Below, one piece after another: positions 1 through 47,502 of a DNA stretch of 47,502 nt. The translations under genes and the position numbers were made by a program. Positions within the stretch are counted from its first letter, which is position 1, and every line of letters begins with the position of its first letter. Under the pieces are notes generated by a model, which searched no databases, had not been told where the DNA came from, and was given only the letters and a program-made list of their open reading frames with translations. Source of the stretch: an uncultured Pelagibacteraceae bacterium (lineage in GTDB: Bacteria > Pseudomonadota > Alphaproteobacteria > Pelagibacterales > Pelagibacteraceae); the NCBI GenBank assembly GCA_902588635.1, contig CACIPW010000004.1, positions 1 through 47,502 on the forward strand, in the 5' to 3' direction.

Positions 1-1
1 G

Positions 2-193
2 ATTTATAATGTTAAAAGAGATTTAGAAAAAATTATAAAAAACTTTATATCAACGGAGATTTGCTGGTTACCAATAAATAGCGTAGAAGTTAAAGGTGAG
101 GAACTAAAAACGGTTTTAGAATTTCTAGAAGAACTTGAAGAAGATGATGATGTTCAAAACGTGTATACAAATTTAACCACAGGTATCAGTTAA
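2..193 (+). CDS. yebC: YebC/PmpR (TACO1) family protein, C-terminal part
   Basis: This is the 3' end of a gene that begins left of the window; about 63 codons are visible, in the frame that ends with TAA at 191-193. The ending, with the acidic stretch EELEEDDDVQNVYTN, is typical of the YebC/PmpR family C-terminus. Members are DNA-binding regulators, and TACO1 in mitochondria acts in translation. The stop overlaps the next gene's start by one base (TAATG), so the two are probably translationally coupled. yebC beside ruvC is a common proteobacterial arrangement. The family is assigned from the C-terminal tail only. Confidence 0.8.
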   Translation: MYNVKRDLEKIIKNFISTEICWLPINSVEVKGEELKTVLEFLEELEEDDDVQNVYTNLTTGIS

Positions 194-687
194 TGTTAAT
201 AATTGGAATTGACCCAGGAATTACAGGATCAATATGTTTTTTTGAAGATGGTAAAATAATTGATTTAATTGAAATGCCAAATATGGCTGATGGGAAAAAA
301 CAAAAAAAACAAGTAAATGGAGCTCAAATTTATAATGAAATTTTTTTAAGAACAAAAAATGTAGAAAAAAAAAATATTAAAGTTGTAATAGAACATGTGT
401 CTGCAATGCCTGGTCAAGGAGTGACTAGCATGTTTAATTTTGGCCAATCTTTTGGAGTTTTAAAAGGCATTTGTTCAGCTATGCAACTTTCCACACATTT
501 TGTTAGACCAATAAAATGGAAGAAATTTTTTAACTTAATTAACGCTGAAAAAGATGCAAGCAGAACTAAGGCTATAGAAATTTTTCCATATATTTCGACT
601 CAATTATCTAGGAAAAAAGATGCAAATAAAGCAGATGCCGCTTTAATTGCTAGTTTTTTTTACGAAACTTACCAATCTGATCAATAA
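193..687 (+). CDS. ruvC: RuvC-like Holliday junction resolvase, phage-type
   Basis: A 164-residue RNase H-fold nuclease expected to cut four-way DNA junctions. The N-terminal GIDPGITG motif places the first catalytic aspartate at D7. E67 in VIEHV is the second acid, and D148 in NKADAALIA supplies a late one, with D143 nearby. The central segment PGQGVTSMFNFGQSFG matches RuvC-like proteins usually seen in phages and prophages. It differs from the canonical bacterial form, which has a KLGQARG-type segment and a DAADALA ending. It sits in the normal chromosomal place after yebC, but ruvA and ruvB do not follow; tolQ comes next after 54 bases. The nuclease fold is clear. The claim that it replaces the housekeeping enzyme is inference. 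Confidence 0.85.
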   Translation: MLIIGIDPGITGSICFFEDGKIIDLIEMPNMADGKKQKKQVNGAQIYNEIFLRTKNVEKKNIKVVIEHVSAMPGQGVTSMFNFGQSFGVLKGICSAMQLSTHFVRPIKWKKFFNLINAEKDASRTKAIEIFPYISTQLSRKKDANKADAALIASFFYETYQSDQ

Positions 688-741
688 ATATTTTAACAAT
701 AAAGACAAATTCATGACACATTTTAGTGTGAGATCTAATCA

Positions 742-1416
742 ATGGAAACAGATATCACATCACAAGCTGTAGGGTTAGCAAGTAATACAGATTTTTCGAT
801 TCTAAAACTATTTATCAGAGCGGATATAATTGTTAAGAGCGTTATAGTAATTTTAATAGTTTGCTCTATATACTCATGGGCAGTCATAATTGAAAAAATA
901 AAATTATTTAAAAAAATAAACTCTTCCTCTGAAGATTTTGAAAATAAGTTTTGGAAATCAAAATCTGCAGAAAGTTTTTACAATAGTCTTCCTTCAAAAA
1001 CTGAAGATCCAATGGCAAGAGTTTTTATGGATTCAATGCATATAATGTTAAAATCTAGACGAAGCTCAAATTTGGATGAAAAAATGTCTAGGATGTTAGA
1101 AATAAATATCGAGAAGCAAATGGAAAAAATTGAAAAAGGATACACGTTCCTCGCTACCGTTGGATCAACCGCACCTTTTATAGGTTTGTTCGGAACAGTT
1201 TGGGGAATAATGAATTCTTTTCAATCAATTGCCATATCAAGAAATACAAGTTTGGCAATTGTAGCCCCTGGGATAGCGGAAGCATTATTTGCTACTGCTT
1301 TGGGTTTATTGGCAGCAATACCTGCAGTTGTTGCTTATAATAAGTTTAATAACGATGCAAAAAAGTATACTCAAAAATTAGAAAATTTTTCAAAAAGATT
1401 TTTATCAATAATCTAA
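742..1416 (+). CDS. tolQ: TolQ, Tol-Pal proton channel subunit
   Basis: A 224-residue inner-membrane protein of the TolQ/ExbB/MotA family. Hydrophobic segments lie at about residues 33-51, 140-160 and 170-195. The conserved region GSTAPFIGLFGTVWGIMNSF is visible at about 141-160. TolQ and TolR use the proton motive force to energise TolA, which pulls the outer membrane in during division. tolR starts one base after its stop, and tolA, tolB, pal and cpoB follow. The thioesterase gene ybgC, often first in this operon, is absent between ruvC and tolQ. Confidence 0.95.
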   Translation: METDITSQAVGLASNTDFSILKLFIRADIIVKSVIVILIVCSIYSWAVIIEKIKLFKKINSSSEDFENKFWKSKSAESFYNSLPSKTEDPMARVFMDSMHIMLKSRRSSNLDEKMSRMLEINIEKQMEKIEKGYTFLATVGSTAPFIGLFGTVWGIMNSFQSIAISRNTSLAIVAPGIAEALFATALGLLAAIPAVVAYNKFNNDAKKYTQKLENFSKRFLSII

Positions 1417-1417
1417 A

Positions 1418-1834
1418 ATGGCTTTTAATTTAAAACGTTCATCAAAAGAACCTATGAGCGAAATCAATGTAACACCATTTGTTGATGTAATGTTGGTGCT
1501 TCTAATTATTTTTATGGTAACAGCGCCTTTGTTAACAGTAGGGGTTCAAGTTGATTTGCCAGAGAGCTCTGCTGACTCGTTACCAGAAGAACAAGAACCT
1601 TTGACATTGAGCATCAACTCAAAAGGTGAAATTTTTATACAAGAATCTAAAATTGAATATGATAAAATTATAGCAAAAATATTAGCAGTTTCAAAAAATA
1701 GAACCGATACAAGAATTTATGTTAGAGGAGACAAAACAATTAACTATGGAAGAGTTTTAGAAATTATGGGAATGTTGTCTGGTTCAGGATTTACTAAAGT
1801 AGCGTTAATTTCTGAGCCATATAGAGAAAGGTAA
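1418..1834 (+). CDS. tolR: TolR, Tol-Pal proton channel subunit
   Basis: A 138-residue ExbD/TolR family protein. The signature SEINVTPFVDVMLVLLIIFMV at about residues 14-34 contains the single membrane helix and the conserved aspartate (D23) that carries protons. The remainder is periplasmic and includes the LPESSAD segment. Length and order are typical. It is separated from tolQ by one base and is certainly in the same transcript; tolA follows after five bases. Confidence 0.95.
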   Translation: MAFNLKRSSKEPMSEINVTPFVDVMLVLLIIFMVTAPLLTVGVQVDLPESSADSLPEEQEPLTLSINSKGEIFIQESKIEYDKIIAKILAVSKNRTDTRIYVRGDKTINYGRVLEIMGMLSGSGFTKVALISEPYRER

Positions 1835-1839
1835 ATTTT

Positions 1840-2646
1840 TTGACTAGAAATATTATCATTTCTTCAACTTTTCATTTAATTATAATTTTTATTACTGCAA
1901 TGAGTCTGCCTTTTTTAGCAAAAAAACCAATCGATCTTCCACCTATTGTTTCGGTCGAATTGATACAAATTACAGATATAACTAATATTCCTTTTGCTCC
2001 TAAAGCAAAAAAAATAATTGAAAAAGTTAAAGAAAAAGAAAAATTAGTCTCAGAACAAGCACCACCTAAAGTTGTTAAAAAAGAAAAGCCAGATGCTGTT
2101 CCACTGCCCGATGAAAAAATAGAAAAAGTTAAAAAATTAGAGGATAAAAAACAAAATCCTGAAAAAATAGATAACGAAATAAAACAAGTTTCAGAATTTG
2201 AAAAAGAAGAACTGTTTGACCCCAATAATATTGCTGCACTTATAGATAAATCAAAAGAAGATGTAGGAGAAACAACAGATAAATCTAATAAAGTTTCCCA
2301 AGATCAAGACAGAACAGTAGAAAATATTGGACTATCTTTAAGTGAGGAGGACGCATTAAAAGCTCAAATTTTTGGTTGTTGGAGCATTCCACTTGGTTTA
2401 CCTTATAATGAAAATTTATTAGTGAGAATTAAATTAAAACTAAAACCAGATGGCTCAGTTATTAAATCAGAAATATTGGATCACGCAAGAATGAATAAAC
2501 CAGGCCAAGGTTTTTACAAAGTTTTAGCGGAAAGTGCGTTAAGAGCTATTCAACTATGTCAGCCTCTTAGAGTTCCAACTACAGGTTATGAAAGATGGAA
2601 AGATCTACAGTTAAATTTTGACGCAAGAGAAATGTTAGAGGGATAA
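1840..2646 (+). CDS. tolA: TolA, periplasm-spanning energy transducer
   Basis: 268 residues with a TTG start at 1840. An N-terminal membrane helix lies at about residues 5-25. It is followed by a Lys/Glu/Pro-rich, probably helical periplasmic segment (about 55-165). The C-terminal globular domain (about 170-268) contains GCWSIPLG and a second cysteine in QLCQPL, a possible disulfide. This is the TolA layout: the N-terminal helix contacts TolQR and the C-terminal domain reaches TolB/Pal. Assignment relies on layout and position between tolR and tolB, because TolA sequences diverge strongly. No other ATG gives a better start. Confidence 0.88.
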
Positions 2647-2648
2647 TT

Positions 2649-3989
2649 ATGTTGTTTAGATATTTATTAATTTTAATCTTTTTAATTCCTTTAAATTCTT
2701 TTGCTTTAATTGAAGTTGATATAACTAGAGGAAATTTAACCCCTCTTCCTATTGCAGTCTCACCTTTATCTTTAGATGAAGAATCAAAACAAAACTTAAA
2801 GAAAATATTACAAAAAGAAGACTTAGGATCAGAAATTTCTATCGTTGTTGAAAATAATTTAAAGAAGTCTGGACTTTTTAATCCTTTAAATAAAGACTCT
2901 TTTCTTCAAAAGCCAGATATTGCTCATTTAAAACCTAGATTTGAAGATTGGGCTTTAATTAAAGCGCAAGCCTTAATTACTGGTAAAGTTACTATTTCTG
3001 ATGAAAAATTAAGAGTTGAATTTAGACTTTGGGATGTGCTTGCCGCAAAAGAAATGATGGCACTGGCTTTTACTACAGTTCCAACTAACTGGAGAAGAGT
3101 TGGGCATATTATAACTGATAAAATCTATGAAAGGTTAACAGGAGAAAAAGGTTATTTTGATACAAGAATTATATATGTTGCTGAAGAAGGGCCAAAAATA
3201 AAAAGGATCAAAAAGTTAGCAATAATGGATCAAGATGGATTCAATACAAAATATTTAACTTTAGGAAATGAGCTGGTTTTAACTCCAAGATTTAACCCAA
3301 CCAATCAAATGGTTACCTATCTTTCCTACTTTAGAAATTTACCAAGAGTTTATTTGCTAGATATTGAAACTGGCATTCAAGAAGTAGTGGGAGACTTTCC
3401 TGGAATGACATTTGCTCCAAGATTTTCTCCTGACGGTAAAAAAATTATAATGAGTTTTGCACAGGATGGAAATTCTGATATTTATACTATGGATCTTGAA
3501 AATAGAATTGTTGAAAGAATTACAAATCATCCATCAATAGACACTTCTCCTTCATATTCACCAGACGGCAAATATATTTGCTTCAATTCTGATAGAAGTG
3601 GTTATCAACAAATTTATATTATGAAAAGTGATGGATCTAAGGTTAAAAGAATATCTTTTGGCAGAGGTTTATACGGAACACCAGTTTGGTCCCCAAGGGG
3701 TGATTTAATAGCTTTTACAAAATTACACAAAGGCAAGTTTTATATCGGAGTAATGAGAACTAATGGAAAAGGCGAAAGGTTATTAACTGAAAATTTTTAT
3801 CAAGAAGCACCTTCATGGTCGCCAAACGGAAGAGTTTTAATTTTTTATAGAGAAACAAAAACAGACGAAAAAGGAGAGGGATTTTCAGCAAAATTATGGT
3901 CAATAGATTTAACTGGATATAATGAGAGGCTTGTAGACACTGAAACCGATGCTTCTGACCCATCTTGGTCGTCTTTATTAAGCAATTAA
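2649..3989 (+). CDS. tolB: TolB, periplasmic beta-propeller of Tol-Pal
   Basis: 446 residues with an N-terminal signal peptide (hydrophobic core about 4-18, followed by [11 protein letters not shown]). An N-terminal TolB domain runs to about residue 165. After it come repeated WD40-like/TolB propeller units with motifs such as [33 protein letters not shown] and [11 protein letters not shown]. TolB binds Pal and TolA in the periplasm. It starts two bases after the tolA stop. Length is normal for the family and no key part is missing. Confidence 0.96.
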
Positions 3990-4068
3990 TATTAAATAGT
4001 TGATTTTTAGGCTTGAAAGATCTAATTAGGTGTGAAAAAGTCGTAATATTCAATTTTAAGGAGTAGTA

Positions 4069-4548
4069 ATGAATGTAAACAAAATTTTTAAAAATGCATT
4101 TCTAGTAGCTTTCACATGCTTAGCATTATCTGCTTGTGCAAAAAAAGTTAGCACGTCAGGCCAGCTACAGGGCGATGTATATACTGGAACAGACACAGTT
4201 GAATATTTAGCAAAGGGTGTTCCAGACAGAGTTTTCTTTGCAACTAATGAGTCTGTTTTAACAACTAAGTCTAGAGAGACTTTAAGAAAACAAGCTGCTT
4301 GGTTAAGAAAAAATTCAAAAATTAATATAGTAGTTGAAGGTCACGCTGACGAAAGAGGAACAAGAGAGTATAACTTGGCATTAGGAGAAAGAAGAGCTAA
4401 TGCTGCAAAAGATTATTTAATGACTTATGGAATTTCTGCAGACAGAATTTCAGTAATCAGTTATGGAAAAGAAAGACCTGTGGACTCAGGATCGAATCCA
4501 CTTTCTTGGTCGAAAAACAGAAGATCAGTTACAGTAAAAGCTAACTAA
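4069..4548 (+). CDS. pal: Pal, peptidoglycan-associated lipoprotein
   Basis: 159 residues. The signal peptide ends in a lipobox, LALSACA, so the cysteine at about residue 23 should be lipidated and anchored in the outer membrane. The OmpA-like C-terminal domain carries VEGHADERGTREYNLALGERRA, which binds diaminopimelate in peptidoglycan. A good ribosome binding site (AAGGAG) precedes the ATG. A 79-base gap separates it from tolB, leaving room for a separate promoter. An intrinsic terminator follows directly, so pal probably ends one transcript. Confidence 0.97.
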   Translation: MNVNKIFKNAFLVAFTCLALSACAKKVSTSGQLQGDVYTGTDTVEYLAKGVPDRVFFATNESVLTTKSRETLRKQAAWLRKNSKINIVVEGHADERGTREYNLALGERRANAAKDYLMTYGISADRISVISYGKERPVDSGSNPLSWSKNRRSVTVKAN

Positions 4549-4557
4549 AAAGTTTTA

Positions 4558-4598
4558 AAAAAAGACCCTGTTATTAAATTATCAGGGTCTTTTTTTTG
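4558..4598 (+). terminator. Rho-independent terminator after pal
   Basis: A perfect 10-base-pair inverted repeat, AAAGACCCTG at 4561-4570 and CAGGGTCTTT at 4583-4592, encloses a 12-base loop and runs into a T tract at 4590-4597. It lies just past the pal stop. cpoB starts 28 bases further on, so cpoB depends on read-through or on its own promoter. Confidence 0.9.
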
Positions 4599-4625
4599 CC
4601 ATCATTATAACTACTAATAAATTAA

Positions 4626-5621
4626 ATGCTAAAGATTACAAAATATATATCGATTAGTTTTTTTTTAATTTTAATTTTAATTTTTTCAAACAATAAAATT
4701 GCTGCTGAAACTGAAGATGAAGAAATAGGAGTAATTTTAGAATCAATTCAAAAAGATATAAAAACTTTAGAAAAAGCAGTTTATTCAGAAAAAGATAATT
4801 CTTTATCAAGTAATTCTTTAGATCAAAATTCTGAAGATGTGCTTACAAGACATTTGTTAAAATTGTCAGAAATTGAAAAACAATTTCGAGATTTAACAAA
4901 TAAGTTTGAAGAAATAAATTTTAAGTTAGATAAATTATCAAACAGACTATCAAAAGTTCAAGCAGATAATCAGGTTAGATTTCAACAGTTAGAAAATAAT
5001 ACTATTACTAAAACAGTTAATACTGAAGAGAATAAAACAGTTGCTTCAACAATTAATGAAGAAGATGAAATTTTGCCTGGATCATCACAACCACAAGACC
5101 TTGGTTCAATTTCTTACAAAGATACAGAAACAAATTTATCAACACAAGAAACTCAATCAATAGAATCAACTGGGACAGTAGTCACTGAAGAATTTCGTTC
5201 AGAAGAAAAATTATTACCAGACGAAACTCCAGAAAAACAATATGAGTTTGCAACTAGTTTTTTAAAAGTTGGTGACTACAATACGGCCGAACGTGCGTTT
5301 AAAGAATTTGTTGATATAAATCCAGAACACAAATTAGCAGGTAACGCACAATATTGGTACGCTGAAACTTTTAGAATTAGGCAATTGTATACCGATGCAG
5401 CATCTGCATATCTTGAAGGATATCAAAAATATCCTAAAAGTGATAAGGGTCCTATAAATTTATTAAAACTTGGTGTATCATTGGTCCAGATAGGAGAAAA
5501 AGATCAAGGTTGTTTAATGATCACTGGAGTACAAAAACAATACCCTGAAGCAAAACAGTCTGTTCTTCAAAAAGCAAAATATGAAGAAAAAAAGTTTGAG
5601 TGTAAAAAGAAAAAAACATGA
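4626..5621 (+). CDS. cpoB: CpoB/YbgF, Tol-associated cell division coordinator
   Basis: 331 residues. The signal peptide covers about 1-27 (a run of Ile/Leu/Phe ending before AAETEDE). A coiled coil rich in Leu, Lys and Glu lies at about 80-130, followed by a low-complexity Ser/Thr/Glu linker at about 130-210. TPR repeats fill about 215-330 (YEFATSFLKVGDYNTAERAFKEFV, YWYAETFR). This coiled coil plus TPR layout is that of YbgF/CpoB, which links Tol-Pal to peptidoglycan synthesis. The linker looks longer than in enteric homologues. The 3' end overlaps tilS by 41 bases. Confidence 0.88.
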   Translation: MLKITKYISISFFLILILIFSNNKIAAETEDEEIGVILESIQKDIKTLEKAVYSEKDNSLSSNSLDQNSEDVLTRHLLKLSEIEKQFRDLTNKFEEINFKLDKLSNRLSKVQADNQVRFQQLENNTITKTVNTEENKTVASTINEEDEILPGSSQPQDLGSISYKDTETNLSTQETQSIESTGTVVTEEFRSEEKLLPDETPEKQYEFATSFLKVGDYNTAERAFKEFVDINPEHKLAGNAQYWYAETFRIRQLYTDAASAYLEGYQKYPKSDKGPINLLKLGVSLVQIGEKDQGCLMITGVQKQYPEAKQSVLQKAKYEEKKFECKKKKT

Positions 5622-6618
5622 TTTAATTCTTAAACATTTAAACGACAAAGATATTTTAAAAGTTTTCAAAGAGTTTAATAAAACAATAGATATTAAAAGA
5701 AAATATGCTGTAGCAATTTCTGGAGGTCCTGACAGTCTTGCTCTAGCTTATTTTAGTAAATGTGCTTCAATAATTTATAATACAAAAATTAAATACTATT
5801 TGGTTGATCACAAGCTAAGAAAAGAGTCAACAAAGGAAGCTAAAAAAGTTTTACAAACTCTTAAAAAATTAAAAATAAATTGTAAAATTTTAACTTGGAA
5901 AGGAAAAAAGCCTAAATCCAATATTCAATCTATTGCTAGAAATAAAAGATATACTTTATTAACAAACGAATGCAAAAAATTTAATATTTCATTTTTATTA
6001 TTAGGTCATCATCTTGATGATTTGTATGAAAATTTTTTGTTAAGAATTTTAAGAGGAAGCGGTTTAAAAGGGTTAGCATCTATGGATAAAACGTCTGATA
6101 ACAATTTTAATAATATCAAAATAATTAGGCCATTAATGGATGTAAAAAAATCTGATTTGAAAAAAATATCAAAAAAAGTCTTCAAATTTTTTGTTGAAGA
6201 TCCTTCAAATTCTAACGAAAATTTTAAAAGAATTAGAATAAGAAAACTAATAAATACTTTAGAACTTGAAGGTCTAGATAAAAATAAACTAAAACTTACA
6301 ATCAAAAATTTGAAAAATGCAAATGATGCTGTTAACTTTTACACAAAAAAAAATATTGATGAAAATTCAATTTTCTTTAAAGAAAAAAATAAGTTTTTTT
6401 TAAGTAAAACTTTTTTTACTCAACCTAATGAAATTATTTTTAGATCCCTTGGAGAGATTATAAAAATAATTGGTAAGAAATATTATTTACCCAGAGGCAA
6501 AAGTATAAGTTCTATTGTGTCAGATATTAAATCTGGTAAATTTAAAAAAACAACTTTAGGGGGCTCTGTGATTCAAAAAACAAGCGAAACTGTGATTGTT
6601 TTTTCAGAAAGGTCATGA
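5581..6618 (+). CDS. tilS: TilS, tRNA(Ile)-lysidine synthetase
   Basis: 345 residues. The PP-loop ATP-binding motif AISGGPDSLALAY starts at about residue 43. Downstream are VDHKLRKES and the region GHHLDDLYENFLLRILRGSG, both typical of TilS. The enzyme converts C34 of the CAU anticodon of tRNA-Ile into lysidine so that it reads AUA, an essential step where AUA is common, as in this AT-rich genome. The first in-frame start is ATG 5581, inside cpoB; a TTG at 5596 is the only near alternative. The gene is likely translated by coupling to cpoB. Confidence 0.93.
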   Translation: MKKKSLSVKRKKHDLILKHLNDKDILKVFKEFNKTIDIKRKYAVAISGGPDSLALAYFSKCASIIYNTKIKYYLVDHKLRKESTKEAKKVLQTLKKLKINCKILTWKGKKPKSNIQSIARNKRYTLLTNECKKFNISFLLLGHHLDDLYENFLLRILRGSGLKGLASMDKTSDNNFNNIKIIRPLMDVKKSDLKKISKKVFKFFVEDPSNSNENFKRIRIRKLINTLELEGLDKNKLKLTIKNLKNANDAVNFYTKKNIDENSIFFKEKNKFFLSKTFFTQPNEIIFRSLGEIIKIIGKKYYLPRGKSISSIVSDIKSGKFKKTTLGGSVIQKTSETVIVFSERS

Positions 6619-6681
6619 AAAAGCCAAATTTTGTACTAAAATGTCACTTGTTTAATTTACAATAATTCTTATCTTACAACT

Positions 6682-8574
6682 ATGAATTTTAAAAATTTAG
6701 CTATGTGGGCCGTTATAGTTTTTTTGACAGTGGGTCTTTACAACATGTTCAAAAATCCACAAGGATCTTTGAATAAATCTAATACTATTATCTTTTCAGA
6801 GTTTTTATCAGAAGTTGATAATGGAAGAGTAGTTAAAGTTGAAATTAAAGAAAACAATATTAAAGGTGTAATGTCTAACGGTGAAATATTTACAACTTAT
6901 TCACCAAACTATCCAAACCTAATAGAGAAACTTACAGAAAAAGGAGTGAGTATATCAGCGTCGCCTGTTGATGAAAAAATGCCGTCACTTCTCGGTGTTC
7001 TTTTGTCTTGGTTCCCAATGTTATTATTAATTGCAGTTTGGATTTTTTTTATGAGACAAATGCAAGGAGGAAAAGGTGGAGCTATGGGATTTGGTCGTTC
7101 AAAAGCTAAAATGATGAACGAATTAAAAGGTAAAGTAACTTTCAACGATGTGGCTGGTGTAGAAGAAGCGAAAGAAGAAGTTGAAGAAGTAGTAGAATTT
7201 TTAAAAGATCCTAAAAAATTTAGCAGACTAGGTGGCAAAATTCCAAGAGGATGTTTATTAGTTGGGGCGCCAGGAACTGGAAAAACTTTATTAGCCAGAG
7301 CTATAGCTGGAGAAGCAGGAGTTCCATTTTTTACAATTTCGGGATCTGATTTTGTTGAAATGTTCGTAGGAGTTGGCGCTTCAAGAGTTAGAGATATGTT
7401 TGAACAAGGTAAAAAACATTCTCCTTGTATAATTTTTATAGACGAAATTGATGCCGTTGGAAGAAGTAGAGGGGCAGGCTTGGGTGGAGGCAATGACGAA
7501 AGAGAACAAACTTTAAACCAATTGTTAGTGGAAATGGATGGTTTTGATACTAATGAAGGGGTAATTATAATTGCAGCAACTAACAGACCAGATGTACTAG
7601 ATCCTGCGCTATTAAGACCGGGAAGGTTTGATAGACAAGTAGTAGTTTCACTTCCAGATATTATTGGAAGAGAAAAAATATTAAAAGTACATGCAAAAAA
7701 AATATCAATGGCACCAGATGTCAATCTAAGAACAGTTGCGCGAGGTACGCCTGGATTTTCAGGGGCAGATTTAGCAAATTTAGTAAACGAAGCAGCTTTA
7801 TTAGCTGCGAGAAAAAATAAAAGAATTGTAACTTATAATGAATTTGAAGAGGCCAAAGATAAAGTAATGATGGGTGCAGAAAGAAGATCTATGGTAATGA
7901 CTGAAGAAGAAAAAAAATTAACAGCTTACCATGAAGCAGGTCATGCAATTGTAACCATTAATGAAAAAGCAGCTTACCCAATTCATAAAGCCACAATAAT
8001 ACCAAGAGGAAGAGCTTTGGGAATGGTTATGCAGTTACCAGAAAAAGATGAAGTTTCACAGACAAGAGAGCAGCTACATGCTCAAATGGCAATTGCCATG
8101 GGAGGAAGAGTTGCGGAAGAATTAATTTTTGGCGATGACAAAGTAACAACCGGAGCAGCAAGTGATATTGAGCAAGCAACAAAAAGAGCGAGGGCGATGG
8201 TTATGAGAGCAGGTCTTAGCAAAGAATTAGGACCAGTAGCTTATGGCGAAAATGAAGAAGAAGTCTTTTTAGGGCGTTCAGTTGCAAGGCAACAAAATAT
8301 GTCAGAAGAAACTGCAAAAAAAGTAGATTCTGAAATAAGAAAATATGTTGAAAAAGGGTACGAAAGAGCAAAAAAAGTATTAAGTGAAAAAATCGATGAT
8401 TTACATAAGCTAGCTAAAGCTCTTTTAATATACGAAACGTTAAAGGGAAGTGAAATTGAAGATTTAATCAATAAGAATATATATCCCGCTAATAAAAAAG
8501 ATCTAAAAGTAGAAGAAGAAAATCAAGATTCAGCTTTAGGTTCAATGGGATTAAAACCTAAAATAGTTCATTAA
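6682..8574 (+). CDS. ftsH: FtsH, ATP-dependent zinc metalloprotease
   Basis: 630 residues. Two N-terminal membrane helices at about 6-22 and 103-124 flank a periplasmic segment. The AAA domain has Walker A GAPGTGKT at 195-202 and Walker [12 protein letters not shown] at about 250-260, plus the second region of homology ending in RPGRFDR. The zinc site HEAGH lies at 417-421. FtsH degrades misfolded membrane proteins and short-lived cytoplasmic regulators; in enterics these include RpoH, whose gene is also in this window. The 63-base gap after tilS could hold a promoter; no clear Shine-Dalgarno precedes the ATG. Confidence 0.98.
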
Positions 8575-8581
8575 ATTTAAG

Positions 8582-9631
8582 ATGATCAAATATTACACAA
8601 GAGCGTGTAATTTTTATTTAGGACAGAAATCAAAGGAAAAAGTTAAAAAGGGGTTTGCTCTATCTTTAAGTAATAACAATTTAATATCTTTTGACACTAT
8701 AGAAATCATAACTAGAAAATATAAAAAAAAAATCCATATAAGAGAAATAAAAAATCAGAGCTATAATGTTAAAAAAAAAATTAAAGAAGACATTAAGTTA
8801 ATTACAGAAAAAAAAAAATTTAAAGGATTAGATTTTTTAAATTTTCCTATTTTAATGGGAGTAATTAATTTAACACCTGATAGTTTTTCAGATGGAGGAA
8901 AATATGATAAAAAAAACTCTGGATTCAATCATGCAAGGTATTTAATAAAAAAAGGATGTGAAATTTTAGACATAGGTGGAGAGTCGACAAGACCAGGAGC
9001 TAAATATGTTAATAAAAAAATAGAATGGAAAAGAATTAATAAAACTTTAAAAAAAGTTAGAAAACTAAATACATTTATTTCTTTAGATACTCGAAAAAGC
9101 TGGATTATGGAAAAAGGAATAAAAAACAAAGTAAATTTAATAAATGATGTTTCTGGTTTGGATTATGATGCCAATACTATAAATGTTTTGAAAAAATATA
9201 AAATCCCATTTGTTATTCATCACATGCAAGGAACTCCAAAAAATATGCAAAAAAATCCAAGATATAAAAATGTTCTTTTGGATATTTATGATTTTTTTAA
9301 AAACAAAATAAAAAAAATGAGATCTCTTGGAATTAAACACAACAATATTATTTTGGATCCAGGTATTGGTTTTGGTAAAAACTTGAAACATAATATGACC
9401 TTAATTAACAACATTTCTATTTTTCACTCACTTGGATTTCCTATAATGTTGGGCGTTTCCAGAAAAAGATTTATTAAGGACTTATCTGGAAATAATGATA
9501 GCAAGGAAAGGTTAGGTGGCACAATATCATCTAGTTTATATGCAATGACACAAGGTATTCAAATATTAAGAGTTCACGATGTAAATGAAGTGAATCAAAG
9601 TATAAAAGTTTTTAAATCATTAAATTTTTAA
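8582..9631 (+). CDS. folP: Dihydropteroate synthase
   Basis: 349 residues. The pterin-binding signature MGVINLTPDSFSDGGKY lies at about 92-108, followed by GGESTRPGA, LDTRKSW, NDVSG, DPGIGFGK and GVSRKRF. It condenses p-aminobenzoate with the dihydropterin pyrophosphate in folate synthesis. About 88 residues precede the catalytic barrel, more than in typical 280-residue enzymes. That part is Lys-rich and has no motif that I recognise. The gene lies 7 bases after ftsH and 2 bases before glmM, matching the conserved ftsH-folP-glmM order. Confidence 0.95.
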   Translation: MIKYYTRACNFYLGQKSKEKVKKGFALSLSNNNLISFDTIEIITRKYKKKIHIREIKNQSYNVKKKIKEDIKLITEKKKFKGLDFLNFPILMGVINLTPDSFSDGGKYDKKNSGFNHARYLIKKGCEILDIGGESTRPGAKYVNKKIEWKRINKTLKKVRKLNTFISLDTRKSWIMEKGIKNKVNLINDVSGLDYDANTINVLKKYKIPFVIHHMQGTPKNMQKNPRYKNVLLDIYDFFKNKIKKMRSLGIKHNNIILDPGIGFGKNLKHNMTLINNISIFHSLGFPIMLGVSRKRFIKDLSGNNDSKERLGGTISSSLYAMTQGIQILRVHDVNEVNQSIKVFKSLNF

Positions 9632-9633
9632 TA

Positions 9634-10968
9634 ATGTCAAAAAAATATTTTGGTACTGATGGAATTAGAGGGAAAGTAAATAAAGGAAACATTAATGGAG
9701 AAATGTTTTTTAAATTTGGTTTAGCCGCAGGAACATACTTTAAAAACTTGAAAAAAAATAAACAAACAGCAATTATTGCTAAAGATACAAGATTGTCTGG
9801 TTATACTTTAGAACCTGCTTTAGTATCTGGTTTAGCTTCTGCAGGAATGCATGTTTACACACTAGGTCCTTTGCCAACCAATGGCCTTGCCATGTTAACA
9901 AAAAGAATGAAAGCAAATATGGGTATTATGATAACAGCATCTCATAACCCTTATTTTGATAATGGATTAAAATTGTTTGGACCTGATGGTTTAAAATTAT
10001 CTGACAAAATCGAAAAAAAAATTGAAAAATTAATAGATTCAAAAATTACAAAAAATTTATCTAAACCAAATATTCTTGGCAGGGTAAAAAGGTTAGAAGA
10101 TGCTAACGATAGATATATTGAAATTTTAAAATCTAATTTTCCAAATAATTTTAGCTTAAAAGGAATTAAAATTGCCATAGATTGTGCAAATGGCGCTGGA
10201 TATAAATCTGGGCCAAAACTTTTAAAATCTTTAGGGGCAAAAGTTTATAATGTTGGTACTTCTCCTAATGGGTTAAACATTAACCAAAATTGTGGATCTA
10301 CTTTTCCAAAAAAGATTAAATCTTTAGTTAAAAAACATAAAGTTAATTTAGGAATATCATTGGACGGTGACGCAGATAGAATCATTTTGTGTGATGAAAA
10401 AGGAACCATAGTTAATGGTGATCAGATTATAGCGATGCTTGCGAATAGGTGGAAGAGAAAAAAAATTCTTAGAGGCGGCGTAATTGGAACTCTAATGTCT
10501 AATTATGGATTGCAAAACTATTTTAAAGAACAAAAAATAAGATTTGTAAGAGCCAATGTTGGGGACAGATACGTTAAAGAAAAAATGCAAAAAAATAGGT
10601 TTAACCTAGGAGGAGAACAATCGGGTCATATTATATTGGGAAATTTTGCAACAACAGGTGATGGATTGTTAGTAGCATTAGAAGTTTTATTTTCAATGAG
10701 AAAAGGGAAAAAAGCTAGTGAGTTATTAAATATTTTTAAACCCATGCCTCAAATTTTAGAAAATATTCTTGTCAAAGATAAAAAAATTATAAATAAACTA
10801 AAGTGTAAAAAAGCAATTAAAAAAGCCAGTAAACTAATGGGTAGAAATGGAAGACTTTTGATCAGAAAATCTGGTACAGAACCAAAAATTAGAATTATGG
10901 GCGAGTCGTATAATAAAAAGTTGATTATAAAATGTATAAAAATAATTAAACGGTCAATAAAATATTGA
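9634..10968 (+). CDS. glmM: Phosphoglucosamine mutase
   Basis: 444 residues, normal length. The active-site phosphoserine is S103 in MITASHNPYFDNG. The metal-binding loop DGDADR is at 244-249, the sugar-binding segment GEQSGH follows, and a C-terminal phosphate loop RKSGTEPKIR is present. It interconverts glucosamine 6- and 1-phosphate, leading to UDP-GlcNAc for peptidoglycan and lipid A. Its stop overlaps the thiD start by four bases. Confidence 0.97.
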   Translation: MSKKYFGTDGIRGKVNKGNINGEMFFKFGLAAGTYFKNLKKNKQTAIIAKDTRLSGYTLEPALVSGLASAGMHVYTLGPLPTNGLAMLTKRMKANMGIMITASHNPYFDNGLKLFGPDGLKLSDKIEKKIEKLIDSKITKNLSKPNILGRVKRLEDANDRYIEILKSNFPNNFSLKGIKIAIDCANGAGYKSGPKLLKSLGAKVYNVGTSPNGLNINQNCGSTFPKKIKSLVKKHKVNLGISLDGDADRIILCDEKGTIVNGDQIIAMLANRWKRKKILRGGVIGTLMSNYGLQNYFKEQKIRFVRANVGDRYVKEKMQKNRFNLGGEQSGHIILGNFATTGDGLLVALEVLFSMRKGKKASELLNIFKPMPQILENILVKDKKIINKLKCKKAIKKASKLMGRNGRLLIRKSGTEPKIRIMGESYNKKLIIKCIKIIKRSIKY

Positions 10969-11777
10969 AACCTAAGTCTAAAATTTTAATAATTGCAGGA
11001 TCCGACTCTTCTGGAGGAGCAGGTATACAAGCTGATATTAAAACTGTTACAGCGCTTGGTTCATACGCTATGACTGCAATAACTGCTGTAACTTCTCAAA
11101 ACACTACCGGGGTAACATCAATCACATCTATACCATCGAGAGAAATATCAAAACAAATAGAATTTACTTCAAAAGATATTAAACCCGATGCAATTAAAAT
11201 TGGAATGCTTCATTCAGCCGAAGTTATCAATGCAGTATTAAAGTCTTTAAATAAGATAAGTGTGAAAAAAATTATTTTGGATCCTGTGATGGTTGCCAAA
11301 GGAGGAACCAAATTAATTGATAATTGTTCAATTAAAATTTTAAAATCAAAACTAATAAAAAAAGTTAGTTTAATAACACCAAATATTCCTGAGGCAGAAA
11401 TTTTGGCAAAAACAAAAATTTCTTCAACAAACGATATGATCCATGCTGCAAGAATTTTAATGAGTTTAGGAGCTAAAAACGTATTGATAAAAGGTGGGCA
11501 TCTTAAATCAAGAATTATACAAGATATTTTTTTAAGTAAAAATGAAATATCAAATTTTAAAAACAAAAAAATTAATACAAAAAATACACATGGCACGGGA
11601 TGTACACTATCTAGTGCTATTGCTACATATTACTCATGTGGAAAAACATTAAAGAAATCTTGTGAGATGGCGATTAATTATGTTAACCATTCAATTGGTA
11701 CAGGACCGAGGTATGGCAAAGGTCATGGACCAATAAATCATTTAAGTACAATAAATATTAATAAAAAGTTTAAATGA
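10965..11777 (+). CDS. thiD: Hydroxymethylpyrimidine / phosphomethylpyrimidine kinase
   Basis: 270 residues with a TTG start that overlaps the glmM stop. The N-terminal [19 protein letters not shown] and the C-terminal [14 protein letters not shown] are the two ribokinase-fold signatures of ThiD. The enzyme phosphorylates HMP and HMP-P for thiamine synthesis. SAR11 strains generally lack thiC and import the pyrimidine precursor, so this kinase would act as a salvage enzyme (established for the clade; thiC absence cannot be tested here). Its stop overlaps the purA ATG (ATGA). Confidence 0.94.
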
Positions 11778-13066
11778 AAAATGTAGCTGTTGTTGGATCC
11801 CAATGGGGAGATGAAGGCAAAGGAAAAATTGTTGATTGGCTTTCTAGCGAGGCTGATATCGTTGTAAGATTTCAGGGGGGGCATAACGCAGGACATACCT
11901 TAGTAATTGATGGCGTAACATACAAGTTGAGATTATTGCCTTCAGGAATTGTAAGAAAAGATAAAGTGTCAATTATTGGAAATGGTGTTGTTGTTGATCC
12001 GTGGGCTTTGTTGGACGAAATTAAAGAAATTAAATCAAAAGGTGTTGAAATAAGTCAAAAAAACTTAATTGTTTCAGAGGCTGCAAATTTAATTTTACCA
12101 TTTCATAGAGAAATGGATGAAATAAGAGAAGATGCAGCAGGTAAAGCTAAAATAGGAACAACAAGAAGAGGAATTGGTCCAGCATACGAAGATAAAGTTG
12201 GCAGAAGATCAATAAGAGTTATGGATTTAATTTCTGAGAAAAATCTGGACCATAGATTAGAAACAGTTTTAATGCATCACAACGCAATAAGAAAAGGATT
12301 GGGAAAAGAAATTTATAAAAAAGATAAACTAAAGCAAGATTTATTAAAGATAGCACCAGAAATTCTAAAATATTCCCAACCAGTATGGAAAAAAATAGAT
12401 GAATTTAAATCACAAGGAAAAAAAATATTATTTGAAGGTGCGCAAGGTATTTTACTTGATGTTGATCATGGCACGTATCCATTTGTTACATCCTCAAATA
12501 CAGTGGCTTCAGCTGCAGCGACGGGCTCTGGTTGTGGTCCTAATTCAATAAATTATGTTTTAGGTATTACAAAAGCTTATACTACCAGAGTTGGAGAGGG
12601 CCCTTTTCCAACGGAACTGACAGATGAAATAGGAGAAAAACTAGGAACTATAGGAAAAGAATTTGGAACGGTTACAAGTAGAAAAAGAAGATGTGGATGG
12701 TTCGACGGAGTTTTGCTTAGACAAACAATTAAAATTGCCGGAATAGATGGAATAGCATTAACTAAGCTAGATGTTTTAGATCAATTAGATGAAATTAAGA
12801 TGTGTATTGCATATGAAGTTGATGGAAAAAAAATGGATTATTTGCCTGCAGCTGTAGATGATCAATTAAAAGCAAAACCTATTTATAAAAAATTTAAAGG
12901 CTGGAATTGTTCAACTAAGGGTATAAAAAAATTTGATGCCCTTCCTGATAATGCAAAAAATTATATTAAAGAATTAGAAAAATTTATAGAAACAAAAGTT
13001 GCTAGTATTTCTACAAGTCCAGAAAGAAATGATACTATATTAATAGTTGATCCTTTTAGCAGCTAA
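11774..13066 (+). CDS. purA: Adenylosuccinate synthetase
   Basis: 430 residues, normal length. The N-terminal GTP-binding segment [18 protein letters not shown] and catalytic region GHNAGHT are present. Further family motifs follow: [35 protein letters not shown] and [11 protein letters not shown]. It joins IMP to aspartate in AMP synthesis. Its ATG overlaps the thiD stop by four bases. The stop TAA overlaps the rpoH stop on the other strand by four bases, leaving no space for a terminator. Confidence 0.98.
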
Positions 13067-13956
13067 TTTGCCGGTAGTAGATTTTTTGATTTTGCAGAGT
13101 TTAACATATGTTTTTGAAGCTTTTCGAAAGCTTTGTTTTCAATTTGTCTTATTCTTTCTCTGCTTATTTTGTATTTTTTACTTAAATCTTCTAAGGTAGT
13201 TGGTTCATCATTTAATCTTCTAGAGTATAAAATTTCTTTTTCTCTATCATTCAATATTTTAATCGAGTCTTTTAAAAGATCTTTTCTTTGATTCATTTCT
13301 TCTTTTTGAGCTAATTGTAACTCTTGGTCCATCTCTTTATCTACAATCCAGTCTTGCCATTCATCTCCATCTTCGCCAATTTGGGCATTAAGAGAATGTT
13401 CTTTTCCAGACAATCTTCTATTCATTGAAACAACTTCTTCTTCACTCACGTTTAATTTATCTGCAATTTCAGAAACATGTTCTTTTCTTAAATCACCTTC
13501 AGTCCTAGGTGCAATTTGATTTTTTAGTTTTTTTAAATTAAAAAATAATTTTTTTTGTGCTGTAGTTGTTCCAATTTTTACCAGACTCCATGATCTTAGA
13601 ATATATTCCTGGATAGATGCTTTTATCCACCACATAGCATATGTAGCTAATCTAAAACCTTTTTCTGGTTCAAACTTTTTTACAGCTTGCATAAGGCCAA
13701 TATTACCCTCTGAGATCATTTCATTTACTGGTAGGCCATAACCTTTGTAACCCATTGCAATTTTTGCAACCAATCTTAAATGGCTTGTTACAAGTTTTTC
13801 AGCAGATTTAATGTTGCCAGTGGACTTCCAATTTTTTGCTAACATATATTCTTCTTCTTTATCCAACATTGGAAATTTTTTGATTTGAGCAAGATAGGCG
13901 GATAGCCCACCTTCATTGGATAGAGCAGGAAGATTATAACTAGAAGTTGTATTCAT
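13063..13956 (-). CDS. rpoH: RNA polymerase sigma-32 factor (heat shock)
   Basis: 297 residues. Sigma-70 region 2 is visible with [24 protein letters not shown]. The RpoH box [12 protein letters not shown] follows, which separates this from the housekeeping sigma. Region 4 carries the helix-turn-helix [27 protein letters not shown] near the C-terminus. It directs RNA polymerase to heat-shock promoters. The gene follows rluD after 41 bases on the same strand, so it is probably co-transcribed with it; I see no clear promoter in that gap. Confidence 0.96.
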
Positions 13957-13997
13957 AGACTTATTTATTTAATTAAGATTTTTAATTTTACAACGGT

Positions 13998-14978
13998 TTA
14001 TTTATCAATATTTCTTAGGGTTTTTACTATTATCATTAAATCATTCGGCAAAATAGAAGTAAATCTTAATTTTTTTCTAGATTTAGGGTGAATAAACCCA
14101 AGTACTTTTGCATGTAAAAACTGTCTATTTAAATTATAGATGAGTTTTTCAAGATTTTGATTAACGTTCTTAAATTTTTTAAATTTTTTTCTATACTTTT
14201 TATCCCCCAAAATGTTATTTCCTTTGTGACTCATATGAACCCTTATTTGGTGCGTTCTCCCAGTTTCAAGTTTGCACTCAACCAAACTTAGAATTGGGGT
14301 TTTATCATTTTCAAATACTTCTAAAGTTTTATAATTTGTAACTGCTTTTTTTCCTTTTGTTATTCCAACTTCCATTAGCTGCCTGTTTTTCGAACTTCGA
14401 GTAATTAAAGTTTCAATCCTTCCAAATTGTGGTCTTAATTTTCCCCAGATCATCAACTCATATATTCTCTCAATAGAATGTTTATTAAATTGATTTGATA
14501 AGTTTTCATGAGCAAAATTATTTTTTGCTACCACAACCAATCCAGAGGTATCTTTATCTATTCTATGAACAATTCCAGGCCTTAATTCACCTCCTATATT
14601 TGATAAACTTTTTCCACAATGATTCATAAGCGCATTTACTATTGTATTATCATAATTTCCAGCTCCGGGATGTATTACAATTCCCGCAGGCTTGTTTAGA
14701 ACCAATAGATCGTTATCTTCATAAACAATATCAATTTTAAACTTATATGGCTTCAAGGAAGCTTTTTTTGGTTCAGGTATAACTAAATTAATTTTATCAC
14801 CAGTAGTAACTCTTTGTGATGGATTGATTATTATTGAATTATTTAACTTAAGATTTTTTTGTAGTATTAAATTTTTAATTCTAGTTCTACTTAATTCATT
14901 TTCTTTATTTGATATAAAGGAGTCAATGCGCTGTCCATTTTCTTTATTTTTAACAATTATATTAATGCTATTTTTCAT
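13998..14978 (-). CDS. rluD: RluA/RluD family 23S rRNA pseudouridine synthase
   Basis: 326 residues. An N-terminal S4-like RNA-binding domain lies at about 15-70. The pseudouridine synthase domain carries GIVHRIDKDTSGLVVVAK at about 135-152; the catalytic aspartate is D141. The C-terminal part has LETGRTHQIRVH. RluD modifies helix 69 of 23S rRNA. Specificity between RluD, RluC and RluA paralogues is inferred from the S4 domain and length. The rluD-rpoH order is known in alphaproteobacteria. It diverges from the tRNA-Arg gene with only 23 bases between. Confidence 0.9.
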   Translation of the reverse strand: MKNSINIIVKNKENGQRIDSFISNKENELSRTRIKNLILQKNLKLNNSIIINPSQRVTTGDKINLVIPEPKKASLKPYKFKIDIVYEDNDLLVLNKPAGIVIHPGAGNYDNTIVNALMNHCGKSLSNIGGELRPGIVHRIDKDTSGLVVVAKNNFAHENLSNQFNKHSIERIYELMIWGKLRPQFGRIETLITRSSKNRQLMEVGITKGKKAVTNYKTLEVFENDKTPILSLVECKLETGRTHQIRVHMSHKGNNILGDKKYRKKFKKFKNVNQNLEKLIYNLNRQFLHAKVLGFIHPKSRKKLRFTSILPNDLMIIVKTLRNIDK

Positions 14979-14982
14979 AAAT

Positions 14983-14988
14983 TATAAT
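14983..14988 (+). promoter_or_regulatory. Probable -10 box for tRNA-Arg
   Basis: A perfect TATAAT lies 13 bases upstream of the mature tRNA 5' end. The spacer is only 23 bases, so any -35 would fall inside the rluD coding region; I do not see a convincing one. In this AT-rich sequence the hexamer alone is weak evidence. Confidence 0.35.
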
Positions 14989-15001
14989 AATACTACTATA
15001 T

Positions 15002-15078
15002 GCGCTTGTAGCTCAATTGGATAGAGCGCCTGACTTCGGATCAGGAGGTTGAGGGTTCAAGTCCTTCCTGGCGCACCA
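15002..15078 (+). tRNA. tRNA-Arg (anticodon TCG)
   Basis: 77 bases with encoded CCA. The D arm is AGCTCAATTGGATAGAGC. The anticodon stem CCTGA/TCAGG holds the loop CTTCGGA, giving anticodon TCG. The T arm GAGGG/CCTTC holds the loop TTCAAGT. The acceptor stem GCGCTTG/CTGGCGC pairs except for one T-T position, with a G-T pair beside it. It reads CGA/CGG arginine codons. It borders the accessory-looking sugar gene block to its right, a common place for genome variation. Confidence 0.96.
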
Positions 15079-15118
15079 TTTATTAATAGTAAATTTTATA
15101 TTTAATCACGATTGTATA

Positions 15119-17671
15119 TTACTCTATTGAATTATTTTCTAATGATTTAATATTGATAAACTTATTTGATAATGAATTGTTATTTTTTTTAATTTCTTCA
15201 AAAAAATTCCAAGCCAAAACTAATATAACTGTGTTTTTATCTTTAATCTTTGTTTTTGCATAAATTGGAATATTTACTCCAGGTATAAATTTTTTATGTT
15301 TAAGTTTGTTATCTTCAACTATAAAGTCTATCTCATTTGATATTCCAAAAAAATTAAGAGCAGTAGTGGCTTTTGCAGGAGAACCATAGCCTACAATTTT
15401 TTTATTTTTCTTTTTCAAATCTCTAATATTTTTTACAACATTTTTTTTTAAATTTATTATTTTTTCAGCAAATTTTTCATAAGTTTTAAATTTTTTGACA
15501 CCGAATTTTTCTTCATTCTTTAATATCTTTATAACGCTGTTATGTTTTTTCATTTTTTCATTTTTTGTAATATAAATTCTTAATGATCCACCGTGAGTAT
15601 TAATTTTTTCAGCCTTATATATATTTGCTCCTATTTTATTAAAAAAATAATTTAAACTAGTTAATGACCAATAGTTATAATGTTCATGGTAAATATTATC
15701 AAAAGTTAAATCTTTTATAGTATTTATCAAATATTGTACCTCAATTATTACTGTTCCTTTTTTTGAAATTAATTTTAACATACATTCAGCCATAGATTTG
15801 AGATCATCAGAGTGTGCAAATACATTAGAAGCCAAAACCAAATCTGCATTTTTCTTAATTTTTTTTAAGTTTTTACTGTTTAAAAATCCATTAATAGTTT
15901 TAATGCCATTCTTTTTTGAAATTTTGCAAAGATTTTTTGCTGGCTCTATACCCAATAATTTTTTTATTCCTAATTTTTTGAAAGGTATTAATCCAACTCC
16001 ATCATTACTACCAATGTCTACAATATAAGATTTTTTATTTAATTTTAATTCTTTAAAATAATTTTTTGCAGCATCTTCAAAATGTTTTTTAAATGTTGAT
16101 GATGTAGATGAAAGATAGAAATAATTTGTAAACATTTTTTTTGGATCTACAGAAACTGATAGTTGAGCATTGTAGCAATTTTCACAGTAATTCATTTCAA
16201 GTGGAAATTTTTCAATCTTTTCATTTTTAGAATTAATTAAATTGTTTGCAAGAGGTTGAAAGCCTAGAGAAATTACTCTTTTTAGTTTATTGTTTCCACA
16301 ACAACGGCAATTAATTTTATATGTAGATAATAAATTGTCCCTGTCTTTTTTGTTTATTAGTTCATATGGCAAGGTGTGAGTTATTCCATAATTTTCGTGC
16401 TCTCTTTCACCTCTAACTAAATTTAAAAAAACAGAGTCTTTAGTGAAAACCATTGCATGTGCCACATTTGGTTTTGTAACAATTAAATCTCCTTCGTTAA
16501 CCACGTGAGTTATTCTATGAGGTTTTTCATTAATTAGATCTTTATAAACACTAATATATTGACCTTTAACCAATAAACACTTTTGTTCTTGTATTGGATG
16601 AAAATGATTAGCTCTAATTGTTCCTTTTTTCGATTCAATGTAACCTACCAAATTTACTGGTTCTGTTAGTTCGTAATTACTTATCTTTCCTCTATAATCT
16701 ATAAATTCGTTTTTACCTTTAAAATTTTCCTCTAAGTTATTTTTATTAATTTTATAAGTCCATTTTTCAATCATTTCTTTTATTGAGTCTTCAAGATTGT
16801 ATAAAAATTTGAAACCAGTATTAAGTAATTTACGATTTGACAAAGTATAACCTAAGTTTGGAGTTTCATCTTCTGTGGTCTCTATATTTGTTTTGGGGTT
16901 TATTTTTTTACAAATTTCAGCAACATCTTTTACAGTTGTTTCTTCATTTGAGAGATGAAAAATTTCTTTTTTTATATTCTCTTTTTCTTCCATGAATTTC
17001 ATACATCTTACAACGTCAATTACATTAACAAGACTTTTTAATTGTTTTCCTCCCGAAAATAATTTTATAGTTCCATTTTGTGATGAAATCTTTGAAAATA
17101 AATTAGGCATTATATTTATTCTCATTGCATCAAGAGAATAACCATAAACTGAACCTAGCCTTAATATTACATAATTTTTTTTTGATTTTTTAATGTCCTT
17201 TTCATTTTGAACTTTGCTAGCAGAATACATTAAAATAGGTTTTGGATTTTCTGTTTCTACAATATTTCTTTTTGCTTCATTCATGCCTTCAAATATTACA
17301 TGCGTAGATGGAAATATTATTTTACATTTATCAGAAGTTGATTTTAAAATATTATTAGTACCGTCAACTGCTATTGATCTTATTTTTTCATCCAGTTCAT
17401 TTGTTGTGTCTTTTCCAACATATGCTACATCTGTAATTCCGGCCAAATGGTATACTACATCAGCATTGTACAAATGTTGTTCTAAAAATTTAAAATCTAG
17501 GATATGTCCTTGAAAAAATTCGATGCCCCAATCCTTTAATTGAGATACTCTTTCAGATAAAAATCTATTATCTATGGCAATTATTTTGTTTTGCCAACTT
17601 TCACCAGAATAAATTTTGCACAACTCTGTGCCAAGATATCCTAGAGCTCCTACTATAACTATTTTTTTCAT
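15119..17671 (-). CDS. NAD-epimerase / cupin / C-methyltransferase fusion protein
   Basis: 850 residues with at least three domains. Residues 1-305 form a short-chain dehydrogenase/epimerase with the Rossmann motif GALGYLG (8-14) and catalytic YSASK (149-153). Residues about 330-445 form a cupin like sugar isomerases, with NHFHP (355-359) and PNVAHAMVF. Residues about 453-850 form a sugar C-methyltransferase: zinc-knuckle cysteines (455, 457, 458, 496, 499), SAM motif VDIGSNDG (551-558), IYHEHYNYWSL and the C-terminal GYGSPAKATT motif. The likely role is building a branched, methylated deoxysugar on a nucleotide for surface polysaccharide. It follows a GT2 gene after 13 bases on the same strand. 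The exact sugar cannot be named. Confidence 0.85.
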   Translation of the reverse strand: MKKIVIVGALGYLGTELCKIYSGESWQNKIIAIDNRFLSERVSQLKDWGIEFFQGHILDFKFLEQHLYNADVVYHLAGITDVAYVGKDTTNELDEKIRSIAVDGTNNILKSTSDKCKIIFPSTHVIFEGMNEAKRNIVETENPKPILMYSASKVQNEKDIKKSKKNYVILRLGSVYGYSLDAMRINIMPNLFSKISSQNGTIKLFSGGKQLKSLVNVIDVVRCMKFMEEKENIKKEIFHLSNEETTVKDVAEICKKINPKTNIETTEDETPNLGYTLSNRKLLNTGFKFLYNLEDSIKEMIEKWTYKINKNNLEENFKGKNEFIDYRGKISNYELTEPVNLVGYIESKKGTIRANHFHPIQEQKCLLVKGQYISVYKDLINEKPHRITHVVNEGDLIVTKPNVAHAMVFTKDSVFLNLVRGEREHENYGITHTLPYELINKKDRDNLLSTYKINCRCCGNNKLKRVISLGFQPLANNLINSKNEKIEKFPLEMNYCENCYNAQLSVSVDPKKMFTNYFYLSSTSSTFKKHFEDAAKNYFKELKLNKKSYIVDIGSNDGVGLIPFKKLGIKKLLGIEPAKNLCKISKKNGIKTINGFLNSKNLKKIKKNADLVLASNVFAHSDDLKSMAECMLKLISKKGTVIIEVQYLINTIKDLTFDNIYHEHYNYWSLTSLNYFFNKIGANIYKAEKINTHGGSLRIYITKNEKMKKHNSVIKILKNEEKFGVKKFKTYEKFAEKIINLKKNVVKNIRDLKKKNKKIVGYGSPAKATTALNFFGISNEIDFIVEDNKLKHKKFIPGVNIPIYAKTKIKDKNTVILVLAWNFFEEIKKNNNSLSNKFINIKSLENNSIE

Positions 17672-17684
17672 TTAATTTAAACTT

Positions 17685-18374
17685 TTATATAAATCTTTCA
17701 CGCACAATTCTAAAAATTACACTAAAGATATGATAAAATTTAATTTTTTTTCCTTCTTCGTGAGTTCTGCCATTATAAGAAATAGGAACTTCATAAAATT
17801 TTTTACCCTTTTTAACCACTTTACAAAGAATTTCTGCATGTTGTTCAAATCCTGAAGTTCTAAGCTCATTGTAGTCTAATAGTTTATTTTTATAACAAAG
17901 ATAACAAGAATAAATATCAGTAAATGTTGTGTTGTAAAGAATATTAAAAATAAAAGTCAAAAAATAATTACCAATTTTATTTAATATATTGTGTGATCTC
18001 ATGTATTCACTAAAGTTAAATCTAGATCCAATAATAACATCTGCGTCAAATTCCCTACAAACTCTAATAAATTTTTTAAACTCAATTGGATCATATTCAA
18101 GGTCGCCATCTTGAAAGATTATATAATCTCCTTTGGCAATCTTAAGTCCTTCTCTTACCGAATATCCTTTGCCTGAATTTTTATTATTATTTATTAATGT
18201 TGAAAATAGATTTTTATTATTTTCTAATAAATTTTTAGTATCATCTGTTGAGCCGTCGTTAATTACAATAAATTCATATTCTATATTTTCTATTTTGGTT
18301 TGATTGAGTCTCTCTAGTAGTTTTAAAATCGTTTTTTCTTCGTTAAACACTGGAATTATTACTGAAAATTTCAT
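17685..18374 (-). CDS. Family 2 glycosyltransferase (DPM1-like)
   Basis: 229 residues from the preferred ATG at 18374; an ATG at 18395 would add seven hydrophobic residues before the standard MKFSVIIPVFNEE start. GT-A fold signatures are VIIPVFNEEKT, VINDGSTDDT, SGKGYSVREG and the metal-binding FQDGDLEYDP. This resembles polyprenyl-phosphate sugar transferases without the C-terminal membrane part. There is a short hydrophobic stretch GNYFLTFIFNILYN. It lies 13 bases upstream of the fusion gene, so both likely serve one surface glycan pathway. Confidence 0.88.
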   Translation of the reverse strand: MKFSVIIPVFNEEKTILKLLERLNQTKIENIEYEFIVINDGSTDDTKNLLENNKNLFSTLINNNKNSGKGYSVREGLKIAKGDYIIFQDGDLEYDPIEFKKFIRVCREFDADVIIGSRFNFSEYMRSHNILNKIGNYFLTFIFNILYNTTFTDIYSCYLCYKNKLLDYNELRTSGFEQHAEILCKVVKKGKKFYEVPISYNGRTHEEGKKIKFYHIFSVIFRIVRERFI

Positions 18375-18473
18375 AAATATAATTAAATAAAACAATTTAT
18401 ACTAAATTTAATCTATTAAAAGAATAAATATAATTGTAATAAAATTGAAAGTTAATTGAAAAAAAATTAATTT

Positions 18474-19451
18474 ATGAAAAAAAAGGTAGAAAAAGATATA
18501 TCTATTTTGATACCCTCAAAGATCATAGATGATAATCTGAGGTACTGCATAAAACAAATAAGAAAATTTTACAAAAATATAAAAATAATTTTAGTTTTAG
18601 ATAAACCTTCAGAATCTAAAATGGATAAAAATATTCAAATAGTAATTTCAGGAAATGAAACTATTGGATTTAAAAGAAATTTAGGTCTCAAGTATGTAAT
18701 TACTAAATTTGTATCTTTTATTGATAGCGACGCTTACCCAAATTCACGTTGGTTAGATGAAAGTTTAAATTTGTTTAAAGATAAAAAAATTGCTTTAGTA
18801 GGTGGACCAAATTTATCTCCTAAAACAAAAAATGTTGAAAAAATTTTAGTTGCAAGATCAAGAAGAAATTCAATAGTTACACTTAATCCCAAAGTAAAAT
18901 CTATTAAAACTAACAAGCATTTTATAAATTTTTTACCCAGTTGTAATATGATAATGAGAACTTCAATATATAAAAAAATTAAAGGGATGGACTCAAGACT
19001 CTACTCCAGTGAAGAAATTTCATTAAACTACAAATTAAACAAAAAAGGTTTTAAAATGATTTTTAGTCCCAAAGTTTTTGTTTTTCATTCTGATAGAAAT
19101 TTTAAACATTTTGCTCGCCAAAGGTTTATTTATGGTTCAACTGGCTTATGGTATTTAATAAGATACCCATGTAAGGAAAGTTTTATGTTGTTTGCATCAA
19201 GCTTTCCAACATTATTTGTTTTATTTTTTCCAATGGTATTCATTAGTAATGCCTTAAAGTTAACTTTTTTATTAGGTATATTTTTCCTAATTTTATTAAT
19301 ATTTATAAATAGTGTGAAAATTAATTTTAAAAATAATTTTATTAAAAGTGTAAAATTATCTTTAATAAGTTTTTTTTATCCAGGTCTCGGTCTTCTTGCG
19401 AGAATTTTTTTGAAAAACAATACGTTTAAAAAATTGTATACACAAAAATAA
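18474..19451 (+). CDS. Membrane-associated family 2 glycosyltransferase
   Basis: 325 residues. The N-terminal ISILIPSK begins a GT-A fold. GFKRNLGLKYV and the metal site DSD at 84-86 (FIDSDAYPNSRWLDE) follow, with ALVGGPNLSP and the acceptor-side motif SSEEISLNYKLNKKGFKM. The C-terminal third has about three hydrophobic helices (about 235-325), suggesting membrane attachment. It is divergent from the other GT2 gene and two bases ahead of the radical SAM gene, with which it is surely co-transcribed. Donor and acceptor are unknown. Confidence 0.85.
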   Translation: MKKKVEKDISILIPSKIIDDNLRYCIKQIRKFYKNIKIILVLDKPSESKMDKNIQIVISGNETIGFKRNLGLKYVITKFVSFIDSDAYPNSRWLDESLNLFKDKKIALVGGPNLSPKTKNVEKILVARSRRNSIVTLNPKVKSIKTNKHFINFLPSCNMIMRTSIYKKIKGMDSRLYSSEEISLNYKLNKKGFKMIFSPKVFVFHSDRNFKHFARQRFIYGSTGLWYLIRYPCKESFMLFASSFPTLFVLFFPMVFISNALKLTFLLGIFFLILLIFINSVKINFKNNFIKSVKLSLISFFYPGLGLLARIFLKNNTFKKLYTQK

Positions 19452-19453
19452 AA

Positions 19454-20557
19454 ATGATATTAAAAAAAGCAAATATAGCAAAAGTTTTAAATAATGTGTA
19501 TTTTAAAAAAAAAACTCCTATTAGTCTTATTCATTTTTTAACAAATAGATGTAACGCAAGATGCTCTTTCTGTTTTATTGATTTTGATAATCCAAAAACT
19601 TTTGTTGGAGAATTAACTTTAGAAGAAATTGATAAAATGACAAAAAATATGGGAGAAACTTTATTGAATGTGAATTTTACTGGTGGGGAACCTTTTGCAA
19701 GAAAAGATATTGTAGAGATAGCAAAAACCTACATAAGAAATACAACTATTCAATCAATTTATATAACTACTAATGCAAGTCTACCCGAGAGAGTAATTGA
19801 TTTTGCCAAAGAAATTAATAATTTTGATCCTAATATTGAATTAAGTTTTCAAATATCTATAGATGATCTACCAGAAAAACATAATTCTGTAAGAAAAATT
19901 AAAAATTTATTTGATAGCTGCTTAATTACTTACAATGGTCTTAGAGATCTAAAAAATCCAAAGATTAACCCATCTGTTAACATAACTGTCTCAGAGGAAA
20001 ACTGTTCTAATATAAAATCTATTTTTTATTACTTTGTTAATGAATGCAATTTAGACTCTATAAAATGCTGTATAGTAAGAGACGAAGGTATATACAAAAC
20101 AGCAGATGATAAAAAAAAAAAAATATTGGATGCATATACATGGCTAACTGAAGAAATTAAAAATTTAAAAAAATCAAAAAAAATCAAAAATTATAACAAC
20201 TCCCTCCAAGGCAAAATTCATAATACAAAAGATGATATTTCTTGGGAAATGGTAAAAAAAATTTATAAAGACAATGCTTATATAAGTCCATGTCATGCAT
20301 CATCTTTGTTTGGCGTAATAACTGCTGATGGAAAAATTTACCCATGTGAGATACTTGAGGATAAATTAATAGGCGATTTAAGAAAAAATGATATGGATTT
20401 TTTAAAAGTATGGAATAGTTCTATAAACTCAGATATTAAGAGATTTATACATGAAACCAATTGTAGGTGTACCTATGAATGTGCAATTTCTTTTAATATT
20501 TTGGGTAATTGGCGTTATCAACACAAACTAATTTCTAGCTTTTTGAATCGTTATTAA
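19454..20557 (+). CDS. Radical SAM protein with SPASM/twitch-like C-terminus
   Basis: 367 residues. The 4Fe-4S radical SAM site is C33-x3-C37-x2-C40 in NRCNARCSFC, and GGEP at 77-80 is the SAM-binding segment. The C-terminal part has further cysteines (C280, C298, C337, C339, C343) in a SPASM-like arrangement around ITADGKIYPCEILED and CRCTYEC, suggesting one auxiliary cluster. Such enzymes modify peptides, proteins or sugars. The neighbours are glycosyltransferases and an ABC exporter, so the substrate may be a glycan or a small peptide. Function is not known. Confidence 0.85.
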   Translation: MILKKANIAKVLNNVYFKKKTPISLIHFLTNRCNARCSFCFIDFDNPKTFVGELTLEEIDKMTKNMGETLLNVNFTGGEPFARKDIVEIAKTYIRNTTIQSIYITTNASLPERVIDFAKEINNFDPNIELSFQISIDDLPEKHNSVRKIKNLFDSCLITYNGLRDLKNPKINPSVNITVSEENCSNIKSIFYYFVNECNLDSIKCCIVRDEGIYKTADDKKKKILDAYTWLTEEIKNLKKSKKIKNYNNSLQGKIHNTKDDISWEMVKKIYKDNAYISPCHASSLFGVITADGKIYPCEILEDKLIGDLRKNDMDFLKVWNSSINSDIKRFIHETNCRCTYECAISFNILGNWRYQHKLISSFLNRY

Positions 20558-20650
20558 ATGAAAATTAATTTATCAAAAAATATTATAAAAAAAATAAATA
20601 AAAATATTTTTCTTTATATTATTTTAATTTTTACAAATAAATTTAATTAC

Positions 20651-21442
20651 CTACTCCCCGATGTTGATTAAAGTTCCCTTTTTTCTAGCTTTGGCAAAAG
20701 AATAATAAAATAAGGCAATCGCAGTTGCTAGATAAATTCCATTTAAATAAAATGCAATTATTATATTTTGATAATTAACACTTTGATTAATAAGTATGTT
20801 CCTAGCTTCTTCAAAAATATAAACAAGGGGAAGCGAGTAAGCTATTTTTTGAAAAAAATCAGGTAAAATTTCTATAGGGTAATAAATACACCCAAAAGGT
20901 GCCAATAAAAACATTGTTGACCAAGCAATATTTTCAAACGAAGGACCAAATCTTAATAAACCTGATGAAACAAATATCCCTAGAGTAATTCCAAATATAT
21001 ATAAACTTAAAAAAAGAAAAAATAAATGTACCCCAAGATCTAATAAAGATATTCCAAAAAGTGGAGATGTTAAGAGAATTGCAGGTATTAAACCAATTAG
21101 GGCTCTAATTAGCGCAGTAAAAACTAAAGAAATTATTATTTCGCTTATTTTTATTGGAGCAATAAATAAATTTGTAAAATTTCTGCTCCATATTTCTTCT
21201 AAAAACAACATGTTAAACCCAATACTTGTCCTAAATAAAAAATCATACAAAATTGCACAAGTTAATATTACCCCGACGGCATTGTTGTAATAAGTGCTAT
21301 GATTGGCAAAAAAATTAGAGATAAAACCCCACAATGTTATCTGAATTGAAGGCCAGTATATTAAATCTAAAATTCTTGGAAAAGATCTAGTAATTAAAAA
21401 AAAATGCCTTAAAAAAAGACCATATATTCTATTAAATTTCAT
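20651..21442 (-). CDS. ABC-2 type transporter permease
   Basis: 263 residues with about six hydrophobic segments. The pattern of the ABC-2 family of exporters is visible (RFGPSFENIAWSTMFLLAPFGCIYYPIEILPDFFQ). It starts inside the ATPase gene (11-base overlap), so the two form one exporter. ABC-2 systems export polysaccharides, lipids or drugs. Next to two sugar transferases and a radical SAM gene, a surface-glycan or lipid export role is reasonable but not proven. Confidence 0.88.
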   Translation of the reverse strand: MKFNRIYGLFLRHFFLITRSFPRILDLIYWPSIQITLWGFISNFFANHSTYYNNAVGVILTCAILYDFLFRTSIGFNMLFLEEIWSRNFTNLFIAPIKISEIIISLVFTALIRALIGLIPAILLTSPLFGISLLDLGVHLFFLFLSLYIFGITLGIFVSSGLLRFGPSFENIAWSTMFLLAPFGCIYYPIEILPDFFQKIAYSLPLVYIFEEARNILINQSVNYQNIIIAFYLNGIYLATAIALFYYSFAKARKKGTLINIGE

Positions 21443-22166
21443 TTTTGTTTCTTGTAAGTTTTAAGAATACTTCTTCTAAATTTTGTCTACCATGTTTTGC
21501 GATCAATTCTTCAGGTTTACCTTTGTCTATGATAACACCTTCTTTCATCATTAATACAGATGAACACAATCTTGTTACTTCGCTCATATTATGAGAAGCC
21601 AATAAGATAGATATTCTTTTTTCTCTTTTATAATTTTCTAAAAAAGTTCTAATAAAATCTCCAATTTCAGGATCTAAAGATGCTGTTGGTTCATCCAAAA
21701 ATAATACAACAGGGTCATTAATTAAAGCTTTTGCTAAACTTGCTCTATTTTTTTGACCCGAAGAAAGTTCACCTGTTATTTTATTTAATAGTTCTTCTAA
21801 TCTTAATTTATTAGCAAGATATTCAATTCTGCTTTTTAGATTTTTTACACTATATAGTTTTCCATATACAATTAAATTTTGTTTTACAGTTAGTTTTTTT
21901 GGCAATTCTATATATGGTGAGATAAAATTTATTTTTTGAAGAATGCTAATTCTATTTTTTTCAATTTTCATTCCATTTATATTTATTTGACCGTTAGAAG
22001 GTTTTAACAAACCAAGTAGCATTCCTATAGTTGTTGTTTTTCCACAACCATTTGGACCCAAAAGTCCAATTATTTCATTTTCTTTAATTTTAAAATTGAT
22101 ACCTTTCACAGCATCTTTTTTGCCGTAAGATTTAGAAAGATTTATAACTTCTACTGAATTTTCCAT
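21432..22166 (-). CDS. ABC transporter ATP-binding protein
   Basis: 244 residues. Walker A GPNGCGKT is at 37-44, the signature is ELSSGQKNRASLAKAL, Walker B is VLFLDEPTASLDP, and the switch histidine appears in LLASHNMSEV. It powers the permease encoded just downstream with an 11-base overlap. Its start shares one base with the tsaC stop, so tsaC, ATPase and permease form one transcript. The drug/polysaccharide exporter class is inferred from the ABC-2 partner. Confidence 0.92.
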   Translation of the reverse strand: MENSVEVINLSKSYGKKDAVKGINFKIKENEIIGLLGPNGCGKTTTIGMLLGLLKPSNGQININGMKIEKNRISILQKINFISPYIELPKKLTVKQNLIVYGKLYSVKNLKSRIEYLANKLRLEELLNKITGELSSGQKNRASLAKALINDPVVLFLDEPTASLDPEIGDFIRTFLENYKREKRISILLASHNMSEVTRLCSSVLMMKEGVIIDKGKPEELIAKHGRQNLEEVFLKLTRNKNEI

Positions 22167-23098
22167 TAAAATTTTGACGCCCTAAGCAATCTGTCATTAA
22201 TTGCTTCACCAAAACTCTTGTTAGGTATTTTTTCAACAGCAATACTTTTAAATTTCTTTTTCTTTATCATTCGTAAGGTTCTGTATAAATTTTTTGCTGC
22301 GTTCTTAAGATTTTTACTTTTACTCAAATAATAAAAGTTTTTACCAGATAATTTTCTTTTTTTAATTAATATGAAAGCTTCATTCTGTTTTGCTTTATTA
22401 ACATTTAGTCTTATTGGAATTCCTGGGGAATAATGAACCTTGCCTTGTCCAGGGGAAGTAATTTTTTTCTTTTTGTTGTTATATTTAATGTCAGATTTAA
22501 GTATTTTTTTTATTTTTTTTATTTCAGCTCCACCTAATCTTAATATTTCAGGTTTATTTATTAAACTAATTATTGTTGATTCAAGACCTATTTTTGATCT
22601 GCCACCATCTAGGATAAATTTAATTTTTTTTCCGAACTCATCTTTTACATCTTCTTTTGACACTGGACTAATTTTAGTTGAAATATTTGCACTTGGTGCT
22701 GCAAGTGGATACTTGAGACTTTTAAGTAATTTTTTTGTAACGGAATTTTTTGGGAATCTTACAGCTAATGTTTTTTTGTTATTAGTAACATTTTTTGAAA
22801 TTTTGCTATTTTTTTTTAATTTTAAAACAAACGTGATGGGTCCAGGACAAAACTTCTTATATAATTTGTAAAAAAAATAATTTGTTTCACAATCAAGTTG
22901 TAACATTTTTAAACTATGATAATGCACTATTAAGGGGTTTTTTTTGGGTCTTTTTTTTAATTTAAATATTTTTGCTGTTGCAATATTAGAATATGCGTTT
23001 GCAGCTAATCCGTATACAGTTTCTGTAGGAATGCCTACGCATTCATTTTTATCTAAATAGTATTTAGCTTTTTTAATATTTGAAAGATTGTTTTTCAT
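22166..23098 (-). CDS. tsaC: L-threonylcarbamoyladenylate synthase, Sua5 type
   Basis: 310 residues. The YrdC domain (about 1-200) has the N-terminal GIPTETVYGLAANA and the downstream KKRPKKNPLIVHYH, FCPGPITFVL, VRFPKN and PLAAPSAN. A linker with SPGQGKVHYSPG leads to the smaller Sua5 C-terminal domain (about 215-310), which ends in NDRLLRAS. It makes the intermediate for t6A at position 37 of ANN-reading tRNAs. The two-domain Sua5 form is the alternative to short TsaC. It diverges from xseB with 19 bases between. Confidence 0.93.
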   Translation of the reverse strand: MKNNLSNIKKAKYYLDKNECVGIPTETVYGLAANAYSNIATAKIFKLKKRPKKNPLIVHYHSLKMLQLDCETNYFFYKLYKKFCPGPITFVLKLKKNSKISKNVTNNKKTLAVRFPKNSVTKKLLKSLKYPLAAPSANISTKISPVSKEDVKDEFGKKIKFILDGGRSKIGLESTIISLINKPEILRLGGAEIKKIKKILKSDIKYNNKKKKITSPGQGKVHYSPGIPIRLNVNKAKQNEAFILIKKRKLSGKNFYYLSKSKNLKNAAKNLYRTLRMIKKKKFKSIAVEKIPNKSFGEAINDRLLRASKF

Positions 23099-23117
23099 GT
23101 AATATTACAACTATTAT

Positions 23118-23372
23118 ATGAAAGATAAAAATTTACCAAACGATATTAAAGATAAATCTCTAGACGAACTTACAGAATTAGCTAATAGTATAATTGAAAA
23201 TCTTGAAAAAGAGAAAGATTTGGAAAATTCAATAAATAAGTACCAAGAATTAATAAGGTTGAATAATTTAATTGAAAAAAAATTTCAAACAACTTCAAGA
23301 AATATATCCCAAAATACTAGAGAAAAGATTAGCAAATTATTAATAAATAAAGATGGAAAAAAAATTAAATAA
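23118..23372 (+). CDS. xseB: Exodeoxyribonuclease VII small subunit
   Basis: 84 residues, the normal size. The sequence is acidic and helical with the family pattern KSLDELTELANSIIENLEKEKDLENSINKYQE. The protein binds in several copies to XseA to make the single-strand exonuclease; xseA is not in the window. The gene overlaps ispA by 20 bases. The xseB-ispA-dxs order is a widely conserved proteobacterial operon, which supports the call. Confidence 0.9.
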   Translation: MKDKNLPNDIKDKSLDELTELANSIIENLEKEKDLENSINKYQELIRLNNLIEKKFQTTSRNISQNTREKISKLLINKDGKKIK

Positions 23373-24222
23373 AATTGCTAGAGATACCAATTCGTTTTTA
23401 TTAAAATTGTTATCAAAACAAAAAAAAACAGATTTAATTAAGCCTATGAAGTATGGCCTGATGCCAGGCGGAAAAAAAATTAGAACAAAATTAATTACAG
23501 ATGTTGGAAAAATTTTTCGAATAAAATATCAAAACCTTATTCAGGTTGGAGCAGCTGTAGAGTGCATTCATGCTTATTCTTTAATTCATGATGATCTTCC
23601 ATGTATGGATAATGATTTATTGAGAAGAGGTAAACCATCAACACATAAAAAATTTGGAGAATCAACAGCAATACTTGCTGGAAACTCTCTTCTTACAATA
23701 GCATTTGAAATTTTGAGCCAAAAAAACTTTCAGCTAGATGACAAATTAAAAGTAAAATTGATTAAATTAATATCAGAATGCTCAGGACACTCAGGGATAG
23801 CAGGAGGTCAATATTCCGATCTAAATTTTGAAGGTAAAAAAATTCCTTTGAACAGGATAGTAGAAATGCAGATAAAAAAGACAGGAAAGCTTTTTAGTTT
23901 TTGTTGTATGGCACCTGTGATCATTAGTAAAAAAAATAATTATTTAAAAAATTTTGATGAAATCGGTGCTGACATTGGTTTACTATTTCAAATAGCAGAC
24001 GACCTTATTGATTATAGTGGAAATTCAAAAGAAGCAGGAAAAAAAACAAGAAAGGATTTAAAAAAAGGAAAAGCGACACTAATCAGTTTACTAGGTCATC
24101 AAAATACTATTAAATATGGAAACAGGCTAAAATATAAGATATTTAAAAAACTTAATTATTTTGGAAAAAGAGCTGAAGATTTAAGAAGTACAGTTAAATA
24201 TATATTAGAAAGAAGCAATTGA
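23353..24222 (+). CDS. ispA: Farnesyl (or geranylgeranyl) diphosphate synthase
   Basis: 289 residues. The first aspartate-rich motif is D80-D81-x4-D86 in [11 protein letters not shown], of the bacterial DDx4D type, followed by RRGKPSTH. The second is DDLID in [12 protein letters not shown]. It extends isopentenyl units to C15 (or C20) prenyl diphosphate, feeding quinones, undecaprenyl phosphate and carotenoid/retinal. Chain length was not determined from sequence. It overlaps xseB by 20 bases and dxs by four. Confidence 0.92.
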
Positions 24223-26132
24223 AGAAAAAATATAAATATTTGGATAAAATTAATTTTCCTGCAGATATTAAAAATTTTACACAGCCAGAACTAAAATTTT
24301 TAGCAGAAGAAGTTAGAGAAGAAATGATTGATGCTGTTTCTGAAACCGGAGGTCATTTAGGTGCTGGTTTAGGAGTGGTGGAATTAACTGTTGCTTTGCA
24401 TTATATATTTAATACTCCAAATGATAAGTTAATTTGGGATGTTGGTCATCAAACATATCCGCATAAAATTTTAACAGGAAGAAAAGATAGAATTAGAACA
24501 TTAAGAAAAGGGAATGGTCTGTCAGGTTTTACAAAAAGATCAGAAAGTGAATACGATACCTTTGGCGCTGGACATAGCTCAACATCAATATCATCCGCTT
24601 TAGGAATTGCTGTTGCAAATAAACTTTCAAACAAATCTGACAATGTAATTGCAGTGATAGGAGATGGCGCGATTAGTGCTGGAATGGCTTATGAAGCAAT
24701 GAATAATGCTGGAACAAGCAAAACTAAAATGATTGTTATTTTAAATGATAACGATATGTCGATAGCTAAACCAGTTGGAGCAATGAGAAGATATTTGGCA
24801 AAAATTTTATCCGGAAAGATATATTTTAGTTTAAGGGAAACGGCAAAACTTATCATTTCAGCCTTTTCGAAAAGATTTAGCAGTAAAGCAGGTAAAGCCG
24901 AGGATTTTTTGAGATCAGCTGTTACTGGTGGAACTTTATTTAATTCAATGGGCTTTTATTATATTGGACCAATTGATGGACACGACATAGACGCTCTAAT
25001 ATCAGTACTAAAAAACGCAAAAGAAGTAAATTATGATGGTCCAATAATGATTCATGTAAAAACAGAAAAAGGAAAAGGGTATAAATTCGCAGAAAAATCT
25101 GCTGATAAATATCATGGTGTTGTAAAGTTTAATGTAAATACTGGTATACAAGAAAAATCAAAGTCGAATACTCCCGCATATACAAAAGTTTTTGCAAATA
25201 CACTTTTAAAACATGCAGAAAGAGATAGTAAAATTATTGGTATAACTGCAGCAATGCCTTCCGGAACAGGAATGGATGTTTTTGGAGAGAAATTTCCCTC
25301 TAGAATGTTTGATGTAGGTATAGCCGAACAACACGCAGTTACTTTTGCAGCTGGTCTTGCAACTGAAGGCTACAAGCCATATGCAGCAATTTATTCAACA
25401 TTTTTGCAAAGAGCATACGATCAAGTTGTTCATGATGTTGCAATTCAAAGTTTACCTGTTAGGTTTGCAATTGATAGAGCGGGACTAGTTGGTGCTGATG
25501 GCCCAACGCACGCAGGTTCGTTTGATATAACATATTTATCAACCTTACCAAATTTTGTTGTTATGGCTGCAAGCGATGAAGCTGAGTTGGTAAGGATGAT
25601 AAATACATCGATTGATATAAATGACAAACCCTCAGCATTTAGATATCCTCGAGGCAATGGAACAGGTGTGAGCTTACCAACAATTGAAGAAAAATTAGAA
25701 ATTGGAAAAGGACGAGTCATTAAGGAAGGTAAAAAAGTTGCTTTACTAAATTTTGGAGCAAGGTTAAACGAATGTCTGATAGCTCGTGAAAATCTTGTAA
25801 AAAAAGGTATTAACATAACATTAATCGACGCAAGATTTGCTAAGCCTATTGATGAAAATTTAATATGGCAAATCGCAACTGATCATGAAGCAGTAATTAC
25901 TATAGAAGAGGGATCAATAGGAGGTTTTGGTTCACATGTAGGACAATTCCTTGCTGAAAAAAATTTGCTGGATAGTAATTTAAAGTATAGATCTATGATA
26001 TTATCTGATCAATTTATAAATCATAATAAGCCTGATTTAATGTACAAATATGCTGGATTAGATGCAAATAGTATAGAAAATAAAATTTTAGATACTCTAA
26101 ATTCAAAAATAATAATAAAGAAAACTAACTAA
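24219..26132 (+). CDS. dxs: 1-deoxy-D-xylulose-5-phosphate synthase
   Basis: 637 residues with a TTG start overlapping the ispA stop. Thiamine diphosphate binding is seen in [18 protein letters not shown]. The transketolase-type pyrimidine domain has [15 protein letters not shown] and the substrate-binding [18 protein letters not shown]. It makes DXP from pyruvate and glyceraldehyde 3-phosphate, the first step of the MEP isoprenoid pathway. Coupling to ispA ties the first and a late step of the pathway in one transcript. Its stop overlaps that of aroC on the opposite strand. Confidence 0.97.
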
Positions 26133-27214
26133 CTATTGCACTGGGCAATATTCATTAAATAATGATCTAAAAGGACGCAGTGCATCATTGCTTCACCAAT
26201 TGGCACCGCTCTAATACCAACACACGGATCGTGTCTACCTTTGACAGATATTGATGTATTTTTTCCAAACTTATTAATAGTTTTTCGCGAGGTAAGAATT
26301 GAAGAAGTTGGTTTTACAGCAAATGAAACAATTATATCTTGTCCAGATGATATGCCACCTAGAATACCTCCAGCATTATTTGATTTAAAATTTGTTTTTT
26401 TTCCTTTTTGAGATATTTCATCAGAATTTTGTTCTCCAGTTAATTGAGCAGAATTCATACCAGATCCAATATTAACTCCTTTTACTGCATTAATACTCAT
26501 CATTGCGGATGCTAAATCCATATCTAATTTTGAATATATTGGTGCGCCCAAACCAACAGGTATTCCTCTTGCTCTTAATTCAATTATTGCACCACATGAC
26601 GAACCTGCTTTTCTTATGCTTAGCAAATATTTTTCCCAAAGTTTTACTATAGACTTATCAGGACAGAAAAAAGGATTTTTATTAATAAATTGATCATTCC
26701 ATTTTTTTGTATCACATCCAATTATACCTAACTGAGTAACTGCTCCAATAACTTTGTATTTTTTTCCAATTTTACTTTCCAAAACTTTTTTTGCTATCGC
26801 TCCAGCCGCTACTCTTGCTGCGGTTTCTCTAGCGGATTGTCTGCCACCACCTTTATAGTCTCTAATTCCATATTTTTTAAAATATGTATAGTCTGCATGA
26901 CCAGGTCGGAATTTATCTTTAATTGTTTCATAATCTCTTGATCTCATATCTTTATTATAAATAATCATAGAGATAGGGGTGCCTGTAGTTTTACCTTCAA
27001 ACACACCTGATAAAATGTTTACTTTATCATCTTCTTTTCTTTGCGTTGTGAATTTTGACTGACCTGGTTTTCTTTTATTCAGCTCAATTTGAATATCTTT
27101 TTCTTTAATATTTATATTTGGAGGGCACCCATCAACGACACACCCTATTGCAGGGCCATGAGATTCACCCCAAGTTGTGAAGCGAAATAGCTTTCCAAAA
27201 GTATTAAATGACAT
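26129..27214 (-). CDS. aroC: Chorismate synthase
   Basis: 361 residues from the ATG at 27214, which gives the normal family start [20 protein letters not shown]. An upstream in-frame ATG at 27256 would add 14 residues and cross the start of the divergent pdxH, so I reject it. Family motifs [42 protein letters not shown] and [15 protein letters not shown] are present. It converts EPSP to chorismate with reduced FMN. The shared four-base stop with dxs leaves no spacer. Confidence 0.97.
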
Positions 27215-27247
27215 TAAATATATTATATAAGTTATTTTGTTGAAATT

Positions 27248-27874
27248 ATGAATCAAAAAAATTCACTGGGTCTGGATAAATGCTTTAAGGATTTGGAAAA
27301 TCCAATAGAACTCTTTAAAGAGTGGTTTAATGAAGCAAAAAAGACAGAAATAAACGATCCCAATGTGTTCACGTTAGCCACAGCTGACAGCAATGGGATT
27401 CCATCAGCACGAATGATTTTATTGAAAGATTATAACCAAAATGGTTTTATTTTTTATACAAATTTAAATAGTAAAAAAAGTGTTGATTTAAAAGAAAATC
27501 CAAATGCTTCTTTATGTTTTCATTGGAAGAGTCTTTTAAGACAAATAAGAATTAGTGGAAAAGTTTCTAAAGTGTCAGACAAAGAATCGGACGCGTATTT
27601 TAAAACAAGAACCTATGGTAGCAAAATCTCCGCTTGGGCATCTAAACAGAGTTTAGTTTTAAATAATATAGAAGAACTCCATAAATTAATTGGCGATTTT
27701 AAAAAAAAATATCCAAATGAAAATGATGTTCCAAGACCAGATTACTGGTCAGGATGGAGCTTAGATCCAAATAGTATAGAGTTTTGGTTATATGGTGAAA
27801 ATAGAACACATCAAAGATTAAAATATATTAAAAATGATAATAATAATTGGGAAAAAATTTTATTAAATCCTTAA
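27248..27874 (+). CDS. pdxH: Pyridoxamine 5'-phosphate oxidase
   Basis: 208 residues, normal length. An FMN-binding split-barrel protein with [37 protein letters not shown] and the C-terminal family motif [20 protein letters not shown]. It oxidises pyridoxine or pyridoxamine phosphate to PLP. It diverges from aroC (33-base spacer) and its stop overlaps the polyprenyl synthase stop by four bases (TTAA). Confidence 0.96.
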
Positions 27875-28884
27875 AAAGTCCTTTCTAAACTAAAAGAAGT
27901 TAAATTTTGAAATATATTTTTTTCTTTTGTATCGCTAAATATACTTAGAGAATTAGATGCAAGATTAATGAAATGCTCAGCTTTTTTGTAACACTCAAAA
28001 ATAATGTTATACTTTTTGATCATTAAAAGAACTTTTTTAAATTCTTCTTCTGATCTTTCTTTCTTATCAAATATTTCTTTTAATTCTTTTTTTTCATCAT
28101 TTTTTAATTTCTGGTAAAGCAGTATTACAGGTAAAGTTATTTTGCCTTCGTAAAAATCATTTCCTATTTCTTTACCAAATAATTTTAATTCAGAATTATA
28201 ATCCAAAGTATCATCTGCTATTTGGAAAGTTAATCCAAGATTTTTTCCATAGAATTCTAAAGCATCTTTAATTTTATTTTCTTTATTTGATAATATAGAA
28301 CCGACTCTTGTTGCTGCAGCAAACAAAGAAGCCGTTTTAGCGGATATTATTTTTAGATACGTTTCTTCCAACATATCAATTTCACCTTCATGTTGCAGTT
28401 GCAATACTTCTCCTTGAGATATTTCCGCAGAAGTTGAAGAAAGAAGTTTTAAAACTTCAAGACTACCATCCTCAACCATCATTTCAAAACATCTGCTCAA
28501 CAAATAATCGCCAACTAAAATTGATGATTTATTTCCCCAAATATTATTTAAAGTTTTTTTTCCTCTTCTAATCTCTCCTTTGTCTATAACATCATCATGC
28601 ATTAGGGTTGCCGCATGTATAAGTTCTATACAAGCAGCAAGATTGACGTCTCTAGAACCTTTTGAATATCCACAAAGTTTAGAGGAGCCCAAAGTAAGCA
28701 ATGCTCTCAATCTTTTACCACCTGTTCTAAGATGGTATTTTGTCATTTCATCTACCAGTTCTATTTTGCTTGATAATTTTGTTTTAATCTTTTCCTCAAC
28801 CAAAATTAGTTTATCATCAAGAGAATTTTTGAGCTCTGAGTATGAATTGTTTATTCGATTTTTTAACTGAACAACTGTTCCCAT
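27871..28884 (-). CDS. ispB: Long-chain polyprenyl diphosphate synthase (ubiquinone side chain)
   Basis: 337 residues. The first motif is D97-D98-x2-D101 in MHDDVIDKGEIRRG, the DDxxD type of long-chain synthases. The second is FQIADDTLDYNSE with GNDFYEGKITLPVI. It is distinct from the ispA product in this window, which has the four-residue insert. The role is making the octa- to decaprenyl tail of ubiquinone; exact chain length is not visible. It is divergent from the S49 peptidase gene with a 109-base spacer. Confidence 0.9.
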   Translation of the reverse strand: MGTVVQLKNRINNSYSELKNSLDDKLILVEEKIKTKLSSKIELVDEMTKYHLRTGGKRLRALLTLGSSKLCGYSKGSRDVNLAACIELIHAATLMHDDVIDKGEIRRGKKTLNNIWGNKSSILVGDYLLSRCFEMMVEDGSLEVLKLLSSTSAEISQGEVLQLQHEGEIDMLEETYLKIISAKTASLFAAATRVGSILSNKENKIKDALEFYGKNLGLTFQIADDTLDYNSELKLFGKEIGNDFYEGKITLPVILLYQKLKNDEKKELKEIFDKKERSEEEFKKVLLMIKKYNIIFECYKKAEHFINLASNSLSIFSDTKEKNIFQNLTSFSLERTF

Positions 28885-28924
28885 AAGAATAAGTTAGTAC
28901 AATTGACACAATATCATACTTATC

Positions 28925-28952
28925 AATTGACGCACCTCAAACTACAACTATA
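28925..28952 (+). promoter_or_regulatory. Probable sigma-70 promoter for the S49 peptidase-glyQ-glyS-ppdK run
   Basis: TTGACG at 28925-28930 and TATAAG at 28947-28952 are spaced by 16 bases. They lie 42 bases upstream of the S49 peptidase ATG in the 109-base divergent spacer. The fit to the consensus is good for this AT-rich sequence. It would give a leader of about 35 bases. Confidence 0.5.
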
Positions 28953-28993
28953 AGGAGACTTTATATTAAACCAAAAATTTTATAAGCATTAGC

Positions 28994-29803
28994 ATGATCT
29001 CATTTTTCAAAAAAAAGAAAATTATTCCTCTTATAAAACTAAATGGGGTAATAGGAAATGTTGGTAAGTTTAAACAAGGGATAGATTTTGCAGGCCAAGA
29101 AGAAATAATAAAAAAAGCTTTTTCAATAAAGAAAGCACCCGCTGTAGCAATATCAATAAATTCCCCAGGAGGGTCGCCTGTTCAATCACATTTGATACAT
29201 GATTTTATAAGACATCAAGCTAAAAAGAGCAAAAAAAAAGTTATAATTTTTGCTGAAGATGTTGCTGCATCTGGTGGATATTTAATTGCTTGTGCAGGAG
29301 ATGAAATTTATGCAAATCAAAGCTCAATTGTGGGTTCAATAGGCGTTATTTACTCTTCATTTGGTTTTAAAGATTTAATTGAAAAAATTGGAGTTCAAAG
29401 AAGAGTATACACTGCTGGAAAAAACAAAAGCACTTTGGACCCTTTCATGGAAGAAAAACAGGAAGATATTGAAAGATTGAAAAATATACAATTAGATTTG
29501 CACAAAGATTTTATAGAAGTTGTTGAAAAAAGTAGATCTGCTAAATTAAAAAAAGATTCAGGAATTGAGCTGTTCTCCGGAGAGTTTTGGTCAGGAAGAA
29601 AATCAAAAGAATTAGGTTTGATAGATGGAATTGGAAATGCAGACCAAATATTAAGAGAAAAATTTGGAGAAGATGTTGTTATTAAAAAATTTGAAAAATC
29701 AAAAGGTTGGTTAACTAAAAAATTATCATCATCGGAAAGTCATGCCGATCAAGTAATTAGTATTTTAGAAGAAAGATCTATCTGGCAAAGATATGGTTTC
29801 TAA
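28994..29803 (+). CDS. S49 family serine peptidase (SppA/SohB-like)
   Basis: 269 residues. The family core is [21 protein letters not shown] and [19 protein letters not shown], with nucleophile S93. [10 protein letters not shown] and [13 protein letters not shown] follow, where K145 (or K143) is the expected general base. It is the short, single-domain form. I see no signal peptide and only a weakly hydrophobic start, so it may act from the cytoplasmic face of the membrane or in the cytosol. Substrates are likely signal peptide remnants or membrane protein fragments. Its 3' end overlaps glyQ by 11 bases. Confidence 0.9.
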
Positions 29804-30677
29804 AAAAAAGAAAACAAAAAAACCTCAGTTTCAATCTTTTCAAGATACAATCTTGAATTTACAAAAATATTGGAGCAAACATGGCTGTGTTATAGTGCAA
29901 CCTTACGACATGGAGGTAGGCGCTGGAACATTTCATCCTGCAACTACGCTAAGATCTTTAGGGCCGAAACCTTGGAAAGTTGCATATGTACAACCCTCAA
30001 GAAGGCCAACTGATGGAAGGTACGGAGATAATCCAAATAGATTACAACATTATTATCAGTTTCAAGTTTTAATAAAACCATCTCCTAAAGAAATAAAAAA
30101 ACTTTATTTAAACAGTTTAAATGTTATTGGCATCAGTCACAAAGATCATGATATTAGATTTGTCGAAGATGATTGGGAAAGTCCAACACTTGGAGCTGCA
30201 GGACTTGGATGGGAAGTTTGGTGTGATGGAATGGAAATAACTCAATTTACTTATTTTCAACAAATGGCAGGCATGGAATGTAAACCAGTTTCTGTTGAAT
30301 TAACTTATGGTCTTGAAAGAATCTGTATGTTTACTCAACAAAAAAAAAATGTATTTGATCTTTTGTGGAATAATGAAGGAATTCAATATAGAGAAGTATT
30401 TCACCAAGCTGAAAGAGAATTTTCTGCTTATAATTTTGAACACGCAAATACTAAAAATTTATTTAAGATTTTTGATATGTTAGAATCGGAAGCTAAATCT
30501 CTGATAGAAAAAAAAATATCTTTGCCTGCCTATGATCAATGTTTAAAAGCAAGTCACGTTTTTAATATTTTAGACGCTAGAGGAGTAATTAGTGTTGCGC
30601 AGAGAGCAGAATATATTGGTAGAATAAGAGATATAACCAAAGCTGTTGCTGAAATATGGGTTGGTAGTCAAAAATAG
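29793..30677 (+). CDS. glyQ: Glycyl-tRNA synthetase alpha subunit
   Basis: 294 residues. The family-specific segments are [71 protein letters not shown] and [21 protein letters not shown]. It is the catalytic core of the alpha2beta2 bacterial GlyRS that charges tRNA-Gly. It starts inside the upstream peptidase gene and glyS follows after two bases. Confidence 0.98.
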
Positions 30678-30679
30678 CA

Positions 30680-32746
30680 ATGGCAGAATTTTTTTTAGAA
30701 CTTTTTAGTGAAGAAATACCCTCTATTCTACAAAAAAATGCAAGATTATTTTTTTTGGAAAATTTTCAAAAATTGTTTGAAGAAAAAAATTTAAAATTTA
30801 AAAAATCTGCCACTTATTCGACTCCCAATAGATTAATAGTTTTATTTGAAGATCTAGATAAGGAAATTAAAGAGACATCTGAAGAAATCAGAGGCCCAAA
30901 TATTAATGCACCAGAAAAGGCTTTAGAAGGTTTTTTAAGATCAAACAAAATAGCTGAAAATGAAATTTATAAAAAAAAAATTGAAAAAGGAGAATTTTAT
31001 TTTTTTAAAAAACCAGAAAAAATTACCACAACTAAAGATCTATTAGAAAAGAACATTCCTTTAATGCTCGGCAAAATTCCTTGGAAAAAATCAATGAAAT
31101 GGGGAGATTTTGATATGGAATGGGGAAGACCTTTAAAATCAATTTTATGCGTTTTTGATAATAAAAGCTTACCATTTAAATTTTATCATCTAGAAAGCTC
31201 AAACGTTACTTTTCTTGACAAAGAATTTGAAGAAAAAAAGAGAGTATTTAAAAACTTTAAAAGTTATCAGAGTTATTTTAAAAAAATGGACATTATTATT
31301 GATCAAAATTCTAGAAAGAAATTAATTGAAAATGCACTTGGTAAAATTTCTAAAAGAAAAAATCTTAAGCTGGATATTAATGCTAAACTTTTAAATGAGG
31401 TGGTCGATTTAGTAGAGAAGCCAAATATTTTAAGTTGTAAATTTGATCAAAAATTCTTGGAAATACCTAAAGAAATTCTTATTATTACAATGCAACATCA
31501 CCAAAAGTACTTTCATACCTTTGACCAAAAAGAAAATATTACTAATGAATTCTTTGTTGTGGCAAACAGCAAAGATACCAAGGGTTTTATAAAATTAGGA
31601 AATGAAAGAGTCGTTGATGCAAGACTAAATGATGCTAAATTTTTTTGGGAAAAGAATAAATCTCAAAATTTAATCAAACAAATATCAAAATTAAAATCAA
31701 TCAATTATTTTGAAGGATTAGGTTCATATTATGACAAAGTCCAAAGAATGAGAAAACTTGGTGCTATGATTTCAGACGAAATGCTTATAAGCAAAGACAA
31801 AGTAGAACTTTCAGCGTCCATATGCAAAATAGATTTAATTTCAGACATGGTGAATGAGTTTCCTGAGCTTCAAGGAATAATGGGTGGATATTTTTCAAGC
31901 TTTCAAGGATTTGATAAAGATATTTCTTTATCTATAAGTGAACATTATTTACCTTCAGGACTAGATAGCAGAGTTCCAAGAAAGCCCTTTAGTGTTACTT
32001 TAGCTTTAACTGATAAAATAGATACTCTTGTAGGTTTTTTTGGAATTAACCAAAAACCTACTAGTTCAAAAGATCCATATGCTTTGAGAAGATTAGCCTT
32101 AGGAATTATTAGACTATTATTAGAAAATAAAAAAGAATTTAAAATAAGTGATTTAATAAATTATTCAATCTCACTTTACAAAGATCAAGGATTCGAATTT
32201 CAAAACGACAATGTCAAAAAAGAATTATCTTTATTTTTGATTGATAGGTTAAAATTTTATATGAAAGAAAAAGATATTCGTTATGATATTATTGAGGCAA
32301 GTATAAATTCATTTTCAATAGACCATACATCAAAAATGTACAACAAAGCACTAGTTTTAAATAAAGTTATTATTGAAGGTGTTGGAAAAGATATAATTGT
32401 GAGCTACAAAAGAGCTTCAAATATTTTAGAGAACGAACTTAAAAATAAAGAATTAGATCTTTCAAATACAGCTGACCCAGGAATTTTTAAAAATGAATAT
32501 GAAAAAAATTTGTATAAAAAAATACATGAATTAAGAAAATATTTTACTAGCATTAATAAAGATGAAGACTACCAAGTAACGCTTGGAAATTTAGCTGATG
32601 CTAAAGTAACTATAGCTGAATTTTTTGACAATGTAATTGTTAATGATGATGATCAAAGTATAAAGAAAAATCGATTGGAACTTTTACAAATGTTATGTAA
32701 AACGTTCGATAATTATATAAATTTTTCGAATATTGAAAGCACTTAG
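30680..32746 (+). CDS. glyS: Glycyl-tRNA synthetase beta subunit
   Basis: 688 residues. The start MAEFFLELFSEEIPSILQ is the classic GlyS N-terminus. Further family segments are GPNINAPEKALEGFLR, MKWGDFDMEWGRPLKSILC, ITMQHHQKYFHTFD, DARLNDAKFFWEKN and SSKDPYALRRLALGIIRLL. The subunit binds tRNA-Gly. It is translated just after glyQ, as expected for equal amounts. The stop TAG shares a base with the GTG start of ppdK. Confidence 0.97.
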   Translation: MAEFFLELFSEEIPSILQKNARLFFLENFQKLFEEKNLKFKKSATYSTPNRLIVLFEDLDKEIKETSEEIRGPNINAPEKALEGFLRSNKIAENEIYKKKIEKGEFYFFKKPEKITTTKDLLEKNIPLMLGKIPWKKSMKWGDFDMEWGRPLKSILCVFDNKSLPFKFYHLESSNVTFLDKEFEEKKRVFKNFKSYQSYFKKMDIIIDQNSRKKLIENALGKISKRKNLKLDINAKLLNEVVDLVEKPNILSCKFDQKFLEIPKEILIITMQHHQKYFHTFDQKENITNEFFVVANSKDTKGFIKLGNERVVDARLNDAKFFWEKNKSQNLIKQISKLKSINYFEGLGSYYDKVQRMRKLGAMISDEMLISKDKVELSASICKIDLISDMVNEFPELQGIMGGYFSSFQGFDKDISLSISEHYLPSGLDSRVPRKPFSVTLALTDKIDTLVGFFGINQKPTSSKDPYALRRLALGIIRLLLENKKEFKISDLINYSISLYKDQGFEFQNDNVKKELSLFLIDRLKFYMKEKDIRYDIIEASINSFSIDHTSKMYNKALVLNKVIIEGVGKDIIVSYKRASNILENELKNKELDLSNTADPGIFKNEYEKNLYKKIHELRKYFTSINKDEDYQVTLGNLADAKVTIAEFFDNVIVNDDDQSIKKNRLELLQMLCKTFDNYINFSNIEST

Positions 32747-35403
32747 TGAATAAATTAATTTTAAATTTTAAATCTAAGGAATCAAAAAAGATAAAAAATC
32801 CCAAAAGCTTTTTAGGAGGAAAGGGAGCAAATCTTTCTCAAATGGGAAGAATGGGTTTGCCTATTCCATCTGGTTTTACAATTTCAACAAGAGTATGTGA
32901 GTTATTTTATAAAAATAAAAAAAAACTTAATTCAAAAATAGTTAAAAACATTCGAAAAGAACTCAAAAAAATAGAAAAAGAATCAGGAAAGAAATTTGGT
33001 GATTTAAAAAATCCTTTGTTGGTATCAGTGAGATCTGGAGCCAGAATATCTATGCCTGGCATGATGGACACAATTTTAAATCTTGGTTTAAATGACAAAA
33101 CAGTTTTAGCATTAGGAAAAAAAACTTCTAACGTTAGATTTGCAAAAGATAGCTATAGAAGATTTATCCAAATGTATTCAAATGTTGTTATGGGAGTTGA
33201 AAGTTACAATTTTGAAGAATTGATTGAGAATTATAAGCTTACAAAAGGCGTTCTTCTTGATACAGAATTAGATGCTGATGACTGGGACGGTTTAATTAAA
33301 GATTTTAAGCATGTAGTAAAAGAAAAAACAAAAAAAGAATTTCCACAAGACGTCTACCAACAATTAACCGGAGCTATTTCTGCTGTATTTTTATCTTGGG
33401 AAAGCAATAGAGCTAAAGTTTATAGAAAACTTAACCATATCCCCTCAGATTGGGGAACAGCGGTTAATGTTCAGTCAATGGTTTTTGGTAACATGGGCAA
33501 TGATTGTGCAACTGGCGTTGTATTCACACGAAATCCATCTGATGGAATAAATGAAATTTATGGTGAGTATCTAATTAATGCTCAAGGAGAGGACGTGGTG
33601 GCCGGCACAAGAACACCTCAATATATAACTAAAAAAGCTAAAAAAGACTCGAACTCAAAAGAAAGTTCTATGGAAGAATCTATGCCCAAAATTTTTAAAG
33701 AATTAAAAAAAATTCTTAAAATATTAGAAAAAAATTACAAGGATATGCAGGATGTTGAGTTTACAGTTGAAAATCAAAAGCTTTGGATTTTACAAACTAG
33801 ATCAGGAAAAAGAACAGCGAAATCTGCAGTTAAAATTGCAGTTGATATGGTTAAAGAAAAAATAATTTCAAAAAAACAAGCAATTTTAAGAATAGACCCT
33901 AATACTTTAGAAACTCTTTTGCATCCAAGTTTAGATGAAAAAAGTGAATTAAATGTAATAGCCAAAGGTTTGCCTGCATCTCCAGGAGCAGCAAGTGGAA
34001 AAGTAGTTTTTTCATCGGATGAAGCTGAAAGACTTAATGGTGTTATGCAAAATACAATTTTAGTAAGAATAGAAACTTCTCCTGATGATATACATGGAAT
34101 GCATGCAGCAAAAGGAATCCTTACTGCAAGAGGGGGAATGACTAGCCATGCAGCGGTAGTAGCCAGAGGAATGGGAAGACCTTGTGTATCAGGCTCCAGC
34201 GAAATTGAGATTGATTATAAGAATAAATTATTCAAAACAAAAAATCATGAAGTTAAAGAAGGCGATCTAATTACTATTGATGGATCAACCGGCAGAATAA
34301 TTTTAGGAAAAGTTAAAACAATAAAACCGGAGATTTCTAGTGATTTTTCTAAAATTTTGAATTGGGCAGATAGTTCAAGAAAATTAAAAATTAGAACAAA
34401 TTCTGAAACTCCAATTGATAGTAAAATTGCTAGAGAATTTGGGGCCGAAGGTATTGGGTTGTGTAGGACAGAACATATGTTTTTTGAAGAAGAGAGAATT
34501 CTTTCAGTTAGACAGATGATATTATCAAAATCAAAAGAAGATAGGGACAAAGCTTTGGCCAAGTTATTACCTCATCAAAAAAATGACTTTGTTGAAATAT
34601 TTAAAATAATGAATGGATTGCCAGTTACAGTAAGATTATTGGATCCGCCTTTGCACGAGTTCTTGCCAAAAAACGAAAGTGAAATAAACGATGTAGCTAA
34701 ATCACTTAATTTATCAATTGATGAAGTTGAAGTAAGAACTGGTGAACTCTATGAACATAATCCAATGCTTGGCCATAGAGGATGTAGATTGGGGATTTCT
34801 TTTCCTGAAATTTATGAAATGCAATGTAGGGCTATATTTGAAGCATTAATAGAATGTAAAAATAAAAAATTAAAACCTATTATGCCAGAAATAATGATTC
34901 CATTAGTTTCAACAGAAGCCGAAATAAAGATTATGAAAGATTTGGTAATCAGAGTAGCAAGACAAGTTCAGGATGAAAATAAAACCAAGATAAACTTTTT
35001 GGTAGGCACAATGATAGAACTTCCAAGAGCTGCTTTAAAAGCCAAAGATATCGCTAAACACGCAGAATTTTTTAGTTTTGGAACAAATGATTTAACCCAA
35101 ACAACATTTGGAATTAGCAGAGATGATAGTGGAAAATTTTTGAACGACTACATTGAAAATAAGATTTTTGATATAGATCCATTCATATCAATCGACGAAG
35201 GAGTTGGAGACCTAATTGAAATTGCAACTTTAAGAGGCAAGAAACAAAACAAAAAAATTAAATTGGGAATATGTGGTGAGCACGGAGGAGATCCAAAAAG
35301 TATTCATTTTTGTTCTAAAACAGGTTTGGATTATGTTTCTTGTTCACCTTACAGAGTACCCGTTGCAAGATTGTCAGCTGCTCAAGCAGAATTAAAAAAA
35401 TAA
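32746..35403 (+). CDS. ppdK: Pyruvate, phosphate dikinase
   Basis: 885 residues with a GTG start overlapping the glyS stop by one base. An ATP-grasp domain with GGKGANLSQM and VSVRSGARISMPGMMDTILNLGLN comes first. The phosphohistidine domain has GGMTSHAAVVARGMGRPCVSG with H468. The C-terminal PEP/pyruvate barrel ends with GICGEHGGDP (catalytic C843). It reversibly makes PEP from pyruvate, ATP and phosphate, and would serve gluconeogenesis or an alternative lower glycolysis. Next to glyQS is a frequent alphaproteobacterial order. Its stop directly abuts the nadC stop. Confidence 0.98.
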   Translation: MNKLILNFKSKESKKIKNPKSFLGGKGANLSQMGRMGLPIPSGFTISTRVCELFYKNKKKLNSKIVKNIRKELKKIEKESGKKFGDLKNPLLVSVRSGARISMPGMMDTILNLGLNDKTVLALGKKTSNVRFAKDSYRRFIQMYSNVVMGVESYNFEELIENYKLTKGVLLDTELDADDWDGLIKDFKHVVKEKTKKEFPQDVYQQLTGAISAVFLSWESNRAKVYRKLNHIPSDWGTAVNVQSMVFGNMGNDCATGVVFTRNPSDGINEIYGEYLINAQGEDVVAGTRTPQYITKKAKKDSNSKESSMEESMPKIFKELKKILKILEKNYKDMQDVEFTVENQKLWILQTRSGKRTAKSAVKIAVDMVKEKIISKKQAILRIDPNTLETLLHPSLDEKSELNVIAKGLPASPGAASGKVVFSSDEAERLNGVMQNTILVRIETSPDDIHGMHAAKGILTARGGMTSHAAVVARGMGRPCVSGSSEIEIDYKNKLFKTKNHEVKEGDLITIDGSTGRIILGKVKTIKPEISSDFSKILNWADSSRKLKIRTNSETPIDSKIAREFGAEGIGLCRTEHMFFEEERILSVRQMILSKSKEDRDKALAKLLPHQKNDFVEIFKIMNGLPVTVRLLDPPLHEFLPKNESEINDVAKSLNLSIDEVEVRTGELYEHNPMLGHRGCRLGISFPEIYEMQCRAIFEALIECKNKKLKPIMPEIMIPLVSTEAEIKIMKDLVIRVARQVQDENKTKINFLVGTMIELPRAALKAKDIAKHAEFFSFGTNDLTQTTFGISRDDSGKFLNDYIENKIFDIDPFISIDEGVGDLIEIATLRGKKQNKKIKLGICGEHGGDPKSIHFCSKTGLDYVSCSPYRVPVARLSAAQAELKK

Positions 35404-36237
35404 CTAAATTTCCAATTTTAAATCTAAAGAGTTAAAGGAATGCGTTAGGGATCCAATGGAAACTCTTTCAACACCAGTGTTAGCAATTTTTCTTACATTC
35501 TTTAATGTAATGCCTCCAGAGGCTTCTGTTTCATAAAGTTTTTTTGATAGTTTTACACTTTTTTTTAGAATTTTAGGTCTCATATTGTCGAATAAAACTC
35601 GATCAAATTTTAAGCCAATTATTTTTTTTAACTGGCTAAGATTATCTATTTCTACTGTAATTTTTTTGCCTTTTTTTTTCTTGATTGCTAATTGGATTAA
35701 TTTTTTAGTATCTGTACTTGCAACATGATTGTCCTTTATTAAATATTCATCACTTAAATTAAATCGATGATTAGTTCCACCTCCCAATTTTACAGCATAT
35801 TTTTGAACTACTCTTAAATTTGGTATTGTTTTTCTTGTACAGCAAATCTTGCACTTTTTTCCTACTTTTTTTACAAACTGATTTGTTATGGTAGCGATCC
35901 CAGATATGTGAGATAAGAAATTTAACGCAACTCTTTCTCCTGTTAATATATGTTTTATATTGCCTTCTATTATAGCAATTAGATCACCTTTTTTAATTTT
36001 AGATCCTTCTTTTTTTTTTAAATTAATTTTTATTTTTTTGTCTATTAATTTGAATGTTTGTTTAGCAAATTCTAATCCGCCTATTATCCCAGTTTGATTG
36101 GAAATTAATTTTACCTTCTTTTTAATATTATTTTTTAAAAGATTTGAGGAAATATCACCTGATGGATAAAGATCTTCGTTTAAAGCTAGTTGGCAAACAC
36201 TTTTTATAAAATTTTTACTTAGAATTATTTTTGACAC
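35404..36237 (-). CDS. nadC: Quinolinate phosphoribosyltransferase
   Basis: 277 residues. The family motifs are NEDLYPSGDISSNLL, LTGERVALNFLSHISGIAT, CTRKTIPNLRVVQKYAVKLGGGTNHR, LIKDNHV, VEIDNL, VLFDNM and the phosphate loop EASGGITLKNV. It converts quinolinate and PRPP to nicotinate mononucleotide. It follows nadA after five bases. nadB, which supplies iminoaspartate for nadA, is not adjacent and must lie elsewhere or be replaced. Confidence 0.97.
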   Translation of the reverse strand: MSKIILSKNFIKSVCQLALNEDLYPSGDISSNLLKNNIKKKVKLISNQTGIIGGLEFAKQTFKLIDKKIKINLKKKEGSKIKKGDLIAIIEGNIKHILTGERVALNFLSHISGIATITNQFVKKVGKKCKICCTRKTIPNLRVVQKYAVKLGGGTNHRFNLSDEYLIKDNHVASTDTKKLIQLAIKKKKGKKITVEIDNLSQLKKIIGLKFDRVLFDNMRPKILKKSVKLSKKLYETEASGGITLKNVRKIANTGVERVSIGSLTHSFNSLDLKLEI

Positions 36238-36242
36238 AGATC

Positions 36243-37232
36243 TTATCTGCCTATTTCTGCCATTCTTTCTACTGATTTTTTAGCTTTTTCAATAGTTTCA
36301 TTACTCATTAGAATTTCGTTTGTTTCATTTCGCAGGCAATCTAAAATTTTTGGCAGTGTAATTTTTTTCATATGAGGGCATAAATTGCATGGTCTTATGA
36401 ATTTAACATTTGGGTTATCCACTTGAACATTGTCACTCATCGAACATTCTGTAACCATCATAACTTTTTCTGGCTGGTTATATTTTACATACTTTATCAT
36501 TCCACTAGTTGATCCAGTAAAATCACTTGCTTTTATAACATCGGGTGGACATTCAGGGTGAGCTATCACTTTAATTCCAGGGTTGTTTTTTCTAATTTCA
36601 TTTATTTCAAAATCATTAAATTGTTCATGTACTTCACATGTTCCTTTCCAAGAAATTATTTCGACATCTGTTTGTGATGCTACGTATTTTGCCAAATAAT
36701 CGTCAGGTAAAAAAATTACTTTTTTAACATCAAGTGAATTTACTATTTTAACTGCATTTGCTGAAGTACAGCATATATCAGTTTCAGATTTTACATCTGC
36801 TGAAGTGTTAACATAAGATACTACAGGTACACCTGGATATTTCTTTTTTAAATTTCTTACATCTTCACCTGTAATAGATGATGACAACGAACAGCCTGCA
36901 CTCATATCTGGAAGCAAAACTTTTTTATTTGGGCTCATAAGTTTTGCAGTTTCTGCCATAAAGTGTACACCGCACATAACAATAATATTTGCTTTTGTTT
37001 TTGACGCTTCAACAGCTAGAGCAAGTGAGTCAGCTGAAAAATCTGATATGCCATGGTATATTTCTGGAGTTTGATAGTTATGAGCAAGTATAACTGCGTT
37101 CTTTTCTTTTTTTAATCTATTGATTTCATAAATATAAGGAGCATGACTTGGCCATTCAATTTCAGGAACAGCTTTTGAAATTTTTTGATAAATTGGTTCT
37201 GTTGCTTTTCTTATTTCAGCAGTAAATTCCAT
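36243..37232 (-). CDS. nadA: Quinolinate synthase A
   Basis: 329 residues. The start has ILAHNYQTPEIYHGISDFSADSLALA. The 4Fe-4S ligands are probably C114 (MSAGCSLSSS), C199 (KGTCEVHEQF) and C285 in PCNLCPHMKK. It condenses iminoaspartate with dihydroxyacetone phosphate to quinolinate, the second step of de novo NAD synthesis. nadC follows five bases downstream. The gene diverges from tRNA-Leu with a 60-base spacer. Confidence 0.97.
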   Translation of the reverse strand: MEFTAEIRKATEPIYQKISKAVPEIEWPSHAPYIYEINRLKKEKNAVILAHNYQTPEIYHGISDFSADSLALAVEASKTKANIIVMCGVHFMAETAKLMSPNKKVLLPDMSAGCSLSSSITGEDVRNLKKKYPGVPVVSYVNTSADVKSETDICCTSANAVKIVNSLDVKKVIFLPDDYLAKYVASQTDVEIISWKGTCEVHEQFNDFEINEIRKNNPGIKVIAHPECPPDVIKASDFTGSTSGMIKYVKYNQPEKVMMVTECSMSDNVQVDNPNVKFIRPCNLCPHMKKITLPKILDCLRNETNEILMSNETIEKAKKSVERMAEIGR

Positions 37233-37249
37233 ATTATAAATCTATCAAC

Positions 37250-37278
37250 TTGAAACATAAATGTCATTCAATTATTCT
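37250..37278 (+). promoter_or_regulatory. Sigma-70 promoter for tRNA-Leu
   Basis: TTGAAA at 37250-37255 and TATTCT at 37273-37278 are separated by 17 bases. The -10 box ends 14 bases before the mature tRNA 5' end, so transcription would start a few bases upstream of the tRNA. Position and spacing fit well. Confidence 0.6.
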
Positions 37279-37292
37279 GACGCATCGTATAA

Positions 37293-37378
37293 GCGGCCAT
37301 GCTGAAATTGGTAGACAGGCACGGTTGAGGATCGTGTGGGCCTAGCCTATGAGAGTTCGAGTCTCTCTGGCCGCACCA
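37293..37378 (+). tRNA. tRNA-Leu (anticodon GAG)
   Basis: 86 bases with encoded CCA and a class II long variable arm. The acceptor stem GCGGCCA/TGGCCGC is perfect. The anticodon stem CACGG/TCGTG contains one G-T pair and encloses the loop TTGAGGA, giving GAG. The T arm carries TTCGAGT. It reads CTC/CTT leucine codons. It is convergent with the downstream methyltransferase gene, whose stop lies seven bases after the CCA. Confidence 0.96.
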
Positions 37379-37385
37379 AAATTAA

Positions 37386-38075
37386 TTATATTTTTTTTAA
37401 CACAAAAAACCAAACTGGAGCATTTGATTTATTCTTTTTTATTGATTTAATTATAGATATGGAAATTTTATGACCAAACCAATCAGATAGCAAATATGGA
37501 AAAAAATTTGCTTCTACTCCAAAAGGATCCATTTTGCTTGAAGCTAAAACACCATGTTGCTCGGAATGTTCTATAACGATATATCCATTTTTTTTTACCT
37601 GATCTAACCACACCTCTAAAGCTTTTCTAGGGTCATAGCTTTGATCTAAAGAGTTTGTATAAACAAAGTCAAAAAAATCGATCCACTCTTTTTTTTCTTC
37701 ATGAAAATCCCAAACAAAAGTATTTTCAAATTTTGTTGCATTTTCAGAAATATCTGTACCCATAACTTCTGAGTTATTTATATTTTGTTTTATAATTTTT
37801 TGCTCAAAACCATTTCTAGATCCATGACAAATACCTTTAATATTATCTTTTAAAACATTTTTTTTTATAAAGTTACAAATTTTTATTAAATTTTCCTCAT
37901 CGGCCCAAACATGGTGAATTTTTTTTTTGTTGTAAAAAGTTTGGGTATTTTTGTAATCATCATAATTGTCATATTTATGTATTTTAAATAATTCGTGTGA
38001 ATTGTTAATTTTTGAAATTCTGTAGCCTAATTTAAAAAAAATGTTATTAATGAAATTCTTTACTTTAATTATCAT
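37386..38075 (-). CDS. Class I SAM-dependent methyltransferase-like protein
   Basis: 229 residues. A degenerate SAM-binding motif is visible as KGICHGSRNGFEQ at about 80-92. The second strand follows as VMGTDISENA, then FDFVYTNSLDQSYDPRKALEVWLDQVKKNGYIVIEHSEQHG, the usual motif II/III region of class I methyltransferases. No substrate family is recognised; similar proteins often methylate small molecules or surface sugars. It starts within the last codons of ygfZ (11-base overlap), so it is co-transcribed with that gene. Confidence 0.65.
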   Translation of the reverse strand: MIIKVKNFINNIFFKLGYRISKINNSHELFKIHKYDNYDDYKNTQTFYNKKKIHHVWADEENLIKICNFIKKNVLKDNIKGICHGSRNGFEQKIIKQNINNSEVMGTDISENATKFENTFVWDFHEEKKEWIDFFDFVYTNSLDQSYDPRKALEVWLDQVKKNGYIVIEHSEQHGVLASSKMDPFGVEANFFPYLLSDWFGHKISISIIKSIKKNKSNAPVWFFVLKKI

Positions 38076-38961
38076 ATTTTATCCATTCAGGTTTTTTAAT
38101 TTTAATAATTGCATTTTTGCATTGAAATTTTTTTTCTAAATCAAAAAATTCACTTCGATGTTTGATTAAACCAAAGGGATATTCGTTATCAATCAAGATT
38201 TTTCCAATCTCGTTATTATTAGTTAATATGGCTTCTCCTACTTTAATTTTACCATTTATTACCTCAATAGGTAGCAGTCTTTTATTTAATTTATTTTTTA
38301 ATTTAATTCTTGCAGTATTTTCTTGCCCAACGTAACACCCTTTTTTAAAATCAATACCGTTTAGTTCATCGAAGTTGCATTCAATGCCAAACAGTTGATT
38401 TTGTAATTGATCTGTATGAAGCGGTGGTATTCCTAATTTAAAACTAAAGTTATAATAATCTTTACTTTCTGAGGTTTTCAATTCTAATTTCTTAATTGAT
38501 AGATAAAGTTTTTCTAAATTAATTATTAATCTTCCCCCCAATTCTTTGTTTCTTGGATCTAAAACAATTGGATCTTCTCTATATTTTATAGTAAAGCCAT
38601 TTTCTTCTTTTGAATCTTCTAAAGATAAAAATTTTTCCTTACTAATTGCAGCAACTACAAACTCATTACTTAAGTTTAAAATTTCTACTTTGGATCTTAA
38701 TTTATAAATCTGTAATTGTTTATAAAGTTGGTCTATTTGTTTTTTTTCACAATCAATGAAATAACCCTTTTTATGTTTTACAATAATAAAATCAAAAAGA
38801 TATTTGCCTTGAGGTGTGAGCAAAGAAGCAAAGCAACTCATATTATCTGTTACTTTATTAATGTCGTTAGTAATTATATTTTGTAAATATTCTAGAACAT
38901 CTTCTCCTTGAGCATAAAGCATTCCTCTATCTTCTAGTGTATAAATATTATTTCTATTCAT
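38065..38961 (-). CDS. ygfZ: YgfZ/GcvT-like folate-binding protein
   Basis: 298 residues. The signature KGCYVGQE is present in FKKGCYVGQENTARIKLKNK at about 213-232. The N-terminal part (YLQNIITNDINKV, LTPQGKYLFDFIIVKH) matches the aminomethyltransferase fold. YgfZ binds tetrahydrofolate and helps maturation or repair of certain Fe-S enzymes, such as MiaB. The cysteine of the signature is important for its function. It diverges from the dihydroorotase gene with a 43-base spacer. Confidence 0.92.
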   Translation of the reverse strand: MNRNNIYTLEDRGMLYAQGEDVLEYLQNIITNDINKVTDNMSCFASLLTPQGKYLFDFIIVKHKKGYFIDCEKKQIDQLYKQLQIYKLRSKVEILNLSNEFVVAAISKEKFLSLEDSKEENGFTIKYREDPIVLDPRNKELGGRLIINLEKLYLSIKKLELKTSESKDYYNFSFKLGIPPLHTDQLQNQLFGIECNFDELNGIDFKKGCYVGQENTARIKLKNKLNKRLLPIEVINGKIKVGEAILTNNNEIGKILIDNEYPFGLIKHRSEFFDLEKKFQCKNAIIKIKKPEWIKYDN

Positions 38962-39004
38962 AATTGATTGTTCTTACTTTATAATATAATTACTTTTCTT
39001 AAAA

Positions 39005-40312
39005 ATGTTAGACCTTATAATTAAAAACGGTGATTGCTTTATCAATGGAAAACTCAAAAAAAAAGATATTGGAATAGTAGATGGAAAAATTGCCCAAATA
39101 GAAGATTCTATTGAAGAATCATCAAAAGATGTTTTGGATACAAATGAGCTAATTGTTTTACCGGGGTGTATCGATACCCAAGTTCATTTCAGAGAGCCAG
39201 GTTCTACAGATACAGAAGATTTAAATAGTGGAAGTAAAGCTGCAGTAGCAGGAGGAATAACAGGTGTATTTGAAATGCCAAATACTAATCCACCAACTGC
39301 AAATGAAGAAGAGTTTCAAAAAAAATTAAATTTAGCAAAAGATAGAATGTTTTGTAATTATGCTTTCTATTTTGGCGCAACTCCCTCTAATCAATCAGAG
39401 TTATCAAAACTTAAAAATTTAGATGGATGTTGTGGAGTAAAATTATTTGCAGGATCATCAACTGGTAATTTACTTGTACACAAAGAAGAAGATATAGAAA
39501 AAGTTTTTGAGCATACTTCTAAAGTAGTTGCAGTACATTCTGAAGATGAGGATATTCTTAATCAGAGAAAAAAATTAAGAGAAAACGGAAATGTTCTTAC
39601 CCATCCAGTTTGGCGAAATGAAGAATCTGCAATGTCTTCAACAAGAAGAATAGTTAAAATTGCAAAACGTCTAAATAAAAAAGCACATATTCTTCATGTT
39701 ACAACTAAAGAAGAAGTAGATTTTTTATCCCAGCATAAAGGAAATATTACTTTTGAAATTACTCCGCAACATTTAACAATGTATTCACCAGACTGTTACC
39801 AAAAACTTGGTACTTATGCACAAATGAATCCACCTATCAGAGAAAAATCTCATTATGATCGATTATGGTACGCTGTGAGAAATAATTATAATGACACCAT
39901 TGGATCAGATCACGCTCCACACTTGAAAGCAAATAAAGATAAAGAATACCCAAACTCCCCGTCAGGAATGCCAGGCGTTCAAACTTTACTCCCAGTTATG
40001 CTTGATCATATTAATGATGGAAAACTAAAACTGGACCAATTAGTAAAATTTTTATGTGAAAACCCAGTTAAAATTTTTGGAATTAAAAATAAAGGATATA
40101 TTAGAAAAGATTTTGATGCTGATTTTACAATAATAGATTTAAAAAAAGTTATAGAAATTAAAAATGAAAATATTCAAAGCAAGTGTAGCTGGTCTCCTTT
40201 TAATGGATATAAATTTAAAGGCACACCTGTTGCAACGATTGTTAATGGTGAAATTAAAATGAAACATGGCAAGCTATTCGGACAACCGTCTGGTAAACCA
40301 ATGCTATTTTAG
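39005..40312 (+). CDS. pyrC: Dihydroorotase-family amidohydrolase
   Basis: 435 residues. The amidohydrolase layout is clear: metal-site region GCIDTQVHFREPG (55-67), FEMPNTNPPT, the likely carboxylated lysine in CCGVKLFAGSSTGN, AVHSEDED, KAHILHVTT and the aspartate in GSDHAPH. It would cyclise carbamoyl-aspartate to dihydroorotate in pyrimidine synthesis. The first histidine of the usual HxH pair is glutamine here (Q59; H61 kept). A similar DTQVHFREPG form occurs in alphaproteobacterial proteins annotated as dihydroorotase, so this is probably a subfamily trait. The 3' end overlaps prpE by nine bases. Confidence 0.85.
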   Translation: MLDLIIKNGDCFINGKLKKKDIGIVDGKIAQIEDSIEESSKDVLDTNELIVLPGCIDTQVHFREPGSTDTEDLNSGSKAAVAGGITGVFEMPNTNPPTANEEEFQKKLNLAKDRMFCNYAFYFGATPSNQSELSKLKNLDGCCGVKLFAGSSTGNLLVHKEEDIEKVFEHTSKVVAVHSEDEDILNQRKKLRENGNVLTHPVWRNEESAMSSTRRIVKIAKRLNKKAHILHVTTKEEVDFLSQHKGNITFEITPQHLTMYSPDCYQKLGTYAQMNPPIREKSHYDRLWYAVRNNYNDTIGSDHAPHLKANKDKEYPNSPSGMPGVQTLLPVMLDHINDGKLKLDQLVKFLCENPVKIFGIKNKGYIRKDFDADFTIIDLKKVIEIKNENIQSKCSWSPFNGYKFKGTPVATIVNGEIKMKHGKLFGQPSGKPMLF

Positions 40313-42199
40313 AATATTATTTTTTCTAAGATCTTCTTCTATTTCTTTTAATATCGCAGGATCGTCAATTGTAGCGGGCATTTTGTATTCTTCTTTATCT
40401 GCAATTTTTCTAATAGTTCCTCTCAATATTTTTCCTGATCTTGTTTTTGGTAATCTTTTAATAACAATTGCAACTTTAAAAGCAGCAACGGGTCCAATTT
40501 TATCTCGAACCATTTGAACACATTCTTTAGATATTGTTTCATTGTCTTTTTTAACGCCAGCTTTTAGAACAATCAATCCTATCGGCAATTGACCTTTTAA
40601 TTTATCTGCAATGCCCAATACTGCGCATTCCGCAACGGATTGATGTTCTGATAAAACTTCTTCTATTGCCCCGGTTGACAATCTATGACCTGCAACATTT
40701 ATAATGTCATCTGTTCTAGACATAATCCAAATATATCCATCATCATCAATATGACCCGCATCATAAGTTTGATAGTAACCTTCATAATTAGTCATGTAAG
40801 TTTTTTTATATCTTTCATCAGCATTCCATAAAGTAGGGAAGGTGCCTGGAGGTAAAGGAAGTTTTACTACAATATCTCCCATTTCGTTCGGTTTAGCAAT
40901 TGAGCTATCACTTTTTAAAACTTTCACATCATAACCTGGAACCGCTCTGCAAGCTGAACCATACTTTGTTTTTTGCATTTCTATTCCTGTGCAGTTTGAG
41001 CTTATTGCCCAACTAGTTTCTGTCTGCCACCAATGATCTATAACTGGAACTTTTAAAAGTGTTTCTGCCCATTTAATAGTATCAGGATCTGCTCTTTCTC
41101 CTGCAAGAAACAAAGACTCAAATGAACTTAAATCATATTTTGAGAAAAATTTTCCTTCAGGGTCTTCTTTTTTAATTGCTCTAAAGGCAGTTGGAGCAGT
41201 AAATAGTGATTTAACTTTGTATTCTGAAATTATTTTCCAGAAAGCTCCTGCATCAGGAGTGCCTACAGGTTTACCCTCAAACAAGACTGTAGTGCATCCT
41301 TTAAACAATGGAGCATAAACTATATACGAATGACCTACTATCCAACCAATGTCGCTAGCTGACCACCAAATATCATCCATATTAATGTTATAAATATTTT
41401 TCATAGTCCACTTAAGGGCAACTATGTGGCCACCTATATCTCTTACGATTCCTTTGGGTATTCCTGTGGTACCCGAAGTGTATAAAATGTAGGCAAAATC
41501 ATTTGCATTCATTTCAACGCAGTCCATATCTTTAGCATTAGCCAAAGACTCGTCCCAACTAATTTCTTTTGGGGCATTTAGTTTCACTTCATGACCTGAC
41601 CTTTGGTAAAGAATAATTTTTTCGGGCTTGTGAGAAGCAAGTTTTAAAGCTTCATCCACTAAAGGTTTATACTCAACGGTTCTTCCCGGTTCAAAACCAC
41701 ACGAAGCTGTCACTAATAGTTTTGCTTTACTATCATCTATACGACTTGCTAACTCGTTAGAAGCAAACCCACCAAAAACTACTGAGTGAATAGCTCCAAT
41801 TCTTCCACAAGCAAGCATAGCAATCACAGCCTCAGGTATCATTGGCATGTAAATTATAACTCTGTCCCCTTTAGTTATGCCTTGGTTTTTTAAAGCACCT
41901 GCAAACTTTGAAACTTTTTCCTTCAGTTTACTGTAAGTGAATTTTTTTTTATTCCCAGTGATGGGACTATCATATATTAGTGCGGTTTTATCTCCTCTTC
42001 CTTGATCAATATGTATATCTAGAGCATTGTAACAGGTATTTGTAGTACCATCACAAAACCATTTGTAAAATGGTGGTTTATCTTTGTTTAATATCTGAGT
42101 TGGTTTCTTAAACCAAAATACATCCCCAGATACTTTTTGCCAAAACTCTTCAGGATTAGTTATGGAAGTTTTATAAATTTCTTTAAAAGTTGATGACAT
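40304..42199 (-). CDS. prpE: Propionate-CoA ligase (short-chain acyl-CoA synthetase)
   Basis: 631 residues, AMP-forming acyl-CoA synthetase. The N-terminal ACAS domain starts near WQKVSGDVFWFKKPTQIL. The ATP-binding motif YILYTSGTTGIPKGIVRDIGGH has the IVRD-GGH ending typical of PrpE rather than acetyl-CoA synthetase. HWWQTETSWAISSNC and the catalytic lysine in PKTRSGKILRGT are present. It activates propionate (perhaps acetate) to the CoA ester. I see no prpBCD or methylmalonyl genes nearby. It is convergent with the dihydroorotase gene and divergent from proteorhodopsin. Confidence 0.92.
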   Translation of the reverse strand: MSSTFKEIYKTSITNPEEFWQKVSGDVFWFKKPTQILNKDKPPFYKWFCDGTTNTCYNALDIHIDQGRGDKTALIYDSPITGNKKKFTYSKLKEKVSKFAGALKNQGITKGDRVIIYMPMIPEAVIAMLACGRIGAIHSVVFGGFASNELASRIDDSKAKLLVTASCGFEPGRTVEYKPLVDEALKLASHKPEKIILYQRSGHEVKLNAPKEISWDESLANAKDMDCVEMNANDFAYILYTSGTTGIPKGIVRDIGGHIVALKWTMKNIYNINMDDIWWSASDIGWIVGHSYIVYAPLFKGCTTVLFEGKPVGTPDAGAFWKIISEYKVKSLFTAPTAFRAIKKEDPEGKFFSKYDLSSFESLFLAGERADPDTIKWAETLLKVPVIDHWWQTETSWAISSNCTGIEMQKTKYGSACRAVPGYDVKVLKSDSSIAKPNEMGDIVVKLPLPPGTFPTLWNADERYKKTYMTNYEGYYQTYDAGHIDDDGYIWIMSRTDDIINVAGHRLSTGAIEEVLSEHQSVAECAVLGIADKLKGQLPIGLIVLKAGVKKDNETISKECVQMVRDKIGPVAAFKVAIVIKRLPKTRSGKILRGTIRKIADKEEYKMPATIDDPAILKEIEEDLRKNNILK

Positions 42200-42333
42200 T
42201 CCTTACCGATTCTTTTATAATTTTTGTTAGTTTATAAAGTAAAAATTGTATTTAATTTTAAAAAGTCAGCAAAATCAATACAAAATAGCGATAAAAAAGA
42301 CTTCTATTAAGCATTTATATTTGATAATGAATC

Positions 42334-42378
42334 TCAACTTTGGCTTTAACTTTTAAGGTTGAAGTCGATGGTTCGAAT
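42334..42378 (+). promoter_or_regulatory. Hairpin / tRNA-Lys-like element in the proteorhodopsin leader
   Basis: GGCTTTAAC (42342-42350) and GTTGAAGTC (42358-42366) form a nine-pair stem with two G-T pairs and a seven-base loop. An alternative eight-pair stem, TCAACTTT (42334-42341) with AAGGTTGA (42355-42362), excludes the first. The stretch GTCGATGGTTCGAAT at 42364-42378 looks like the extra/T-arm part of a tRNA-Lys(TTT), but the matching 3' half of the T stem and the acceptor are missing. It lies 39 bases upstream of the start codon. The rest of the 217-base spacer (42200-42416) shows no gene. Confidence 0.35.
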
Positions 42379-42416
42379 ATAAACTATTAGAAACTAACTA
42401 ATGAGGGAGTTTTAGT

Positions 42417-43184
42417 ATGAAAACATTTAAAACATTAGCAATTGCTTTATTTGCTCTTGTCGGAGCGACTACAGCAGCTAATGCGGCAACTACTTTTTTA
42501 GCTACGGATGATTTTGTAGGTATTTCATTCTGGTTAATATCAATGGGTATGTTAGCAGCTACAGCTTTTTTCTTTATGGAACAAGGCAATGTAAGCGTTC
42601 AATGGAGAAAATCAGTAAACGTAGCTGGATTAGTAACTGGTATTGCATTTATCCATTATATGTACATGAGAGCAGTTTGGGTTGAAACAGGTGATACACC
42701 AACTGTTTACAGATACATTGACTGGTTAATTACTGTACCTTTACAACTTATAGAATTTTATTTAATTCTTTCAGCAGTCAGAAAAGTTGACAGCGGCATA
42801 TTCTGGAGAATCTTAATGGGTTCTTTAGTAATGCTTATAGGAGGATATCTTGGAGAAGCTGGAATGATTCCTGCTATGCTTGGTTTCTTTATCGGTATGG
42901 CTGGATGGATTTACATTCTTTATGAAATTTTTTCAGGAGAAGCAGGCAAAGCTGTTTCTAAATCTGGAAATAAAGCGCTTGTTACTGCATTTGGCGCTTT
43001 AAGAATGATCGTTACTGTTGGTTGGGCAATTTATCCACTAGGTTACATTTTTGGTTACCTAACAGGTGGAATTGACGCTAACTCACTTAACGTGATTTAT
43101 AACTTAGCAGACTTTGTTAATAAGATCGCTTTCGGTGTTATTATTTGGTCTTGCGCTGTTGCAAACTCTAATAAAGGAAGATAA
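42417..43184 (+). CDS. Proteorhodopsin, blue-tuned light-driven proton pump
   Basis: 255 residues. A cleavable signal peptide ends near TAANAA (about 1-23), then seven membrane helices. Using the standard proteorhodopsin numbering (offset +5), the proton acceptor is D102 (D97), the donor E113 (E108), the partner histidine H80 (H75), and the retinal lysine K236 (K231) in [12 protein letters not shown]. The spectral tuning position 105 is Q110 in [17 protein letters not shown]; glutamine there gives blue absorption. The Shine-Dalgarno AGGGAG lies eight bases before the ATG. A 217-base leader precedes it and a strong terminator follows, so it may be transcribed mostly alone. Confidence 0.98.
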
Positions 43185-43210
43185 TAATACTTCAGAGTTT
43201 AAGAGATTAA

Positions 43211-43250
43211 AAATAGGGCAGGTATTAAGTTACTTGCCCTATTTTTTTTT
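43211..43250 (+). terminator. Rho-independent terminator after proteorhodopsin
   Basis: AAATAGGGCAGGTA at 43211-43224 pairs with TACTTGCCCTATTT at 43231-43244 (one G-T pair) around a six-base loop. A run of Ts extends to 43250. It is the strongest terminator in the window and sits between the rhodopsin stop and the ferredoxin start. Confidence 0.93.
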
Positions 43251-43269
43251 TGCCTATATAAAAATCTTA

Positions 43270-43590
43270 ATGACTAAAATTGTCTATATCGAACATAATG
43301 GCAAATCACACAGTATAGATGTGCAAAATGGATTAACAGTAATGGAGGGAGCTGTACAAAATAATGTGCCTGGTATTGATGCAGATTGTGGAGGCTCTAT
43401 GGCCTGTGCTACTTGCCATGTTTATGTCAAAGAAGAATGGTTTAATAAACTTCCAAAAAAAGAAGACGGAGAAGAAGATATGTTGGATATGGCATTTGAA
43501 CCAAAAAAATTTAGCAGACTTAGTTGTCAATTAACAGTTACTGATGAGTTAGATGGGTTAACTGTGCAACTTCCTTCTGAACAAGCTTAA
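43270..43590 (+). CDS. 2Fe-2S ferredoxin, adrenodoxin type
   Basis: 106 residues from the ATG at 43270. The cluster cysteines are C40, C46, C49 ([10 protein letters not shown]) and C86 (RLSCQL), the adrenodoxin/ISC-ferredoxin spacing. A longer reading frame reaches back to 43114 inside the rhodopsin gene and through its terminator, so that start is not used. It carries electrons, probably from the reductase encoded next (TAATG overlap, one base). The pair is a known neighbour of SAR11 proteorhodopsin genes. Confidence 0.94.
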
Positions 43591-44606
43591 TGATAAAAAC
43601 TGATGCATTAATTATTGGAGCAGGTCCCACAGGATTGTTTACAGCTCATCAATTAAAATTAATTGGTTTGGATTGTGAGGTAGTCGATAATCTTGATAAA
43701 ATCGGCGGCCAGTGTATTGAACTTTATCCTGACAAACCAATTTATGATATTCCGGCAATTCCAGAATGTACTGGTGAAGAACTAACAAATGGTTTAACTG
43801 ATCAATTAAAACCGTTTAATATTAAATTTCACTTAAATGAAAGAGTTGAAGAAGTAAAAAATAATAACGGTAAGTGGGAAATTAAAACTAACAAAGGAAC
43901 ATCGTTTAATACCCCAAACATAATTATAGCTGGAGGAGTAGGATCGTTTGAACCAAGAAAGTTTGCTCCAAAAGACTGTGAAAAATTTGAAGATAAATCG
44001 ATTTTTTATTCAATAAAAGATAAAACAATTTTTAAAGATAAAACCGTTTCAATTTTTGGAGGCGGAGATAGTGCGTTGGATTGGGCAATTGAATTATCAG
44101 AAAATTCTAAAATAAACTTAATTCATAGAAGAGATGAATTTAGAGGTGCACAATCAACTGTAGATAAAATGAATGACCTGAGAAAAGAAGGCAAGATAAA
44201 GCTATATACAAAGTATCAATTAAAAGGTGTTAAAGATTCAGAAAGTCTTGAAAGCATTGATATAGAACATGACAATAAAGAAGTAAAAAATCTTAAAACT
44301 GATTTTGTTTTAGGTTTTTTTGGCTTGATAATGAAACTTGGTCCAATAGCTAATTGGGGACTTAATTTAAATAAAAAAAAAATAAATGTTGATACAGAAA
44401 AATTTGAAACCAATCAAAAAGGTATATACGCAGTGGGTGATATTTGTAATTATCCTGGAAAATTAAAATTAATTTTATCAGGATTTCATGAAGGAGCATT
44501 AGCTGCTAGAGCATGTTTTAAATTGGCAAGACCAAATGAAAAATATAGATTTGAATTCACCACAACTTCTACAAACTTATTAAAAAGACTTGGTAAGAAA
44601 GAGTGA
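43590..44606 (+). CDS. Ferredoxin-NADP+ reductase, thioredoxin-reductase-like type
   Basis: 338 residues. The FAD motif GAGPTG is at 10-15, followed by IGGQCIELYPDKPIYDIPA. The NADPH motif GGGDSALDW is at 157-165, and the second FAD segment IYAVGDICNYPGK lies near 278. There is no CxxC redox pair, which separates it from thioredoxin reductase and fits the TrxR-like FNR family. It overlaps the ferredoxin stop by one base and the GST start by four. It would exchange electrons between NADPH and the neighbouring 2Fe-2S ferredoxin. Confidence 0.93.
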   Translation: MIKTDALIIGAGPTGLFTAHQLKLIGLDCEVVDNLDKIGGQCIELYPDKPIYDIPAIPECTGEELTNGLTDQLKPFNIKFHLNERVEEVKNNNGKWEIKTNKGTSFNTPNIIIAGGVGSFEPRKFAPKDCEKFEDKSIFYSIKDKTIFKDKTVSIFGGGDSALDWAIELSENSKINLIHRRDEFRGAQSTVDKMNDLRKEGKIKLYTKYQLKGVKDSESLESIDIEHDNKEVKNLKTDFVLGFFGLIMKLGPIANWGLNLNKKKINVDTEKFETNQKGIYAVGDICNYPGKLKLILSGFHEGALAARACFKLARPNEKYRFEFTTTSTNLLKRLGKKE

Positions 44607-45250
44607 TTGAACTTTTAACCGCAGATACTCCAAATGGTAAAAAGATTTCAATTATGCTTGAAGAAATTGGCTTTGAATATAAAGTTAAAAAAATAAATAT
44701 TAATCCTGGGGGAGAATTTTCAAAAGGTGAACAATTTAATACTGAATTTAGAAAAATTAGTCCTTTTAGTAAAATTCCAGTAATTATTGATCATGAAAAT
44801 AATAAAGAAACTATTTTTGAATCTGGAGCTATCCTTATATATCTAGGAGAAAAAAGTAATAAATTTTATGAACAAAAAGACAGAACAAAAATTAACCAAT
44901 GGTTAATGGCTCAAATGGCTTATGTTGGTCCAATGTTAGGACAACATCATCAATTTCATCGTTACAATTCTGGAAAGGATAAATGGGGTGAGGAAAGATA
45001 TTTTAAAATAACCAAAACTATATATGGTGATTTAGATGAAAGATTAGCCCAATCAAAAAATCTAGCCGGAGAAAACTACTCAATTGCGGACATTGCAACT
45101 TTTCCTTGGATTGCAAGACATGATTGGCATGACATTGGTCTTAAAAACTACAAAAATTTAACTAGATGGTATGTAGAAATAGCCAACCGAAGTGCTGTGG
45201 TGAAAGGATATGATTTAATGAATAACGGAGCAGATATTCCCAAACCTTAA
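44603..45250 (+). CDS. Glutathione S-transferase (YfcG/YghU-like)
   Basis: 215 residues with a GTG start that overlaps the reductase stop by four bases. The thioredoxin-fold N-terminal domain has TPNGKKISIMLEEIG and SPFSKIPVIID, then ESGAILIYLGEK for glutathione binding. The helical C-terminal domain has the N-capping motif YSIADIATFPWIARH. The TPNG start resembles nu-class GSTs, which act as disulfide-bond or peroxide reductases. Co-transcription with ferredoxin and its reductase suggests a redox role. The stop overlaps that of dksA by four bases. Confidence 0.92.
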   Translation: MIELLTADTPNGKKISIMLEEIGFEYKVKKININPGGEFSKGEQFNTEFRKISPFSKIPVIIDHENNKETIFESGAILIYLGEKSNKFYEQKDRTKINQWLMAQMAYVGPMLGQHHQFHRYNSGKDKWGEERYFKITKTIYGDLDERLAQSKNLAGENYSIADIATFPWIARHDWHDIGLKNYKNLTRWYVEIANRSAVVKGYDLMNNGADIPKP

Positions 45251-45663
45251 CCATCTGCGTAAACTTTTTCGTCCTTCTCGTGTTTTTCTTGAGCTGCAAT
45301 ACAAAGTGTGGCTACTGGTCTTGCTATTAATCTTTTAATGCCGATTGGCTCCCCTGTTTCTTCGCAAAAGCCATATGTGCCATCTTTAATTTTTTTTAGC
45401 GCTGAATCAATTTTAGTTATTAGTTTAATTTGTCTGTTAATTGCTTTCATTTCAACATTTTTATCAGTGTATGAACTTGCTTGATCGACGATGTCAGCCG
45501 AAATACTGTTGTCATCAAGCGACCCATTATACAAAGCTTCATTGTTTGTTTTAATAATATCCGACTTCCAATCAGTTAGTTTTTTCTTAAAATAAGCTTT
45601 GTGTTTTTCACACATATACTTTTCAGTTGGTTTTGGTACGTAAGTTTTAGAGATTTTAACCAT
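45247..45663 (-). CDS. dksA: DksA/TraR family RNA polymerase-binding regulator
   Basis: 138 residues. A coiled coil precedes the tip motif DIVDQA (D57, D60, A62), which keeps the acidic residues that enter the polymerase secondary channel. The globular end has YGFCEETGEPIGIKRLIARPVATLCIAAQE. Only two of the four classical zinc cysteines remain (C100 and C121; T103 and A124 replace the others). Degenerate zinc fingers are known in alphaproteobacterial DksA. It should mediate ppGpp-type control of rRNA and stress genes. It is transcribed alone from the promoter at 45685-45712. Confidence 0.93.
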   Translation of the reverse strand: MVKISKTYVPKPTEKYMCEKHKAYFKKKLTDWKSDIIKTNNEALYNGSLDDNSISADIVDQASSYTDKNVEMKAINRQIKLITKIDSALKKIKDGTYGFCEETGEPIGIKRLIARPVATLCIAAQEKHEKDEKVYADG

Positions 45664-45684
45664 ACTATAATTTTGACGTGCCGG

Positions 45685-45712
45685 AGTATATTCAGCAATA
45701 AATAGGTGTCAA
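45685..45712 (-). promoter_or_regulatory. Sigma-70 promoter for dksA
   Basis: On the minus strand TTGACA (45712-45707) and TATACT (45690-45685) are separated by 16 bases, a near-consensus promoter. Transcription would start near 45678, leaving a leader of about 15 bases. Confidence 0.55.
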
Positions 45713-45741
45713 TACAACATAATTCGTATAAATTTAGATAA

Positions 45742-47064
45742 ATGAATATTTATAAAACAAATATAAATAAATTATTCTATATTTTTTTAATTATTCATTT
45801 ATTTGTCTGGACATTGATTCCTTCTATAACAAATCAAAATTTACCTTTAGATACAATCGAAGCTTTAGCTTGGGGCAGCAATTTAGACTGGGGATTTAAC
45901 AAACATCCTCCAGCAAGTGCTTTTTTTGTAGAAATTTTTTATCAGATTTTTGGAAGCAATGATTGGGCGTATTATTTTTTAAGCCAAATTTTTGTAATAT
46001 TTTCTTTTTTTATTGTTTGGAAATTTTCTTATGAATTTTTAAGAAATAAAAATCTTTCCTTATTTTCAGTATTATTACTTGAGGCAATTTATTTTTATAA
46101 TTTTACATCACCTGAATTTAACGTAAATATATGTCAACTACCTTTTTGGACATTAACAGTTTATTATTCTTGGAAACTTTATAGTAAAAAAAAAGTTGAC
46201 ATTAAAGACTGTGCATTATTAGGAGCTTTTGCAGCATTTGGGTTTTTATCTAAATATCTATTTATCTATTTGTTAATCTCGATTGATTTATTATTTTTTT
46301 ATTTAATCTTTATAAAAAAAGACAAAAAATATGATTTTAATTATTCAATATCTTTAATAGTTTTTGTTGTTTTATTAATTCCTCATATTATTTGGTTAAC
46401 AAATAATGATTATATTACGATTACTTATGGTCTTCATAGAACAGGTTTAAATGAGCCAAATTTTATTGATCACTTAAAATATCCACTTATATTTCTAGCT
46501 AAACAAATTGGAATATTAATTCCATTTTTTATATTAAGCTTATTTATAGTTTTTAAATTTAAATTTAATTTAAAATTTACTGATAAGAAATTACTTTTTT
46601 TATTAGCGATAAATATAGTGCCAATTATTTTAATGTTTCTAACTTCACTAGTTTTAGGAGCTAAAATAAGAACTATGTGGATGACTCCCTTTTACTTATT
46701 TTTTGGAACTTTGTTAATTTATATTTTTCAGAAACAAATAAACCTAAAAAAGGTTAAAAATTTTTATATTGCATTAATTTTTTTATTTTTAATTTCACCA
46801 ATTATTTATGCTTATATTTCAATTAATCAAACAGACAAAAGAACAGACTATCCAGGAAAAGAAATAGCAGAGAAAGTTCAAAAAAAATGGAATTTAGAAT
46901 TTAATGAACCTATTAATGTTGTTTTGGGCAATGAATGGTACGCTGGAAATTTGTCATATCATTTAAAATCTAGACCAGTTTGGGAAGGAGAACTGGATAA
47001 AAGCAAATTAGATAGTTATAACATATTTATTTGTATCGATAATATTTGTGTAGGAAACAAATGA
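45742..47064 (+). CDS. GT39/ArnT-like membrane glycosyltransferase
   Basis: 440 residues with about ten hydrophobic helices. The N-terminal loop LPLDTIEALAWGSNLDWGFNKHPPASAFFVEIFYQIFG holds the acidic residue and the KHPP segment typical of the PMT_2 (GT39/GT83) family. These enzymes move a sugar from a polyprenyl phosphate carrier onto lipid A, protein or a glycan at the periplasmic side. The C-terminal part (about 375-440) is soluble. A 41-residue membrane peptide gene overlaps its stop, and a GT2 gene follows, so a polyprenyl-phosphate-sugar pathway is probable. Confidence 0.88.
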   Translation: MNIYKTNINKLFYIFLIIHLFVWTLIPSITNQNLPLDTIEALAWGSNLDWGFNKHPPASAFFVEIFYQIFGSNDWAYYFLSQIFVIFSFFIVWKFSYEFLRNKNLSLFSVLLLEAIYFYNFTSPEFNVNICQLPFWTLTVYYSWKLYSKKKVDIKDCALLGAFAAFGFLSKYLFIYLLISIDLLFFYLIFIKKDKKYDFNYSISLIVFVVLLIPHIIWLTNNDYITITYGLHRTGLNEPNFIDHLKYPLIFLAKQIGILIPFFILSLFIVFKFKFNLKFTDKKLLFLLAINIVPIILMFLTSLVLGAKIRTMWMTPFYLFFGTLLIYIFQKQINLKKVKNFYIALIFLFLISPIIYAYISINQTDKRTDYPGKEIAEKVQKKWNLEFNEPINVVLGNEWYAGNLSYHLKSRPVWEGELDKSKLDSYNIFICIDNICVGNK

Positions 47065-47186
47065 AAAATTTTTTTAATAGCAAAATAAAAAAAATACTAT
47101 TTATAGTTTTAATTGTTTTAGGTATTGAATTTTCTGGACACGGTATATTCGCTTCACTAATGAGATTTTTGAATTCACTAAATTAG
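47061..47186 (+). CDS. Small membrane protein, function unknown
   Basis: A 41-residue reading frame starts with ATG overlapping the GT39 stop (ATGA) and ends TAG, five bases before the following GT2 start codon. The peptide has a basic start (MKNFFNSKIKKI), one hydrophobic stretch LFIVLIVLGI and a C-terminal segment GHGIFASLMRFLNSLN. The tight coupling on both sides argues that it is real. It could be a partner or stabiliser of the neighbouring glycosyltransferases. I do not recognise the family. Confidence 0.55.
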   Translation: MKNFFNSKIKKILFIVLIVLGIEFSGHGIFASLMRFLNSLN

Positions 47187-47190
47187 GTTT

Positions 47191-47502
47191 ATGAAAATAA
47201 AGATATTAATTCCTATCTATAATGACTGGCGATCAGTTTTTGAACTTCTAAAAAATATTGACCAAGAAATCAATGATGTTAGTGCCGAAGTATCTGTATT
47301 AATTGTTAATGATGGATCAAACGAAGAAAAAGAGGAAGCAAATTTTGAATTTAAAAATATTAAATCGGTCAAAATAATAAATATGGAAAAAAATAAAGGA
47401 CATGCACGATGTAATGCTGCAGGTTTAAAATATATATTCGAAAAAGAAGATTTTGATTATGTTATTCCAATGGATGGAGATGGCGAAGATAGACCTGAAG
47501 AA
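47191..47502 (+). CDS. Family 2 glycosyltransferase, N-terminal part
   Basis: 104 codons are visible; the gene continues past the right edge. The GT-A fold is clear: KILIPIYNDWRSVFELL, LIVNDGSNEE, NKGHARCNAAGLKYIF and the metal-binding region IPMDGDGEDRPEE. It resembles polyprenyl-phosphate sugar synthases (DPM/ArnC type), which would supply the lipid-linked donor to the GT39 enzyme upstream. The start ATG is five bases after the small membrane gene. Confidence 0.88.
   Translation, partial: MKIKILIPIYNDWRSVFELLKNIDQEINDVSAEVSVLIVNDGSNEEKEEANFEFKNIKSVKIINMEKNKGHARCNAAGLKYIFEKEDFDYVIPMDGDGEDRPEE

Follow-up and report, generated by a model that had tools for sequence, protein, structure and literature searches.

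A putative nucleotide-sugar branching enzyme of SAR11 bacteria and viruses that combines SDR, cupin and C-methyltransferase domains

A minus-strand gene at 15119–17671 of the window (the whole 47 502-nucleotide stretch of Pelagibacteraceae DNA analysed here) encodes an SDR, a cupin and a C-methyltransferase as one protein of 850 residues, and raises the question of which sugar is made by three activities that, as the preliminary description correctly stated, are normally separate enzymes. Few cells in the sea are as numerous as SAR11 bacteria, yet to our knowledge little is known of their surface-sugar chemistry. Our analysis suggests that the fusion probably converts a common activated sugar to a rare one with a methyl branch, destined for a surface coat, in line with the branched nucleotide sugar proposed earlier, which is a likely product. 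The near-universal occurrence of the gene in one SAR11 genus and its presence in viruses point to one specific rare sugar at a surface possibly common to cells and phages.

The open reading frame runs without interruption from an ATG start and contains three domains in the order NAD-type SDR (residues 1–311; 16739–17671), cupin (residues 312–452; 16316–16738) and TylC3-type C-methyltransferase (residues 453–850; 15122–16315). All of the motifs quoted in the preliminary description were located (GALGYLG; YSASK, residues 149–153; NHFHP, residues 355–359; VDIGSNDG, residues 551–558; GYGSPAKATT, residues 761–770), and its three domains in one unbroken frame stand, with the catalytic residues in place. 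We compared 116 fused sequences, comprising 80 listed SAR11 sequences (the best 80 of 209 relatives) and 36 distinct sequences from viral collections. Tyr149/Lys153, His356/His358/His405 and His662-Glu663-His664 are kept in all 116, and the retention of motifs and residues exceeds chance. A Pfam search of the fusion protein gave no further domain beyond the three, and a PHROGs search at 1e-3 gave no family for it. A first structure model, built for the whole protein from 22 rows, had poor quality at residues 174–215 and 265–441; the second (residues 1–452, 59 rows) was good, with a mean pLDDT of 90.4. A viral fold library searched with the model returned mostly SDR-type proteins and no match named as the three-domain architecture of the fusion.

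The SDR domain matches, above the curated Pfam cut-offs, Epimerase (PF01370, residues 4–237), RmlD_sub_bind (PF04321, residues 3–257; 70.9 bits against a cut-off of 27, with the NCBIfam rmlD score far below its cut-off) and 3Beta_HSD (PF01073, residues 5–165). Sequence and model agree on a fold of the extended SDR type that carries the GxxGYxG and YxxxK motifs, as in enzymes of the Cj1427 type; the catalytic Tyr and Lys lie in the YSASK motif at 17213–17227 (minus strand). Asp34, an acidic residue after strand 2 that presumably confers NAD preference, is found in all 115 fused sequences (listed SAR11 and viral) with a residue at this position. The nearest solved relative is the GDP-manno-heptose C4-dehydrogenase Cj1427 (6vo6 and 6vo8), with an E value of 1.3e-30 for 6vo6 in a profile search of the PDB (next protein, 1e-17) and VIA-align Z scores of 35.0 and 34.8 for the 1–452 model (next protein, 32.5). 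Foldseek also placed Cj1427 first by a small margin (9.3e-24 versus 3.9e-23 for UDP-glucose 4-epimerase). Among solved SDRs, Cj1427 is thus clearly the nearest to the fusion SDR by profile and VIA-align, and narrowly so by Foldseek. Cj1427 is an SDR alone (a chain of 321 residues), in contrast to the three domains of the fusion, and the two SDRs share 25% identity; owing to this identity and the narrow Foldseek lead, a role as a plain 4-epimerase or 4-ketoreductase is possible. The original label of epimerase is modified in that the nearest solved relative is a C4-dehydrogenase. Assignment of the domain as a 4,6-dehydratase (RmlB, GMD or RfbG) was rejected: the Asp-Glu dyad (SSDEVYG, STDEVYG) is absent and S-T-H-V occupies its site, with His124 and Val125 in 116 of 116 sequences (80 listed SAR11 and 36 viral), and none of the curated NCBIfam cut-offs for NDP-sugar 4,6-dehydratases is reached.

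The PF01370 and Methyltransf_13/14 matches exceed their cut-offs, whereas a whole-protein Pfam search at 1e-3 gave no match over the cupin and residues 312–452 searched alone matched Polysacc_synt_C (PF14667; E 4.1e-4, 20.9 bits) and Cupin_2 (E 9.5e-4, 19.3 bits) below the respective cut-offs of 28.7 and 27.2. In a profile search of the PDB the first two matches were Cap5F (3.8e-6) and FdtA (2pa7; 1.3e-5), followed by oxalate decarboxylases from 2.7e-5 and the RmlC-type structure 2b9u at 0.0019. PF00908 (RmlC) was not listed for the window cupin, and relatives gave weak matches to this family (E 0.095, L057) and to PF05523 (FdtA; E 0.075, L021). SDRs fill the 50 matches listed in fold searches of the 1–452 model against the PDB, so the lack of a cupin or CapF among them is uninformative. 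The NHFHP motif (16595–16609, minus strand) holds the paired histidines noted earlier, His356 and His358, which with Glu362 and His405 likely form a metal site; Glu362 is present in 112 of the 116 fused sequences and is replaced by Gln in four of the 36 viral ones. In CapF/Cap5F (3st7), too, a single chain holds an SDR and, after it, an HxH-bearing cupin, and NHxH is common to both proteins, but CapF carries no methyltransferase. According to passages of PMC5393024, the zinc cupin epimerase of CapF works with its own SDR, a reductase. The choice between isomerase and sensor had been left open; the Cap5F and FdtA matches, the invariant His356/His358/His405 and the lack of any further domain fit a catalytic metal cupin similar to CapF and FdtA better, a sensor being the less likely of the two.

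The methyltransferase domain matches Methyltransf_13 (residues 455–514), Methyltransf_23 (residues 543–685) and Methyltransf_14 (residues 692–835), in this order and above the curated cut-offs, and TylC3 (4rv9) with an E value of 6.2e-62. It resembles TylC3 and TcaB9 (3ndi) over nearly its whole length, including the zinc-cysteine part, and its YHEH stretch (residues 661–664; 15680–15691, minus strand), the likely active site, has aligned counterparts in TylC3 (IYHEH) and TcaB9 (IYDEH). The four zinc cysteines (Cys455, Cys458, Cys496 and Cys499; 16175–16309, minus strand) are present in all 80 listed SAR11 sequences (best 80 of 209) and partly lost in some viral copies (31, 29, 34 and 29 of 36, respectively). 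We take the roles of the Cys4 site and of Y-x-E-H to be those of the TylC3/TcaB9 family. TylC3 and TcaB9 belong to antibiotic pathways and are stand-alone enzymes, in contrast to the C-terminal location of the domain in the fusion.

We propose with moderate confidence that the fusion is a three-domain enzyme that branches a nucleotide sugar by C4 oxidation, epimerization, C3 methylation and C4 reduction. The Cj1427-type SDR would use NAD to oxidize C4 of a ready-made NDP-sugar to the 4-ketone; the cupin, probably with a metal, would epimerize C3 and/or C5 by way of the acidity beside the 4-ketone; and the TylC3-type domain would transfer a methyl group from S-adenosylmethionine to C3 of the 4-keto sugar. 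C4 might then be reduced by the SDR itself, which would use the NADH it had formed, or by another enzyme acting as reductase, for which the Gfo/Idh/MocA protein encoded near some fusion copies is a candidate. A linked glycosyltransferase would finally place the branched NDP-sugar onto a surface glycan. In the window this partner is probably the GT2 protein encoded 13 bp upstream (17685–18395, minus strand; PF00535, E 1.1e-28), a relative of which directly precedes the fusion gene in the same orientation in eight of the 80 listed SAR11 loci (best 80 of 209). In many other SAR11 genomes and some viruses the partner would be a GT17 protein. A GT17 gene is present in 56 of these 80 loci (52 times divergently oriented and immediately upstream) and in 11 of the 36 viral loci (six immediately upstream); none was found in the other 24 SAR11 loci, some of which have short flanks, or in 25 viral loci. 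The step order, carbon positions, product and surface use we infer, going beyond the domains, residues, conservation, operons and viral copies reported here.

Parts of this scheme have parallels. Passages of PMC10680097 describe Cj1427 as oxidizing GDP-manno-heptose at C4, ahead of the action of a C3/C5-epimerase, with tightly bound NADH that is recycled by 2-oxoglutarate, and in passages of PMC7949155 the C3/C5-epimerases of this type of route are cupins. In the virenose route of Coxiella the TylCIII-like protein CBU_0691 has been proposed, from its sequence, for the 3-C-methyl sugar of the lipopolysaccharide; a TylC3-type methyltransferase would thus serve a surface sugar there as in the fusion, but from separate genes and, in the passages of PMC3539893 that bear on the route, with no cupin–SDR fusion described. 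The open-licence literature searched held no description of the SDR–cupin–methyltransferase architecture, and an already described family, which would have undone the original proposal, was therefore not encountered there.

A bolder version of the proposed scheme, which we consider rather unlikely, makes the branching redox-neutral: a single protein acts on a non-deoxy NDP-sugar with no dehydratase, its bound NAD oxidizes C4, its cupin and methyltransferase domains alter C3 (and C5) and the same NADH returns the hydride, in a near-core gene of a SAR11 genus that is also phage-borne. The branched-sugar routes known to us start with a dehydratase, from which this logic would differ, and if the C4-oxidation model holds it would constitute a dehydratase-free way to branched sugars. 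If the redox-neutral version is true, T4-like and very large phages would carry the gene to rewrite the glycan coat of the host or virion. Since all three steps seem to reside in one protein, the chemistry is testable by expressing a single gene.

A possible but less favoured explanation is a mycarose-like route, in which a separate 4,6-dehydratase (RmlB, RfbG or GMD) first forms the NDP-4-keto-6-deoxy sugar, the methyltransferase then methylates C3, the cupin epimerizes C5, and the SDR closes the pathway as a 4-ketoreductase to give a 3-C-methyl-6-deoxy product. The solved relatives of the methyltransferase are named deoxysugar 3-C-methyltransferases, the substrates of TylC3/TcaB9-type enzymes are dTDP-4-keto sugars and the RmlD_sub_bind score would fit a reductase. 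Furthermore, a bacterial analogue with named donor enzymes, a Desulfolutivibrio plasmid cluster (rfbF, rfbG, cupin, methyltransferase, acyltransferase and SDR) starts with rfbF/rfbG and ends with the SDR, which suits such a role. By profile, however, Cj1427 is by far the nearest solved SDR, and no dehydratase gene occurs among the recurrent neighbours in the 80 listed SAR11 loci (best 80 of 209) or in five loci of the SAR11 genus g8. Two unfused SAR11 operons (L099 and L100) have the gene order of the fusion domains, a related cupin and methyltransferase and, in L100, a divergent GT17, but a dehydratase-type SDR at the position of the fusion SDR, with SSDEVYG in place of S-T-H-V and matches to dTDP-glucose 4,6-dehydratase that fall short of the curated cut-off (E 3.4e-89 and 5.2e-86); in each a Gfo/Idh/MocA-type gene follows the methyltransferase gene. 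Among 11 fusion-bearing genomes (61–98% complete), RfbF-like proteins in nine and RmlA-like proteins in seven agree with a mycarose-like route, but neither was found in all 11. GalU-like proteins were found in 11 and ManC-like proteins in nine, so that every type but GalU is missing from at least one genome; this census, in which the reference proteins other than RmlA score below curated cut-offs, several nucleotidyltransferase matches are unsorted and GMD was sorted in part of the genomes, picked out no single donor nucleotide.

It is quite improbable that the SDR is mainly a scaffold or a 4-epimerase, the product a plain epimerized or O-methylated sugar and the domains unconnected by a shared pathway logic. 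4-Epimerases do follow closely behind Cj1427 in the fold searches, and two viral loci (L246 and L249) encode the SDR and the methyltransferase separately. This reading sits poorly with the catalytic residues kept in every fused sequence, with a methyltransferase of the C-methyltransferase family and with the recurrence of the three domains together, fused or adjoining, in SAR11 and viruses. Partial fusions also occur: the SDR and cupin are joined with the methyltransferase separate in L223/L181, and three viral loci have the SDR and cupin without a methyltransferase of the fusion type.

The search for other three-domain proteins that had been suggested found them in the listed SAR11 genomes and in viral collections. 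The fusion is one reading frame in all 80 listed public SAR11 loci (best 80 of 209), two of which lose the start of the gene to a contig end. It is near-universal in genus g8, with copies in 11 of 12 high-quality genomes and 116 of 151 overall (some matches being partial), and lies between lon and nuoA in all five g8 loci inspected. Sampling outside SAR11 covered its own phylum: apart from that of the window itself, the three-domain architecture was not found at E ≤ 1e-90 among genomes sampled from the class (385) and the phylum (398), one of which (G899) gave a partial cupin and methyltransferase match, and no match among 72 556 plasmids covered 80% of the fusion. Confinement to one lineage is ruled out by the viral copies. 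Genome streamlining, the reason first offered for the fusion, cannot be a complete explanation, because the same fusion occurs in viruses, among them some that carry many sugar genes in a row.

That these viral-collection copies are bacterial DNA misread as viral, the family being purely bacterial, is very improbable. In favour of this reading, the PHROGs scan of individual neighbours took in four of the 36 distinct full-fusion loci (L169, L176, L244 and L252), and in L244 the single neighbour scanned, its GT17, gave no match. The misreading is nevertheless refuted for L252, where terminase large subunit and portal genes are third and fourth downstream of the fusion, and is countered by the DnaB-like helicase and dUTPase near the fusion in L169, the SbcD-like gene in L176 and a copy of the fusion in LR756502, a 642-kb phage sequence on deposit. 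Viral and SAR11 copies also separate in the whole-protein and methyltransferase trees. In the latter (25 of the 36 viral and 15 SAR11 fusions, five long-branched unfused rows dropped, bootstrap not settled) SAR11 (100/99) and the viruses plus one split copy (93/87) are sisters, while SAR11 nests within the viruses in the SDR tree, where support is weak and the outgroup very distant.

That the gene was joined by chance or by an assembly error in the window, whose assembly is a 43-contig draft and 61% complete, has a negligible probability and is refuted by the same single frame in every one of the 80 listed SAR11 loci (best 80 of 209) and in 36 distinct viral sequences, so that the frameshift or assembly error considered at the outset did not materialize. 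Compared with L025 in 100-base bins, the gene body has 53–77% nucleotide identity and is flanked by the upstream GT2 gene at 93–98% and the gene end at 89–93%, and the stretch 15200–17700 (minus strand) thus looks like a swapped allele. A tRNA-Arg (TCG) gene at 15002–15078 on the plus strand faces the end of the fusion gene in convergent orientation.

The fusion gene (window positions 15119–17671, minus strand) is a single ORF of 850 residues. As the preliminary description had it, three domains lie in one unbroken frame; domain searches place an extended SDR at residues 1–311, a cupin at residues 312–452 and a C-methyltransferase (MT) with an N-terminal zinc part at residues 453–850. A GT2 glycosyltransferase gene of the same orientation is located 13 bp upstream, and a tRNA-Arg immediately beyond the 3′ end. 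The MT matches the D-mycarose 3-C-methyltransferase TylC3 with an E value of 6.2e-62 over TylC3 residues 2–377 of 398. The Pfam matches of the cupin are weak and below the cut-offs; with a 27-cupin profile its top solved relatives are Cap5F (3.8e-6) and then the dTDP-sugar 3,4-ketoisomerase 2pa7 (1.3e-5), with oxalate decarboxylases scoring nearby (from 2.7e-5). The genome-contig scan reported 209 relatives, the best 80 of which form the set behind the 80-locus counts. All 80 record titles name Pelagibacteraceae, Pelagibacterales or Pelagibacter, and a check for a frameshift or assembly join found a single frame in every one of these 80 loci, two of them ending at a contig edge. The fusion is a real and old gene, and the first observation is sound; other proteins with all three domains are found in both SAR11 and viral loci. 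The component families were already known. Within the reach of our searches, the new elements appear to be the architecture, its near-universal status in one SAR11 genus and the fact that viruses share it; no description of a three-domain SDR–cupin–MT enzyme was found in the open-licence literature searched.

The YxxxK pair of the SDR is kept, with H124-V125 at the dehydratase D-E position, in all 116 fused sequences (80 SAR11 and 36 viral). Its best solved relative is the GDP-manno-heptose C4-dehydrogenase Cj1427 by profile, by VIA-align (Z 35.0, r.m.s.d. 3.3, 300 aligned; the next protein, UDP-glucose 4-epimerase, has Z 32.5) and, narrowly, by Foldseek, with fold comparisons made on a predicted model of mean pLDDT 90.4. 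TylC3-type enzymes methylate C3 beside a 4-ketone. We propose that the three domains are fused because all would need or make one common 4-keto sugar. Cj1427 carries tightly bound NAD(H) and oxidizes C4 of GDP-manno-heptose, with a C3/C5-epimerase and a C4-reductase acting afterwards (PMC10680097), and in CapF a Zn cupin epimerizes and a fused SDR reduces (PMC5393024). That the SDR itself produces the 4-ketone, as the kinship with Cj1427 might suggest, is in our estimate an evenly balanced proposition. A role solely as the closing reductase is a more doubtful reading, in favor of which stand an RmlD-type Pfam match on the SDR, above cut-off, and the gene order rfbF, rfbG, cupin, MT, acyltransferase, SDR on a Desulfolutivibrio plasmid, where the SDR comes last. 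A Brachyspira plasmid has the order rfbF, radical SAM, cupin, MT. For the sugar donor, NTP_transferase matches in 11 fusion-bearing genomes were assigned by similarity to four typed reference kinds: GalU-like in 11, ManC-like in nine, RfbF-like in nine (one cut by a contig end) and RmlA-like in seven. GalU, the UDP-glucose maker, is the only one of the four types found in all 11, a hint at the donor nucleotide that is weak because the genomes are 61–98% complete and further matches were left unsorted.

Of the rows from 397 evenly drawn genomes belonging to the window's order, 72, the window's included, cover practically the whole fusion profile, 28 of them from the window's genus (g1). The full fusion was absent from 36 other g1 genomes in a separate earlier sample, so it is patchy in this genus. 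In the SAR11 genus g8, matches with E ≤ 1e-200 occur in 116 of 151 genomes (some partial, owing to contig ends or intervening stops), and in 11 of the 12 that are at least 90% complete. Some g8 copies (G241, G1184 and G1225) contain stops within the matched stretch and are perhaps pseudogenes or assembly errors. Taken together, the matches suggest that the window is itself SAR11 DNA.

Among the best 80 of 209 relatives, with lon, nuoA, nuoB and GT17 identified from Pfam, lon is near the fusion in 57 loci, 48 of these with a GT17 glycosyltransferase gene and 47 with nuo genes; GT17 is present in 56 of the 80, divergent and immediately upstream of the fusion in 52. The g8 gene order is lon–fusion–nuoA in all five loci examined (L094, L096, L097, L098 and L254; GT17 in four). 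Eight complete or near-complete genomes that lack the fusion (seven g1, one g5) were compared, and in five (L286, L289, L290, L292 and L293) nuoA comes directly after lon, no more than one small ORF separating them; this junction is the empty site where g8 carries the fusion.

A GT2 of the window type precedes the fusion in eight of the same 80 loci, in varying surroundings, and likewise in the g1 locus L095. Between the window and L025, one of the eight loci, the GT2 DNA (18400–17701) is 93–98% identical and the fusion body just 53–77%, with the final ∼200 bases back at 89–93%; similarity to L025 and L015 at the DNA level continues to window position 20500, the edge of the compared stretch. 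It looks as though the enzyme allele was replaced and the transferase retained, and this replacement beside an unchanged GT2 suggests that both alleles supply the same transferase. Beyond this GT2, window positions 18474–22166 encode a second GT2 (MftF-like, TIGR03965 E value 2.7e-27, below cut-off), a protein of the radical SAM/SPASM type and a pair of ABC exporter proteins. The window's own genome also has a second, unfused TylC3-type MT adjoining an SDR (L103, contig C8, 7941–10182).

A deposited 642-kb phage record (LR756502) contains the full-length fusion at 56% identity by tblastn. IMG/VR gave 29 loci by protein scan and 56 by SDR-profile scan; 42 of the 56 have the three domains in a single ORF (two cut by an end), and the other 14 comprise three SDR–cupin forms, six cut by contig ends, one with a separate overlapping MT, two interrupted and two with the SDR alone. 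Removal of identical proteins left 36 distinct viral fusions. Seven of eight neighboring proteins tested, from six viral loci, match phage families in PHROGs: terminase large subunit and portal at L252 (third and fourth genes downstream of the fusion), DnaB-like helicase and dUTPase at L169, an SbcD-like protein at L176 and, beside non-full forms, an SbcC-like protein at L177 and UvsX at L250. The GT17 of L244 has no PHROGs match. GT17 occurs in 11 of the 36 viral loci, immediately upstream of the fusion in six (six GT17 references confirmed by Pfam). The L252 fusion (7992–11366; 1124 residues) carries a further methyltransferase domain, of the FkbM type, at its C terminus (PF05050, E value 3.4e-15). 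At L200, L229 and L250 a two-domain SDR–cupin has a different, distant methyltransferase gene next to it or one gene away, and the third domain seems to have been exchanged. The MT zinc cysteines (455–499 equivalents) are retained in 31, 29, 34 and 29 of the 36 viral fusions, respectively, and the HEH stretch stays despite this partial loss. A pelagimyophage study proposes that phage glycosyltransferases alter the host O-chain against coinfection (PMC7029224), an idea with which the viral fusions agree without proving it. A study of Pelagibacterales O-chain clusters disputes the idea that O-chain diversity is driven by an arms race with phages; its main text mentions no methyltransferase, epimerase or fusion (PMC11898729).

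In a quick tree of whole proteins, one branch (SH-aLRT 100) separates 32 SAR11 from 36 viral rows. The MT tree sets all included fused MTs apart from 11 unfused ones (100/100), with support of 100/99 for SAR11 and 93/87 for viruses; in the SDR tree the viral sequences are not a single group. A single ancient origin of the fused MT would agree with these trees, whichever the direction between cell and virus. In two SAR11 operons SDR, cupin and MT are separate genes in that same order, and a Gfo/Idh/MocA-type gene comes after the MT (L099, 8613–11320; L100, 12151–9523, also with a divergent GT17). Their SDRs carry SSDEVYG and score as dTDP-glucose 4,6-dehydratases below the curated cut-off. A Gfo/Idh-type gene and GT17 also occur in three fused loci (L062, L063 and L086). 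At L223 (7974–10534; identical to L181) SDR–cupin and MT are two overlapping genes, possibly an intermediate or a secondary split of the fusion.
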